A DNA stretch of 45,864 nt, taken from Phycisphaerae bacterium. Lineage in GTDB: Bacteria; Planctomycetota; Phycisphaerae; Phycisphaerales; SM1A02. Both the position numbers and the translations under genes were made by a program. The notes beneath the pieces were generated by a model. That model did not search any database and was not told the origin of the DNA. It was given only the letters and a program-made list of their open reading frames with translations. The DNA is taken from NCBI GenBank assembly GCA_016873315.1, contig VGXL01000007.1, forward strand, positions 1 through 45,864. The letters are read 5' to 3'. This document shows positions 1-45,864 of the stretch, piece after piece; within the stretch, counting starts at the first letter, position 1; each line of letters opens with the position of its first letter.

Positions 1-218
1 TCAACGCAGCGTCGCTGAGCAAGCCTCAGGTCGTGGCCTTCGTCGACTACCTCATCGAGAAGACCCCTGAACTCGCGCCGGAAGTGGGCTACATCAAGTT
101 CCCCGCGGATCTGCAGTCGATGGTGCGAGCCAATTGGGTCGCCCGCCGCACAGGAACGCAGTTCGTCGATGCTGATGGCAAGGAGATCCACGGTCCGTTC
201 CGCTCGGTCTATCGCTGA
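1..218 (+). CDS. pstS: Phosphate ABC transporter substrate-binding protein, C-terminal fragment
   Basis: This is the 3' end of a gene that enters from the left edge; the reading frame is open from base 3 and stops at 216-218. The visible 71 residues contain SKPQVVAFVDYLIE followed by PELAPEVGYIKFPADL, the usual C-terminal pattern of periplasmic phosphate-binding proteins of the PstS/SphX type. The family binds phosphate outside the cytoplasmic membrane and delivers it to PstCA. The position directly before pstC, pstA, pstB and phoU supports the call. The gap to pstC is about 63 bases and holds only a GAGGA ribosome-binding site for pstC. The start, signal peptide and ligand-binding residues lie outside the window. 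Confidence 0.8.
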   Translation, partial: NAASLSKPQVVAFVDYLIEKTPELAPEVGYIKFPADLQSMVRANWVARRTGTQFVDADGKEIHGPFRSVYR

Positions 219-281
219 GCTCTGCTCGCATCCGGTCCTCGATTGCATTCTTCCGATCAGACCCGCCCCGAGGAATCACGC

Positions 282-1241
282 ATGTCGCACGCTGCAGCCG
301 CGACCTCCTCTGCTTCCCGCGGCACGCCGATCACCCGATCGTCGCGTGATCGCAGCGAGCGACTAGTGAAGTCGGTCCTGCTGTCGTTTGCACTGCTGTC
401 CGTCGTCACCACCTTTTCGATCGTGGCGGTCTTGGGCATCGAGGCGTGGGGATTCTTCACCGGATTCCCCGACAAGCCGGGCATCGGCCTCGTGCCGTTC
501 CTGACGGGCACCGAGTGGAGCCCCCTGCTCGGCGGCGAGCAGAAGTTCGGCGTGCTGCCGCTGGTCTGCGGAACCCTGCTCGTGACGGTCATCGCTGGCG
601 CGTTCGCGCTCCCCGTCGGACTCGTCACCGCGATCTTCCTCTCGGAGTACGCGCCGCCACGACTGCGCATGGTGCTCAAGTCCGCGCTCGAAGTCTTGGC
701 GGGCGTGCCGACGGTCGTCTACGGCTTCTTCGCGCTCGCGGTGATCACGCCAGCGTTGCAGCGCGTGAGCGATGCGTTCGGCACCTACAACGCGCTCAGT
801 GCTGGATTGGCCGTGGGAATCATGATCCTTCCGATCGTCTGCTCGCTGAGCGAGGATGCGTTGCGCGCCGTGCCGCAGAGCCTTCGCGACGGAAGTTCCG
901 CACTCGGTGGCACCAAGTTCGACACCTCGGTCAAGGTCGTGCTGCCGGCCGCGCTCAGCGGAATCATGGCGAGCTTCCTGCTCGCGCTCACGCGTGCGAT
1001 CGGTGAAACGATGATCGTCGCGCTCGCCGCAGGCGGGCTGGCGCAGATGACCATGAATCCGGCCAGCCAGGTGCAAACGATGACTGGTTTCATCGTCGCA
1101 ATCTTCACCGGCGACGCCCAAGCCAACAGCGTGGAGTACGCGTCGAGTTACGCGGTCGCCGCCACGCTCTTTGTGATGACGCTGGCGCTCACGCTTGCGG
1201 GCACGGCGATCTTGAAGCGGTTCCGGGAGGAGTACGAGTGA
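282..1241 (+). CDS. pstC: Phosphate ABC transporter permease PstC
   Basis: One of the two membrane-spanning subunits of the high-affinity phosphate importer. The 319-residue protein has an N-terminal membrane segment near residues 27-50 and several further hydrophobic helices. The permease EAA-type loop is visible around SEDALRAVPQSLRDGSSALGG, the site that contacts the PstB ATPase, followed by TRAIGETMIVALAAG, a strongly conserved PstC/PstA stretch. I chose the ATG at 282 because GAGGA lies 7 bases upstream; an in-frame TTG at 243 would add 13 unremarkable residues. The 3' end overlaps pstA by 4 bases (GTGA), so translation is probably coupled. Confidence 0.93.
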   Translation: MSHAAAATSSASRGTPITRSSRDRSERLVKSVLLSFALLSVVTTFSIVAVLGIEAWGFFTGFPDKPGIGLVPFLTGTEWSPLLGGEQKFGVLPLVCGTLLVTVIAGAFALPVGLVTAIFLSEYAPPRLRMVLKSALEVLAGVPTVVYGFFALAVITPALQRVSDAFGTYNALSAGLAVGIMILPIVCSLSEDALRAVPQSLRDGSSALGGTKFDTSVKVVLPAALSGIMASFLLALTRAIGETMIVALAAGGLAQMTMNPASQVQTMTGFIVAIFTGDAQANSVEYASSYAVAATLFVMTLALTLAGTAILKRFREEYE

Positions 1242-2173
1242 CCGACGCTCCGCATGTGCCCGTCGCGCGCCGGCTCCTGGCCAACAGGATGTTTTTGGCC
1301 GCGTGCGTCCTGTGCACCGGGCTTGCGGTCTGCGTGCTCGCGGTTCTGATCGTGAGCATCGTGCTCGACGGCGTGCATCGCCTGAGCCCTGACTTCATCA
1401 CCAACTTCGCGTCGCGCAAGCCCGACTTGGCCGGGATCCGTGCACCGCTCGTCGGCAGCATCTGGGTGTGCGCGATCTGCGCACTCACGGCGTTGCCGGT
1501 CGGCGTGGGCACAGCGATCTACCTCGAGGAGTTTGCCAAGCGAGGACGACTCACCGAGTTCATTCGCATCAACATCAGCAACCTGTCGGGTGTGCCGAGC
1601 ATCGTGTACGGCATCATCGGACTCACCGCGTTCAGTCGATTCTTCGGTTGGCGTTCCGGCGCAGAACCCATCGAGTTTGGCAGCCCAGAATCGTTGCTGT
1701 ATCTGCGACTGCCGTTCGGATCGAGCGTCCTTGCTGGCGGCCTGACGCTGGCGCTCGTTGTGCTGCCGATCGTGATCGTCGCGAGCCAAGAGGCGATCCG
1801 CGCCGTGCCCAACTCGCTGCGTCAGGGCGCACTCGCGCTGGGCAGCACGCGCTGGCAGATGGTGTGGCGCATCACGCTGCCAGCCAGCCTGCCGATGGTG
1901 ATGACCGGCGCGATCTTGGCGATGAGCCGCGCGATCGGCGAGGCCGCACCGATCTTGGTGCTCGGCGCGCCACTCTTGGTGCTTGAAACCCCTGCCAACT
2001 TGATGTCCGAGTTCACCGTGCTTCCGATGCAGATCTTCAACTGGGCCGGCCGCGCCAAGGCGTCCTTCCAGGAGATCGCTGCAGCAGCGATCATCGTGCA
2101 GCTCACCGTGCTCATGTCCTTCAACGCGCTCGCCATCCTTGTGCGCCAGCGACTTCAGGCACCACTCCAATGA
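1238..2173 (+). CDS. pstA: Phosphate ABC transporter permease PstA
   Basis: Second membrane subunit of the phosphate importer, 311 residues. It starts with GTG inside the pstC stop (GTGA overlap) and ends inside the pstB start (ATGA overlap), so pstC, pstA and pstB form a tightly coupled operon. The EAA-type cytoplasmic loop reads [20 protein letters not shown] and is followed by [16 protein letters not shown], the typical PstA pattern. Hydrophobic helices occur near residues 15-45, 65-85, 105-125, 150-175, 210-235 and 280-303. Length is normal for the family, and no disruption is visible. Confidence 0.93.
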
Positions 2174-2985
2174 CGACCATGACCTCGACGCACACCAATC
2201 CGACCACGGCCACGACGCCCGGCGCCGATGCGCCGATCTCGATCCGTGCAGCTGGTTTCGATGGCTTCTACGGATCGTTCCAAGCGCTCAAGTCGATCTC
2301 GCTCGACATCCCGCGCAACCAAGTCACGGCATTCATCGGGCCAAGCGGCTGCGGCAAGAGCACATTCCTGCGCTGGATGAACCGCATGAACGACACGATC
2401 GCCAGCGCGCGCGCCAGCGGCACGCTCACGCTCGACGGCGAGGACATCCTCGCGCGCTCCGTCGATGTGGTCGACCTGCGCCGACGAGTCGGGATGGTGT
2501 TTCAACGACCCAACCCATTTCCAAAGTCGATCTTCGACAATGTGGCGTTTGGGCCGCGGCTGCACTGGCGCCACAGCCGAGCAGACCTTGAGGATCTGGT
2601 CGAGCAGAGCCTGCGATCAGCGGCGCTCTGGAACGAAGTCAAGGATCGGCTCCACGCGAGCGCGCTCGGACTGTCGGGTGGCCAGCAGCAGCGACTGTGC
2701 ATTGCCCGCGCGATCGCCGGCGGCCCCGAAGTGCTGCTCATGGACGAACCATGCTCGGCGCTTGATCCAAAGTCGACCGCGAGCGTCGAGGACCTGATCC
2801 GCCAACTCCGCACCGCGTACACGATCGTGATCGTCACGCACAACATGCAGCAAGCCTCGCGCGTGAGCGACCGGACGGCCTTTTTCTTCGAGGGCTCGCT
2901 GATCGAAGCTGGCCAGACCGAAACCCTATTCACCAACCCAAAATCCAAGCAGACCGAGGACTACGTCACCGGCCGCTTCGGCTGA
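2170..2985 (+). CDS. pstB: Phosphate ABC transporter ATP-binding protein PstB
   Basis: Cytoplasmic ATPase that drives phosphate import through PstCA. The 271-residue protein shows every expected ABC motif: Walker [10 protein letters not shown] at residues 57-65, Q-loop [10 protein letters not shown] at 111-120 (the PNPFP signature is typical of PstB), ABC signature LSGGQQQR at 168-175, Walker B LLMDEP at 189-194 and the H-loop histidine in VTHNMQQ. The first 20 or so residues are rich in Thr and low in complexity, an extension of uncertain use. It overlaps pstA by ATGA, and phoU follows after 16 bases. Confidence 0.96.
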
Positions 2986-3001
2986 CTCCAGGAGGGAACA
3001 C

Positions 3002-3658
3002 ATGCCGATCGAACTACAAAGCGAACTCACTAGCCTTCGTCGTGACCTGCTCACCATGGGTGCCATGGTCGAGCGCCGTCTGACTCGTGTGATCGACGCC
3101 TTGGTCAACCAAGATCTTGACGCCGCGCACGAAGTCCGCGGCGGCGACGACGAAATCGACCGCATGGAGACCATGATCGAGGAGCACGCCATGCGCCTGC
3201 TGGCACTAGCCCACCCCGTCGCCGGCGACCTTCGACTTGTGCTCGCGGTCATGCGCATCAACACGGACTTCGAGCGCATGGCGGACATGGCGCGCGGGAT
3301 CTCCAAGCGCATCCTGCGGCTCGCAGAGATCGAGCACGACGAACTGCCCTCGGACTTGATCGACATCGCGTTCGCCGCGCGCACGATGCTCACCGATGTT
3401 CTGGTGGCGCTGGGCAACGAGGACGCCACGCTCGGCCGCCATGTGCGCAGCAGCGACCGCCGCGTCGACGACATTCACAAGGCCATCCTCCTGTGGGCAC
3501 GGCAGCAGATGCCGGCCCACCCGGAGTGGGTCGAGGCCGACCTAGAAATCATGGCCATGGCCCAGCGCTTCGAGCGCATCGCGGACTTGGCAGCCTCGGT
3601 CGCCACGGAAGTGATCTTCCTGGTCGAGGGCCAGCTCTCCCGCCACGCTCCTTCGTGA
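3002..3658 (+). CDS. phoU: Phosphate signaling complex protein PhoU
   Basis: PhoU is a cytoplasmic, metal-binding helical protein that couples the Pst transporter to phosphate sensing, usually through a PhoR-type kinase. The 218 residues form two three-helix repeats. The first holds GGDDEIDRMETMIEEHAMRL and INTDFERMADMA (about 40-95); the second holds SSDRRVDDIHK and QRFERIADLAASVATEV (about 145-205). The E/D-rich E-x-x-x-D motifs expected for the metal sites are present. A good ribosome-binding site, GGAGGG at 2991-2996, precedes the ATG. It closes the pst operon; no phoB or phoR lies in the window. Confidence 0.93.
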   Translation: MPIELQSELTSLRRDLLTMGAMVERRLTRVIDALVNQDLDAAHEVRGGDDEIDRMETMIEEHAMRLLALAHPVAGDLRLVLAVMRINTDFERMADMARGISKRILRLAEIEHDELPSDLIDIAFAARTMLTDVLVALGNEDATLGRHVRSSDRRVDDIHKAILLWARQQMPAHPEWVEADLEIMAMAQRFERIADLAASVATEVIFLVEGQLSRHAPS

Positions 3659-3730
3659 ACCCGCCCAGACCGGCGAGCAGGCCCCGACCAATCCTCTCCT
3701 GATAACCACAGTCGGGACGAAACGAGCCGC

Positions 3731-3759
3731 TTGCCCTTCGTCGATCGCTCCGCTAGCCT
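3731..3759 (+). promoter_or_regulatory. Candidate sigma70-type promoter for bL34 gene
   Basis: TTGCCC at 3731-3736 and TAGCCT at 3754-3759 are separated by exactly 17 bases, ahead of the bL34 gene at 3798. Start of transcription would fall near 3766, giving a leader of about 32 bases. Found by eye; not tested. Confidence 0.5.
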
Positions 3760-3797
3760 GTGTGGCTCGCCCTGCCGCGCCAAACACCGAGATCGCC

Positions 3798-3932
3798 ATG
3801 CACTATCCCCACAAGATCAGCCGTACGAAGAAGGTCCGCTCGGTCGGTTTCCGCAGCCGCATGAGCACGCGCAAAGGCCGCAAGATCATCAACCGCAAGC
3901 GTCGCGTGGGTCGTGCCATCCGCGTGCGCTAA
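3798..3932 (+). CDS. rpmH: Large ribosomal subunit protein bL34
   Basis: A 44-residue, very basic protein beginning MHYPHKISRTKKVR and continuing with GFRSRM and RKGRKIINRKRR. These match the bL34 core (GFR-RM-T-GRK-L--RR-KGR). The MHYPH start in place of the more usual MKRTYQP resembles planctomycete bL34, from memory of the family. bL34 is a structural protein of the 50S subunit. The gene lies between phoU and aroK, not beside rnpA or dnaA as in most bacteria. A candidate promoter (3731-3759) lies in the 139-base gap upstream, and no clear Shine-Dalgarno sequence precedes the ATG. Length and motif order are normal. Confidence 0.9.
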   Translation: MHYPHKISRTKKVRSVGFRSRMSTRKGRKIINRKRRVGRAIRVR

Positions 3933-3980
3933 GCGCTCGCGCCCCCGCCGCATGCATGGCGCAACGCGCCGTCCACCCGC

Positions 3981-4505
3981 ATGCACCGCATCATCCTGAT
4001 CGGACTCCGCGCCACCGGCAAGTCGTCGGTCGGTCGGGAACTGGTCCGCTTGTGCGGCGGCACCTTTCTGGATCTGGATGACGCCGTGTCACAAGCTGCT
4101 GGTGCTTCGTCAGCGCACGAGGCGTTCGTGTCGCTGGGCGAACCGGCGTTTCGCACGCTCGAAGCCCGAGCTCTCGCCGATGCTCTGCGGTCGCCTTCGA
4201 TCTCCGTGATCGCGCTCGGCGGCGGAACCCCGATGGCACCCGGTGCGGAAGCCACGCTTCGAACGGCTCGCGCTGATGGCTGGCGGATCGTGTTGCTCAA
4301 TGCAACAGACGAGGTGCTCGCGGAACGAATCCGTCGATCGCCCGGGACTCGACCGAGCCTGACGGGCGCCTTGCCTGATCAGGAAGTGGCCCAGATCCGC
4401 ACGCGTCGGTGGTCGACCTACGAGAGTCTTGCGGAGACGGTCGTCGACACGGGCGCTCGCAACCCAAGCGAGATCGCTCAGGGCATCGTTTCAGCGATCG
4501 GCTGA
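3981..4505 (+). CDS. aroK: Shikimate kinase
   Basis: Phosphorylates shikimate at the 3-hydroxyl with ATP in the chorismate pathway. The 174-residue length is typical. Walker A is GLRATGKSS (residues 8-16); the acidic LDLDD stretch at 30-34 supplies the Mg/shikimate aspartates; FRTLE at 57-61 carries the shikimate-binding arginine; and the GGG of ALGGGTP is at 80-82. A lid-type region ERIRRSPGTRPSLTG follows. The start is the ATG at 3981, 48 bases after bL34, with no strong ribosome-binding site. The last 28 bases overlap the convergent RNase III gene. Confidence 0.92.
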   Translation: MHRIILIGLRATGKSSVGRELVRLCGGTFLDLDDAVSQAAGASSAHEAFVSLGEPAFRTLEARALADALRSPSISVIALGGGTPMAPGAEATLRTARADGWRIVLLNATDEVLAERIRRSPGTRPSLTGALPDQEVAQIRTRRWSTYESLAETVVDTGARNPSEIAQGIVSAIG

Positions 4506-5344
4506 GGCACCTGCACCTGCGGGCCCGACGGTCCGTCGATGACGAATCCAAGCTCGCGGAGCGCATGCAGCGCAGCGCCTTGTTCTGCGGCCTTCTTGCT
4601 CATGCCCCAGCAACTGGCGAAGGCTCGATCGCCGATCTGCGCGCGGATCTCGAAGTTCTTTTCGTGATCGGGGCCACGCTCGTCCAAAACGGAATAGGTC
4701 GGCGATCCCAGACCGGCTTGCTGCGCAAGTTGCTGCAGCACGCTCTTGTAGTTCTCTTGATGTCCTGATTGGAGCGTGCGTTCGATGTGCGGCTCCATGT
4801 GGCGCATCACGAACGCGCGAGCGGCGTCACCGCCCCCGTCCAAGAAGATCGCACCGACCAGGCTCTCGAAGAGCCCTGCGAGCACGCTCTTGGGAAGCGC
4901 CTCCACGCTGATCATGCCCTTGCCGATTGACATCAGGCGATGGAACCCCGCGTCGCGAACCAACTGCGCGCACATGTCCCGGCTGACCAAGTGCGACTTG
5001 AGCTTCGTCAGGTCCCCTTCGAGTCGGTCGGGATAGCGCTGGTACAGATGCTCGCAGATGATCTGTCCGAGCACGGCGTCGCCAAGAAACTCAAGGCGTT
5101 CGTTGCTCACCATGCGCGTGTCGCTCACCGACGCGTGCGTCAGCGCGAGCTGCATCAACGCCGGATCACTGAAGACATGCCCGATCAGGACGAAGCGCTC
5201 ATCGTGAAGTTTCGGATCCGACCCACGCGCAGGCCCAGTCGCACCTGCACGCGGTCGTTTGGCCGCGGGCTTGCGCGCGGTCTTCTTCTTCGGACCAGAC
5301 ACCTTGCCCGTGGAGGACGCTGTCGACGATCGCTTCGATGGCAT
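4478..5344 (-). CDS. rnc: Ribonuclease III
   Basis: Endonuclease for double-stranded RNA that processes rRNA precursors and regulatory RNAs. The 288 residues are longer than the usual 220-240 because of a Lys/Ala-rich N-terminal extension of about 45 residues (KKKTARKPAAKRPRAG), probably disordered. The nuclease signature NERLEFLGDAVL is at 81-92, and a double-stranded RNA-binding domain occupies about 193-265 (NYKSVLQQLAQQ, SKKAAEQGAALHAL). One oddity: the metal-binding Asp expected in the L-A-D-x-F-E motif is Gly157 (LAGLFES), while Glu160 is kept. The gene lies 18 bases after the PilZ gene, and its 3' end overlaps aroK. Confidence 0.88.
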   Translation of the reverse strand: MPSKRSSTASSTGKVSGPKKKTARKPAAKRPRAGATGPARGSDPKLHDERFVLIGHVFSDPALMQLALTHASVSDTRMVSNERLEFLGDAVLGQIICEHLYQRYPDRLEGDLTKLKSHLVSRDMCAQLVRDAGFHRLMSIGKGMISVEALPKSVLAGLFESLVGAIFLDGGGDAARAFVMRHMEPHIERTLQSGHQENYKSVLQQLAQQAGLGSPTYSVLDERGPDHEKNFEIRAQIGDRAFASCWGMSKKAAEQGAALHALRELGFVIDGPSGPQVQVPQPIAETMP

Positions 5345-5362
5345 GGACGGCTCGCTCGGGGC

Positions 5363-5731
5363 TCAGGCCATCATCAGATAGCCACGGTCGAGGTGACCGA
5401 GGAGCCGCTCTCGATGAAGCTCGTTCTCAAACGAGTCGACATGCACCGCCATGCGGCGCGGCCCCGGATCGTCAGCCTCGTCGAACAGTCGAACGACGCG
5501 ACCAGCCAAGCGCACCCAACCGCCCGCACCAGGAAGGAGCAGTTCAAGGCTCAGGGGCTCGCCGACCTTCAAAGCTTCGTCGAGTTCGAACCGCAGGCCG
5601 GTCGCCGAAACATCGTAGGCATGGCCCTCGAGCGGAACGCCAACGCCGTTGCGCGGCTCCACGCGGACCGCCGTGTACGGAGCGTTCACTCCGTATCGTT
5701 CGGTGGTTCGTTGTTCGGCGAGAGCGGTCAT
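5363..5731 (-). CDS. PilZ-domain protein
   Basis: A 122-residue single-domain protein. It has TERYGVNAPYTAVRVEPRNG at the start, then a D-x-S-x-x-G motif (DVSATGL) and LSLELLLPG, WVRLAGRVVR further on, which is the PilZ beta-barrel pattern. PilZ domains bind cyclic di-GMP through an R-x-x-x-R arm plus D-x-S-x-x-G. Here the N-terminal arm holds R9 and R13, so c-di-GMP binding is plausible though not certain. I prefer the ATG at 5731, where a GATAAC box lies 6 bases upstream, a possible leaderless start; an ATG at 5797 would add 22 low-complexity residues. It probably shares a transcript with the RNase III gene. Confidence 0.65.
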   Translation of the reverse strand: MTALAEQRTTERYGVNAPYTAVRVEPRNGVGVPLEGHAYDVSATGLRFELDEALKVGEPLSLELLLPGAGGWVRLAGRVVRLFDEADDPGPRRMAVHVDSFENELHRERLLGHLDRGYLMMA

Positions 5732-5867
5732 GGGGTCGTTATCGGTTGATGGAGCAGGTGTCCTTGAAGGGTTCAGTCGTTGAAACGCCGGACCCATCCT
5801 GATCCTGCCATGGTTTCTTCCTTTTCCAACCCAATCCTGCCCTGACGGCTATGTTCCGTGGGCTGCC

Positions 5868-6890
5868 ATGGGTCACCCCGAGTGCCAAGTTCTGAGGGAT
5901 TCCGCTGGACTCTGGTTGGAACCGCTGCGCGGCGAGACCGTGGCCGTCATCGGGTTCGGCAATCAGGGCCGGGCCCATGCGCTGAACCTGCGCGAGAGCG
6001 GGATCGCGGTCGTGGTCGGCGGCCGAGCTGGTTCCACTTCACGCAAGTCAGCGTCCGATGAGGGTTTCCAGCAATTCGACGCTGCCGATGCTGCGTCGAG
6101 GGCCGCGCTCGTGGCGATCTGCGTGCCCGATCATGTGGCAGGTGATGTGTGGGCGACCGTGGCGCCGGCCATGCGCGCGGACGCCGTGGCAGGCTTCGTC
6201 TGCGGTGCACCGCTCAGATTCGGCCTTGTGTCTGCACCAGCCGAACGCGGCATCGTGATGGTCGCTCCCAAGGGACCCGGCGCCACGCTGCGCATGCGCT
6301 ATGCGATGGGGCAAGGCATTCCTGCGCTGCTCGCCGTGCACGCCGCAGGCGCACAGCCTGAACGAACGCGGGCCCTGGCCTTTGCGTGGGCGGCGGGGAT
6401 TGGCTGCGGTCGGGCTGGCGTGATCGAATCGACCGCGGCCGTCGAGGCCGAGACGGACCTTTTCGGTGAACAAGTCGTGTTGTGCGGCGGCATGGCCCAC
6501 TTGATGCAGGCCGCCTACGAGACGCTCGTTGCGGCTGGGTACCCGCCCGAGATTGCGTACATCGAGTGCATCCACGAACTGAAGCAGGTCGCCGACCTGG
6601 TCTACGAACATGGGATCGCTGGGATGCGCGATCGCATCTCTCCGACCGCTGCGTTCGGCATCGACGAATCCGGACCAGTTGTCGTCGACGATCGGACACG
6701 CGCGGCCATGCACGGTCTGCTTGCGCGCATTCGTGATGGCAGTTTTTTCGAGGCGCTTCTGGCTGATCAACGCGCGGGCGGCAAGCGGCTGGTCGGGGGT
6801 CGCGCGGCCGCCGCGGCCATGCCGCTTGAGGCCGCAGGGCGTACCGTGCGCGACATGATGCCGTGGCTCACCCAGGAGAATCGTCGATGA
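5868..6890 (+). CDS. ilvC: Ketol-acid reductoisomerase-like protein (divergent IlvC)
   Basis: KARI converts acetohydroxy acids to dihydroxy acids in branched-chain amino-acid synthesis, using NADPH and two Mg ions. The 340 residues match a class I enzyme: Rossmann motif VIGFGNQGRAHALNLRESG (about 27-45), phosphate loop GGRAGSTS (51-58), VAPKGPG with Lys135, ETDLFGEQVVLCGG with metal ligands D197 and E201, ECIHELK with E233 and E237, and Ser258. The catalytic His of the usual H-G-F-x-I-H segment is Cys112 (FVCGAPLRFG). The family fold is clear, but full KARI activity is uncertain. No ilvB, ilvN or leuA is nearby. The stop overlaps uppP by ATGA. A TATGTT box (5850-5855) may serve as its -10. 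Confidence 0.75.
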   Translation: MGHPECQVLRDSAGLWLEPLRGETVAVIGFGNQGRAHALNLRESGIAVVVGGRAGSTSRKSASDEGFQQFDAADAASRAALVAICVPDHVAGDVWATVAPAMRADAVAGFVCGAPLRFGLVSAPAERGIVMVAPKGPGATLRMRYAMGQGIPALLAVHAAGAQPERTRALAFAWAAGIGCGRAGVIESTAAVEAETDLFGEQVVLCGGMAHLMQAAYETLVAAGYPPEIAYIECIHELKQVADLVYEHGIAGMRDRISPTAAFGIDESGPVVVDDRTRAAMHGLLARIRDGSFFEALLADQRAGGKRLVGGRAAAAAMPLEAAGRTVRDMMPWLTQENRR

Positions 6891-7768
6891 CGCTGTTCGA
6901 TGCCGTGATCCTTGGGCTGGTCGAGGGACTGACGGAGTACCTCCCGATCAGTTCGACCGGTCACCTGCTGCTCACGGCACAGTGGCTGGGACTTCGTTCG
7001 AACGAGCAGCAACGCCTTGCGGTCGATGCCTTCTCGATCGTGATCCAGGGCGGCGCGATTCTTGCAGTCGCTGGCCTCTACTGGAACAAGGTGCGGGGCA
7101 TGGCGCACGCGTGCGTCGCCGTCACCGGGTTCGTCCGCAAGGCTGCCGACCATCGTCAGGCGCTTCGACTGCTGCGCAATCTGGCGGCGGCCTTCGTACC
7201 AGCAGCAGTCTTCGGGCTCATGCTCGATGACTGGCTCGAGACTCGGCTCTTCAAACCGCTGCCGATCGTGCTCGCGCTGGCGCTTGGTGGCGTCGCGCTC
7301 GTCTTGATGGATCGATGGGTCCGCGAGCGGGCCGCCGACGAACGCGGCACGGAGGTCGATGGCAGTTCGCTCACGGTCGTGCAGGCCGTGCTCATCGGAC
7401 TCATGCAGTGCGTGGCGATGTGGCCCGGGACGAGTCGCTCGATGATGTCGATCTTCGGCGGACTGGCCGTCGGACTTCGGCCGCGCGCGGCCGCGGAGTT
7501 CAGCTTCCTGCTTGGCCTGCCCACACTCGGCGCCGCCTGCGCGTACAAACTGATGAAGCTGCTTCAGCAGGACGGCGGCATCGAGCTGCTGGGCGGCATC
7601 ATGCCGGTCGCCGTCGGCATCATCGTCGCCGCGGTGAGCGCCGCGTTCGCGATCTCGTGGCTCGTGGCCTTCATCGGGCGAGGCGGGTTCCTGTGGTGCG
7701 GACTCTGGCGCGTCGGTTTGGCAGCTTTGGTCGGCTGGATGCTGTGGACCGGCCGAATGAGTCTCTGA
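6887..7768 (+). CDS. uppP: Undecaprenyl-diphosphatase UppP/BacA
   Basis: Integral membrane phosphatase that recycles undecaprenyl diphosphate for peptidoglycan synthesis; gain of it gives bacitracin tolerance in other bacteria. The 293-residue protein has the two family motifs: EGLTEYLPISSTGH at residues 13-26 and PGTSRS at 180-185, followed by GLPTLGA. About eight hydrophobic helices are visible. The ATG at 6887 is chosen because it overlaps the previous stop (ATGA) and follows AGGAGAA at 6874-6880; an in-frame upstream start at 6863 would extend into the previous gene. Co-transcription with the KARI-like gene is likely, although the functions are unrelated. Confidence 0.93.
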   Translation: MTLFDAVILGLVEGLTEYLPISSTGHLLLTAQWLGLRSNEQQRLAVDAFSIVIQGGAILAVAGLYWNKVRGMAHACVAVTGFVRKAADHRQALRLLRNLAAAFVPAAVFGLMLDDWLETRLFKPLPIVLALALGGVALVLMDRWVRERAADERGTEVDGSSLTVVQAVLIGLMQCVAMWPGTSRSMMSIFGGLAVGLRPRAAAEFSFLLGLPTLGAACAYKLMKLLQQDGGIELLGGIMPVAVGIIVAAVSAAFAISWLVAFIGRGGFLWCGLWRVGLAALVGWMLWTGRMSL

Positions 7769-7771
7769 CGG

Positions 7772-7777
7772 TACCCT
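7772..7777 (+). promoter_or_regulatory. TACCCT -10 box, leaderless-type start
   Basis: TACCCT ends 6 bases before the ATG at 7784, and there is no Shine-Dalgarno sequence. The spacing would put the first transcribed base at or next to the start codon. Confidence 0.45.
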
Positions 7778-7783
7778 CCATCG

Positions 7784-8293
7784 ATGTCCAGTCCGCTGTC
7801 GCAGCTCACCTTGGGTCTTCGCGCCCTCGCGATCAACATCGCGATCTTCGTGGCGCTCGCCACGGCGTTGGCGTGGTACCTCGGTGGCAGCCTGTTTCCC
7901 GGTCGCCAGACCGTGAACTTCCCGTCCTTCGAGTGGATGGGCGATGACTACCACTTCAGGGTGATTGGTCACGGCACCACGCCTGAGCCCGTGCGATGGG
8001 AACTCTTGCACACACTGCCGGACGGCGACGAGGAACGATTGACGCTGGGCATCGACGGTCGATGGCGCAGCATTTGGGGACCGCTGGTGCACGACGGCGG
8101 CGTCCTCATTGGGCTTGAAGTTGAAACGCGCGACGGTGCGACGCAGTGGTGGGTCGCACAGATCGATCGCGATCGTGCCGTGACGACGCGGGAAGTCGAG
8201 GACCGAGACATGATGATCGGCACGCTCCGCGGCGCCCCGCAATTCGGCGTGAGGCAACCGACGCCCGGCGAAGCCGAGCAGGCCGTCCCAGCG

Positions 8294-8302
<9 letters not shown>
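7784..8302 (+). CDS. Membrane-anchored protein of unknown function
   Basis: I do not recognise this 172-residue protein. Residues 12-36 (ALAINIAIFVALATALAWYL) form one hydrophobic segment, a signal anchor. The rest is soluble and probably faces the periplasm, with many Trp residues and alternating beta-type segments (WMGDDYHFRVIGHG, VRWELLHTLP, GLEVETRDGATQWWVAQI). The C-terminus is Pro/Glu-rich. There are no cysteines. It follows uppP by 15 bases and has its own TANNNT box, so it may be transcribed separately. The last codons fall in the first copy of a 28-bp direct repeat shared with the 3' end of ligA. Confidence 0.6.
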
Positions 8303-11024
<2,722 letters not shown>

Positions 11025-11055
11025 GCTGGGGCCTGGTCAGGGAGGGGGCGAATAG

Positions 11056-11061
11056 TAGCAT
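11056..11061 (+). promoter_or_regulatory. TAGCAT -10 box in divergent promoter region
   Basis: TAGCAT ends 9 bases before the ATG at 11071. The overlapping ATAGTA (11052-11057) reads TACTAT on the other strand, a possible -10 for the divergent hotdog-fold gene, so the two promoters would overlap. Confidence 0.4.
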
Positions 11062-11070
11062 CGCTCCCCC

Positions 11071-11907
11071 ATGGAACCGCAACGACTCCGCGCTGGTGTA
11101 TGCAGTTGGAGCCTGCGTCCCGAGCACCCCGAGCACCTTCTTGAGTTGCTCGCTCCAATCGGGCTCACGCGCGTGCAATTGGCCTTGGTTCCCTGTGTCG
11201 AGTCCGCCCCCTGGCGCGACGCGGTCGCCACGCTGCGCGCGCGCGGCCTGACGATCGCCAGCGGCATGTTGGCCACGGTGGGCGAGGACTACTCCACGAT
11301 TGACACGATCGCGAAGACGGGCGGCGTCCGCCCCGACGCCACTTGGCCAGCGACGCGATCGCTCGCGGCGAGTGTCGCAGCCCATGCGGGTCGCGAGTCG
11401 ATCGGACTCGTGACCTTCCACGCCGGGTTTCTTCCACATGACGCGGGGCCCGAGCGCTCGAAGATGGTCGCTCGCCTTCGCGAGGTGGCCGATCTCTTCC
11501 AGGCAGTTGGCGTGGCCGTGGCCTTCGAGACCGGACAGGAGTCGGCCGCCACGCTCGCTGATGCGCTCAGGGAGATCGACCACCCGGCCGTCGGCGTGAA
11601 CTTCGATCCTGCCAACATGATCTTGTATGGCATGGGGGATCCGGTCGCGGCGGTCACCACGCTCGGACCGTGGATCCGCCAAGTCCACATCAAGGATGCT
11701 CTGCCTGCGCCGCGCGCCGGCGACTGGGGCCAAGAGGTCCAGGTCGGCACGGGTGCGGTTCGGTGGCCAGACTTCATCGGCGCCCTGCGCGATCTCAGTC
11801 GCCCACTTGATCTGATCATCGAACGAGAGGCTGGCGCGGCCCGATCAGGCGATGTGCGCGTTGCCCTCGAGCGCCTTCGCTCGTGGTGCGGCGCGGATCT
11901 TGAGTGA
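11071..11907 (+). CDS. Sugar phosphate isomerase/epimerase-like TIM-barrel protein
   Basis: A 278-residue protein of the xylose-isomerase-like / AP endonuclease 2 superfamily. Visible metal-ligand positions are Glu in VAFETGQES, Asp in GVNFDPAN, His in VHIKDA and Glu in LIIEREAG, in the expected order along the barrel. The family includes sugar isomerases, epimerases and inosose dehydratases; the substrate cannot be read from sequence. The start VCSWSLRP is typical of this family in planctomycetes. There is no Shine-Dalgarno sequence, and a TAGCAT box lies 9 bases upstream. The next gene begins 19 bases after the stop. Confidence 0.75.
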   Translation: MEPQRLRAGVCSWSLRPEHPEHLLELLAPIGLTRVQLALVPCVESAPWRDAVATLRARGLTIASGMLATVGEDYSTIDTIAKTGGVRPDATWPATRSLAASVAAHAGRESIGLVTFHAGFLPHDAGPERSKMVARLREVADLFQAVGVAVAFETGQESAATLADALREIDHPAVGVNFDPANMILYGMGDPVAAVTTLGPWIRQVHIKDALPAPRAGDWGQEVQVGTGAVRWPDFIGALRDLSRPLDLIIEREAGAARSGDVRVALERLRSWCGADLE

Positions 11908-11912
11908 ACGCA

Positions 11913-11918
11913 TAGGAT
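11913..11918 (+). promoter_or_regulatory. TAGGAT -10 box, near-leaderless start
   Basis: TAGGAT ends 8 bases before the ATG at 11927, with no ribosome-binding site between. Confidence 0.4.
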
Positions 11919-11926
11919 CAAGACGC

Positions 11927-12208
11927 ATGCCGACCTACCTTTACGCCGTCGTGATGCCCGACGGCTCCGACGGCGAGCACTTCGAAGTGTTCCAGCGCAT
12001 GAGCGAACCTGCGCTCGCGCACCACCCGGAGTCTGGGCTGCCCGTCCGAAGGGTTCCCGTGCCGCCACAGTTCACGACCAACAGCGATTCGCAGCGCTTC
12101 GGGGACAGCAATCTCAAGCGGCTCGGGTTCGCCAAGTTTGAGAAGGACGGGGACGGCCGCTACCGGCGCACGGCTGGCTCGGGGCCGGACACGATTGGTG
12201 CAGACTGA
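11927..12208 (+). CDS. FmdB-like small protein lacking the zinc-ribbon cysteines
   Basis: A 93-residue protein. It starts MPTYLYAVV and has HFEVFQRMSEPAL followed by HHPESGLPVRR. This follows the FmdB/YHS-like zinc-ribbon pattern MPTYEY-C--CG--FE-FQ-MS-PPL--CPECG-PVRR position by position, but none of the four cysteines is present: the first C-x-x-C is replaced by MPDG and the second by HPES. The protein contains no cysteine at all. FmdB-type proteins are small regulators or ribosome-associated factors of uncertain role. It precedes the membrane protein at 12216 by 7 bases and may head an operon ending with panC. Confidence 0.6.
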   Translation: MPTYLYAVVMPDGSDGEHFEVFQRMSEPALAHHPESGLPVRRVPVPPQFTTNSDSQRFGDSNLKRLGFAKFEKDGDGRYRRTAGSGPDTIGAD

Positions 12209-12215
12209 ACACGCC

Positions 12216-13394
12216 ATGCCACGCTTCCTGCGCGATCTTGGATGGGGACTCTTCTGCGCAAGCAGTTGGACTTGGTGCATCGGCACCTTCCTGCCGTTCC
12301 TCATGCTGAGGCTGCATGGTTGGCCGGGATTCTGGCTCTTCCTCGTGCCGAATGTGCTCGGATGCACGCTCTTTGGCTGGTGGTTCACGCCCCAATCGAG
12401 CCGCGCCTTCTGTGCGCGACACATGAAGGTGCTCGCGGCCTTCAGCGCGGTCACCGCTGCGTACCAAGTGGCTTTCCTCATCTGGATGCTGCCGGTGATG
12501 GCGGGATTCGTCGACGAGCCAGGTTGCGCCACCGGCGCGGGCACGATGACGGCGATGGCGCTCGGACTCGCGACGATCGCCATCGTCGGCACCTGGTGGC
12601 GAAAGGACGCCGCATGGATCGCCGTCGCGAGCGTGGCCACGCTGGGTTCGATCGCACTGCTCTGGCTCGTCCCCGTCACTCCCATGAGCGACTGGCCGAG
12701 CGAAGGCACGCTGCCACGGCGCGATCTCGTGCTTTTAGCACCAATCATCATCGCGGGTTTCTTCGCGTGCCCCGCGTTGGACTTGACCTTTCACCGAGCT
12801 CGGCAGTCGGTCGAGTCGCCGCGCGCGTTTGCGTTCTTTGGACTTTCGTTTGGCCTGACGATCATCGGCGTGGCCATGCAGTGGGATGGCACGACCGCTG
12901 CTCCGGGCGTGGCGATGCTCTGCGTGTGGTGCGTGCAGCTTCCGTTCACCGCGCTCGCGCATCTGCGCGAGCTGGCCACCATCCTTCGCCACGGTTCGCT
13001 GGATGTTCGCCCCGAGCGAGGACCTGACCTTGTGCTCGCGGGCCCGCGGCCGGGGGACAGCCTGCTGCGCGCGCTGGTGATCGTGGGCGTGGTCACGGCG
13101 ATCGGACTCGTCGTGCAGGCTGTGGCCCCGGCGTCGCCATTCGCCTGGTACTTCCCGGGTGAAACGGGCTACCTCCGCTGGTTGGCGATGTACGGTGTGG
13201 TCTTTCCGATCGTGCTGCTGGCGGCCCGCGCGGGTTGGCGCTTTGGCAAGGGCGTGGTGGCCGTCGTCCTTGCTGGACTGGGTGCGGAGCTGGGCATCCT
13301 TCAGGACAGCGCGTGGTGGTTGCTCTGGCCGACTGGCGTGATGCTGATCGCGCTCATCGATGCTCAGCGCACGACTGCCCGGATCGAACGATGA
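12216..13394 (+). CDS. Polytopic membrane protein of unknown function
   Basis: I do not recognise the family. The 392-residue protein is hydrophobic throughout, with about 11 membrane helices: roughly residues 8-30, 35-58, 72-95, 104-122, 128-148, 167-186, 202-220, 225-245, 285-305, 316-337 and 344-382. Trp and Gly are frequent in the first two (WGLFCASSWTWCIGTFLPF), which faintly recalls transporter or permease N-termini. The ATG at 12216 is chosen as the first start after the preceding gene; a longer open frame upstream overlaps that gene. Its stop overlaps the panC start (ATGA), so the two are probably co-translated, but no link to pantothenate can be shown. Confidence 0.65.
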   Translation: MPRFLRDLGWGLFCASSWTWCIGTFLPFLMLRLHGWPGFWLFLVPNVLGCTLFGWWFTPQSSRAFCARHMKVLAAFSAVTAAYQVAFLIWMLPVMAGFVDEPGCATGAGTMTAMALGLATIAIVGTWWRKDAAWIAVASVATLGSIALLWLVPVTPMSDWPSEGTLPRRDLVLLAPIIIAGFFACPALDLTFHRARQSVESPRAFAFFGLSFGLTIIGVAMQWDGTTAAPGVAMLCVWCVQLPFTALAHLRELATILRHGSLDVRPERGPDLVLAGPRPGDSLLRALVIVGVVTAIGLVVQAVAPASPFAWYFPGETGYLRWLAMYGVVFPIVLLAARAGWRFGKGVVAVVLAGLGAELGILQDSAWWLLWPTGVMLIALIDAQRTTARIER

Positions 13395-14239
13395 CGCCGA
13401 TCCTCATTGAAGACGAGTCGTCGCTCGCACCTTGGGCAGGTTGCGCATTCGTGCCCACGATGGGTGCGTTGCACGAAGGCCACGCGTCGTTGATTCGCGC
13501 GGCGGCCCGCAGCGGTCGACCGGCCGTCGTGAGCATCTTCGTGAATCCGACGCAGTTCGGTCCCAACGAGGACTTTTCGCGCTATCCGCGGTCGCTCGAA
13601 GCGGACCTCGTGACCTGCGCTGCTGCTGGTGCCGCCGCAGTGTTCGTGCCTTCGGTCGATGCGATGTACCCACGCGGGATCGCCGTCGCGCGCGAGGAAG
13701 CGGAGCGTCTTGCACTGCCCGCCGTCGCCACGCAGCCCCGTCTCGAAGATGCCTGCCGGCCTGGGCATTTCGCTGGTGTGGTGCAGGTGGTCACCAGACT
13801 CTTCGAGTTGGTTCGACCGTCGGTGGCGCACTTTGGCGAGAAGGACTGGCAGCAACTGCGCGTGATCACCGAGATGGTGGCGATGCACCCGACCCAGTTC
13901 GACGGGTTGCGGATCGTGCCCGAGCCGACTGTTCGTTTGGACAACGGACTCGCGATGAGCAGTCGCAATCGCTATCTCGCGCCAGATCAGATCGAGGCCG
14001 CGCGAGGACTCAGTCGCGCACTGCAGGTGGCGTGCGCTGCTCAGCATCCCGGGACCGCCGAGGCGCTCATGCACGGCACGCTTGAGGAACATGGGCTCGA
14101 GGTGCAGTACGCGGTCGTCCGCAGTGCGCATGCGCTGCTTCCCGTGCAGGGTTTTGAAGCCCCCACGCGCGGCCTGATCGCCGCGAAGCTCGGCACGATT
14201 CGACTGATCGACACGATGGCTCTTCCGATCTGGCGCTGA
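13391..14239 (+). CDS. panC: Pantothenate synthetase
   Basis: Joins pantoate and beta-alanine with ATP to make pantothenate, the coenzyme A precursor. The 282-residue protein carries the class signatures: VPTMGALHEGH at residues 21-31 (nucleotide-binding HIGH-like motif), VSIFVNPTQFGPNEDFSRYPR, HFGEKDWQQL with the conserved K-D, and AMSSRNRYL. The start at 13391 overlaps the upstream stop as ATGA; an open frame runs further upstream but lies inside the membrane protein gene. panB and panD are not in the window. Confidence 0.94.
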   Translation: MTPILIEDESSLAPWAGCAFVPTMGALHEGHASLIRAAARSGRPAVVSIFVNPTQFGPNEDFSRYPRSLEADLVTCAAAGAAAVFVPSVDAMYPRGIAVAREEAERLALPAVATQPRLEDACRPGHFAGVVQVVTRLFELVRPSVAHFGEKDWQQLRVITEMVAMHPTQFDGLRIVPEPTVRLDNGLAMSSRNRYLAPDQIEAARGLSRALQVACAAQHPGTAEALMHGTLEEHGLEVQYAVVRSAHALLPVQGFEAPTRGLIAAKLGTIRLIDTMALPIWR

Positions 14240-14246
14240 GTTTCGC

Positions 14247-14252
14247 TAGCAT
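14247..14252 (+). promoter_or_regulatory. TAGCAT -10 box, leaderless-type start
   Basis: TAGCAT ends 6 bases before the ATG at 14259. It lies in the 19-base gap after panC, with no Shine-Dalgarno sequence. Confidence 0.45.
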
Positions 14253-14258
14253 TTCTGC

Positions 14259-15527
14259 ATGCTCCGCATCGCAGCCTGCTTCGTCCTCTCCTTGGTCGCC
14301 GCGGCCCCCGATGACATCGTGCCGCCCGCAGCACCGCCCGCGAAGCAACCCCCCGCTGTGCCAGGTGGTGCAACTGGTGGTGCAACTGGTGGCGCGCCGA
14401 GTGCACCCGCGACGAAGCCTGCGGCAGAGCCGATCAACCTGCCATCGGTTCCCGACAAGTGGCTTGAGAAACTCGATCCGCTCGATCGCGCGGCGCTTGA
14501 AGCGGTCCGTGGCTGGCGCATGCCTGCCCTGCCGAAGGATGGGACTTGGCTCGGCGTCGCGCCCGATGCTGAAGCGCTGAAGGGCAAAGTCGTCCTCATC
14601 CAGTCCTTCACGACCGCGGACTCGTCAAAGTCGATGCTTGGCAAGGCAGCGACCGCCGCCAAGCAAGCGATCGCCGCCGGCGATGTGGTGCTCATCGGAT
14701 TGCACACTCCCGAGGGCGCCCAAGACGCGGCGAAGGTGCTTCGCAAGCCTGCTGCGCCAACGCTCGTGGACTCGACCGGCGTGATGTGCGATGCGCTCGG
14801 CGTCTTCCGAGCGCCCGTCAATGTGCTCATCGATCGCGATGGCACCGTGCGTTTCGCTGGACTCACGGCCAGCGGACTCAAGTCCGCGATCAAGGAAGTG
14901 TGCGCGGAATCGGCCGGCGCACGCCAGCCCCAGCCGCGACCCGCCGTGGCAGCTGGGCCGGCGCAGGCCGACCTGCCCACGCCGACGGATGTCGTCGATC
15001 CACGCTTCGTGCAGGATCGACGCGGGCAACAGGCTCCGACGTTTTATGTCGAGTCATGGGTCACACCAACACCTGATCCAACCGGACGGGTGCTGGTCAT
15101 CGACTTTTGGGCCACATGGTGCGTTCCCTGTGTGGCGGCGATCCCACACATGAACGACCTGGTGCAGCACTATGGCGACCAGGTCACGGTGGTCGGCGTC
15201 TCGAGTGAACCGGCCAACGCCTGCATGAGCAACATGAGAGCCAAGAATCTGCGCATGAACTACGCGATCGCCTGCGATCCATCCGGCGCGATGTCGAGCT
15301 TCTACGGGGTCAAGGGGATCCCGGCGTGCGTCGTCGTGACCAGCGATGGCATCGTGCGTTGGCAGGGCGAGCCGAATGGGCTCAACAGCGCGCTGCTTGA
15401 TCCCATCGTCAAGGCGAACGCCGAGTGGTTTGCAAAGGTGAGCGCGACCATGAAGGACGGGCGCTGGGCCAAGGCGCTCAAGGACGCGCCGGACCGTCCC
15501 ATCAAGGGTGCGAAATCGAAGGACTGA
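14259..15527 (+). CDS. Exported protein with two thioredoxin-like domains (TlpA type)
   Basis: A 422-residue protein with a short signal peptide (residues 1-16) and a Pro/Ala/Gly-rich linker (20-58). The first thioredoxin-like domain (about 95-215) has KGKVVLIQSFTTADSSKSM where a C-x-x-C would sit, so it is redox-silent, but it keeps APTLVDSTG and NVLIDRDGTVRF. The second domain (about 255-385) has VIDFWATWCVPC with cysteines at 288 and 291, and GIPACVVV with the cis-proline. This is a TlpA/ResA-like periplasmic disulfide protein in which an inactive copy precedes an active one. Its partner is unknown. Confidence 0.8.
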   Translation: MLRIAACFVLSLVAAAPDDIVPPAAPPAKQPPAVPGGATGGATGGAPSAPATKPAAEPINLPSVPDKWLEKLDPLDRAALEAVRGWRMPALPKDGTWLGVAPDAEALKGKVVLIQSFTTADSSKSMLGKAATAAKQAIAAGDVVLIGLHTPEGAQDAAKVLRKPAAPTLVDSTGVMCDALGVFRAPVNVLIDRDGTVRFAGLTASGLKSAIKEVCAESAGARQPQPRPAVAAGPAQADLPTPTDVVDPRFVQDRRGQQAPTFYVESWVTPTPDPTGRVLVIDFWATWCVPCVAAIPHMNDLVQHYGDQVTVVGVSSEPANACMSNMRAKNLRMNYAIACDPSGAMSSFYGVKGIPACVVVTSDGIVRWQGEPNGLNSALLDPIVKANAEWFAKVSATMKDGRWAKALKDAPDRPIKGAKSKD

Positions 15528-15556
15528 AGTCAATCGGGGCGCGCCTGCCGCGTCGA

Positions 15557-16573
15557 TCACGCCGATCGATCGACGACTGCATCCGCCATCGTGTGCAGAA
15601 GTTCGCGCACGGGCCCTGGCAGCACGCACTCGAGTTGCACCTTGGCCTGTTGGACGAGCCCAAGCGCGACCCTGCGCGAAGCCTCGAGTGAACCGGACTC
15701 GACGACCTGTGCACGCAGGCCGACGGCATCGTTCGATTGAATCAGATCGAGCGCGCGCGCTCGGTTGATCGAACACTCGCCGCGCAAGAGCTTGACGACC
15801 GGCAGCGTGAGCTTGCCCTTCGCCAGATCTCGGCCAGTCGACTTGCCGACTTCGTCGTCGGTCCCCATCAGGTCGAGCACATCGTCCTGGATTTGGAAGG
15901 CAATTCCCAGATCCTGGCCGAAGCGACCAAGTGCCCTGCTGACCTGATCGTTCGCTCCAGCGAGCTCAGCACCGAGCTCACAACTTGCGCCCACGAGCGA
16001 CGCCGTCTTGCGGCGGACGATCTCGAAGTAGGTCGGCTCGTCCAAATCCCAGTTGCCGCGATTGGAGAGCTGCACGAGTTCGCCCTCGCAGAGCGTGTTC
16101 GTGACCTTGCCCAGGGCCAAGTTCAGTCGCGGATCGCCCAAACTGCTGCAGAGGTGGAAGGCATTCGAGATGAGGTAATCGCCAAGCATCACCGCCGCCT
16201 CGTTGCCCGAGAGCGCGTTGATCGTGCGGCCCTTGCGGCGAAGTTCAGCTTCGTCGAGCACATCGTCGTGCACGAGCGTGGCCATGTGGATCATCTCGAC
16301 CGTCGCCGCGAGCACGCGGTGACCGGGCTGAATGCGCGCGAGCCCCGCTGGCCAACGATCCGTTGCGGCAGCGGACAAGAGAACGAGCATCGGGCGAAGC
16401 ATCTTGCCCCGATAGTGCTCGATGTGGCGCGCGAGCGCGTTCACGCAGGGCTGGTCGCTTTCGAGCTGAGTGTCGAAGACCGCCGTGACCTGAAGGAGCT
16501 CCGCGCGGATCGTCTCCGCCAGCGGTTCCGCCTGGTCGAGCGCAGCGATCTTGTCAAAGCGCAGAATGCTCAT
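15557..16573 (-). CDS. Long-chain polyprenyl diphosphate synthase
   Basis: A trans-isoprenyl diphosphate synthase, 338 residues, that extends farnesyl or geranylgeranyl diphosphate with isopentenyl units, probably for quinone side chains. It has RGKMLRPMLVLL, the first aspartate-rich motif DDVLD at 103-107 followed by RR, GDYLIS, KTASLVG and the second motif DDVLD at 230-234, then GKSTGRDLAKGKLTLP. There are large residues (MIHMATLV) before the first motif, as in octaprenyl/heptaprenyl synthases, but product length cannot be fixed by eye. The ATG at 16573 overlaps the stop of the methyltransferase gene (ATGA), so the two are co-transcribed. Confidence 0.9.
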   Translation of the reverse strand: MSILRFDKIAALDQAEPLAETIRAELLQVTAVFDTQLESDQPCVNALARHIEHYRGKMLRPMLVLLSAAATDRWPAGLARIQPGHRVLAATVEMIHMATLVHDDVLDEAELRRKGRTINALSGNEAAVMLGDYLISNAFHLCSSLGDPRLNLALGKVTNTLCEGELVQLSNRGNWDLDEPTYFEIVRRKTASLVGASCELGAELAGANDQVSRALGRFGQDLGIAFQIQDDVLDLMGTDDEVGKSTGRDLAKGKLTLPVVKLLRGECSINRARALDLIQSNDAVGLRAQVVESGSLEASRRVALGLVQQAKVQLECVLPGPVRELLHTMADAVVDRSA

Positions 16574-17421
16574 GGTCGCCACGCAGAGATGTACGCGATC
16601 CAGGCCTCGCACGCCTCGCCGCGGCGGCTGGGCGTGAAGACGCCGTCGCCGGTCCCATCCTTGGCAGTGCCCTCCCAATGCACGACCGGTTCGCGGAAGC
16701 CCGCTTCGATCAGCAGTTCCTGCAGTTCCGGCAGGGTCCACAGGCGCCAGTCGTAGGTGAAGGCCTTCTTCATTTCCGTGCGATCGGGGAATCGGAAGTG
16801 GATGTGGTTCAGCACTTCGCCCGTGATCGGGTTGTAGACATGCTGGTCCCAGACATAGGTGAATCCGTCAAGGTCGCGCTCTTCTTCCTGCTCGAGGTAG
16901 CTGCCCGATCCGCCGTACGCGTCGCAGGCGAACATGCCGCCGGGCCGCGTCCCCTTGTACGCGGCCTTCAGGTAGCGCAGCATGAGCTCGCGGGTCTTGA
17001 AGACGCAGTACGAGAAGTTCATCGCGACCGTGATGTCAACGGGTGCGCGACGAGCGGTCAGGACATCGGCGTTGGCCAACGCGATGCGCGAGCGTTGAGC
17101 CGGCGTGAGCGTGGATTGCTGGCGCGCGCGACCCCAATCGAGCGTGGAGGAGTCGAGGTCGATCCCGAATGCGCGATTGGTGCGTCGGCGCGTGACCCAT
17201 TCGCGGCAGACCGCGTGCGATGCGCAGAAGTCTTCACGGAGGGTCGCGGGGAGCTTGCCGACCTTCTTGCGGTAGGTCGCGTCGAGGAAGTCGCACTCAG
17301 CCTCGGGCTGCTGGACCGCCAACTCGTACAGGTGGTGCGGATCCGCCGTGCGGGCGCTGAACCACTGCTTGACGGCGCGTTGCGCGCGAGATGGAGAACG
17401 CTTGGATGTCGTGGAAGCCAT
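16570..17421 (-). CDS. Class I SAM-dependent methyltransferase
   Basis: A 283-residue cytosolic methyltransferase. TLREDFCASHAVCREWV and FGIDLDSSTLDWG correspond to motif I and the acidic end of strand 2, LANADVL to the adenine-binding region and VDITVAMNFSYCVFKTRELMLRYL to motif IV/post-motif; RPGGMFACDAYGG is the strand-5 region. The substrate is not evident. I chose the ATG at 17421; upstream in-frame codons run into a strong hairpin and the end of ahcY. The downstream partner (4-bp overlap) makes polyprenyl diphosphate, so a role in quinone or lipid modification is possible, as inference only. Confidence 0.72.
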   Translation of the reverse strand: MASTTSKRSPSRAQRAVKQWFSARTADPHHLYELAVQQPEAECDFLDATYRKKVGKLPATLREDFCASHAVCREWVTRRRTNRAFGIDLDSSTLDWGRARQQSTLTPAQRSRIALANADVLTARRAPVDITVAMNFSYCVFKTRELMLRYLKAAYKGTRPGGMFACDAYGGSGSYLEQEEERDLDGFTYVWDQHVYNPITGEVLNHIHFRFPDRTEMKKAFTYDWRLWTLPELQELLIEAGFREPVVHWEGTAKDGTGDGVFTPSRRGEACEAWIAYISAWRP

Positions 17422-17454
17422 CGGGGGCGCGGAGTGTAATGCTCCACGCCCCCG
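17422..17454 (-). terminator. Strong hairpin after ahcY, abutting the methyltransferase start
   Basis: Arms at 17422-17434 and 17442-17454 pair at 12 of 13 positions around a 7-base loop. It lies 41 bases after the ahcY stop and touches the methyltransferase ATG. There is no T tract, so termination would be weak or factor-dependent. A TACACT box (17438 to 17433) lies in the loop and upper arm and could be the -10 of the next gene, 11 bases before its ATG. Confidence 0.5.
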
Positions 17455-17495
17455 AGGCTGCATGCGATGTGCTCCGGCGCGTGGCCGGGGCAGGA

Positions 17496-19001
<1,506 letters not shown>

Positions 19002-19024
19002 GGGTGCTCCTAGAGTTCGGTTGC

Positions 19025-19059
19025 TTCATCCGTCCATAAGGATGAACGGATGGAGTGTA
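19025..19059 (-). promoter_or_regulatory. ahcY promoter with overlapping inverted repeats
   Basis: TACACT (19059 to 19054) is the likely -10, with transcription starting near 19047. Two overlapping inverted repeats cover the start: CATCCGT 19027-19033 with ACGGATG 19046-19052, and TTCATCC 19025-19031 with GGATGAA 19040-19046. The arrangement suggests a repressor operator; the regulator is unknown. Confidence 0.4.
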
Positions 19060-19091
19060 ACCCCGCCGTCCCCCGCCGGGACCGTCTGGGC

Positions 19092-19097
19092 TAGTCT
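19092..19097 (+). promoter_or_regulatory. TAGTCT -10 box
   Basis: TAGTCT lies 17 bases before the ATG at 19115, and AGGA at 19105-19108 serves as ribosome-binding site, so this gene has a short ordinary leader. Confidence 0.35.
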
Positions 19098-19114
19098 TTT
19101 TCGCAGGACCCACC

Positions 19115-19777
19115 ATGAAAACCACCGCCATCTTGTCGTTCATTGCACTCATCGCCTCTGGCTTGGCCTTCCGAGCTCCCGAAGCCACCTCGAAGGGATC
19201 GCCCTACTGCCTGACCACCTGCGCCGTCAGCGGCGAACCCCTTGGGAAGGACACCGTGACGATCGTGGTCGAAGACGCCTCGAGCAAGATCAACGACGGC
19301 CGCGAGATCAAGGTCTGCTGCTCGAAGTGCGCCAAGAAGTTCAAGAGCGACCAGGCGACCTTCCTGAAGAAGGTCGACGAAGCCATGATCACCGAGCAAC
19401 TGAAGTGGTACCCCGACGGTTCGTGCATGGTGATGCCCGACGACAAGCTCCCCGATCCCCGCGGCGCCGACGCGATGGAAGCCAAGAACATCGTCGTGCG
19501 GAACCAACTCGTGCGCCTCTGCTGCGGCAAGTGCGTGAAGAAGGTGCGGGCTGACCCCGACACCTGGGTGACGAAGGTGGTGGCGCAGGTCGTTGCTGCA
19601 CAGAAGCCCGGTTACCCGCTGGACACATGCGTCATCAGCGGCGAAAAGCTCGGCGATGACGCGGTCGACACCGTCATCGGCAGCCGCCTGGTCCGCACCT
19701 GCTGCGACAAGTGCGCGGCCAAGGCCAAGGCCGATCCGATCGCTGCCTTCGCCAAGCTCGACGCGGCGAAGAAGTGA
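19115..19777 (+). CDS. Exported protein with three cysteine-rich (CC-x-x-C) modules
   Basis: A 220-residue protein with a signal peptide (residues 1-18). Three tandem modules each contain one Cys followed by a C-C-x-K-C group and a basic helix: C36 with C68-C69-x-x-C72, C104 with C136-C137-x-x-C140, and C172 with C196-C197-x-x-C200. Modules 1 and 3 start with TCAVSGEPLG and TCVISGEKLG. Spacing from single Cys to the cluster is 32, 32 and 24 residues. The pattern resembles the YHS/TRASH metal-binding treble-clef group, so a periplasmic metal-binding or metal-sensing role is plausible. I cannot name the family. It is divergent from ahcY and convergent with the dinG-like helicase. Confidence 0.65.
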   Translation: MKTTAILSFIALIASGLAFRAPEATSKGSPYCLTTCAVSGEPLGKDTVTIVVEDASSKINDGREIKVCCSKCAKKFKSDQATFLKKVDEAMITEQLKWYPDGSCMVMPDDKLPDPRGADAMEAKNIVVRNQLVRLCCGKCVKKVRADPDTWVTKVVAQVVAAQKPGYPLDTCVISGEKLGDDAVDTVIGSRLVRTCCDKCAAKAKADPIAAFAKLDAAKK

Positions 19778-19810
19778 AACCGGGGCCCGCGCGGCGTTGA
19801 TCGCGATCGC

Positions 19811-21856
19811 TCAGTCCGACGATGGGCCGTCGTACGACGGTCCCTCGTCGAATCGCTCTTCCTCGGGTGCTCGGATGATTCGTGGTTCGATCCCTTCGGG
19901 CAGTGCGTCGAGGAACATCCGGCCGTAGCGCTTGGTGGCGATGCGCGGATCAAGCACGACCACCCGTCCAGCGTCGTCGGCACTGCGCACCAGTCGCCCA
20001 AAGCCCTGCTTGAAGCGAAGGATTGCGCGCGGCAACTGGTCGTCCATGAAGGCGTTGCCGCCACGAGACTGCACGAGCTCCTGACGCGCCTGCACCAGCG
20101 GCAAGTCGGGCACCTCGAAGGGCAAGCGCGTGATGATGACGTTGCGCAAGGCCCGGCCGCGCACATCGATCCCCTGCCAGAAACTGCTGACACCGAAGAG
20201 CACGCTGCGTTCGTCCTGACGAAATCGCTCGATGAGCAATCGGTTCGGTACGCCCAGCCCCTGCACATGCAGCGGATGTCCGCGCGTGATGAGTTCATGC
20301 GACGCGAGTTCAGCCACGTTGTGCATCGTGTCGATGCTTGTGAAGAGCACGAATGCACCGCCATCGGTCTCGTCGATGTGTCGCAGCACGCGATCCGCCA
20401 GGGCCTCGACATACGAGGGGCTCGATGGCTCGGGCATCGACACATCGAGGTAGAGCTCGACTTGGTTCGCGTAGTCGAATGGGCTGCCGACATGCAGCGT
20501 GGATGGATCGTCGCAGCCCAGCGCGACGGCCGTGTGGCGAAAGTCACCTGGTCGTGTGCTCAGCGTGGCGCTGGTCATGACGACCGACACCTCGCGGCCG
20601 AAGAGGTTTTCGCGCAGCACTGGTCCGACATCGACTGCCGCGCTCACGAGCGCGACATCGGGGCGTGCGCCACCGTGTGCCTTGCGACGACCACCTGCCT
20701 CGACCCAATACACGCAGCCCGCAAGCGACTGGGCAACGAGCGCGTCGGCGGCAGCGGCCATGTCGGCGGTGCGTTGTTGCCAGGCGTTGACTTCCGCCGC
20801 ATCCCCATCGCTCGATGCGCGCTCGCGAACGAGTGCGAGCAGGGCCGCGAGTTCCGAAAGCGCGGGCGTGAGCGCATTGCCCACGATGCCCGCCTCGCGC
20901 ACGCGCCCCGCCCCGCCGGCCGATTGGTGCCAACGCCAGAGATCACCGAAGAACGCCTCACTTGCTTCGCGACAGCGATCCACGGCCAGGATCGCCTGCT
21001 GAATGGTTCCCTCGCCACCATCCTGAACGCGAACGGTCCACAGACCACCCTTGTGCTGGCGGGCGTCGTGCAAGGTGCGCAGCAGATGCAGCACGCGGGA
21101 CTCGGCGAGCCGCGCGCCGAAGTGCTCGCCCGCGACATCTTCAATCGCGTGGGCCTCGTCCAGGATCACATGCCGGTAGTCGGGAAGGAACCCGCGACCG
21201 ATTCGGCGAAGCGCAAGGTCGCTGAAGAAGAGCGCATGGTTGCAGACCAGCAGATCACCGTTCTCCATGCGCCGACGCGCCGCCTGATAGAAGCACGCAT
21301 CGTGGTTGGGGCAGCGGCGACCCAGACAGTTGCCAGCATCGGATTGAGCGTGCTCCCAGACCTGCTCGCGCGGCAATTGCGGCAGCGTGCTGCGCGTGCC
21401 GTCGGTCGTGCGGTACGCCCAATCCTCGATCAGCTCGAGCGAGTGTCGTTCCTCTTCCCCGCCGAGCAGCCGATCGGCGCGTTCGCTCGCCAAGCGCAGT
21501 CGGCGCAGGCTCACATAGTTGCCGCGGCCCTTCACGAGCACCGCGCTGAATTCGTCGGGGATCACCGCATTCAGGAGCGGAATGTCCTTGTCGATGAGTT
21601 GTTCCTGCAAGGCGATCGTATTGGTGCACACGACCACGCGCTCGCGGTGCGACAGGATCCGCTGGATGGCCGGCACGAGGTACGCGAAGCTCTTGCCCGT
21701 TCCGGTGCCGGCCTCCACCATCAGCCGACCGCTTCGGGCCAGGCACTCCTCGACCGCCGAAGCCATCTGAAGTTGCTGGGGCCGCGGCTCGAATCCTGGA
21801 AGTCGTCGAGCGATCGCGCCGGCTTCACCGAGCAAGGCGGCAACCTGCACGCTCAT
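19811..21856 (-). CDS. dinG: DinG/XPD-type ATP-dependent DNA helicase
   Basis: A superfamily 2 helicase of 681 residues, probably acting on damaged or structured DNA. Walker A is EAGTGTGKS at residues 48-56 and the DEAH box is in VILDEAHAIEDVA (about 230-242). C-terminal motifs include GVSSFWQGIDVRG and RFKQGFGRLVRS. Three cysteines of the iron-sulfur site are present with DinG spacing (C177, C182, C188), but the first ligand, in the GRxNYxC position, is Ser116 (GRGNYVS). The start is the ATG at 21856, with GGAG 8 bases upstream. The last codons (DEGPSYDGPSSD) are encoded by a 34-bp near-palindrome. Confidence 0.85.
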   Translation of the reverse strand: MSVQVAALLGEAGAIARRLPGFEPRPQQLQMASAVEECLARSGRLMVEAGTGTGKSFAYLVPAIQRILSHRERVVVCTNTIALQEQLIDKDIPLLNAVIPDEFSAVLVKGRGNYVSLRRLRLASERADRLLGGEEERHSLELIEDWAYRTTDGTRSTLPQLPREQVWEHAQSDAGNCLGRRCPNHDACFYQAARRRMENGDLLVCNHALFFSDLALRRIGRGFLPDYRHVILDEAHAIEDVAGEHFGARLAESRVLHLLRTLHDARQHKGGLWTVRVQDGGEGTIQQAILAVDRCREASEAFFGDLWRWHQSAGGAGRVREAGIVGNALTPALSELAALLALVRERASSDGDAAEVNAWQQRTADMAAAADALVAQSLAGCVYWVEAGGRRKAHGGARPDVALVSAAVDVGPVLRENLFGREVSVVMTSATLSTRPGDFRHTAVALGCDDPSTLHVGSPFDYANQVELYLDVSMPEPSSPSYVEALADRVLRHIDETDGGAFVLFTSIDTMHNVAELASHELITRGHPLHVQGLGVPNRLLIERFRQDERSVLFGVSSFWQGIDVRGRALRNVIITRLPFEVPDLPLVQARQELVQSRGGNAFMDDQLPRAILRFKQGFGRLVRSADDAGRVVVLDPRIATKRYGRMFLDALPEGIEPRIIRAPEEERFDEGPSYDGPSSD
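19817..19850. repeat. 34-bp near-perfect palindrome at a convergent gene junction
   Basis: Arms 19817-19833 and 19834-19850 match at 15 of 17 positions with no loop, centred on CGTACG. It lies inside the 3' end of the helicase gene, 40 bases from the stop of the converging gene. It could form a cruciform or an RNA hairpin on either transcript. Confidence 0.8.
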
Positions 21857-21914
21857 CGCGGACGCTCCGTCGAGCCGAATCTCCCGTGGGTTGCTTCCAT
21901 GCAGTCCACGAGAC

Positions 21915-21920
21915 TAGCGT
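21915..21920 (+). promoter_or_regulatory. TAGCGT -10 box, leaderless-type start
   Basis: TAGCGT ends 6 bases before the ATG at 21927, with no ribosome-binding site. Confidence 0.45.
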
Positions 21921-21926
21921 AGGTCC

Positions 21927-22859
21927 ATGCGCATTCTCACCGTCGCCGCCATGGTGCTGTGCTTCGCGGCCTGTGCCTCCCCACGCTCAGCTCGCGTGCT
22001 CACGCCTGCCCAACGCGATGCCGTCGCGTCGGCGCTCGTGATCCGCGACGGGTTGACAGGCGACCGGATTGATCTGGACGAGGCCGTCCGTCGCGCCGCC
22101 CGCGCGGATGTCGTGCTGCTCGGCGAGTATCACGACAATCCAGACGCGCACGCGACGCAGCAGGCGATCTACGCGCGGCTGTTGGAGAGCGAGCCGCGCA
22201 CTGCGCTCTGCCTGGAGATGCTGGAACGGCACGAGCAGCCCATCGTCGATGCCTGGGCGCGCGGAGAACTGACCACCGACCAGTTGATCGACCAGACTGG
22301 GAGCAGGACCTGGTCGGGACAGCCCAACAGTTGGATCGCCTTCTACCAACCATGCCTTGATCTAGCTCGCGCGAGTGGCGCGTCGATCGTGGCTGCGAAT
22401 GCGCCACGACCGATCGTGTCGCGTGCCAACAAGGAAGGCTACGACGCCCTGAATGCAATGCCGACCGATGAACGCGCGATGTTCGACCTTCCGATCGCGC
22501 CCGATGTGGGCGCGTACCGGCATCGTCTGGCCGAACTCATGAAGGGGATGCGTGGCACCGATGCGCCCGTGCCCGACGATCAGGTCAATCGCATGCTGCG
22601 CAGTCAGCGCGTGTGGGACGCAACGATGGGTGCCAGCGTCGCGCAAGCGCTCGATTCGAGTCCGCGCGCCGTGTTGCTTGTGGGCTGCTTCCACAGCGAT
22701 TTTCTGGGCGGGACAGCGCTCGAGATCATGGCGCGACGGCCCGGCACGAGCGTCTTCGTGGTGGCACTCTCCCGGGAAGCCGCCGACGGATTGACTGCAG
22801 AGGATCGTGGACGAGGCGATGTCGTGGTGCAGGTCGGCGAAGGGCTCACGCCGGACTGA
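21927..22859 (+). CDS. ChaN-like heme-binding lipoprotein (DUF399)
   Basis: A 310-residue lipoprotein: the signal peptide ends in FAAC with the lipidated Cys16. The mature part starts with a typical ChaN pattern, ADVVLLGEYHDNPDAHATQQAIYARLL, followed by ALCLEMLERHEQPIVDAW, ASIVAANAPRPIVSRANKEGY and AVLLVGCFHSDFLGGTAL. The GE-x-H-D and C-F-H elements match the family whose members bind heme pairs. The exact function is not known for most members; iron or heme acquisition is the usual guess. The gene stands alone, convergent with the STAS gene. Confidence 0.78.
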   Translation: MRILTVAAMVLCFAACASPRSARVLTPAQRDAVASALVIRDGLTGDRIDLDEAVRRAARADVVLLGEYHDNPDAHATQQAIYARLLESEPRTALCLEMLERHEQPIVDAWARGELTTDQLIDQTGSRTWSGQPNSWIAFYQPCLDLARASGASIVAANAPRPIVSRANKEGYDALNAMPTDERAMFDLPIAPDVGAYRHRLAELMKGMRGTDAPVPDDQVNRMLRSQRVWDATMGASVAQALDSSPRAVLLVGCFHSDFLGGTALEIMARRPGTSVFVVALSREAADGLTAEDRGRGDVVVQVGEGLTPD

Positions 22860-22941
22860 CCTTCTGCCCGCAACGGCCCGCTCGGCTGTTCGCGCCGATC
22901 GCGAGGACGCATCGCGTCGCGCACTGACGCTCAGCCCAAGG

Positions 22942-23316
22942 TCATCGGCCGCAGAGCGACTGAAGTTGCGCGGCCGTGTCGGCGAACTTGTAGAGCTTCT
23001 CGATCTTCATCATCGCCAGAAGCGAGCGCAGGTCCTTGTTGACTCCGAAGAGGACAGCCGTCGCGCCCAGCTGTGCAGCAGCGTTGCGCATGTCGATGAT
23101 CATGCCCAAGCCCATGCTGCTCATGAACTGCACGCTCGAGAGATCCATCACCATGATCTTCAACGCCTTGCCTGCGGCCTTGACTTCGGGGTCGATGTCC
23201 GCCTTCATGATCGGGGCCTCGCGCTGACCCACATTGGGCCCCGCGGGCTTCACGATCATGATGCTGCCGTCAAAGGTGATCTCGAGGAGCGCGGTCTTCT
23301 TGCTCTGCGGTGTCAT
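22942..23316 (-). CDS. STAS-domain protein, anti-sigma factor antagonist type
   Basis: A 124-residue single STAS domain. The core IMVMDLSSVQFMSSMGLGMIIDM (about 54-76) aligns with the SpoIIAA-type D-S-S-G-L-G segment. The serine that is phosphorylated in this family corresponds to Ser67; the preceding Asp is replaced by Ser66. Such proteins free sigma factors or control enzymes through partner switching with a serine kinase; no kinase or phosphatase is nearby. The ATG at 23316 has a TAGAGT box 9 bases upstream (23331 to 23326) and shares a short divergent region with the gene at 23375. Confidence 0.8.
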   Translation of the reverse strand: MTPQSKKTALLEITFDGSIMIVKPAGPNVGQREAPIMKADIDPEVKAAGKALKIMVMDLSSVQFMSSMGLGMIIDMRNAAAQLGATAVLFGVNKDLRSLLAMMKIEKLYKFADTAAQLQSLCGR

Positions 23317-23325
23317 GACGAACGG

Positions 23326-23331
23326 ACTCTA
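23326..23331 (-). promoter_or_regulatory. TAGAGT -10 box for STAS gene
   Basis: Minus-strand TAGAGT ends 9 bases before the ATG at 23316. It is divergent from the TAGGCT box at 23363-23368. Confidence 0.35.
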
Positions 23332-23362
23332 TCCGAAGCACCGAAGCGTCTGCGGGCTCGGG

Positions 23363-23368
23363 TAGGCT
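23363..23368 (+). promoter_or_regulatory. TAGGCT -10 box, leaderless-type start
   Basis: TAGGCT ends 6 bases before the GTG at 23375, with no Shine-Dalgarno sequence. Confidence 0.45.
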
Positions 23369-23374
23369 TCGGCC

Positions 23375-24622
23375 GTGCCGCTCCTGATCCATGATGCGCG
23401 CGTGCTGACCATGCCCGTGGGCCGTGAACCGGCCCGCGGTGCGGCGATGCGCGAGCTCGGCACGATCGACCGGGGCTGGGTGCTCGTCGGTGATGATGGG
23501 CTCGTGAGCGCAGTTGGCGCCGGCACGCCCCCCGCTGCTCCGACGCGAATCGATGCCCGGGGCCGAGTCCTGATGCCCGCGCTGATCGACGCCCATACAC
23601 ACGCCTGCTGGACCGGCGATCGATGGAGCGAGTGGTCGCGAAAGCGTGCTGGCGAACCGTATCTCTCGATTTTGAAGTCGGGCGGCGGCATCATGAGCAC
23701 CGTTCGGTCGGTGCGCGGCACGAGTCGCCAGGACCTTGCTCGCGCGACCGCACTCAGGCTCCAGCGCATGGCTCCGCTGGGCACCGGGACCTGCGAAGTA
23801 AAGAGCGGCTACGGGCTGACTGCCGAAGCGGAACTGCGCATGCTCGGCGCGATCCACGACGCGGCGGCCGTGTGCGCTGAGCGGATCGCCACCGTCACGA
23901 CCTGCCTCGCGGGCCACGCCATCGACGCAGATTGCCCGGACTTCCTCGAGCGCACGATCCGCGAAACGCTTCCAACCATCGCCGCGTCGCAGCCACGCAC
24001 CACGATGGATCTGTACATCGAGCAAGGCGCGTGGACCGGTGACGATGCGATGCGGTTCGTGACCACCTCGCTCGCGCTCGGCTGCCCCGTGCGAGCGCAT
24101 GTCGACCAGTTCACGCGATCGGGGCTGCTGGCCGACTTGATCGGCGTGGGTGTGCGCAGCGTGGACCACCTTGAGGCGTCGAGCGCCAGCGACCTGACGA
24201 CCGTCGCCCACAGCGGTACCTTCGCAGTCGCGCTGCCGGCAACCGGTTTCGCACTCGATATGCGTTTCATGGATGCGCGACGACTGCTCGACGAGGGCGG
24301 CACGCTCGTGATCGCGAGCAATGCAAACCCCGGCAGCGCGCCCGGACTCGGCCTGCCCTTCGCCATGCAGCTCGCGGCGCGATTCATGGGACTGAGCACG
24401 GCCGAAATCCTTCGAGCGTCGATCACGAATGCGGCGCACCTGCTTGGTGTCGCCGGAACGGTGGGATCGATCGAACCTGGCAAGCGCGCCGACCTTCTGT
24501 TGTTGCACGAAACCAACGAGGATGCGCTCGTTCATGGACTGCCCGCTGGAGCGCCTGGCTTGGTGCTCCATGCCGGTCGTGCGGTGAATCCGGGTGAACC
24601 AGGATTCGAGGCCTCGGCATGA
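23375..24622 (+). CDS. hutI: Imidazolonepropionase-like amidohydrolase
   Basis: HutI opens the imidazolone ring in histidine breakdown. The 415-residue protein has the family scaffold: PALIDAHTHACWTGDR with zinc histidines H74 and H76, AGEPYLSILKSGGGIMSTVRSVR, EVKSGYGL, TCLAGHA with H181, AHVDQF with H242, SVDHLEASS with H265, and NPGSAPG. Two acidic active-site positions differ: the Glu of H-A-D-E is Gln245, and the zinc-ligand Asp of T-D-x-N-P-G-S is Asn316. The fold call is firm, the activity is not. No other hut gene is near; it heads a unit with map and serA (ATGA overlap with map). It starts with GTG 6 bases after a TAGGCT box. Confidence 0.75.
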   Translation: MPLLIHDARVLTMPVGREPARGAAMRELGTIDRGWVLVGDDGLVSAVGAGTPPAAPTRIDARGRVLMPALIDAHTHACWTGDRWSEWSRKRAGEPYLSILKSGGGIMSTVRSVRGTSRQDLARATALRLQRMAPLGTGTCEVKSGYGLTAEAELRMLGAIHDAAAVCAERIATVTTCLAGHAIDADCPDFLERTIRETLPTIAASQPRTTMDLYIEQGAWTGDDAMRFVTTSLALGCPVRAHVDQFTRSGLLADLIGVGVRSVDHLEASSASDLTTVAHSGTFAVALPATGFALDMRFMDARRLLDEGGTLVIASNANPGSAPGLGLPFAMQLAARFMGLSTAEILRASITNAAHLLGVAGTVGSIEPGKRADLLLLHETNEDALVHGLPAGAPGLVLHAGRAVNPGEPGFEASA

Positions 24623-25428
24623 TCGAACCCAAGGATCAAGATGCCGCGACGGCAGCGGCGGCGTGCGTGGTGACGATCCATCGTCGGCTCGTCGACGAAC
24701 TCCGTCCGGGGATCACGTTGGCGCAGATTGACGCGTTCGTCGCCAAGCAACTCGCCGACCTGTCGTGCACATCGTGCTTCAAGGGCTACAAGGTGCGCGG
24801 ACATCCGCCGTTTCCAAGCCACTCGTGCCTGAGCGTGAACGACTGCGTCGTGCACGGCACGCACGACATGAGCGAAAGGTCGCTCGTGGACGGCGACCTG
24901 CTCAGCGTCGACATCGGCGTGAAGCACAAGGGCTGGATCGGTGATGCCGCGTGGACCTACGCCATCAAGGGCTGCGACAAGCTCGCCGCAGAACTGATGG
25001 CTGCGGGGCGCGACAGCTTGCGTCTGGGCATCGAAGCGATGCAGCCAGGGCGGCCGCTGGTCGACTGGGCCAAGGCGGTGCAGCAGCATGTTGAAAAACG
25101 CTGCGGATTCTGTTTGGTTCGCGGGCTGGGTGGTCATGGCTATGGCCGGTCACTGCACGCCGCGCCGTATGTGGCCAACACCGTCCCGACCTATCCGGGC
25201 GAGTGGAGCGAGGCGTGGTCGCTCTGGCGTCCGGGCATGCTGGTCGCCGTCGAGCCCATGATCGCCGTGGGCACAACCGAGACGCGTTCCGACGGATCGG
25301 CTTGGCCGATCTACACCGCCGACGGCTCGTTGAGCGTTCACCACGAAGCCGATGTGCTCATCACGGCCGGTGGCCCTGTCAACCTGACAGCTGGACTGTT
25401 CGACTTGCCCGACATCGTTGGAACTTGA
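24619..25428 (+). CDS. map: Type I methionine aminopeptidase
   Basis: Removes N-terminal methionine from new proteins. The 269-residue protein has all five metal ligands in order: Asp in SVDIGV, Asp in GWIGDAAWTY, His in GHGYGRSLHAAP, Glu in LVAVEPMIAV and Glu in HHEADVLIT. The substrate-contact histidines in SLHAAP and PPFPSHSCLSVND are also visible. There is no N-terminal SH3-type zinc extension. The start overlaps the preceding stop (ATGA) and serA begins 1 base after its stop, so three functionally unrelated genes share one transcript. Confidence 0.94.
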   Translation: MIEPKDQDAATAAAACVVTIHRRLVDELRPGITLAQIDAFVAKQLADLSCTSCFKGYKVRGHPPFPSHSCLSVNDCVVHGTHDMSERSLVDGDLLSVDIGVKHKGWIGDAAWTYAIKGCDKLAAELMAAGRDSLRLGIEAMQPGRPLVDWAKAVQQHVEKRCGFCLVRGLGGHGYGRSLHAAPYVANTVPTYPGEWSEAWSLWRPGMLVAVEPMIAVGTTETRSDGSAWPIYTADGSLSVHHEADVLITAGGPVNLTAGLFDLPDIVGT

Positions 25429-25429
25429 C

Positions 25430-26635
25430 ATGCAACCGATCGCGATCCTTGCCGAGAATGTGCACGCCGCAGCAGATCCCATCCTTCGCGAGGCCGGCTT
25501 CGCGCTTGAACGGCATGCCGGCGCACTGGAAGGTGACGCGCTGAAGGCCGCGCTCGCACGCGCCACGGTGCTCGGCATTCGTTCCAAGACCACAGTTCGC
25601 GAGGCCGCGCTGACCGCGGGTCGCCCGGCTGCGATCGGATGCTTCTGCATCGGAACCGATCAGGTCGATCTGGCACCCGCAAGTCGCGCGGGAATCCCAG
25701 TCTTCAACAGCCCCTTCAGCAACACGCGCAGCGTGGCCGAAATGACCGTGGCCGAGGCGGTGTGCTTGGCGCGACGCCTGTTCGAAAAGAGCACGCTGCT
25801 TCACGCGGGGACCTGGGACAAGAGCGCGAAGGACGCGCACGAGGTGCGCGGCCGCACACTGGGCATCGTGGGCTACGGACACATCGGCAGCCAAGTGAGC
25901 GTGCTCGCTGAGTCGATGGGCATGCGCGTGATCTTCCACGACATCATTCGCAAACTGCCCCTGGGCAACGCGCAGCCTCGCCCTTCGCTCGATGCGCTGC
26001 TGGCAGAGTCAGACTTGGTCACGCTGCATGTGCCGAGCACGCCAGCGACCGAACGCATGATCGGCGCCCCTCAGCTCGCACGCATGAAGCGCGGCGCGGC
26101 GCTCATCAACAATGCGCGTGGCAGCGTGGTCGACATCAGTGCGCTCGCCGCGGCCTTGCGGTCAGGACATCTGTCGGGTGCCGCGCTCGATGTCTTCCCG
26201 CAGGAACCAGCGAGCGGCAAAGAGCCTTTCGAGAGCGCGCTCCGTGGGCTTGGCAATGTGATCCTGACCCCGCACATCGGCGGCAGTACCGAAGAGGCGC
26301 AGGAGTCGATCGCCATCGAAGTCGCTGAAAAGCTCGTGCGCCACTGGACATGCGGATCGACGGCCAGCGCCGTGAACTTTCCCGAGGTCGACCTGCCACG
26401 CCTTCGCGCGGGTCAAGTCAGGATCATGCATGTGCACCGCAATGTACCTGGCGTCCTGAGCACGATGCACGGGCACTTCGCGCGTGAGTCAGTGAACATC
26501 AACGCCGAGTACCTGCAGTCGGATCCTCACACGAGCTATGTGATCTTGGATGTCGACCCCTTCGAGGGAGATGGCATCGTGCGCGCGCTGTCGGCGCTGC
26601 CCGAAACGGTCCGCATGCGGCTCACGCGCGCCTGA
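25430..26635 (+). CDS. serA: D-3-phosphoglycerate dehydrogenase with ACT domain
   Basis: First enzyme of serine synthesis, oxidising 3-phosphoglycerate with NAD. The 401-residue length and layout match the E. coli-type enzyme: substrate domain with IGCFCIGTDQVDL and SPFSNTRSVAEMTVAE, Rossmann motif GIVGYGHIGSQ (glycines around 148-153), active-site Arg in NNARGSVVD, and the His in LTPHIGGSTEEAQE. A C-terminal ACT domain begins near residue 325 (VRIMHVHRNVPGVLSTMHGHF) and would give serine feedback control. The ATG at 25430 lies 1 base after the map stop. Confidence 0.94.
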   Translation: MQPIAILAENVHAAADPILREAGFALERHAGALEGDALKAALARATVLGIRSKTTVREAALTAGRPAAIGCFCIGTDQVDLAPASRAGIPVFNSPFSNTRSVAEMTVAEAVCLARRLFEKSTLLHAGTWDKSAKDAHEVRGRTLGIVGYGHIGSQVSVLAESMGMRVIFHDIIRKLPLGNAQPRPSLDALLAESDLVTLHVPSTPATERMIGAPQLARMKRGAALINNARGSVVDISALAAALRSGHLSGAALDVFPQEPASGKEPFESALRGLGNVILTPHIGGSTEEAQESIAIEVAEKLVRHWTCGSTASAVNFPEVDLPRLRAGQVRIMHVHRNVPGVLSTMHGHFARESVNINAEYLQSDPHTSYVILDVDPFEGDGIVRALSALPETVRMRLTRA

Positions 26636-26701
26636 GGAGATTCCGAGCGCGATCGACCGCTTCCGCTCGCTGCCCGGCCCAAGCAGAGGCATCGCGCAGC
26701 C

Positions 26702-26707
26702 TAGGAT
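26702..26707 (+). promoter_or_regulatory. TAGGAT -10 box, leaderless-type start
   Basis: TAGGAT ends 6 bases before the ATG at 26714 in the 78-base gap after serA. Confidence 0.45.
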
Positions 26708-26713
26708 CCGGGG

Positions 26714-28801
26714 ATGCTCCTTCACGCAGTCCTCATCCTCTCTGTTGCCCTCGCTCCGCCGCCGACCGAAGTGCGCCCGGTCACCGACACGCTCCACGGC
26801 GAGTCGTTCACCGATGAGTACCGATGGCTCGAAGCGCTCGAAGCGGACAGCAGCGAAGTCGCTGCCTGGACCACGCTGCAGAACGATCACACGCGTCGCG
26901 TGCTCGATGCACTGCCCTGCCGAGCTTCGCTTGAGAAGGCGCTCACGCCGCTCATGCAGATCGGCGGCATCTCGGCACCCGCGATGCGCGGCCACTTCTA
27001 CTTCTATTCCGAGCGTTCTGGCACGCAGAACCAACCCGTCCTCAAGATCCGCAGCGGCTTCGATGGTGCGCCTCGCACGCTGCTTGATGTGAACGCGATC
27101 GACGAGAAGGGTCTGACGAGCCTGGATTGGTTCGTACCAAGCCCCGATGGGCAGTTCGTGGCCTTCGGACTCTCGCGCGCGGGCGACGAAATGAGCCAGT
27201 TGCATGTGCTCGCCACGGCCGGCGGCTCATGGCTGGCCGACACGATTCCCGGCAAGACCGACTTCGGCGGCTGGGCTCCCGATGGCCGACAGTTCCTGTA
27301 CTCGCGGCTGTCCGATCCCAAGGATCCCTACTCGCGCACCGTGAAGTGGCACATGCTGGGGATGCATGAGCGCAACGATCCGGTGCTCTTCGTGCAGAAG
27401 GAGCCGTCGCGCGTGCCTGGCGCGGGACTGAGCCGCGACGGAAGGTGGATCACGCTGGGCATCAGCGAGGGCTGGCAGCGCAACGACCTGTTCGTGGCGA
27501 GCGTCGATGCGTGGCACCGAACCGGTCAGATCCAGTTCGTCCCCATCGCGGTCGGGCTCGACGGGCGCTTCGATCCGATCGCGATCGAGGGCACGACGCT
27601 GTATGCGACAACCACCTTCGAGAGCCCCAACGGCCGGCTTCTGGCCATCGACCTGACCGAGCCCACGAAGGATCGTTGGCGCACGGTGATCGCAGAGCGC
27701 AAGGATGCGGTGCTCGATGGCGTCTCGCCGACGGCGTCCTGGCTCGTGGCCTTGTGGAAGAAGGATGTCATCACGCGCATCGAACTCTTCCGCCGCTCGG
27801 GATCGAGCGTCGGTGAGATCGCGCTGCCCGGTCTGGGCAATGCAGGCCTTTCCACCGAAGAGGACCGCGACGAAGCGTTCGTGACCTACGAGAGCTTCAA
27901 CGAGCCGCGCTCGATCTACCGAACGGTGCTCGATGGCCCCTCCTCTGCACTCGCGTTGTGGGCGCGCCCCGAAGTGCCCGTCGATCCTTCGATGGTCGAG
28001 GTCAGCCAGCGCTTCGTGCCGAGCAAGGATGGGACCAAGGTGCCGGTTTTCATCGTGCACCGCAAGGGTCTCAAACTGGACGGTTCCAATCCGTGCCTGC
28101 TCTACGGGTACGGCGGATTCAATGTGAGCATGGAGCCTGGGTTCAACGCCACGAATTGGCCGTGGTTTGAGGCGGGCGGCGTGTACGCGCTTGCGAATCT
28201 GCGAGGCGGCGGCGAGTACGGCGAGTCCTGGCACCAAGCGGGCATGCGCGATCGAAAGCAGAATGTGTTCGACGATCTCTACGCGGTCGCTGGGTGGCTT
28301 GCCGCCAACGGCTACACCAAGGCCGATCGGCTCGCGGTCATGGGTGGATCGAATGGTGGCTTGCTCACGGGCGTGGCGATCACGCAGCGCCCCGACCTGT
28401 GGTCGTGCGTGGTCTGCCAAGTGCCGCTGCTGGACATGCTGCGCTACCAGCAGTTCCTGATGGCGCGCTTCTGGGTGCCGGAGTACGGCAGCAGCGAAGA
28501 TGCCGAGCAGTTCAAGTGGCTGCGCGCGTACAGCCCGTACCACAACATCAAGCAGGGTCAGCGCTATCCCGCGATGCTCATCACGGCAGGCGAAAACGAC
28601 TCGCGCGTCCATCCGTTGCACGCTCGCAAGATGGCTGCGCGCCTGCAGGCCATGGCCGCCAACGACCACGACGCTGACCCGATTCTGCTGTGGGTCGATC
28701 GCGACGGCGGTCACGGCCAAGGCAAACCGCTGTCGCTGCGTGTGCGCGACGCGGTCGACCGATGGTCGTTCATCATGTCGCAGACGGGCTGCTGCCGCTG
28801 A
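26714..28801 (+). CDS. Exported prolyl oligopeptidase (peptidase family S9A)
   Basis: A serine peptidase that cuts short peptides after proline. The 695-residue protein has a short signal peptide (residues 1-14), a beta-propeller domain (about 75-430) that gates the active site, and a C-terminal alpha/beta hydrolase. The catalytic triad is visible: Ser546 in MGGSNGGLL, Asp629 in ENDSRVHPLHA and His667 in DGGHGQG. NLRGGGEYGESWHQAG is another S9A hallmark. The signal peptide implies a periplasmic or outer location. It is transcribed from its own TAGGAT box. Confidence 0.92.
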   Translation: MLLHAVLILSVALAPPPTEVRPVTDTLHGESFTDEYRWLEALEADSSEVAAWTTLQNDHTRRVLDALPCRASLEKALTPLMQIGGISAPAMRGHFYFYSERSGTQNQPVLKIRSGFDGAPRTLLDVNAIDEKGLTSLDWFVPSPDGQFVAFGLSRAGDEMSQLHVLATAGGSWLADTIPGKTDFGGWAPDGRQFLYSRLSDPKDPYSRTVKWHMLGMHERNDPVLFVQKEPSRVPGAGLSRDGRWITLGISEGWQRNDLFVASVDAWHRTGQIQFVPIAVGLDGRFDPIAIEGTTLYATTTFESPNGRLLAIDLTEPTKDRWRTVIAERKDAVLDGVSPTASWLVALWKKDVITRIELFRRSGSSVGEIALPGLGNAGLSTEEDRDEAFVTYESFNEPRSIYRTVLDGPSSALALWARPEVPVDPSMVEVSQRFVPSKDGTKVPVFIVHRKGLKLDGSNPCLLYGYGGFNVSMEPGFNATNWPWFEAGGVYALANLRGGGEYGESWHQAGMRDRKQNVFDDLYAVAGWLAANGYTKADRLAVMGGSNGGLLTGVAITQRPDLWSCVVCQVPLLDMLRYQQFLMARFWVPEYGSSEDAEQFKWLRAYSPYHNIKQGQRYPAMLITAGENDSRVHPLHARKMAARLQAMAANDHDADPILLWVDRDGGHGQGKPLSLRVRDAVDRWSFIMSQTGCCR

Positions 28802-28814
28802 GCACGCGATTCCG

Positions 28815-31085
28815 TCAGGTCACGATCTCAAGCCGCGCGTACTCAGCGACCAGGCTCTTCACGCCGACCGTGCGGAACGCCACGCGCAGCGTGGTCACGC
28901 TTCCCTGACGGAGCACGGCTTCGATCTGTCCCATGCCGAACTGGCGGTGACGCACGCGCATGCCGGCCTTCCAACCCTGGCGTTCGTCAAGGTCGGGCTC
29001 CCAAGCCGGCGCATCCGGATCGATCGACGCGCCCCGCGAGCCACCAGCTAGGTCACGCCGTGCGATGCGATCCGCTGGCAATTCCTCAAGGAACTGGCTT
29101 TCCATCGTGGCCTCGCGAATCCCGCGCAGCGTGCGCATGGCGGCGCTCGAGAGAACCAACTGTCGCTCGGCTCGCGTGATCCCCACGAAGAGCAGCCGGC
29201 GTTCTTCTTCAAGTTGCGCCGGATCGGCCTGGACTCGACTGTGCGGAAGGATGCCTTCCTCACAAGCGATGACCGCGACGAAGGGGAACTCGAGTCCCTT
29301 CGCTGCGTGCAGGGACATCAGCGTCACGGCGCCGGCCTGCGGATCGAAGGCATCGGAGTCCGCGACAAGCGCCACGCGCTCGAGGAACGCGCGGAGCACA
29401 TCGACAAGTTGCGGACGCGCCGCCCCCGGTTCCTGCGCGGCCATGCGGAACTCCGACGCGGCCGTCACGAGTTCCGCCACATTCGCGCGGCGTTCGGCGG
29501 CTTCTTCGGCGTCCGCGCTGCCCTCGCCGGCAGCGGCCTCGAAGCCGCTCTCGGTCAGCACGCGCGCGACGTAGCCGCCGAGCATGCCACCGAGCATCTG
29601 CGGTAGGTCTTCGTCGTCGACTTCATGCGGCGCACCCTGCATGAGGTCCGCGCGCCACTGCGCCACATTGGCGAGGAAACCGCCGATCGCCTTGCGAGCG
29701 CGCGCGGTCAATCCATCGGTCGCGGCGAGCGCTGCCTCGAACGCGAGTCCATGCGCTGCGGCAAGGGCGTCAGCGCGCGCGATCGTGGTCGCGCCGATCC
29801 CGCGCGCGGGGACATTGATGATCCGACGCAGCGCAACCTCGTCGCTTGGATTGGCAAGCGTGCGCAGGTACGCGAGCGCGTCTTTGATTTCTCGTCGTTC
29901 GTAGAAGGCCGTGCCGCGCACGACGACATAGGGAATCGAGCGCCGACGCAGTTCATCCTCGATCACGCGGCTGAGCGCGTTCATGCGGTACAGCGCCGCC
30001 ATCCCCTTCCACGGCACGCCACCCTCGTGCTGGCGGACCATCTCGTCGACGACCACGCGCGCCTCATGCCGCTCATCGATCGCGCGAATGACCGAAGGCA
30101 TCGCGCCGGCTTCGAGCTCGGTCGTCAGGTCCTTGTGTTTGCGTCGCGTGTTGTGGCGGATGAGCCCATCCGCCGCGGCCACGATGTGGGCCGTCGAACG
30201 GAAGTTCTGCCCGAGCGGAATCACCGCCGCGCCCGGGAAATGCAGTTCGAATTCAAGGATGTTCGTGATGTCCGCCCCGCGCCAGGCATAGATCGACTGG
30301 TCCGGGTCGCCCACGACGGTGAGGCTGCCGTGCGCCTGGGCGATCGCACCTGCAATCACGAACTGCGCATGGTTCGTGTCTTGGTACTCATCGATGAGGA
30401 CATGCCGGTAGCGCTGCTGCAGTTCCTCGCGCACCGAAGCGTCCTGCTTGACCAGGCGCGCCACGCGCAGGAGCAGATCGTCGAAGTCCACTGCATTGCA
30501 CTTGGCGAGCTCGGCCTCGTACGCGCGATAGATCTTGGCGAGCGATCGGCTCGTGAAGTCGCCCGCTTGCGCCGCGTAGGCCGCAGCGTCGAGCAGCTTG
30601 TTCTTCGCATCGCTGATCCGCGAGAGCACGATCGCCGCAGGCCAGTTTTTGCTGTCGAAACCAGCAGAAGCGATCGCTCGCTTGGCGGCGTCGCGTGCGT
30701 CGTCGGTGTCGAAGATGGAGAAGCCCGGCGCGAGCGGTGTGCCGTCGCTCGCGGCTGCCGCTGGACTGGATCCGTAGCGCCGCAAGAGCGTGGCGCAGAA
30801 GGAGTGGAAGGTGCTGACCTGTAGACCGCGCGATCCAGCGCCATCCTCGTCGAGCAACGCGTGAACGCGTTCCTTCATTTCGCCTGCAGCCTTGTTCGTG
30901 AAGGTGAGCGCAAGGATCGTCCACGGCGCGGCACCTTGCGCGACCAAGTGCGCGATGCGACGCGTGATCACACGCGTCTTGCCTGATCCTGGACCTGCAA
31001 GAACGAGCAGCGGCGTGGCAGGATGCACGACCGCAGCGCGCTGCGCCGGGGTGAGACCGTCAAGCCAGGGGCCGTCCGTGACCAT
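28815..31085 (-). CDS. pcrA: UvrD/PcrA-family DNA helicase
   Basis: Superfamily 1A 3'-5' helicase used in repair and in removing proteins from DNA. The 756 residues include the Q motif LTPAQRAAV, Walker A AGPGSGKT at 30-37, motif Ia LTFTNKAAGEM, Walker B IDEYQDTN at 231-238, motif III GDPDQSIYAWRGA, motif IV QNFRST, motif V VTLMSLHAAKGLEF and motif VI EERRLLFVGITRAERQL. The C-terminus (WKAGMRVRHRQFGMG) carries the small Tudor-like domain of PcrA that contacts RNA polymerase. The ATG at 31085 is 6 bases after a TAGACT box. The 3' end lies 13 bases from the stop of the converging peptidase gene. Confidence 0.94.
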   Translation of the reverse strand: MVTDGPWLDGLTPAQRAAVVHPATPLLVLAGPGSGKTRVITRRIAHLVAQGAAPWTILALTFTNKAAGEMKERVHALLDEDGAGSRGLQVSTFHSFCATLLRRYGSSPAAAASDGTPLAPGFSIFDTDDARDAAKRAIASAGFDSKNWPAAIVLSRISDAKNKLLDAAAYAAQAGDFTSRSLAKIYRAYEAELAKCNAVDFDDLLLRVARLVKQDASVREELQQRYRHVLIDEYQDTNHAQFVIAGAIAQAHGSLTVVGDPDQSIYAWRGADITNILEFELHFPGAAVIPLGQNFRSTAHIVAAADGLIRHNTRRKHKDLTTELEAGAMPSVIRAIDERHEARVVVDEMVRQHEGGVPWKGMAALYRMNALSRVIEDELRRRSIPYVVVRGTAFYERREIKDALAYLRTLANPSDEVALRRIINVPARGIGATTIARADALAAAHGLAFEAALAATDGLTARARKAIGGFLANVAQWRADLMQGAPHEVDDEDLPQMLGGMLGGYVARVLTESGFEAAAGEGSADAEEAAERRANVAELVTAASEFRMAAQEPGAARPQLVDVLRAFLERVALVADSDAFDPQAGAVTLMSLHAAKGLEFPFVAVIACEEGILPHSRVQADPAQLEEERRLLFVGITRAERQLVLSSAAMRTLRGIREATMESQFLEELPADRIARRDLAGGSRGASIDPDAPAWEPDLDERQGWKAGMRVRHRQFGMGQIEAVLRQGSVTTLRVAFRTVGVKSLVAEYARLEIVT

Positions 31086-31091
31086 GGGGCG

Positions 31092-31097
31092 AGTCTA
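31092..31097 (-). promoter_or_regulatory. TAGACT -10 box, leaderless-type start of pcrA
   Basis: Minus-strand TAGACT ends 6 bases before the ATG at 31085, with no ribosome-binding site in between. Confidence 0.45.
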
Positions 31098-31180
31098 GGA
31101 GGTGCCTTGCGCCTTCCCCGGCAACTTGTCCACCGTTCGGTGGCACCTTCACGCCGCAAGCCGCGCGAGGCTCGACGAGC

Positions 31181-31203
31181 AAGTCTCGACAAAGTCGTGA
31201 CTT
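31181..31203. repeat. Inverted repeat in the pcrA-dcd intergenic region
   Basis: AAGTCTCGAC (31181-31190) and GTCGTGACTT (31194-31203) pair at 9 of 10 positions around a 3-base spacer. It lies between pcrA and the NrdR-like boxes. It could be a hairpin or an operator; no function is shown. Confidence 0.6.
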
Positions 31204-31221
31204 AGGATTCCGCTCCCAAAA

Positions 31222-31268
31222 GCGCGATATTTTGTGATTCGCACCCTTGCAACCACTACATGTAGGGC
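31222..31268 (+). promoter_or_regulatory. Tandem NrdR-like boxes
   Basis: Two 16-base sites, 31222-31237 (core CGATATTTTG) and 31253-31268 (core CTACATGTAG), are separated by 15 bases, so their centres are 31 bases apart. Each matches about 11 of 16 positions of the NrdR-box consensus acaCwAtATaTwGtgt as I remember it. Paired boxes about three helical turns apart are the hallmark of NrdR operators in front of ribonucleotide reductase genes. They flank the likely -35 and fill the promoter spacer, which fits repression. The nearest downstream genes are dcd and nrdJ. Confidence 0.65.
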
Positions 31269-31274
31269 TATCGT
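31246..31274 (+). promoter_or_regulatory. Likely promoter of the dcd-nrdJ unit
   Basis: TTGCAA at 31246-31251 and TATCGT at 31269-31274 are separated by 17 bases. Transcription would start near 31281, leaving a leader of about 317 bases before dcd. Confidence 0.55.
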
Positions 31275-31280
31275 GCGCTT

Positions 31281-31597
31281 CGGTGATCAAGGTGGTGGTT
31301 CCCCTTGATGACCAGAATGCTTCGGAGAAAGCTGGTTCTCGGACCACATTTCGACGCCGCATTCAACCCATCCCGCTTGGTGCCGGCCTTTGTGGAAATC
31401 CGGCGTCCAACTCAGGCGACGATGGGCTGGTGGATCGTGGGCGCGCCGACCAAACTCGGCCGCGAACACGATGGAGACCAGCCGTCTCCCTCATCGGAGA
31501 CGGCTGCACAGGCTGGGTGACTTCAGCCAAGGTCGTCGATGCCATGCCATCGGCCGCTGCCCGTCGTCGGGTGGTGCAGGAGGAACAGAGAAGACCC
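31281..31597 (+). other. Long hairpin-rich leader of dcd
   Basis: This 317-base stretch has no convincing gene. Several inverted repeats can be read: ATCAAGG with CCTTGAT (around 31286-31318); ACCAG/CTGGT enclosing GCTT/AAGC (around 31311-31337); GACGCC with GGCGTC (around 31353-31407); CCCATC with GATGGG (around 31368-31426); a perfect 9-bp hairpin with arms 31480-31488 and 31497-31505; and GGCTG with CAGCC (around 31511-31528). AGGAGG at 31578-31583 is a ribosome-binding site for dcd, though 14 bases from its ATG. It may be a regulatory leader RNA. I see no cobalamin-riboswitch GCCACTG box. Confidence 0.35.
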
Positions 31598-32188
31598 ATG
31601 GCAGTGCTCTGTGACACCCAGATTCGGGAATGCGTTCCCATCGAGCCGTTCGCCGAGAACGTCAAGCGCCCCGGAACCGTTTCGTACGGCGTCTCCAGTT
31701 ACGGCTACGACGTTCGCGTCGGCACCAGGTTCAAGATCTTCACGAACGCCACATCAGGCGGCGTAGCGATCGTCGATCCCAAGAACTTCACCAACGACCT
31801 CTTCATCACGATCGACACGGCGCAGACCGGCAAGGATCACATCCTGATCCCGCCGAACTCGTTTGCGCTCGCCGAGACGATCGAGGTGTTCGATGTGCCG
31901 CGCGATGTGCTGGCGATCTGCGTCGGCAAGAGCACCTACGCGCGGTGCGGCATCATCGTCAATGTGACTCCGCTCGAGCCTGAATGGCGCGGCAAGGTCA
32001 CCATCGAGATTTCCAACACAACTCCCCTTCCCGCCAAGATCTACGCCAACGAAGGCATCGCTCAGATGATCTTCATCAAGGCCGATCGGGTCTGCGCGGT
32101 GTCGTATGCCGACAAGGGCGGCAAGTACCAAGATCAGGGCGGCTTGACGCTGCCCCGAGTCGACGGTCTCCCCTTCCAGGGCCATTGA
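31598..32188 (+). CDS. dcd: dCTP deaminase
   Basis: Deaminates dCTP to dUTP, feeding dTMP synthesis. The 196-residue protein begins [13 protein letters not shown] and has [54 protein letters not shown] and [23 protein letters not shown], which carry the family's Ser-Arg and catalytic Glu positions (K-S-T-x-A-R; I-x-N-x-T-P). The ATG at 31598 is preceded by AGGAGG at 31578-31583. nrdJ follows 112 bases after the stop; both serve deoxynucleotide supply and probably share the NrdR-type promoter. No dut gene is nearby. Confidence 0.93.
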
Positions 32189-32300
32189 ATTCAGGTTCCG
32201 TCGGCCGGCACTGCCAGCCCAAGGACGTCACGCCTCACGATTCAGCATCAACGCACGGATTGCACGGTTCCAGCAGCGCACGGACGCAAGGTACGAAGCT

Positions 32301-35300
32301 ATGAAGATCAATCGACGATTCACGGACGGCAAGCGCGATGTGTTCAGCACCATCGAGTGGACCACGCGCACCAGCAAGATTCACAATGCCGACGGGTCGG
32401 TCGTGTTCGAGATGAACGACGCCGAGATCCCAAAGGAGTGGAGCCAGCTCGCCACCGACATCGTGGTCAGCAAGTACTTCCGCAAGGCTGGCGTTCCCCA
32501 GTTCGACCTAGACGGCGTCCCGGTCGTGAAGGACGGCAAGCCGGTGTTCGGCCCTGAGAAGAGCGCGCGCCAAGTGGTGCACCGCCTCGCAGGTTGCTGG
32601 GCGCATTGGGGCCAAGAGCACGGCTACTTCGACTCCGCCGAGGATGCGCAGGCCTTCTACGACGAACTCAGCTACATGCTGATCACGCAGATGGCTGCTC
32701 CCAACAGCCCGCAGTGGTTCAACACTGGCCTGAACTGGGCGTATGGCATCAACAGCCCGGCCCAGGGCCACTGGGTCGCCGACCACCTCACCGGCGCGCT
32801 GTCGCTGGCGAAAGATGCGTACACGCACCCGCAGCCCCACGCGTGCTTCATTCAGTCGGTCAGCGATGACCTGGTCAATGAAGGTGGCATCATGGACCTG
32901 TGGGTCCGCGAGGCTCGCCTGTTCAAGTATGGCTCCGGCACCGGCACCAACTTCAGCCGACTGCGCGGCGAAAACGAGCCGCTCTCTGGCGGCGGTCGCA
33001 GCTCAGGCCTGATGAGCTTCCTCAAGATCGGCGACCGTGCCGCGGGCGCGATCAAGTCCGGCGGCACCACGCGCCGTGCGGCCAAGATGGTCTGCCTCGA
33101 TGTCGATCACCCGGACATCGAAGCGTTCGTCAACTGGAAGGTCCGCGAAGAAGTCAAGGTCGCCGCGCTCGCCGAGGGCATGAAGCACCTGGCCAAGGAC
33201 CAGCAGGATCTGGCCAAGGGCATGGGCCTGAAGCTCGACTACGACTTCAACGGCGAGGCTTACGCCACCGTCAGTGGCCAGAACTCGAACAACTCCATTC
33301 GCTTGTCGGATGCGTTCTTCGATGCCGTGGATGCCGACGCCGACTGGTCGCTCACGCGTCGCATGGATGGCAAGGCAGCCAAGACGCTGAAGGCGTCCTC
33401 GCTGTGGAACCAGATCTGCTACGCCGCATGGCGCTGTGCCGACCCAGGCCTGCAGTACGACACCACCATCAACTCGTGGCACACCTGCCCCGAGGGCGGG
33501 CGCATCAACGCCAGCAATCCGTGCAGCGAGTACATGTTCCTCGACAACACGGCCTGCAATCTGGCGTCGATCAACTTGATGAAGTTCTACGACGCCGAGT
33601 CCAGGACCTTCGACATCGCTGGCTTCGAACACGCGATCGATGTCTGGACGATGGTCCTTGAAATCAGCGTGCTCATGGCGAGCTTCCCCAGCCGCGAGAT
33701 CGCTGAACTCAGCTGGAAGTACCGCACGCTCGGTCTGGGCTACGCCAACCTCGGCGCCATGCTGATGCAGGCGGGCATTCCGTACGACAGCGACGAGGGT
33801 CGCGCGATCTGCGGCGCGATCACCTCGATCATGACCGGTCGCTCATACGCCACCAGCGCCCGCATGGCCGGTGAACACGGCGCCTTCGCTGGCTACCAGG
33901 AGAACCGCGAGCACATGCTGCGCGTCATGCGCAACCACCGCGCCGCCGCGCACGGCGCTGCGCGTGACTCGGGCACCTACGAGCAGCTCCGCATCGCGCC
34001 GGTCCCCATCGATCATGCGCTCTTCCGCAGCGGCCGCATCAATGTGGCCAACGCCGAAGCCATGCTCGCGGCATCGAGCGCCGCGTGGGATCTGGCCCTC
34101 GAACTAGGCACCGAGCACGGGTTCCGCAATGCGCAGGTCACAGTGATCGCCCCCACGGGCACGATCGGACTGCTCATGGATTGCGATACCACCGGTGTCG
34201 AACCGGACTTCGCGCTCACCAAGTTCAAGAAGCTCGCCGGCGGCGGTTACTTCAAGATCGCGAACCAGTCGCTGCGCCCGGCGCTGCGGTCGCTCGGTTA
34301 CACGAACGCGCAAACCGACGACATCGTCGCGTCTGTCATGGGCACTCTGAGCCTCGATGTACCGATGGCCGACGAGCGCGGCACGATCTCGGCGAGCCAG
34401 CCCTCGTTCCGATCGTTCTTGATCGAGGCCGGCTTCACCAATGAAGAACTCATCGCCCTCGAAAATGGTTTGCCGTCGTGCTTTGAGATCGGCTTCGCGT
34501 TCACGGCGTGGAGCATGCCCGAGCGCGTGCTGCGGAAGGCCGGCGTCGACGCTGAGCGCGCCAAAGCCGACCAGGGCTTCAACGGCCTGCGATCACTTGG
34601 CCTGAATCGTCGCCAGATCGATGCACTCAACCGCGTCATCTGCGGAACGGGCACGATCGAAGGCGCACCGCACCTGAAGGATGCGCACCTGCCGGTCTTC
34701 GACTGCGCCAACAAGTGTGGCGCCCTTGGCAAGCGATTCATCGCCGCCGAGGGACACATCCGCATGATGGCCGCTGCCCAGCCATTCATCTCGGGCGCCA
34801 TCTCGAAGACGATCAACCTCCCCAACGAGGCGAGCGCCGACGAGATCGGCAAGGCGTACCGCCTGTCCTGGGAACTTGGACTCAAGGCCAACGCCCTCTA
34901 TCGCGACGGCTGCAAGCTGAGCCAGCCGCTGGCGACCAAGAGCGATGCGGCCGATCATGCCGAGGAAGCCGACCTCGATGGCCTGCCCGAAGAGGCCAAG
35001 GTCCCGTCGGCCGATGGGCAGCCGCTGATCATCGAGCGCGTCGTCGAGCGCATCGTCGAACGCGTCATCGAACGCCCGTCGCGCCGTCGACTCAGCGACA
35101 CGCGCCAGAGCATCACGCACAAGTTCAATGTCGCTGGCCACGAGGGCTACCTCGTCGTCGGCCTCTACGAAGACGGCATGCCCGGCGAGCTCTTCATCAC
35201 GATGGCCAAGGAAGGTTCGACCATCGGTGGTCTGATGGACTCGCTCGGCACGGCCATCAGCGTCGCTCTGCAGTACGGCGTGCCGCTGCAGAGCTTGGTG

Positions 35301-35870
35301 AACAAGTTCGCGCACCAGCGCTTCGAACCCATGGGCATGACGCAGAACCGCGACATTCCCATCGCGAAGAGTCTCGTGGACTACATCTTCCGTTGGATGG
35401 GCATGGAGTTCATCCAGGGTTACCGTGAACAGAACGCCCCGCACCGCACCGGCATGGATGCCGGCTCCCACGCTCCCGCCTTGGCTGGCGGCGCGCGGGA
35501 TCACGTCAAGGAGGACTCATGGAACGACCGGACTGCACCGTCGCACGCTTCCCGCGCCCCGGGCCACACCGCTTCGAGCGATCTAACTCTGGGCGATCGG
35601 ATCAACGGGACGACCTTCAACGGGACGAGTGGCATGTCCGATTCGTCGGCCTGCTGCGATGGGGATTCCGGCTCGTGCAAACACGCCGCATCGCCCGCTG
35701 GGAGCGTGACGAACTCGAACGGCGCGAGAATGATGACCAACGCGCTCGACGCCCAGGCCGCGTCCGCCATGGGTGATGCCCCTCCGTGCAGCGTGTGCGG
35801 TGCGATCACCGTACGCAACGGCACCTGCTACCGATGTTTCAACTGCGGCGCCAGCCAGGGCTGCAGCTGA
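32301..35870 (+). CDS. nrdJ: Class II (B12-dependent) ribonucleotide reductase
   Basis: Reduces ribonucleotides with adenosylcobalamin as radical source, without need for oxygen. The 1189 residues match large single-chain NrdJ. The redox cysteines are Cys182 (HACFIQSV) and Cys419 (DNTACNLASINL); the active-site N-x-C-x-E is Asn406, Cys408, Glu410 (NPCSEYMF); VIAPTGTIGLLMDCDTTGVEPDF is the second barrel motif. A charged repeat of V-E-R-I type lies near residues 910-925, followed by KFNVAGHEGYLVVGLYEDG. The C-terminus has a cysteine cluster (CSVCGA, GTCYRCFNCGASQGCS) typical of the thioredoxin-facing tail. A 9-bp hairpin and a double terminator follow. It implies cobalamin synthesis or uptake in the cell. 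Confidence 0.96.
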   Translation: MKINRRFTDGKRDVFSTIEWTTRTSKIHNADGSVVFEMNDAEIPKEWSQLATDIVVSKYFRKAGVPQFDLDGVPVVKDGKPVFGPEKSARQVVHRLAGCWAHWGQEHGYFDSAEDAQAFYDELSYMLITQMAAPNSPQWFNTGLNWAYGINSPAQGHWVADHLTGALSLAKDAYTHPQPHACFIQSVSDDLVNEGGIMDLWVREARLFKYGSGTGTNFSRLRGENEPLSGGGRSSGLMSFLKIGDRAAGAIKSGGTTRRAAKMVCLDVDHPDIEAFVNWKVREEVKVAALAEGMKHLAKDQQDLAKGMGLKLDYDFNGEAYATVSGQNSNNSIRLSDAFFDAVDADADWSLTRRMDGKAAKTLKASSLWNQICYAAWRCADPGLQYDTTINSWHTCPEGGRINASNPCSEYMFLDNTACNLASINLMKFYDAESRTFDIAGFEHAIDVWTMVLEISVLMASFPSREIAELSWKYRTLGLGYANLGAMLMQAGIPYDSDEGRAICGAITSIMTGRSYATSARMAGEHGAFAGYQENREHMLRVMRNHRAAAHGAARDSGTYEQLRIAPVPIDHALFRSGRINVANAEAMLAASSAAWDLALELGTEHGFRNAQVTVIAPTGTIGLLMDCDTTGVEPDFALTKFKKLAGGGYFKIANQSLRPALRSLGYTNAQTDDIVASVMGTLSLDVPMADERGTISASQPSFRSFLIEAGFTNEELIALENGLPSCFEIGFAFTAWSMPERVLRKAGVDAERAKADQGFNGLRSLGLNRRQIDALNRVICGTGTIEGAPHLKDAHLPVFDCANKCGALGKRFIAAEGHIRMMAAAQPFISGAISKTINLPNEASADEIGKAYRLSWELGLKANALYRDGCKLSQPLATKSDAADHAEEADLDGLPEEAKVPSADGQPLIIERVVERIVERVIERPSRRRLSDTRQSITHKFNVAGHEGYLVVGLYEDGMPGELFITMAKEGSTIGGLMDSLGTAISVALQYGVPLQSLVNKFAHQRFEPMGMTQNRDIPIAKSLVDYIFRWMGMEFIQGYREQNAPHRTGMDAGSHAPALAGGARDHVKEDSWNDRTAPSHASRAPGHTASSDLTLGDRINGTTFNGTSGMSDSSACCDGDSGSCKHAASPAGSVTNSNGARMMTNALDAQAASAMGDAPPCSVCGAITVRNGTCYRCFNCGASQGCS

Positions 35871-35880
35871 TCGAACCACC

Positions 35881-35903
35881 GGTGACCGGTCGTTCCGGTC
35901 ACC
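35881..35903 (+). repeat. Perfect 9-bp hairpin just after nrdJ
   Basis: GGTGACCGG (35881-35889) and CCGGTCACC (35895-35903) pair around TCGTT, 10 bases after the nrdJ stop. There is no T tract. It may stabilise the mRNA 3' end or begin a structured region. Confidence 0.7.
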
Positions 35904-35929
35904 ACCAACCATGCTGGGCGCATCGCTCC

Positions 35930-36125
35930 GACGACGCCCGGCAGACAGCGATGGGGGCAGTTGCCCCAAGGAGACCAAGCGGTCGGCAAAGAACGGATCC
36001 TCTAAGCACTGGTCAGACAAGCACGGAACGGTGGCGTCTGACCCCCTGAGCGGGCTCATCCCCGAGCAGGTGTGGCCGTCCTCGGAGGCACTCCCCCATC
36101 GCACTTGCCACAACCCAGGGCCGCA
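35930..36125 (+). ncRNA. Candidate structured RNA between nrdJ and its terminator
   Basis: About 195 bases without a convincing gene can fold into a closed structure. A perfect 10-bp stem joins GCGATGGGGG (35948-35957) to CCCCCATCGC (36093-36102), 135 bases apart, with GGCA (35940-35943) and TGCC (36106-36109) extending it outward. Inside are GGTCAGAC (36011-36018) with GTCTGACC (36036-36043), GACC/GGTC around 35972-35983, and GCTC/GAGC around 36055-36068. A strong terminator follows at 36142. Size and closed-rod layout recall 6S RNA, but I cannot assign a class; it could also be a 3' untranslated element of nrdJ. I see no tmRNA, SRP or RNase P core motifs. Confidence 0.35.
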
Positions 36126-36141
36126 GGGCCCTGTTCCTCCC

Positions 36142-36179
36142 GGCCCGCCGCAGACCCACCAGCTGCGGCGGGCCCTTTT
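36142..36179 (+). terminator. Intrinsic terminator 1 after nrdJ
   Basis: A perfect 12-bp stem, GGCCCGCCGCAG (36142-36153) with CTGCGGCGGGCC (36163-36174), a 9-base loop and a CTTTT tail. This is a textbook rho-independent terminator. Confidence 0.9.
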
Positions 36180-36272
36180 CATCCCACAGCCGTCATCTCG
36201 CCCGTCCGATTGGCCCGCGCTGCGGCGGGCCCTTTTCATCCCACAGCCGTCATCTCGCCCGTCCGATTGGCC
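36162..36272 (+). repeat. Tandem 54-bp duplication containing a terminator arm
   Basis: Bases 36162-36215 recur identically at 36219-36272, a period of 57 with a 3-base spacer. Each copy begins with the 3' arm and T tail of the terminator. Confidence 0.9.
36212..36236 (+). terminator. Intrinsic terminator 2, created by the duplication
   Basis: GGCCCGC (36212-36218) pairs with GCGGGCC (36225-36231) around a 6-base loop, followed by CTTTT. The 5' arm comes from the end of repeat copy 1 plus the spacer, the 3' arm from copy 2. Confidence 0.75.
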
Positions 36273-36309
36273 TCCTCATTCCAACTGCGAGGCGATTCTC
36301 GCCCCGCGC

Positions 36310-36315
36310 TAGACT
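36310..36315 (+). promoter_or_regulatory. TAGACT -10 box
   Basis: TAGACT ends 12 bases before the ATG at 36328, downstream of both terminators, so this gene appears to start a new transcript. Confidence 0.4.
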
Positions 36316-36327
36316 TCCGAAACCCCT

Positions 36328-37017
36328 ATGACGATCACCACTCGACTGCAGCCGCGCTACCGCCTTTGGATGCTGCTCTACACGATCCTCTGCCTGGTCT
36401 TCGGGGCCTGGGGCGCGTACGACTATTGGGTCAAGTACCCCGCGCTCGAGGCCTCGGCGCGCGACTACACGCGCCTCAAGAATCGCCAGGACGAGCTCAC
36501 GACCGCCTCGCAGGGGCGCGCGCTCACCGAAGACGAAACCAAGGAGTACGAGGCAGCCAAGGCCCGACTGACCACCGAGTTCGCCGAACCACCGACCCCG
36601 CCGTCGGGATTCGACAAGCCGTTCCAGCTCTGGGGCTATGTGATTGGCTGCGGGCTCGTCGGCTTCCCTTGGTGCGCGTGGCTGCTCATCGGTGCCGCGC
36701 GGAAGCGGTGGACCTTGCACGAGGACGGCTCACTCGACACGCCCGAGGGCACGATCGCTGCCGAACGCATCGCCGACATCGACATGTCCAAGTGGATGAG
36801 CAAGTCGATCGCCACGGTGATAGACGAAGAGGGTCGGCGGTATCCACTTGATGACTACAAGTGGAAGAACACCGACTTGATCGTCGTTGAACTCTGCCGC
36901 CGCTTCCACCCGGGCGAATGGACCGACAAGGCGCGGCCCGTCAACGAGGACAGGGACGGCGACGACAGCACCAGCGGCCTGACCAAGGAGGCTCCGACGA
37001 GGGAGCTGTCGGAATGA
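36328..37017 (+). CDS. Two-helix membrane protein of unknown function
   Basis: I do not recognise the family. The 229-residue protein has membrane helices at about 13-34 (LWMLLYTILCLVFGAWGAYDYW) and 101-122 (LWGYVIGCGLVGFPWCAWLLIG). Between them is a charged, probably helical segment (about 40-90). The part after the second helix (RKRWTLHEDGSLDTPEGTIAAERIADIDMSKWMSKSIATVIDEEGRRYPLDDYKWKN in order) looks like a small beta-rich PH-like domain, and the C-terminus is acidic and likely disordered. Its stop overlaps the start of the B12/MeaB fusion gene (ATGA). Confidence 0.65.
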   Translation: MTITTRLQPRYRLWMLLYTILCLVFGAWGAYDYWVKYPALEASARDYTRLKNRQDELTTASQGRALTEDETKEYEAAKARLTTEFAEPPTPPSGFDKPFQLWGYVIGCGLVGFPWCAWLLIGAARKRWTLHEDGSLDTPEGTIAAERIADIDMSKWMSKSIATVIDEEGRRYPLDDYKWKNTDLIVVELCRRFHPGEWTDKARPVNEDRDGDDSTSGLTKEAPTRELSE

Positions 37018-38138
37018 GCGTTCGGACACTTCAGGATCCCACGAGCGCCATCGAGAAGCGCGACCGATGCAGCGACCTTCCGCACCGCCCCCGTGTGCTG
37101 CTCGGCAAGTTGGGGTTGGATGGACACGACCGCGGCGTGAAGTTGATTGCGCGCGTGCTTCGCGACGCGGGCGTGCATGTGATCTACAGCGGACTCTGGC
37201 AAACCCCGCGCAGCCTCGCGATCGGAGCGCGCGACGAAGACGCTGATGTCATCGCCTGCAGCATGATGAGCAATTCCCACTTGGTGCTCGTGCCAAGGTT
37301 GATCGAGGAGTGCCGCGCGCTCGGACGCCCGGACATGCCCATCAATGTCGGCGGCATCCTTCCGCAGGAAGATGTTCCGACGCTGCTGTCCGCGGGCGTT
37401 CGTCGCATCTACCACACTGGAACTGGCATGGAGGAGATCGTGCAGAGCGTGCGCGAGTGCGTTCGTGCGTACGCGCCGCTCCAATCGCACTCGCCTCACG
37501 CCATCCTTGCTCGACAGATCAGCCTGGCGCACGCCGGTTCGCTCACCCCGGGGACTGCGCTCCGTCGCCCCGCGCGCGTGGTGGGCATCACGGGTTCGCC
37601 CGGCGCGGGGAAGAGCACGCTCGTCGCGGCCTTGGCCGCTGAAGCCGTTCGTCGTGGCGAGCGCGTGGCCGTCGTGGCGTTTGATCCCATGAGCCCGATC
37701 ACCGGTGGCGCGCTGCTGGGCGATCGCTTGCGCGTGGACTTCAACATCGTCGACGAGAAGGTCTTCTACCGAAGCCTGGCCATCGTCGGCGAGGATTACC
37801 GAAGCTTGCCGCAGATCACGGGGCTCGTCGGTGCGGCGGGGTTCGACACCTTGATCGTTGAGACCGTCGGCGCCGGTCAAAACGATGTCGCCATCCGAGA
37901 GCATGTGGACCGCACAGCGGTCGTCGTCGTGCCGGGCATGGGCGATGCAGTCCAGATGGACAAGGCAGGCATCCTGGAGATCGCTGATCTCTTCGTGGCC
38001 AACAAGGCCGATCACGCCGGCGAAGCGAAACTGGTCCGTGAACTACTCGACATCGCGTCGGGGCGTCGGATCCTGGAAACGATCGCGACGCAGGGCAAGG
38101 GCATCGTCGAACTCTACGAGGCGTTGCTTGCCGCGTGA
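37014..38138 (+). CDS. Fusion of B12-binding domain and MeaB/ArgK-type GTPase
   Basis: A 374-residue two-domain protein. Residues 27-155 are a cobalamin-binding domain of the methylmalonyl-CoA mutase type: VLLGKLGLDGHDRGVKLIARVL carries D-x-H-x-x-G with axial-ligand His38, followed by YSGLWQTP. Residues 185-374 are a MeaB-type G3E GTPase: Walker A GITGSPGAGKST (191-202), AFDPMSPITGGALLGDRLR, VETVGAGQND and NKAD. MeaB proteins protect and load B12 mutases. The order B12 domain then G domain equals the N-terminal half of IcmF, but no mutase domain follows and none is in the window. It would need a separate mutase subunit. It is translationally coupled to the gene upstream. Confidence 0.85.
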   Translation: MSVRTLQDPTSAIEKRDRCSDLPHRPRVLLGKLGLDGHDRGVKLIARVLRDAGVHVIYSGLWQTPRSLAIGARDEDADVIACSMMSNSHLVLVPRLIEECRALGRPDMPINVGGILPQEDVPTLLSAGVRRIYHTGTGMEEIVQSVRECVRAYAPLQSHSPHAILARQISLAHAGSLTPGTALRRPARVVGITGSPGAGKSTLVAALAAEAVRRGERVAVVAFDPMSPITGGALLGDRLRVDFNIVDEKVFYRSLAIVGEDYRSLPQITGLVGAAGFDTLIVETVGAGQNDVAIREHVDRTAVVVVPGMGDAVQMDKAGILEIADLFVANKADHAGEAKLVRELLDIASGRRILETIATQGKGIVELYEALLAA

Positions 38139-38165
38139 GTCCGCGGCAGAAGTGAAGGAACCATC

Positions 38166-38672
38166 GTGCTGACCCCCCTGCTCATCAGCTTGGGCATCAT
38201 CGCTGCGCGCCTGCTCGATGTCTCGATCGGCGTGGTGCGAACCGTGGCGATCGTCCAGGGCCACCGCGGACGCGCCTTTGCGCTCGCGTTCTTCGAGGTG
38301 CTCATCTGGGTGCTCATGGTGAGCAGGGTCATTCTGACCGTGCAGGAACACCCGTGGTACGCGATTCCATACGCGCTCGGATTCGCGCTCGGCAACTGGC
38401 TGGGCATGGTCGTCGTGGCGCGCCTCGGCAGCGGGCACACGGTGGTGCGCGTCTTCTCGCGCAAGGGTGACGAGATGGCGGCCGCCTTGCGCGATCAGGG
38501 CATCACCGTCACGGTCTTCGATGGCCGCGGGCGCGACGGCCCGGTGCAGATGCTCTTCATCGAAACGCGGAGCCGCGGTTCCAAGCGGGTTATTGAACTT
38601 GCTCGAGGCGTCGACCCGACCTGCTACCACGTGGTCGCCGACATCAGAAGCACCAGTTCGAGCGCGCACTGA
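38166..38672 (+). CDS. UPF0316/DUF2179-family membrane protein
   Basis: A 168-residue protein with two or three membrane helices (about residues 3-25, 35-58 and 65-87) and a soluble DUF2179-like C-terminal domain (about 92-165: VVRVFSRKGDEMAAALRDQGITVTVFDGRG, QMLFIETRSRGSKRVIELAR). The ARLLDVSIGVVRTVAIVQGHR stretch is typical of UPF0316 proteins. Function is unknown. It starts with GTG after AAGGAA at 38155-38160, 27 bases after the MeaB fusion stop, and may be in the same operon. Confidence 0.75.
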   Translation: MLTPLLISLGIIAARLLDVSIGVVRTVAIVQGHRGRAFALAFFEVLIWVLMVSRVILTVQEHPWYAIPYALGFALGNWLGMVVVARLGSGHTVVRVFSRKGDEMAAALRDQGITVTVFDGRGRDGPVQMLFIETRSRGSKRVIELARGVDPTCYHVVADIRSTSSSAH

Positions 38673-38774
38673 CGCCGCGCGACGCAACGGCACTGGCCGA
38701 TCCAGTCGGTCGTCGCGACGGACCGCGCGCCCACCGTTTGCACTGAGTGACTGAGTTGCACCGAGTAGCACCGC

Positions 38775-38780
38775 TACACT
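38775..38780 (+). promoter_or_regulatory. TACACT -10 box
   Basis: TACACT ends 9 bases before the ATG at 38790, which supports that ATG over the TTG at 38781. Confidence 0.4.
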
Positions 38781-38789
38781 TTGCGGCCC

Positions 38790-40331
38790 ATGTCCACCGT
38801 CAACCTGCCCCGGAACACGAATCAAGCCCTCGGCATCGGTCAGTACGCCATCGACTTCATGAAGTCGGGCGAACCCGCCGAATCAGTCCTCACGCGCACC
38901 AAGCTCTTCCACGCCGACGCCGTTCTCTGCGGCGTGAGCGCGATCGCACTGGGCACGAACGCTCCGGTCCTCCTGCGCGAGGAAGCACTGCGCTACCGAA
39001 ACAAGAAGCATGGCGCGACAGTCTTCGGCAGCTCCAAGCGCGTGCAGCCCGAGAAGGCGATCGTCGCCAACAGCGCCGCGGTGCGCGAGTGGGATTCCAA
39101 CGGCACCAACTTCGGCTTCAACCCAGGTCTGGGCCACACGGCCGGTGAATTCGGCCACAACGACTTCTATCCCGTGCCGATTGCTGCAGCGCAGATCATG
39201 GGGCTGCATGGCGCGACGGCGCTGCGTGGCATGGTCTGCCTCGACGAGATCCGCGGCCGGCTCGCCGAGGTCTTCAGCCTCAAGACCTACAAGATCGACC
39301 ATGTCGTGCATGGTGCGATCGCCAGTGCGGCGACCTACGGCGCCATGATGGGCGCAACCGCTGAACAGATCGAAAGTGCGATCGGCATGTTCGTCGCCCA
39401 CCACATTCCCTGGCGCGCGATCCGAGCCGGCAAGCAGCTCAGCGATTCCAAGGGCGCAAGCGCGGCGATCAGCACCGAGGCCGCGATCCTGTGCATGCGC
39501 CGCAGCATGCAGGGCTTCCTCGGGCCGCGCGACATCTTCCGCAATCCCGAGAGCATGTTCCGTCAGTTCATCAAGACGCAGGGCGACAGCCCGTTCGATC
39601 TCGTGCTGCGCAGTTCCGGCGACGATTTCGCCGTCATGGGCATGCACTTCAAGCTCGGGCTCTACGAGCACCAGAGCGCGGGCGCGCTCCAGGCGATCAT
39701 CGACCTTGCCTTCGCCAATCACGACATCCTTCGGGATCCCGGCACCATCAAGGCGATTCGCATCGTTGCGTACGAGCCGGCCTATGGCATCATCGGCGAT
39801 CCGGCCAAGCGCGATCCGAAGACCCGCCAGAGCGCCGACCACAGCATGGTCTACATCGTCAGCACGCTGCTGCGAAAGGCGATCGAGGCCGCCGCGCAGG
39901 ACGGCGCCGAGTCGATCGGTGCCGCCAACGACGATTGGTGGAAGCGCCTGATGCTCGGGCCGCATGACTACTCGGCCGACGCGATCAAGAACCCCGTCAC
40001 GCGAGCGCTCATGGCGAAGATCGACTTCGCCCACGGCGGCGACGAGTACGACCGACGCTACCCCGACGGCATCCCCACTTCGGTGGTGATCGAGACCACC
40101 GATGGCCGGACGCTCGACAGCGGCCTCGTGATGTACCCGGCGGGCCACGCTCGCAACACGACCGCCGACCTGCGCGGGATCCTCAATGCGAAGTTCGGCC
40201 TGCTGGGCTCGCTGGGTCTGGCGAAGCCGTCCCGGCTCGTCGAGCGACTCATGGCCATCGACTCGCTGTCGCCCAAGCAGCTCTTGAAGCTCAACGAGTT
40301 CGACATCCTCAACCGCGGCCGGTTCGAGTGA
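38790..40331 (+). CDS. MmgE/PrpD-family dehydratase
   Basis: A 513-residue protein of the 2-methylcitrate dehydratase (PrpD) family, which also includes cis-aconitate decarboxylase and related enzymes. Visible family elements are DAVLCGVSAIALG, ATVFGSSKRVQPEKAIVANSAAVREWDSNG (the A-N-x-x-x-x-x-x-x-x-D active-site region), PGLGHTAGEFGHNDFYPVPIAAAQ, KTYKIDHVVHGAIASAATYGAMMGA, SDSKGASAA and the late GGDEYDRRYPDGIP. The start ATG at 38790 follows a TACACT box. It is downstream of a B12/MeaB protein, so a link to propionate metabolism is possible, but no prpB or prpC is present. Confidence 0.85.
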   Translation: MSTVNLPRNTNQALGIGQYAIDFMKSGEPAESVLTRTKLFHADAVLCGVSAIALGTNAPVLLREEALRYRNKKHGATVFGSSKRVQPEKAIVANSAAVREWDSNGTNFGFNPGLGHTAGEFGHNDFYPVPIAAAQIMGLHGATALRGMVCLDEIRGRLAEVFSLKTYKIDHVVHGAIASAATYGAMMGATAEQIESAIGMFVAHHIPWRAIRAGKQLSDSKGASAAISTEAAILCMRRSMQGFLGPRDIFRNPESMFRQFIKTQGDSPFDLVLRSSGDDFAVMGMHFKLGLYEHQSAGALQAIIDLAFANHDILRDPGTIKAIRIVAYEPAYGIIGDPAKRDPKTRQSADHSMVYIVSTLLRKAIEAAAQDGAESIGAANDDWWKRLMLGPHDYSADAIKNPVTRALMAKIDFAHGGDEYDRRYPDGIPTSVVIETTDGRTLDSGLVMYPAGHARNTTADLRGILNAKFGLLGSLGLAKPSRLVERLMAIDSLSPKQLLKLNEFDILNRGRFE

Positions 40332-40356
40332 GCCCAAATCTGGTCCGGCCGAATCG

Positions 40357-41001
40357 TCAACGCAGGCCGCGCAACTTCATGCCGCCCTGCTGACGCTCGA
40401 ACTCGATCGCCTCGAACTTGAATTGGCCGTGCAGCTGCGGCGTGAGTTTCAGTTCGATCGTCCTCGGGCCCGTGGCGCGCGTGATGACATCCGAACTGAA
40501 CATGCCGTAACTGGTCCTGTTGAGGAACTCCATGACGGCGTTGCGCTGCTCGTCCATCCAGGTGGCGAAGGCCGCTTCCCCGCCGCGCGCATCCCACTCC
40601 TTTCGTGCTTCCTTCGTGAGCATCTGCGTGTAGAACGGCGGATACTCGCGATTGCGGATTGCATGCTGCAAGTGGGCGATGACCTGCGACGGTGAGAACG
40701 CGCGCAACTCGATCGACCCATCCGGGTGTTCGATCCGCAACTCAAGGGCCGGACCGCTTCCATCGGTCGCACCAACATGTTGCGTGGATTGCGCGTCGGT
40801 CGGCGCAGCGACCTCGGTTTGGGCGAAGGCGCCTTCGGCGACGGGGCGACGATCGCGATAGACGACCCTCGTGCCATCCGGCAGCGTGTGGTCCACCTCG
40901 TCCTTGGCGCGGTCGCTGAGCGGATTGCGATAGCGGTACTCGACGCGTTCGGACGCGCACGCGGCGGCCATGATCGCCAAGGCAAGCGCCGTCCGCTTCA
41001 T
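40357..41001 (-). CDS. Small lipoprotein of unknown function
   Basis: A 214-residue protein whose signal peptide ends in MAAAC with lipidated Cys15. The mature part begins with charged and polar sequence (RYRNPLSDRAKDEVDHTLPDGTRVVYRDRRPV), then SPSQVIAHLQHAIRNREYPPFYTQMLTKEARKEWD, a helical stretch, and a final beta-type part ending GGMKLRGLR. I recognise no domain. Its start overlaps the nadB stop (ATGA), so it is the last gene of a three-gene minus-strand operon. Confidence 0.65.
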   Translation of the reverse strand: MKRTALALAIMAAACASERVEYRYRNPLSDRAKDEVDHTLPDGTRVVYRDRRPVAEGAFAQTEVAAPTDAQSTQHVGATDGSGPALELRIEHPDGSIELRAFSPSQVIAHLQHAIRNREYPPFYTQMLTKEARKEWDARGGEAAFATWMDEQRNAVMEFLNRTSYGMFSSDVITRATGPRTIELKLTPQLHGQFKFEAIEFERQQGGMKLRGLR

Positions 41002-42665
41002 CCGTGCGTTTCCGCCGGCAAAGCCACGCGAATCGGTCGATCATGTCCAGGCGTCCACGCCAATCGCACGCGCCATCGGGGATCGGGTTCAGGTGCGTCG
41101 CTGCGCCAGTGCGTGCCGCGGCTCTCGACTCGTTCGAGCGCGGCGCGTGCCATGAGGTGCGACACCGTCAGCAGATTCTGCGCTTCCCAACCCGATGGAC
41201 GCTCGAACACCGCGTGCAGTCCGTATCGCCCCCAGAACTCGATCATCTTGAGGACATCTGCAAGGCGCGTGGCGGATCGCTGCACGCCCACATTGCGCCA
41301 CATCGCACTGCGCAGGCTCGCGCGGATGTCGGCCACATCAAGATCCCCGCGCTCCGGAACATCGATGCGACTCTCGGTGTGCACGGGCGCCGGATCTGGA
41401 AGCGCATCGGCCGCGATGGCGTGTGCCACGCGACGACCGAAGACCAGACCCTCGAGCAGGCTGTTGCTGGCCAGCCGATTGGCACCATGCACGCCGTTGG
41501 ACGCGCTCTCGCCGCATGCGTAGAGGCCGCGCAGGCTGGTCCTGCCCGAAAGATCCGTGAGCACGCCGCCGATCGTGTAGTGCGCGGCAGGGTTCACAGG
41601 GATCAGCTCGCGTGACGCATCGAGCCCGAAGCCGGCCAGCATGCGATCGAGCCCTGGGAATCGCCGCGCGAAGGCACCGGGTTGGCCGCCACCAAGATGG
41701 CGGCAGTCGAGGAACGCGTGGCTCTGCCCCGTCCGCGCCAGATGTTCAACGATGCCGCGGCTGACGATGTCCCGCGGCGCGAGCTCGCCCATCGGATGCA
41801 CGCTCTGCATGAAACGGGACCCAGCAGCATCGACCAACCACGCTCCCTCGCCGCGCACTGCCTCGCTGATGAGGTGCCGTGGCGCACCAGCGACATACAG
41901 GCTCGTCGGGTGGAACTGCATGAACTCAAGATCGGCGACCGTCGCTCCCGCGCGCCACGCCATGGCGACCGCGTCACCGGTGGCCACCTTCGGGTTGGTC
42001 GTCTCACGGTAGACCTGACCCGCTCCACCGCATGCCAGCACGATGGCCCTGGCCCACACGATCTGCAGTCCGAATCGCGAATGCCAGGTGAGCACGCCTG
42101 CCGCCCGGCGATGACCAGCATCGTCACTGGTCAGCACATCAAGCGCGAAGCAGCGATTGAACATCCGCACCGACCCGATCCCACGAACTTTGGCGATGAG
42201 CGCCGCTGCCAACGCAGCGCCGGTCGCGTCACCATCGGCATGCACGATGCGGTCCTGACGATGACCACCTTCGCGTCCAAGGCTCACCGAGCCGTCGGCC
42301 TCGCGATCGACCCGCATCCCCCACGCGATCATCTGTTCAACCTCGTCGGGTCCCTCGCGGACCAGCACCGAAACGGCCTCTGGATCGCAGAGTCCAGCGC
42401 CGGACTCGAGCGTGTCGGATTCATGCTGCGCGATGCTGTCGTCCGCACTGAGGACCGTGGCGATGCCGCCCTGCGCCCAGTTCGTGCTTGAGAGGTCGAG
42501 CGACTCCTTCGCCAGCACGATCACATCGCCTGCCGTCGAGGCCTCGATCGCGCAACGAAGCCCCGCGACACCGCTGCCGACGACGAGCGTGTCCGTGAAG
42601 ATCTGCGGCAGCAGCGAACTGCGGAACGGGATCAGGTGCCGACGCTGGATCGCAAGAGCCGTCAC
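40998..42665 (-). CDS. nadB: L-aspartate oxidase
   Basis: FAD enzyme that turns aspartate into iminoaspartate, the first step of NAD synthesis. The 555-residue protein has the FAD motif DTLVVGSGVAGLRCAIEA, SSTNWAQGGIATVLSADDS, GREGGHRQDRIVHADGDATG, LEFMQFHPTSLY, the active-site region ISEAVRGEGAWLVDAAGSRF, PRDIVSRGI, PVNPAAHYTIGGV and YACGESASNGVHGANRLASNSLLEGLVFGRR. The start is the GTG at 42665, which overlaps the stop of the upstream gene (GTGA); in-frame codons further upstream lie inside that gene. nadA and nadC are not in the window. Confidence 0.93.
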   Translation of the reverse strand: MTALAIQRRHLIPFRSSLLPQIFTDTLVVGSGVAGLRCAIEASTAGDVIVLAKESLDLSSTNWAQGGIATVLSADDSIAQHESDTLESGAGLCDPEAVSVLVREGPDEVEQMIAWGMRVDREADGSVSLGREGGHRQDRIVHADGDATGAALAAALIAKVRGIGSVRMFNRCFALDVLTSDDAGHRRAAGVLTWHSRFGLQIVWARAIVLACGGAGQVYRETTNPKVATGDAVAMAWRAGATVADLEFMQFHPTSLYVAGAPRHLISEAVRGEGAWLVDAAGSRFMQSVHPMGELAPRDIVSRGIVEHLARTGQSHAFLDCRHLGGGQPGAFARRFPGLDRMLAGFGLDASRELIPVNPAAHYTIGGVLTDLSGRTSLRGLYACGESASNGVHGANRLASNSLLEGLVFGRRVAHAIAADALPDPAPVHTESRIDVPERGDLDVADIRASLRSAMWRNVGVQRSATRLADVLKMIEFWGRYGLHAVFERPSGWEAQNLLTVSHLMARAALERVESRGTHWRSDAPEPDPRWRVRLAWTPGHDRPIRVALPAETHG

Positions 42666-43999
42666 GGCGAGTGGTTCGGGGATCCGGTCCCGGCGTTGGA
42701 CGGCTGGGTTGCGGTCGGCGCGACGCTCGCCCGAACAGGCTCGAACACGGCCGGCATGGCGAAGTCCGCAAGCCACACTTGGCTCGTGTTCTCGGGACCG
42801 CGCTTGCTGGTCCAGATCATGCGTCGCCCATCTGCGCTGAAGGCAGGCAGCACATCAGCACCTGCTGCGTGCGTCACGCGGACCCTCGTCGTGCCATCAC
42901 GCAGCATCGGCATCCCGGTCTCGGTCGTCCAGCGCGCACTGTCAATCAGGAAGACCTCGTAGTTTTGATGGCCGAGTTCGCTCGTGGCGTACGCCATGGC
43001 CGTCGAAGTTGGGTGCCAGAATGGCCCCCAGTTGACGGTGTCGCCCATCGTGAGCTGGTGCACACGCTGCACACCAAGAATTCGCCCGTCGTCCGTTCGC
43101 CCCAGATCCCCAACATACAGCTGCAGGTGTCCATCGCCGGTGCGGTCGCTTCGAAAGCAGATTCGGCTCGAATCCGGGCTGAAGAACGGACCGCCGTCGT
43201 AGCCAGGCTCCCGCACGAGTGGGGTGGTCTCTCCCGTCTGAAGGTCGAGGGAGTACAGATCGCCTTGCCCGGTCGCCAACGAGCAGTAGATGAGATGACG
43301 GCCATCGGCGCTCAGGTCGCCCTCGGCCACATAGGCGCTGCCGTCGCCAACAAGCGTCTTCAGGTCTGCGGGAACGATCTCGCTGCCCTTGGTGCGCCCC
43401 GTGAGATCAAGGGACACGATGCGCATTTCGGGCGGGAAGCTCCAGCGATACCGCCCTGTGCCGCGCTGGTAACCCGGCGAGTTGCTTGCCGTCGGAGCCA
43501 CGAGCGTGGTCGCAAAGATGATGCGATTGGGGTCCTTGGGATCAAACCAACCGCAGGTGTTCGCGCTTCCCTTGGGGCTGATGATCCAACTGTTCGCGAG
43601 TGCTGGCTTGCCCTCGGCGTCCGTGACGAGATCCGCGAGCACCATCGCGTAATGGTCACCGGGCGCCTTGCCTGCTTCGGGCTGGGGCACGCCCTGGAAG
43701 AGCACGCGCTTGCCCCACGGGTCGATGTAGTTCTCGCCCGCGCGCACCCAGTCGCGACCGAAGGTGAGTTGCACGGCGTTGGTCAAGATCGGTGCCTCGG
43801 CGGCGGCCCAGTCGGTTGGCGAGTCCAACGAGACCCTGGTCGAGGGGACATCGGCCGAGTTCGTGGAGCCGCCGTGCGCGACGACCGGCGCAGCAGAGCC
43901 CGTTGATTGGATCGATACGACCTCCCGCACGGACCCGGTGCTGGTGCCCACGCAGGCGGCAAGCAAGGCAGGTGCAAGAAGCATGATCGATCGGTTCAT
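42662..43999 (-). CDS. TolB/PD40-type beta-propeller lipoprotein
   Basis: A 445-residue lipoprotein; the signal peptide ends LAAC with lipidated Cys16. The mature part is a beta-propeller with WD40-like PD40 repeats: YVAEGDLSADGRHLIYCS, YDGGPFFSPDSSRICFRSDRTGDG, NWGPFWHPTSTAMAYATSE and ADVLPAFSADGRRMIWTSKRG. These recall TolB and peptidase S9 propellers. Two short proline-rich stretches follow near the C-terminus. No enzymatic domain is present. The ATG at 43999 is chosen because a lipoprotein signal begins there; the open frame upstream overlaps the divergent pseudouridine synthase gene. It is the first gene of the operon with nadB. Confidence 0.8.
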   Translation of the reverse strand: MNRSIMLLAPALLAACVGTSTGSVREVVSIQSTGSAAPVVAHGGSTNSADVPSTRVSLDSPTDWAAAEAPILTNAVQLTFGRDWVRAGENYIDPWGKRVLFQGVPQPEAGKAPGDHYAMVLADLVTDAEGKPALANSWIISPKGSANTCGWFDPKDPNRIIFATTLVAPTASNSPGYQRGTGRYRWSFPPEMRIVSLDLTGRTKGSEIVPADLKTLVGDGSAYVAEGDLSADGRHLIYCSLATGQGDLYSLDLQTGETTPLVREPGYDGGPFFSPDSSRICFRSDRTGDGHLQLYVGDLGRTDDGRILGVQRVHQLTMGDTVNWGPFWHPTSTAMAYATSELGHQNYEVFLIDSARWTTETGMPMLRDGTTRVRVTHAAGADVLPAFSADGRRMIWTSKRGPENTSQVWLADFAMPAVFEPVRASVAPTATQPSNAGTGSPNHSP

Positions 44000-44005
44000 G
44001 GTGCA

Positions 44006-44686
44006 ATGGGTGCCGTGGTGCAGCGCGCAAGTGTAGATCAGCCCCTTCCCGAAGGCATCGGCTTCCGTGTCCTTTGGCATGACCGCTGGCTGCTCGTGTT
44101 GGACAAGGACAGCGGCCTGCTCAGCGTGCCGGGCATCGGCTCGGACAAGGCCGATTGCCTTGCCAGCCGCGCAGCCCGGTGCTTCCCGGGGGTGCGCATC
44201 GTGCATCGGCTCGACCGCGACACCAGCGGCTGCATCGTCATGGCGCTCGATGCCCGGACGCACCGCGAACTCAGCGTGCAGTTCCAGGAACGGACGGTCG
44301 GCAAGGTCTACGAGGCCCTGGTCCACGGCATCGTGACCGGCGACGAGGGCCTGATCGACCTGCCGCTGCGCAAGGACCTCGTCAACGCACCACTGCAGGT
44401 CGTTGACCATGTGCACGGTCGGCCCGCGCAGACGGGCTGGCGCGTGCTGTCACGCGATGCTGCGCGCGACACCACGAGGCTGGAACTCCTGCCGCGCACC
44501 GGACGCAGCCATCAACTGCGCGTGCACTGCCGCGAGCTCGGTCACCCGATCCTCGGCGATGACCTCTACGCGCTGCCGGCGGTGCGCGCGATGGCACCGC
44601 GACTCTGCCTGCACGCACGCTCCGTGGGCTTCACGCACCCGGCCACCGGTGAGCGCATGCTGGTCGAGTGCCAGACGCCGTTCTGA
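44006..44686 (+). CDS. RluA-family RNA pseudouridine synthase
   Basis: Converts specific uridines in rRNA or tRNA to pseudouridine. The 226-residue catalytic core contains HDRWLLVLDKDSGLLSVPG, the active-site motif RIVHRLDRDTSGCIVMA with catalytic Asp70, GKVYEALVHG, LLPRTGRSHQLRVHCRELGHPILGDDLY and RLCLHARSVGFTHP. There is no S4 domain, so it resembles RluA more than RluC or RluD; the target site cannot be read. The ATG at 44006 is the first reasonable start, but a GTG at 44015 or 44018 is possible. It is divergent from the lipoprotein gene with only 6 bases between starts. Confidence 0.85.
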   Translation: MGAVVQRASVDQPLPEGIGFRVLWHDRWLLVLDKDSGLLSVPGIGSDKADCLASRAARCFPGVRIVHRLDRDTSGCIVMALDARTHRELSVQFQERTVGKVYEALVHGIVTGDEGLIDLPLRKDLVNAPLQVVDHVHGRPAQTGWRVLSRDAARDTTRLELLPRTGRSHQLRVHCRELGHPILGDDLYALPAVRAMAPRLCLHARSVGFTHPATGERMLVECQTPF

Positions 44687-44745
44687 ACGCGACGGCTGGG
44701 CAGGACGCTCAGGTCGTTCGCCGGGGGCAGCACGGTCAACACGCG

Positions 44746-45852
44746 TCACGGAGTCCTGGCCACGCGGAATCCCACGGTGCCGGGGGAGTTCTCTGGGGCA
44801 AGGGCGGCCCGGTACGACGCGCGACAGGTGTTGGTGCTGTCGAATCGGGTTTCAAAGCATCCGCCCCGGACGACGCGTGTGGAGCCCTTGTCCGGCCCCG
44901 GGGGATTGTTCTGCGGACTGCTCCCGTAGTAGTTCATGTCGTACTGGTCACTCACCCACTCAATCACATTCCCCGACATGTCGTGCAGGCCGTAGCCGTT
45001 GCCGAACTTGCCACCCACCGGTCGGGTCTGGGTGCCCTCATTGGCCGCGTACCACGCGATGTTCACCAGTTGGCTGTCGTCGTTCGTACCGTTGAGACTG
45101 CCCGCGAATCCATGGAACGCCGTCGTGGTGCCCGCCCGGTACGCGTACTCCCACTCGGCTTCCGTGGGAAGCCGCATGCCAGGGGTGAGGAATCCCTGGA
45201 TCATGTCCCAACTCACCCGCTCCACCGGGCGGTTGGGGACTTCGGTGGCAGACACCTCTTCGCTCACGCTCTGGAAGTAGCTCGGGTTCAATCCCATCCG
45301 CGCCTGCCACTGCGCCTGCGTCACTTCGTACCGGCCCATGTAGAACGCGTTGGTCAGGGTCACCGTGTGGACAGGGCTCTCATCAGGGTTGCAGGGGAAC
45401 CACTGCGACGCGCTGCAGCCCATCTGGAACGAGCCCGGCGGAATCAGCACGAACTCGATCTGCGTGGCTGTGTCCTTCACGCGCCAGGCCAAGCCGGTCG
45501 CCGTGATGGCAGCTCGGAGGTTGGCATTGGTCACTACCGAAGGATCAGGCCACGCCTCGATGAGCGTGGCCCACGCTGGCGTGGTGACGCATGGCCCCCA
45601 TGCACCAAGCAGGGCCGCCAGATCCGCGCCCCCGACAACACCATCCCCGTTGATGTCCGATCCCGGCTGTTGCGAGCCGTCAGTTGCCCATGCCGCCATC
45701 AAGACGCTCAGGTCCATCCCGCCCACCATGCCGTCGTCCGTCAGGTCAGCCGGGCATTGGGCATGGGTTGCAGCGGTCAGGAGCAGGGCGCATGGAATCG
45801 TCACGAGTCCCGTCAGGATCCTGTGCACGACATGTTGTGGTTCAGTACGCAT
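44746..45852 (-). CDS. Exported FGE/SUMF1-like protein with dockerin-type calcium motifs
   Basis: A 368-residue protein with a signal peptide (about 1-31). Residues 33-88 hold two EF-hand/dockerin-like loops (DLTDDGMVGGMDLSVLMAAW and DINGDGVVGGADLAALLGAW), a layout common in exported planctomycete proteins, usually C-terminal but here N-terminal. The rest (about 125-368) is a sulfatase-modifying-factor-like domain: IPPGSFQMG, PVHTVTLTNAFYMGRYEVTQAQW, MRLPTEAEWEYAYRAG, GLHDMSGNVIEWVSD and TRVVRGGCF. The two-cysteine site of true formylglycine-generating enzymes is not intact (only NTC fits), so it is probably a binding or non-canonical member. The start follows GGAGG (45864 to 45860), 7 bases away. 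Confidence 0.82.
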   Translation of the reverse strand: MRTEPQHVVHRILTGLVTIPCALLLTAATHAQCPADLTDDGMVGGMDLSVLMAAWATDGSQQPGSDINGDGVVGGADLAALLGAWGPCVTTPAWATLIEAWPDPSVVTNANLRAAITATGLAWRVKDTATQIEFVLIPPGSFQMGCSASQWFPCNPDESPVHTVTLTNAFYMGRYEVTQAQWQARMGLNPSYFQSVSEEVSATEVPNRPVERVSWDMIQGFLTPGMRLPTEAEWEYAYRAGTTTAFHGFAGSLNGTNDDSQLVNIAWYAANEGTQTRPVGGKFGNGYGLHDMSGNVIEWVSDQYDMNYYGSSPQNNPPGPDKGSTRVVRGGCFETRFDSTNTCRASYRAALAPENSPGTVGFRVARTP

Positions 45853-45864
45853 CGTCGGACCTCC

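Follow-up and report, generated by a model that had tools for sequence, protein, structure and literature searches.

A conserved structured RNA behind nrdJ in Phycisphaerales presents paired A-N-GGA loops and is a candidate CsrA-binding RNA

Introduction

What lies between nrdJ and the terminator behind it in the genome of a planctomycete? The DNA analysed here, referred to as the window, is a stretch of 45,864 nt from Phycisphaerae bacterium (SM1A02; assembly GCA_016873315.1, contig VGXL01000007.1, forward strand). A sequence-only reading had proposed a new structured RNA at this place, either 6S-like, processed from the nrdJ transcript or acting as a 3′ untranslated regulator. The nrdJ RNA motif, a possible cis regulator, shares the association with nrdJ, yet it lies upstream of the gene, whereas the RNA described here lies downstream and no Rfam match (release 15, gathering cut-off) was found in the window.

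Results

The nrdJ 3′ UTR contains a multi-branched fold followed by a terminator

The features of the locus, in window coordinates, are as follows.

32301-35870, plus strand: nrdJ, adenosylcobalamin-dependent (class II) ribonucleotide reductase, whose 3′ UTR houses the RNA (NCBIfam TIGR02504 and NF005122, above cut-off)
35881-35903, plus strand: 9-bp hairpin right behind the nrdJ stop codon, GGTGACCGG/CCGGTCACC (formed in the 3′ UTR fold)
35912-35943, plus strand: P0 hairpin, stem 35912-35919/35936-35943 (3′ UTR fold; flank-shuffle test)
35926-35931, plus strand: CTCCGA, conserved motif of the P0 loop (63 of 76 distinct homologues)
35948-35957, plus strand: 5′ arm of the closing stem P1 (fold; complementarity kept in other genera despite changes)
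35968-35972, plus strand: third A-N-GGA (AAGGA), lineage-specific (homologue comparison)
35980-35984, plus strand: P2 5′ arm CGGTC, partner 36074-36078, the weakest helix (partner motif GTGRCC in 43 of 76 distinct homologues)
35986-36007, plus strand: P3 hairpin (compensatory changes in 2 of 7 pairs; 89.3% of cells paired, 76 distinct homologues)
35993-35997, plus strand: A-N-GGA site 1, ACGGA, P3 loop (GGA 76/76, A 75/76)
36011-36043, plus strand: P4 hairpin (compensatory changes in every pair, all 8 of the lower stem and all 3 of the upper)
36023-36027, plus strand: A-N-GGA site 2, ACGGA, P4 loop, 30 nt past site 1 (GGA 76/76, A 75/76)
36045-36070, plus strand: P5, variable hairpin (fold and homologue comparison)
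36093-36102, plus strand: 3′ arm of P1 (basis as for the 5′ arm)
36117-36132, plus strand: small hairpin ahead of the terminator (3′ UTR fold)
36142-36179, plus strand: intrinsic terminator with a 12-bp stem, CCCACC within the loop and a T run (G+C-rich hairpin in the fold)

The sequence-only reading started from two 10-base complementary arms (35948-35957, GCGATGGGGG; 36093-36102, CCCCCATCGC) and an 8-bp hairpin stem (36011-36018/36036-36043, in P4). Both lie exactly at the positions claimed and both stems belong to the minimum-energy fold, whereas P2 is absent from the minimum-energy fold of the window 3′ UTR. The proposed extension of the long stem by GGCA/TGCC is doubtful, because the longer fold places GGCA (35940-35943) in P0. 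The overall shape is multi-branched. The stretch 35930-36125 has a folding energy of -88.4 kcal/mol (z -2.69), with none of 200 shuffles equally stable, and the 3′ UTR as a whole (35871-36182) reaches a z of -5.61, with none of 100 shuffles equally stable. The claim that the structure exceeds chance does not hold through the long stem alone; it holds mainly through the conservation and covariation described below. In the hairpin behind the stop codon, four relatives of the genus have G-C at pair 35885/35899, where the window has A-T.

The terminator claimed downstream is present as a G+C-rich hairpin with a T run at 36142-36179, although a simple terminator scan reports only a second copy at 36212-36231. 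A 54-base repeat with 100% identity (36162-36215 and 36219-36272) includes the 3′ half of the terminator, and some relatives have a second terminator copy too. A scan of 35700-36340 finds no sigma-70-like promoter, and co-transcription of the RNA with nrdJ is therefore likely.

Beyond the window, 13 other nrdJ loci give nothing but two tRNAs at the Rfam gathering cut-off. At E ≤ 10 the region has 11 scores and 16 homologous loci have 8, all below cut-off. In these searches none of the Rfam families CsrB, CsrC, RsmX, RsmY and RsmZ scores above its gathering cut-off; the sole rsmX score (24.5 bits against a cut-off of 56) falls on the opposite strand of locus L049. A divergent 6S RNA, or another known housekeeping RNA, would share the long closing stem and the single genomic copy, but the scores of the region are far below threshold and none is 6S, RF00013 has no covariance-model match in the window, the fold is multi-branched, and both tmRNA and a weak 6S candidate sit elsewhere in the genome. 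The 6S-like part of the earlier interpretation thus fell away and such an identity has next to no probability, whereas the structured-RNA and 3′ UTR parts stood. A tmRNA in disguise was also considered and was rejected, as tmRNA was found elsewhere in the genome. The weak 6S candidate (G000:C102:277-461, L031) scores 29 bits, below cut-off, and is found in 7 of the 9 genus genomes searched.

The RNA is near-invariant within the genus

Seven of eight same-genus genomes searched carry the region at 97-98% identity, one of them (G002) only partly, at a contig end; in the eighth, G005, the genome search did not find the region. All 50-nt bins over 35900-36149 are 92-100% identical in the seven relatives wherever sequence exists, while the bins at the nrdJ end lie mostly at 80-98% and drop as low as 52% in places. 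Alignments of the downstream gene give 81-83%, its bins ranging from about 62 to 92% where aligned. Bin 36150-36199 is down to 78-88% identity, which collapses past 36200. Since an untranslated stretch is near-invariant and its flanks are variable, the RNA looks like a target of purifying selection in the genus, as judged from sequence comparison.

Covariance models recover the RNA behind nrdJ across the family

The genus alignment served to build model R1, which matched 32 of 151 family genomes (E ≤ 0.1), and in all 30 loci fetched the nrdJ C-terminus lies upstream on the same strand, a position that was no part of the search. Row 30 of alignment A2, an antisense self-match, was removed by hand. 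Because the MAFFT alignments A3-A7 misplaced P1 or the 3′ end, model R2 was limited to the 69-position P3-P4 core, with 16 sequences, near-duplicates and two misaligned rows of genus g56 (L059, L062) being excluded. In this seed 9 of 18 pairs show compensatory changes; the covariation score is reached by none of 500 shuffles and the pair-type count by 75 of 500. At E ≤ 0.1, R2 matched 99 of the 151 family genomes, which represent 34 of the family's 45 genera, with a single copy in the window genome. We accepted 96 of these genomes: in 94, nrdJ precedes the RNA on the same strand, and two are contig-end cases (175 and 191 nt of contig left); the best matches of G081 and G022 (not by nrdJ) and of G091 (locus not fetched) stay outside this set, and 32 genera remain. 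Six of 102 loci had been set aside before counting: three from other families (L109-L111), L112 from the sister family f2, and two not by nrdJ (L177, L182). The core begins 69-552 nt past the nrdJ stop (median 147.5; 92 loci with an aligned nrdJ C-terminus, including L112). In three of the 94 (L103, L137, L142), the nrdJ alignment stops short of the C-terminus and an in-frame stop lies 402-579 nt before the core.

Over 97 homologues (76 distinct), 13 of 18 pairs show compensatory changes, a count reached by 1 of 500 shuffles, 88.9% of cells are paired against 79.0% when shuffled, and the covariation score is 0.384 against 0.214 (reached by none of 500), in an alignment that was fitted to the model and is therefore biased towards it. 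All slid controls of the test are far lower. The absence of covarying pairs would have spoken against the sequence-only proposal; such pairs were found, and conservation and covariation together support a new structured RNA in the stretch from nrdJ to the terminator. We conclude that this conserved structured RNA is real and that its covariation is strong.

P0 and P1 lie outside R2. Of 76 distinct homologues, 63 have CTCCGA, likewise outside the search model, no more than 110 nt 5′ of the core, and a stem of at least 6 bp encloses it in 90% of these 63 versus 15% with shuffled flanks. For P1, the best P1-like helix has at least 9 bp in 75% of the 76 versus 22% with the 3′ flank shuffled. Some elements vary by lineage: the third A-N-GGA position reads AAGGA, ATGGA or ACGGA in homologues from genera g1, g6, g3 and g16 and is missing in g59, and in g56 P5 is bigger and is accompanied by an additional A-N-GGA hairpin.

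An aptamer-like domain, then a terminator, then an open reading frame is also the arrangement expected of a riboswitch or attenuator for the downstream gene (36328-37017). That gene, however, is not beside the RNA in any of the eight fetched g59 loci, nor in L052, L053 or L056, while nrdJ stays; given these changing neighbours we reject this highly improbable assignment. Also downstream of nrdJ and the RNA, 36918-38138 encodes a predicted protein with a methylmalonyl-CoA-mutase C-terminal domain and a MeaB-type GTPase region (below cut-off). The best fit is processing from the nrdJ transcript or a 3′ untranslated regulator, the other two options of the sequence-only reading, given that nrdJ precedes the RNA in the same orientation in 94 of 96 loci, the downstream gene varies and no promoter was found. 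As in 3′ UTR-derived small RNAs, the RNA lies on the same strand downstream of an mRNA and is followed by a terminator, the last being shown for the window.

P3 and P4 present conserved A-N-GGA loops with a free N

The key feature of the RNA, which the sequence-only reading had not picked up, is its paired A-N-GGA loops. The P3 loop contains A-N-GGA in 95 of 96 family sequences and the P4 loop likewise, so that two of 96 cores have lost the motif in one loop. Among the well-filled columns of the 76 distinct homologues, only one C of the P3 stem and the two GGA triplets are fully invariant, whereas the N position is free (P3: U47, C17, A12; P4: C41, A16, U10, G9). In 73 of 75 distinct family cores the two sites lie 28-35 nt from each other (median 30). 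Folding predicts a median unpaired probability of 0.88 for the GGA of either loop, compared with 0.33 for 448 other GGA, with just 75% of the P3 cases and 87% of the P4 cases above 0.5; the loop GGA are thus accessible according to the folding model. According to PMC7652899 and PMC4005645, a CsrA/RsmE site reads A(N)GGAX, where N and X may vary, and is at its best when a stem presents it as a hexaloop; the former adds that one CsrA dimer can bridge sites 10-63 nt apart, a range that includes the spacing seen here. The P3 loop is larger than such an ideal hexaloop.

The RNA could instead have another job, as a small RNA pairing through its CUCCGA loop or as an aptamer, with the GGA loops engaged in tertiary contacts or meeting ribosomes. 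The presence of CTCCGA in 63 of 76 homologues and the strong conservation outside the loops speak for such a role; N, however, takes four letters in P4 and three in P3, so that neither steady pairing of the GGA loops with UCCG nor long anti-Shine-Dalgarno pairing fits, and family loci without a genome-wide match to the model retain ANGGA, some of it in hairpins (see below). We consider this explanation quite unlikely. Loop-loop pairing between the P0 CUCCGA and GGA was favoured while N appeared to be mostly C or U, and was dropped once A and G proved frequent.

A-N-GGA sites persist behind nrdJ in genomes without a genome-wide model match

Because the homologues were found with models containing these letters, part of the loop invariance, and of the ANGGA excess in group A of the counts below, is built in; that this bias is the whole cause is unlikely, given the free N, the loci of f2-f4 and a model-free test. 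The model-free sample consisted of 26 genomes picked from the 52 family genomes without a genome-wide R2 match; 24 had an nrdJ match, which was only weak and partial in G031 and G104, none was found in G005 and G083, and 22 full 3′ UTRs were obtained. An unfiltered R2 search of these 22 loci gives nine weak matches (10.6-20.7 bits), five of them 64-243 nt past the nrdJ stop. The 22 UTRs have 4.41 ANGGA per 300 nt versus 1.80 in dinucleotide shuffles, with at least two in every one. Per kb, they contain 14.7 ANGGA in sense, 6.2 in antisense and 3.7 in the remainder of the loci; for ANGGA in hairpins the values are 4.7, 0.76 and 0.44. Simple hairpin loops hold 31 of the 97 ANGGA, CGCCG(AUGGAA)CGGCG being a strong example. 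Behind nrdJ, ANGGA sites are thus retained while the scaffold changes. At the 3′ end of many of these UTRs (L239-L260), a CU-rich stretch (e.g. CTTCTCTTCCCTCCCCC) is followed by a terminator-like hairpin with a CCCACC loop.

After exclusion of loci without 300 nt or an nrdJ C-terminus, the four groups counted for ANGGA comprised 68 of 75, 22 of 22, 31 of 32 and 39 of 44 loci, the third overlapping the first two in several genomes. ANGGA per kb in the three Phycisphaerales groups is 9.7-14.7 in sense, 3.6-6.2 in antisense and 3.2-3.7 in the remainder of the loci. Named nrdJ loci with planctomycete titles, whose genomes are partly shared, have 2.90 ANGGA versus 1.48 when shuffled, whereas 39 control nrdJ loci, placed in other phyla by their record titles and mostly titled Bacteroidetes or Peribacteria/Peregrinibacteria, show no excess (1.26 versus 1.36). 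Among 30 letter permutations, ANGGA ranks first in hairpin loops in the three groups, by a slim margin in two of them (32 versus 29, 31 versus 28), and 11th in the control. In the window, three ANGGA follow nrdJ compared with a mean of 1.17 for other genes, which is above the mean and not the highest value.

In a search beyond the family, R2 matched 28 of 392 genomes of the phylum at E ≤ 0.1. Nine of these belong to the family, and among the remaining 19 only L112 of the sister family f2 adjoins nrdJ. Matches at E ≤ 1 occur in 33 of 100 f2 genomes, with 5 of 30 loci examined lying by nrdJ, one of which (L191) lacks the second A-N-GGA site. Among 80 named nrdJ loci, the nine with an R2 match at E ≤ 0.001 all belong to close relatives (L269-L279). 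A further 30 nrdJ loci, picked regardless of the RNA, represent five other families within the order. A P3 signature with A-N-GGA follows nrdJ in 1 of 1 locus of f3, 4 of 4 of f4, 1 of 14 of f2, 0 of 5 of f5 and 0 of 6 of f6. Observed and shuffled ANGGA per 300 nt are 4.0 and 1.1 in f3, 3.5 and 1.44 in f4, 3.2 and 1.34 in f5, 2.17 and 1.43 in f6, and 1.5 and 1.16 in f2 (a small excess, n = 14), and simple hairpins contain 1, 0, 0, 2 and 7 ANGGA in f3, f4, f5, f6 and f2, respectively. Pieces taken from loci of f4 and f3 show no more folding stability than shuffles (z 0.21 and -0.35).

The window genome encodes a divergent CsrA

A csrA gene (PF02599) is present in 148 of 151 family genomes; being near universal, the gene is of no use as a discriminating test. 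A single CsrA, of a divergent type, is encoded in the window genome; it keeps V-H-R at R44 and has I at the position of E. coli L4. As in the Csr/Rsm class, at least two A-N-GGA in hairpin loops thus occur together with a CsrA with R44 in the same genome. The family has two CsrA types (L183-L190), one canonical and one divergent with a four-residue insertion; among six genomes examined, only the divergent type was found in the window genome, g2 (a genome 55% complete), g6 and g59.

Discussion

The conserved fold, its covariation, the link to nrdJ, the conservation of A-N-GGA with a free N and the presence of csrA are observed. Building on these, we propose that the nrdJ 3′ UTR RNA binds CsrA in the manner of Csr/Rsm RNAs, with a probability of roughly 0.7. 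In the proposed mechanism, the nrdJ 3′ UTR would encode a structured RNA of roughly 230-260 nt ending at the intrinsic terminator, in which P1 closes a scaffold that bears P3 and P4 at a distance of some 30 nt, each presenting an A-N-GGA loop. A single CsrA dimer may occupy both loops at once, and the RNA, either freed from the nrdJ mRNA, perhaps as a separate small RNA, or still part of it, would tie up CsrA. Transcription of nrdJ would then lower CsrA activity and couple nrdJ expression to the CsrA regulon. Several observations sit less easily with CsrA titration. Two or three sites are few beside the 22 GGA given for CsrB in the cited part of PMC7652899; the scaffold is conserved beyond the needs of a plain sponge, with the CTCCGA of the P0 loop unaccounted for; the P3 loop exceeds hexaloop size and two of 96 cores lack A-N-GGA in one loop; and outside the family the f2 excess is weak, f4 and f5 have no ANGGA in simple hairpins, and the f3 and f4 pieces fold like shuffles.

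Alternatively, CsrA might bind in cis, the 3′ UTR element stabilising, destabilising or holding back the nrdJ mRNA and leaving other CsrA targets unaffected, which we judge rather unlikely. Such a role would suit the constant position of the RNA behind nrdJ and the lack of a promoter, and the nrdJ leaders of the window and of two genus relatives contain A-N-GGA near the start codon (32221-32225, 32255-32259 and 32280-32284 in the window, two of them kept in both relatives). These leader sites are, however, not conserved: of 20 relatives, 12 have at least one A-N-GGA in the 130-nt leader, several at the expected ribosome-binding site, and eight have none, and a conserved CsrA site in the nrdJ leader is accordingly not supported. 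The strong terminator and the P1 closure would suit a separate RNA as well.

As a CsrA-binding RNA, it would work like a Csr/Rsm RNA while standing outside every Rfam Csr/Rsm family tested. It shares with CsrB/CsrC and RsmX/RsmY/RsmZ several A-N-GGA in hairpin loops and a partner protein in the genome; unlike them, it lies in the nrdJ 3′ UTR, carries its two sites, in most family genomes, on a branched scaffold that is conserved, and belongs to a different phylum. A small number of CsrA sites is also found in RrA, RrB and RrF of E. coli and in McaS. For RrB, PMC8144298 reports five GGA, of which two fall in predicted loops, co-transcription with a longer RNA and in vitro binding to CsrA, and McaS is reported as a CsrA antagonist in the portion cited of PMC7652899. 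We saw no sequence relation to these RNAs, and the present RNA, by contrast, is kept across about 32 genera beside a metabolic gene. It resembles the 3′ UTR-derived small RNAs reviewed in PMC9438474 in sitting in an mRNA 3′ UTR with a terminator at its end; those described in the cited part of that article, however, pair with mRNA or sponge small RNAs, and none there is a CsrA sponge. A 2021 review (PMC7821165, in the part cited) states that CsrA contacts far fewer 3′ UTRs than Hfq/ProQ and that any role there is not known. Among the literature matches listed, titles and abstract openings mention no CsrA partner RNA in Planctomycetota and no RNA after nrdJ.

More tentatively, at slightly less than even odds, the nrdJ 3′ UTR may be a main CsrA antagonist of Phycisphaerales, an old RNA whose A-N-GGA hairpins were kept while the scaffold was rebuilt by lineage, linking DNA-precursor synthesis to global post-transcriptional control. 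The proposed CsrA-type RNA would be family-wide, probably wider, and fixed behind one gene, and it offers a concrete case for whether a metabolic mRNA steers CsrA through its own 3′ UTR. If CsrA binding and titration hold true, Planctomycetota would have a Csr RNA in the form of a CsrA sponge encoded in a 3′ UTR, and the supply of DNA precursors may be tied to the global control switch CsrA.
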